This document shows positions 1 to 5,901 of a stretch of 5,901 nt of DNA, one piece after another; position 1 is the first letter of the stretch; every line of letters starts with the position of its first letter. The position numbers were made by a program, and so were the translations under genes. The stretch lies in NCBI GenBank assembly GCA_001873285.1, contig MNYV01000092.1, positions 1-5,901 on the forward strand, in the 5' to 3' direction. The DNA is from Nitrospirae bacterium CG2_30_53_67. GTDB lineage: Bacteria; CG2-30-53-67. The notes beneath the pieces were generated by a model, which ran no database searches, was not told where the DNA came from, and saw only the letters and a list, made by a program, of their open reading frames with translations.

Positions 1-1
1 C

Positions 2-406
2 TTTCATGTCTCCAAGCCCTCGGACCTGATCCCGGAACTGCAGGGGCGTTTTCCCATCCGGGTGGAGCTCAAGTCCCTGGGCAAGGAGGACCTCGTGCGG
101 ATTCTGACCGAGCCGAAAAACGCCCTGATCAAACAGTACATGGCCATGCTCGGGACAGAAGGGTTCCATCTCACCTTCACCACGGACGGCATCGAAGAGA
201 TCGCGGTCATCGCCACTCAGGTGAACGAGCAGTCCGAAAATATCGGAGCGAGAAGGCTCTACACGATTCTGGAGAAGCTTCTTTCCGATATTTCCTTCAA
301 CGCCCCGGATGCAGAGACCCGGGAGTCGGTCATAGACAGACAGGCAGTCCGTCAGTGCCTGAAGGATATCGTGCAGAACCAGGACCTGTCGCGGTATATT
401 CTGTAA
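2..406 (+). CDS. hslU: ATP-dependent protease ATPase subunit HslU, C-terminal part (5' end outside window)
   Basis: HslU is the AAA+ unfoldase of the cytoplasmic HslUV (ClpYQ) protease; it unfolds substrates with ATP and threads them into the HslV peptidase. The visible 134 residues read in frame from base 2 ([20 protein letters not shown]) to a TAA at 404-406. They match the family C-terminus: the [12 protein letters not shown] segment with an arginine-finger-type Arg, the RILTEP segment, the sensor-2 motif [15 protein letters not shown] at about residues 80-94 of the fragment, and the terminal LSRYIL. In E. coli HslU the equivalent LSRFIL tail docks into HslV pockets. No start codon is seen because the gene begins upstream; an in-frame GTG at 62 is internal. 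hslV normally lies just upstream, which cannot be checked here. Family identity is very secure. Confidence 0.97.
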
Positions 407-471
407 AAAGATGAGAATGAAACCACAGAGGGGGATAGAATTTATACACAGCGTCATAAGCAAACGACACC

Positions 472-544
472 TTGTCATTCCCCGACTCGATCGGGGAATC
501 CAGCTATTCAAACTGGATTGTCCGGTCAAGCCGGACAATGACAA
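472..544. repeat. Palindromic intergenic repeat made of two head-to-head 32-bp hairpin units
   Basis: The element opens with TTGTCATT (472-479) and closes with AATGACAA (537-544). Hairpin 1 pairs 477-485 with 491-499 (9 bp, 5-nt loop); hairpin 2 pairs 517-525 with 531-539 (9 bp, 5-nt loop). Between them AATCCAG (497-503) faces CTGGATT (513-519). Each half is a 32-bp unit beginning TTGTCATT and ending AATCCAG, and the halves match at 25 of 32 positions in opposite orientation. Six of the differences form three compensatory base-pair swaps within the stems. Elements of this look (TGTCATTCC...GGAATCCAG) are widespread in intergenic DNA of Proteobacteria and relatives. There is no T run, so it is not a classical terminator. 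Confidence 0.85.
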
Positions 545-569
545 ACAGCCTAAAACTTTGGTCATTCTG

Positions 570-575
570 TATAAT
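570..575 (+). promoter_or_regulatory. Candidate sigma-70 -10 box upstream of argB
   Basis: A perfect TATAAT lies at 570-575 inside the AT-rich part of the hslU-argB gap, 125 bp before the argB start. It is directly preceded by TG. No good -35 hexamer is found 16-18 bp upstream; the best TTGACA-like word (ATGACA, 538-543) is 26 bp away and belongs to the repeat. A weaker TATAAA occurs at 615-620. The 294-bp gap after hslU makes a separate arg promoter plausible, but the evidence is only this hexamer. Confidence 0.3.
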
Positions 576-690
576 ATACTTTGAAGATAATGCACAATCA
601 TTTAAGACGTTGAGTATAAATCTTGTCTATCCTTATTAATATTCAAGGATTTCTCTGTGGTTAGGTTTCGGCAATGCGATGAAATGAGCC

Positions 691-694
691 GAGG
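691..694 (+). promoter_or_regulatory. Ribosome binding site of argB
   Basis: GAGG at 691-694 (in GAGGAAAATC) lies 6 nt before the ATG at 701 and fixes that start. Confidence 0.75.
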
Positions 695-700
695 AAAATC

Positions 701-1603
701 ATGAAAAAATTTCTGCGGACCGCCGACGTTCTGATCGAGGCCCTCCCCTATATCCGGAGGTTTGAGGGAAAGACCATCGTCATCAAGTACGGCGGGAGTG
801 CCATGATCAACGAGGAGTTAAAAAGGGTCTTTGTCCTGGACATCATCCTCATGAAGTATGTGGGAATCCACCCGGTGATCGTGCACGGCGGAGGCCCCCA
901 GATCGGCAAAATCATGAAGAAGATGGGGAAGATCCCGAAGTTCATCCTGGGCCAGCGGGTCACGGATGAGGAGACCATGGACATCGTCCAGATGGTCCTC
1001 GGCGGCAAGATCAACAAGGATATTGTTTCTCTGATCAATAACAACGGCGGAAAAGCCGTGGGGCTGACCGGCAAGGACGGCCGCATGATCAGGGCAAAGA
1101 AGATGATCGTGAAAAAGCCCTCTCCTGAGACCGGGGTCCCGGAGATCATCGACCTGGGCAAGGTCGGAGAGGTGGAGGAGGTCAACCCGGAGATCATCCG
1201 GGTGACCGAGCAGAGCGGATTCATCCCGGTCATCGCCCCTGTCGGAGAGGGGGAAAACGGGGATTCGTATAATATCAATGCCGACCTGGCGGCTGGAAGC
1301 ATCGCGGCAGCCCTTTGTGCCGAAAAGCTGATCCTGCTGACCGACGTTCCCGGGATCCTAAACAAAAAGGGGCAACTGGTCCAGACGGCGACCAAGAGTC
1401 AAATCGAGCGGATGAAAAAAGATGGAACCATCACATCGGGCATGCTCCCCAAGGTCACGGCCTGCTTCAATGCCTTGAACGCCGGTGTGTGCAAGGCGCA
1501 CATCATTGACGGACGGCTCAAGCATGCCGTGCTGCTGGAGCTCTTTACCCGGGGAGGCGTGGGCACCGAGATCATCCTGAACAGGAACCGGAAGAAGAAA
1601 TGA
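701..1603 (+). CDS. argB: Acetylglutamate kinase ArgB
   Basis: ArgB catalyses ATP-dependent phosphorylation of N-acetyl-L-glutamate, the second step of arginine (ornithine) synthesis, in the cytosol. The 300-aa protein shows the amino-acid-kinase fold landmarks in order: KYGGSAM at 29-35 (phosphate-binding Lys29), HGGGP at 62-66, GQRVTD at 84-89 (substrate Arg86), YNINADLAAG at 190-199, LTDVPGIL at 213-220 and SGMLPKV at 246-252. An N-terminal helix (ALPYIRRFEGKT, 14-25) precedes the kinase core, and HAVLLELFT at 275-283 with a GVGT segment closes it. Both features are typical of hexameric, arginine-inhibited NAGKs, so feedback inhibition by arginine is likely by analogy. The ATG at 701 is supported by GAGG at 691-694 with 6-nt spacing. 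The last residues are Lys/Arg rich. The gene starts the arg cluster after hslU; a 254-bp gap separates it from argD. Usual length, no lesions. Confidence 0.97.
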   Translation: MKKFLRTADVLIEALPYIRRFEGKTIVIKYGGSAMINEELKRVFVLDIILMKYVGIHPVIVHGGGPQIGKIMKKMGKIPKFILGQRVTDEETMDIVQMVLGGKINKDIVSLINNNGGKAVGLTGKDGRMIRAKKMIVKKPSPETGVPEIIDLGKVGEVEEVNPEIIRVTEQSGFIPVIAPVGEGENGDSYNINADLAAGSIAAALCAEKLILLTDVPGILNKKGQLVQTATKSQIERMKKDGTITSGMLPKVTACFNALNAGVCKAHIIDGRLKHAVLLELFTRGGVGTEIILNRNRKKK

Positions 1604-1657
1604 TGGTCTAAAGGGAGGAGAGAAATACTCGAAAACCTGAAGACCCAGGTATTCATT

Positions 1658-1681
1658 CCCTCTCCCTTTGATGGGAGAGGG
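1658..1681. repeat. C/G-rich hairpin downstream of argB
   Basis: CCCTCTCCC (1658-1666) pairs perfectly with GGGAGAGGG (1673-1681) around a 6-nt loop TTTGAT. A further GAGGGAGAGGGTG follows directly and could compete for the same C-rich arm. There is no T run after the stem, so intrinsic termination is not indicated. The word CCCTCTCCC-TTTGAT-GGGAGAGGG belongs to a repeat type seen between genes in many proteobacterial genomes; I infer a repeat element here rather than a regulator. Confidence 0.65.
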
Positions 1682-1712
1682 TGAGGGAGAGGGTGGGCAA
1701 TACATCGTTTCA

Positions 1713-1777
1713 CCCTCCCCTTAGTCCCCTCCTCTATGAGCCGTTGGCCCCGAGCCATAGGCCATCGAGGGAGGGGA
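1713..1777. repeat. Second C/G-rich inverted repeat in the argB-argD gap
   Basis: TCCCCTCC (1725-1732) pairs with GGAGGGGA (1770-1777), and inside it CTATG (1734-1738) pairs with CATAG (1756-1760). A related CCCTCCCC word sits at 1713-1720 and offers an alternative partner. Together with the hairpin at 1658-1681 this fills the middle of the 254-bp gap before argD. It is probably part of the same repeat cluster. Nothing else recognisable lies in 1604-1857; the argD start has only a weak GAAG (1845-1848) as ribosome binding site. Confidence 0.5.
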
Positions 1778-1857
1778 GATCAGGAGTTCTCTCCTATGCC
1801 GGGGAGCGAAGTATCCCTCGTCCCAAGGTCGGAGATGGGAATCTGAAGAAGCGGACC

Positions 1858-3072
1858 ATGAAAATACCAACGCAGCAGCAGATCATCGAAGCCTCGGAGA
1901 AGTATCTGATGAAGACCTATGCCCGGGTTCCCGTGGCGCTTGTCCGGGGCGAGGGGAGCAGGGTCTTCGACGCGGACGGAAAGAGCTATATTGACTTTCT
2001 GGCCGGCATTGCCGTAAACGGGCTGGGGCACGGCCATCCTGCGCTCCTGCAGGCGATCCAGGAACAATCCAAAAAGCTCCTGCACGTCTCCAATCTGTAC
2101 CATATCGAACCTCAGGCCGAGCTGGCCCGCCTTCTGGTCGAGCATTCGTTTGCAGACAAGGTCTTTTTCTGCAACAGCGGGGCAGAGGCCAACGAGGCCG
2201 CGATCAAGCTGGCACGGAAGGCAGCGAAAGACCGGGGGGAGCCGGATCGGTTCGAGATCATCACCATGACGCAGTCCTTTCACGGCAGGACCCTGGCCAC
2301 GCTCACGGCCACGGGACAGGAAAAGTTTCACAAGGGGTTTGAGCCGCTTGTGCCTGGGTTCCGGTATATTCCCTTCAACGACATCCGGGCCGCGGAAAAG
2401 GCCGTTGACGGCAAAACCTGCGCTGTCCTGGTGGAGCCGGTGCAAGGAGAAGGGGGGATCAATGTGGCAAGTCTTGACTATCTGCCGGCCCTTCGGTCCA
2501 TCTGTGAAAAACGCGGCGCCCTCCTGATTTTTGATGAAGTGCAGTGCGGCATGGGGAGAACGGGCCGGCTCTTTGCCTGCGAACATTTCGGGGTCTGGCC
2601 CGATATCATGACCCTGGCCAAATCCCTGGCCGGAGGGATCCCCATCGGGGCCATGCTGGCCCGGGATGAAGTCGCCAAGAGCTTCACGCCGGGGACGCAC
2701 GCCTCCACCTTCGGAGGCAATCCCCTATCCTGTGCAGCCGGTATCGCGGTGATGAAGACACTCCTCTCCCCCGGGTTCATGGAAAACGTAAAGGCCCGTT
2801 CAGATTATTTTCAGGGGCGGCTGCTCAAAATCAAGGAGACCCATCCGGTCATCCGGGAGATCCGCGCCCTCGGACTCATGATCGGGATGGAGATCACGGT
2901 TGAGGGTGCGCCGATAGTCAAGGCCTGCATGGAAAAAGGATTCCTGATCAACTGCACCAACGGCAATGTGCTCCGGTTCCTGCCTCCGCTGATCATCAGG
3001 GATGAGGAGATCGATCTGCTCATGGAGGCGCTGGACGAGATTTTTCAAGTCGGAGATTTCGCTTTAAAATAA
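1858..3072 (+). CDS. argD: Acetylornithine aminotransferase ArgD (PLP class III)
   Basis: ArgD is a PLP-dependent class III (ornithine-type) aminotransferase converting N-acetylglutamate 5-semialdehyde plus glutamate to N2-acetylornithine and 2-oxoglutarate; many bacterial ArgD proteins also serve as DapC in lysine synthesis. The 404-aa protein shows GIAVNGLGHGHP (50-61), NSGAEANEAA (106-115, cofactor phosphate loop), SFHGRT (140-145), VEPVQGEGG (192-200), IFDEVQCGMGRTG (224-236, with Asp226 for the pyridine nitrogen), TLAKSLAGG (252-260, Schiff-base Lys255) and a THASTFGGNPL segment near residue 280. The frame stays open upstream to 1681, but those 59 codons run through the repeat region and resemble nothing; family length and the MKIPTQQQIIE N-terminus select the ATG at 1858. 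Its ribosome site is weak (GAAG, 9-nt spacing), so argD may be less well translated or coupled differently. The stop TAA lies only 3 bp before the long repeat at 3076. Confidence 0.97.
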   Translation: MKIPTQQQIIEASEKYLMKTYARVPVALVRGEGSRVFDADGKSYIDFLAGIAVNGLGHGHPALLQAIQEQSKKLLHVSNLYHIEPQAELARLLVEHSFADKVFFCNSGAEANEAAIKLARKAAKDRGEPDRFEIITMTQSFHGRTLATLTATGQEKFHKGFEPLVPGFRYIPFNDIRAAEKAVDGKTCAVLVEPVQGEGGINVASLDYLPALRSICEKRGALLIFDEVQCGMGRTGRLFACEHFGVWPDIMTLAKSLAGGIPIGAMLARDEVAKSFTPGTHASTFGGNPLSCAAGIAVMKTLLSPGFMENVKARSDYFQGRLLKIKETHPVIREIRALGLMIGMEITVEGAPIVKACMEKGFLINCTNGNVLRFLPPLIIRDEEIDLLMEALDEIFQVGDFALK

Positions 3073-3075
3073 GGA

Positions 3076-3227
3076 TCATCTCCAAAAGAGTGGGTGAAAA
3101 CATAAGGGGTCAAGGGGTCGAGGATTCGAGGGGTCAAGTGAAGTGCTTTTCAAGACTTGAGGGTCCGAGGGTCCAAGGATTCAAGGGGCCGAGTGAAGTG
3201 CTAAAAACATCAGAGGTCAAGGGTGCC
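3076..3227. repeat. Long direct repeat, copy 1 (partner at 5750-5901)
   Basis: From 3076 to 3227 the sequence matches 5750-5901 at constant offset 2674 with three single-base differences (at 3104, 3120 and 3128, judged by eye). Homology begins abruptly at TCATCTCC, 3 bp after the argD stop. Copy 2 is cut by the window edge, so the true repeat may be longer. Inside, two units of period about 55 bp are visible: GGATTC at 3122 and 3177, and GTGAAGTGCT at 3138-3147 and 3193-3202. The words are runs of GGGTCAAGG/GGGTCCGAGG type. No coding potential is evident; an open frame at 3090-3323 crosses it but consists of the repeat. Confidence 0.95.
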
Positions 3228-3299
3228 GGTGTTTTTCTCTGGAGATTTTGCTTGCGTTTCAGTATTTCACTTGAACCCTTGAACCCTGGAACCCTTGGA
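3110..3299. repeat. Imperfect palindrome spanning the argD-argF gap
   Basis: The left arm at 3110-3142 and the right arm at 3266-3299 are inverted copies of one another, matching at most positions with one gap (TCAAGTGAA on the left faces TTCACTTGA on the right exactly). The right arm is also similar to the second tandem unit near 3165-3196. The whole could form a large hairpin or be a MITE-like element with long inverted ends. The sequence from 3300 to 3375 holds only an AT-rich stretch leading into argF and no convincing promoter. Confidence 0.7.
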
Positions 3300-3375
3300 T
3301 CCTTTTTATCTACTAAATGGTAGAAGAACCTAAAATAATGATGTGTGGCCTTTGCAATTTGCTGAGAGCTTGTAT

Positions 3376-4308
3376 ATGAAAAAAGACCTTTTATCCCTTC
3401 ATCACCTGAGCCGAGAGGATATCGAGCTGATCCTGGAGAGGTCCGCAGGCCTGAAAAAAAAGCACAAGGCCGGCATCCCCTATCAGCCTCTCCTCGGGAA
3501 ATGCCTGGGGATGATCTTTGAAAAGTCCTCCACGAGGACGAGGGTCTCCTTCGAGGTGGGGATCCTTCAACTCGGCGGCCATGCCCTGTTTCTGAGTTCC
3601 AAAGATCTCCAGCTCGGACGCGGGGAGTCCATTGCCGATACCGCCAAGGTCCTTTCCCGCTACATCGACGGGATCGTCATCCGGACCTATAAACAGTCGG
3701 ACGTGGAGGAGCTGGCCAAAGTAGCCGATATCCCCGTGATCAACGGACTGACCGACCTGCTCCATCCCTGCCAGACCCTGGCCGACCTCTTCACGATCAG
3801 GGAACGGATCGGGTCCCTTGAAGGGTTCAAGGCAGCCTATATCGGCGACGGAAACAATATGGCCAACTCCTGGCTGCACGGCGCGGCCAAACTTGGAATC
3901 CACCTCTCCGTGGCCTCGCCTCCGGGGTATGGGCCTGATGCGACGGTCGCCCGTGAGTCCATAGAGGAGGCCCGGCATACGGGGGCCAGGATTCTGATCA
4001 CCCAGGACCCCGTGGAGGCGGTGACCGGGGCCCGGATTATCTCCACCGATGTCTGGACCAGTATGGGACAGGAAAAAGAACATGACCAACGGCTGAAGGC
4101 CTTCAGAAAATACCAGGTCAATGACGCATTAACAAGACATGCAGATCCCGGCTACCTGTTCATGCACTGCCTCCCGGCTCACCGGGGTGAAGAGGTCACA
4201 GGCGAGATCATCGACGGACCGCACTCCGTGGTCCTGGATGAGGCGGAGAACCGGCTCCATACCCAGAAGGCCGTGCTGGAACTTTTAATGGGAGAGATGA
4301 GGAAATGA
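3376..4308 (+). CDS. argF: Ornithine carbamoyltransferase ArgF
   Basis: ArgF transfers the carbamoyl group of carbamoyl phosphate to ornithine, giving citrulline; it acts as a cytosolic trimer. The 310-aa protein has the carbamoyl-phosphate motif STRTR at 52-56, HPCQ at 130-133, the ornithine-closing loop DVWTSMG at about 225-231 and [10 protein letters not shown] at 264-273 with the catalytic Cys265. The ornithine loop distinguishes it from aspartate carbamoyltransferase. The frame is open from a GTG at 3343, but the MKKDLLSL N-terminus at the ATG 3376 is the family start and has GAGAG at 3364-3368, 7 nt away. The stop TGA overlaps the argG ATG (ATGA at 4305-4308), so translation is probably coupled. 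An anabolic role follows from the neighbours: no arcA or arcC is present. Confidence 0.97.
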
Positions 4309-5507
4309 AGAAGAAGATCCGAAAGATCGTGGTCGCCTACTCCGGCGGTCTTGACACGTCCGTGATCGTACGCTGGATCAGGGAGACCTACAAGTGCGAG
4401 GTCATCACCTTTACCGCCGATCTCGGGCAGGGAGAAGAGCTCACGGGGATCGAGGAAAAAGCCAGAGAGACCGGGGCCTCCAAGGCTGTTGTTTCGGATC
4501 TCCGGGAAGAGTTTGTTCGTGACTATGTGTTTCCGGCCCTGCAGGGGAACGCCGTGTACGAGGGAGGTTATCTCCTGGGAACCTCCCTGGCCCGGCCGCT
4601 GATCGCCAAATACCTGATCCGGATCGCGGAACAGGAAGGGGCCGATGCCATTGCGCACGGGGCCACGGGTAAGGGAAACGACCAGGTCCGATTTGAGCTT
4701 TCGGCTTATGCCCTGAACCCTGAGATCCGCGTGGTGGCCCCCTGGCGGGAATGGGACATGAATTCCCGTGAGGCCCTGATCGCCTATGCCAAAATCCGTT
4801 CGATCCCGGTCCCCGTGACCAAGCAAAGGCCCTACAGCAGCGACCGGAATCTCTTTCACATCAGTTTTGAGGGGGGGATCCTGGAGGATCCCTGGTCTCC
4901 GCCGCCCGAGGACATGTTTGTCCTCACGGTCTCACCGGAGAAGGCCCCGGACACTCCCGAAATCGTGGAGATAGACTTTGTTGACGGGATACCCACCGCC
5001 GTAAACGGCAAGGCCCTTTCCCCGGCTGCGCTTCTGTCCGAACTCAACCGTCTCGGCGGCATCCACGGCATCGGACGACTGGACCTGGTGGAGAACCGTT
5101 TCGTGGGGATGAAGTCCCGGGGAGTCTACGAGACGCCGGGCGGAACCATCCTGCATACCGCCCACCGGGCCGTGGAGTCGATCACCATGGACCGGGAGGT
5201 CATGCACTTAAGGGACGCCCTGATCCCCAAGTTTGCCGAGCTGATCTACAATGGGTTTTGGTTCTCCCCGGAAATGGATCTCCTGAGAAAGACCATGCAG
5301 GAGGCGCAGCGAGGCGTCACGGGCACGGCCAGGCTCAAGCTCTACAAGGGGAACTGTACAATACTGGGGAGGAAATCGGACCGGTCTCTCTATCATCCCG
5401 GATACGCGACCTTTGAGGCGGATCAGGTCTATAATCAGCAGGATGCTGAAGGATTCATCAAGCTCAATGCCCTCAGGCTCCGGATCCGCAAGATGAGGGA
5501 GAAGTAG
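4305..5507 (+). CDS. argG: Argininosuccinate synthase ArgG
   Basis: ArgG condenses citrulline and aspartate with ATP to argininosuccinate, AMP and pyrophosphate, in the cytosol as a tetramer. The 400-aa protein shows the PP-loop ATP motif AYSGGLDTS at 11-19, TADLGQGEE at 37-45, [16 protein letters not shown] at 85-100 (citrulline/aspartate region), [14 protein letters not shown] at 118-131 and the [11 protein letters not shown] segment near residue 186. This is the standard short bacterial form (about 400 aa, the GKGNDQ class). The start ATG overlaps the argF stop by 4 bp; GGAGAG at 4291-4296 with 8-nt spacing supports it. The TAG stop at 5505-5507 is followed within about 30 bp by the structured element at 5539-5746. 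No lesion is seen. Confidence 0.98.
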
Positions 5508-5538
5508 ATCCATAAAATTGCGGATTCTTGCTGGTTCC

Positions 5539-5746
5539 CTTAGTGGTCCAGTTCGTAAATATGGTAACGTACCGACTTGTACTCGGTTTACCGGTAGAGG
5601 GTCGCAAGGCGGTTTCATCTCCGCGCGCGACTGAGGCGTACCCCCCTGGTACACCGCAAGGAGCGGAACGGAGAGAAGGCCGCCTTGCGGCCCTCGAATA
5701 CTACCGTATTTACGAATACGGCCGCTTAGCATCTTAATTTTTTTTT
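5539..5746 (+). ncRNA. Candidate structured RNA downstream of argG, family not recognised
   Basis: I found the pairings by eye. Stem P1 aligns 5539-5566 with 5702-5729: 28 opposed positions give 21 Watson-Crick pairs, 4 G-U pairs and 3 mismatches. Stem P2 aligns 5597-5612 with 5680-5695: 16 uninterrupted pairs, one G-U. Between them on the 5' side is a small hairpin (5571-5575 with 5583-5587, 7-nt loop). Beyond P2, P3 pairs 5614-5623 with 5669-5677 with one bulged base, and a tip hairpin pairs 5638-5642 with 5648-5652. All five wobble pairs would be A-C mismatches on the other strand, which favours a + strand transcript. Nine T's follow at 5738-5746. It lacks the signatures I know for tmRNA, RNase P, SRP, 6S, 5S and group II domain V. 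It could be a 3' UTR structure of the arg transcript, an independent small RNA, or a hairpin-type mobile element. An open frame at 5528-5737 is judged spurious. Confidence 0.6.
5702..5746 (+). terminator. Possible transcription end: 3' arm of long stem followed by nine T's
   Basis: The 3' strand of stem P1 ends at 5729; a short spacer CATCTTAA (5730-5737) leads to T9 at 5738-5746. A strong upstream stem with a U-rich tail resembles an intrinsic terminator, but the 8-nt gap between stem and U tract is longer than normal, so efficiency is doubtful. It would end an argF-argG (or argB-to-G) transcript. Confidence 0.4.
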
Positions 5747-5749
5747 GGT

Positions 5750-5901
5750 TCATCTCCAAAAGAGTGGGTGAAAACATCAGGGGTCAAGGGGTCAAGGATT
5801 CCAGGGGTCAAGTGAAGTGCTTTTCAAGACTTGAGGGTCCGAGGGTCCAAGGATTCAAGGGGCCGAGTGAAGTGCTAAAAACATCAGAGGTCAAGGGTGC
5901 C
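5750..5901. repeat. Long direct repeat, copy 2 (truncated by window edge)
   Basis: This copy starts right after the T tract (TCATCTCC at 5750) and runs to the last base, matching 3076-3227 with three substitutions. It carries the same internal 55-bp tandem units (GTGAAGTGCT at 5812-5821 and 5867-5876). It and copy 1 lie in the same orientation and bracket argF, argG and the structured element. Whether the palindromic right arm seen after copy 1 also follows here cannot be seen. Confidence 0.95.

Follow-up and report, generated by a model that had tools for sequence, protein, structure and literature searches.

A dispersed MITE-like hairpin element downstream of argG, with a fold conserved on one strand in several bacterial lineages

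The question raised by this locus is what kind of sequence occupies the roughly 200 nt directly after argG in the window, the whole stretch of DNA that was analysed (5,901 nt; contig MNYV01000092.1 of Nitrospirae bacterium CG2_30_53_67). An earlier note had marked positions 5539–5746 as an undescribed-looking structured RNA and had proposed three roles for it: a regulator in the 3′ UTR of the arg genes, an independent sRNA, or a mobile hairpin element that encodes no protein. The last of these guesses is borne out by dispersed copies, target duplications and empty sites, while nothing points to an independent sRNA. Our preferred reading, to which we assign a probability of about 0.78, is that the segment is a non-autonomous, MITE-like element that is mobilised in trans by a DDE transposase and whose + strand transcript adopts a fold under selection.

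The copy adjoining argG

Upstream of the element, the end of hslU is followed by argB, argD, argF and argG (argininosuccinate synthase; 4305–5507, + strand; NCBIfam NF001770, E 5.9e-188); argG is a neighbour only, and the element copy lies 31 bp 3′ of it on the same strand. The element proper covers 183 bp (5543–5725; + strand, the one with the conserved RNA fold) and belongs to a long subfamily; its ends are fixed by target-site duplications and empty sites, and multiple copies, folding and covariation further support it. It is flanked by TTA target-site duplications at 5540–5542 and 5726–5728, which lie within CTTAG at 5539–5543 and 5725–5729, respectively. On the + strand, the terminal inverted repeats (TIRs) GTGGTCCAGTTCGTAAATATGGT (5543–5565) and ACCGTATTTACGAATACGGCCGC (5703–5725) provide the 5′ and 3′ sides of a closing stem. 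Inside it, alignment of copies delimits a 21-nt insert, ACTTGTACTCGGTTTACCGGT (5575–5595, + strand), which forms a side hairpin and is limited to the long subfamily (roughly ten copies in the element's own genome). The inner long stem and its loop region follow (5596–5695, + strand), with a core (5621–5670, + strand) that consists of a bulged stem, G/A internal loops (GCGACUGAGGCGUAC ... GGUAC..CGCAAGGAGCG) and a tip hairpin. RNA folding thus recovers the closing stem, side hairpin, long inner stem and bulged third stem with its tip that had been described from the letters. In the argG-side copy, CTCCG replaces the usual CAAGG and can pair with a downstream CGGAG, a variant common to several copies of the genome.

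The element as a whole is a long imperfect palindrome. RNA folding of 5530–5760 gave a minimum free energy of −110.4 kcal/mol on the + strand, compared to −71.7 ± 4.8 for shuffled sequences (z −8.1, 0/200), and a weaker −94.6 (z −5.4) on the minus strand. The originally proposed extent holds for the hairpin and not for its 3′ end: the element stops at the TTA duplications, and the T9 run (5738–5746, + strand) is flanking DNA, since other copies stop at the target-site duplication without it, so that the element has no U-tract of its own such as an intrinsic terminator carries. The element contains no ORF, and a cmscan search of the segment against Rfam returned no family at E up to 5, in agreement with the earlier statement that no known RNA class could be assigned. 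Separately, GGGGTCAAG-type short units make up a direct repeat, 97% identical between its copies at 3073–3227 (after argD) and 5747–5901 (after the hairpin), and the contig end falls inside the latter copy.

Copies, ends and insertion sites

A 23-nt core pattern, allowing up to 3 mismatches, detected ~75 copies in the element's own 2.36-Mb genome and 19, 30, 6, 13 and 28 copies in five relatives (reversed control, 0), and BLAST against the own genome scored 40 copies that were complete or nearly so, at 75–90% identity. The TIR pattern, also with up to 3 mismatches, occurs at 171 places in this genome (reversed control, 0). The repeat is therefore short, non-coding and multicopy (~75 copies of 170–190 bp), and it falls into size classes: a standard class of about 170 bp (usually 170–171 bp, CTNAG repeats included); a class of about 190 bp, to which the argG-side copy belongs, distinguished by the 21-nt hairpin; a class of about 265 bp in genomes G002 and G005, which has no Rfam match and carries about 98 nt of additional sequence, a module also found alone elsewhere; and TIR-only remnants of about 60–115 bp. 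The relatives were placed, by a pattern scan covering 84,980 named species, in the "Nitrospirae" CG2-30-53-67 lineage (e.g. Hainich and FCS/ES MAGs). Covariance model R1 gave 0 matches in two genomes of a sister family (G006 and G007), and phage collections, plasmid collections and viral contigs yielded no element match. Two candidates were rejected: a TIR-less form in G005, whose partial matches turned out to be contig ends, and a Nitrospirillum pattern match (L236), a chance hit that fails the covariance model.

Two further sequences were observed in these genomes. One is another structured repeat that is dispersed, ACCCCAAGATACCTTAATGT..GCCGNCG..CGGC..AAGCGGGGC-hairpin-AACC (L203, L204, L209, L210, L225 and others); it occurs alone and beside tRNA genes, with weak, sub-threshold matches to RtT (RF00391) nearby, and it also forms a module inside the 265-bp elements L179–L184 and appears twice in L186. 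A hairpin of 25–30 nt, CCTGCCTGTGC...GCAGACAGG, is inserted in the interior of copies L014, L015, L165, L192 and L194.

The TIRs (GTGG...CCAC) are 23–24 bp long, and in 122 aligned copies the ends read CTTAG...CTTAG or CTAAG...CTAAG. Because the variable middle base of the target repeat agrees between both ends, while the first element base is constantly G (118/118 copies) and the last almost constantly C (116/118), we read the duplication as the 3 bp TNA, with CTNAG as the preferred surrounding sequence. This fixed-length duplication is found in the two congeners G000 and G001, where identical 3-mers flank 62 of 86 copies (shuffled mean 34.6, maximum 48 in 2000 shuffles). Copies in G002 and G004 lack it (0/20), and several of these are nested in a larger long-hairpin repeat with TAGCCCGGATATTGCATGA ends, in the tip of which the element sits. 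That TAGCCCGGATATTGCATGA-ended repeat (L146–L152, L154 and L156–L159, in G002 and G004) itself carries a GCAAGGCG...AACGCCGC motif (CAAGGCG...AACGCCGC), as the element does. At two occupied sites, which from the encoded sequences we take to be nuoI/nuoJ and rplP/rpmC, congener G001 is unoccupied and retains a single copy of the target site in a gap-free alignment (92% and 88% identity, respectively).

With respect to neighbouring genes, 33 of 99 classifiable copies lie in sense and 37 in antisense (tandem gene pairs), 14 between convergent and 15 between divergent genes; gene calls came from a simple codon-score script, so individual neighbour assignments are approximate. Orientation relative to genes is random, with neither an association with arg genes nor a single preferred orientation, which argues against a regulator of the arg genes. 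Many copies directly abut stop codons, and CTNAG can itself contain one.

A fold conserved on one strand, within and between phyla

On a tree of 117 distinct copies, stem changes from Watson–Crick to GU pairs outnumbered those from Watson–Crick to AC (144 vs 61), while unpaired columns of the same tree showed 43 C>T vs 47 G>A changes (A>G 29, T>C 16). As both transitions should be equally frequent if neither strand were favoured, and unpaired columns are unbiased, the GU excess constitutes a strand-specific signal. It is seen on internal branches (GU:AC 26:3) and on terminal ones (118:58). Same-branch double changes numbered 42, compared to 12.5 in pair-shuffled controls (maximum 22, 1000 shuffles) and 7–19 when the pairing was slid; these parsimony counts assume the FastTree topology, and the elements may recombine. 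Furthermore, the + strand is the more stable in 114/117 copies, and the alifold consensus reaches −38.5 on the + strand vs −9.6 on the minus strand, where the consensus fold fails. Checked for artefacts, the GU test fails on the minus-strand fold and on unpaired columns, as expected. The G-U pairs that the earlier note had taken as a sign of RNA are therefore real and significant across copies, related genomes carry homologues with preserved stems and covarying pairs, and its view of a conserved, strand-specific RNA fold gains support from both covariation and strand bias.

The GU:AC ratio is 33:10 in sense copies and 32:18 in antisense copies, a difference that is not significant (p 0.26); the presence of the bias in both suggests, with low power, that selection acts on the element and not on the host gene. 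Judged from these substitution patterns, the fold of a single strand and its non-canonical core loops are kept by selection, whichever way copies face their neighbours. The selected strand is presumed to act as RNA and not as single-stranded DNA.

The scan of 84,980 species also matched two Actinomycetota, Candidatus Solincola sediminis and bin CoA_1_bin.34. Model R1 gave these scan hits 109–121 bits on the + strand and at most 26 on the minus strand, and it found 16 and 9 matches, respectively, in the two genomes. Terminal stem sequences of the Actinomycetota copies differ, and CTAAG...CTAAG and CTTAG...CTTAG ends recur (L261, L266). In a joint cross-phylum alignment of 49 copies, 36/55 pairs have changed on both sides, with 223 both-side-change cells compared to 60.6 in shuffled and 14–45 in slid alignments. 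Common to the phyla is a core comprising a CAAGG...AACG internal loop, G/A loops and a GUAC-type tip. GU:AC cells counted in separate lineages stand at 46:5 (G302/G013) and 43:9 (Actinomycetota), with the + strand more stable in 28/28. A second model, R2, matched 29/386 genomes at E 1e-4 or better (23/380 outside the family), often in multiple copies. Some of the least significant hits (E near 1e-5) could be unrelated hairpins, and L305 has the ends alone in common. The consensus of 21 distant copies, gCaAGGcgcgCGAcngaGgcnTanc...gnTAngncGAnggaGnGnaaCGnnGc, indicates that loop bases persist as outer stems change. Members of a second architectural class are bounded by A-tract/T-tract outer ends and in some cases adjoin tRNA genes; L299, L307, L338 and L341 among them are directly upstream of apparent tRNA genes.

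It is conceivable, if on balance doubtful, that these copies represent ancient, cross-phylum, protein-less mobile elements with a transcript that belongs to their life cycle, an RNA core that is bound by a widespread protein and a fold that is required for spread; they would then form a new class of mobile structured RNA, comparable in bacteria to the SINE-like parasites that depend on RNA.

Mobilisation, rival readings and known systems

In the mechanism that we favour, the element would insert at TNA, preferably within CTNAG and often at stop codons, with duplication of 3 bp, and would be moved in trans by a DDE transposase presumed to be encoded elsewhere. Transcription of the + strand of a copy would let the whole element fold into one bulged hairpin, which, as a guess, may help mobilisation or allow harmless passage through host transcripts; most likely, we infer, the RNA serves the element as a hairpin that is processed or that binds protein. 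Some points count against a MITE with a selected transcript. The copies in G002 and G004 lack target-site duplications, and a strand-specific fold is not something that a plain MITE would be expected to maintain. No transposase with matching ends, and thus no autonomous partner, turned up across six genomes, whether beside lone TIRs (examined in G000, G001 and G005) or at three PF01609 matches of the own genome, in a search that covered part of the known families. The own genome does encode two IS1182-family transposases. One IS1182-family element (L177, G000:C150), inserted in a CCCTCTCCC/GGGAGAGGG palindrome, has TAA on both sides, G..C ends and terminal repeats, GAGACTGTGTCACAAT, that loosely resemble the inverted repeats of the hairpin element in style but share no homology with them; an IS1182-type transposase as its partner is a lead only.

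The strand bias could also arise if the conserved strand were recognised as folded single-stranded DNA by a Y1/HUH enzyme (IS200/IS605 or REP-RAYT-like) or a tyrosine enzyme. Such a hairpin would yield the same strand-specific G-T preference without RNA, and both the random orientation and the GU excess in sense and antisense copies alike are in keeping with it. We nevertheless regard it as unlikely: the 3-bp duplication with its covarying middle base and the gap-free empty sites indicate staggered, DDE-type insertion, and IS200/IS605 elements are not known to make a target duplication, so that the duplication argues against Y1-type transposition. Improbable, too, is an origin as terminator or insulator hairpins adopted by the host and multiplied as repeats, with selection on the fold for its part in ending read-through or in mRNA processing. 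The A-tract/T-tract ends of some distant members resemble bidirectional terminators, some lie by tRNA genes, and many copies of the CG2-30-53-67 lineage sit directly at stop codons, but the element of that lineage has no T-tract inside, its copies point in either direction equally often, and sense and antisense copies do not differ significantly in fold bias.

A regulatory RNA acting in place, whether on the arg genes from their 3′ UTR, as had been suggested, or as a family of host cis-regulators, would account for the location on the strand of argG, 31 bp past the gene, and for a structure conserved as RNA. It is very improbable given that the ~75 copies adjoin unrelated genes in every arrangement (33/37/14/15) and both orientations and that orthologous sites are empty in the congener. 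That the fold is a mere by-product of inverted repeats in palindromic DNA is hardly credible, long imperfect palindrome though the element is, in view of a GU over AC excess that recurs in three separate lineages and is absent at unpaired sites, and of unpaired loop bases conserved between phyla. The scattered copies, the one-strand fold under selection and the recurrence in unrelated phyla together make the segment neither an arg regulator nor an accidental palindrome, and we return to the MITE-like element.

The element works like a MITE and has most of the defining features of one. Like the bacterial MITEs Correia/NEMIS, ERIC/RU-1 and RU-2 (PMC10969869, PMC2229807), it is short and gene-less, with TIRs and a target duplication. 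The likeness extends to the many intergenic copies and to their ability to fold as RNA. Correia and ERIC target TA, whereas the hairpin element targets TNA/CTNAG, and it differs from both in its strand-specific fold and its core common across phyla. With the REP/BIME palindromes mobilised by RAYT (PMC2817692), it shares the many intergenic imperfect palindromes per genome and the strand asymmetry, but it is 5–8 times longer, misfitting the 20–40-bp length of REPs, and is flanked by target duplications. Geobacter genomes hold multicopy predicted RNAs and dispersed intergenic palindromic families (Aklujkar et al. 2009, 2010: PMC2700814, PMC2996986), the main text of which gives no analysis of structure, mobility or cross-phylum occurrence. 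One of those families, with 24 members, is centred on a palindrome, GRCGTAGCGCTGCTACGCC, whose style resembles that of the tip in distant members of the hairpin group, and by these main-text descriptions an overlap of the Geobacter repeats with the wider hairpin group is plausible. The label "undescribed-looking" thus stands for Rfam and the literature searched, where we found no description of a cross-phylum, strand-specific RNA core (a literature search by sequence string returned no relevant paper), and has to be qualified for the wider group. The mobile RNAs of Rfam (HEARO, group II introns and others) likewise place structured RNA on mobile elements; the hairpin element differs in having no Rfam match (the segment at E up to 5, and the 265-bp class) and no ORF.

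MITE-like hairpins are normally regarded as dead remnants of insertion sequences, derived by internal deletion. One MITE-like family, sampled here in several lineages, combines clear strand-specific RNA conservation with a core that spans phyla, even as turnover has altered the outer stems. Should the RNA prove to be required, a large share of the "intergenic repeats" of uncultured bacteria may be a selected class of mobile RNA missing from Rfam, and the cause of MITEs staying structured becomes testable.
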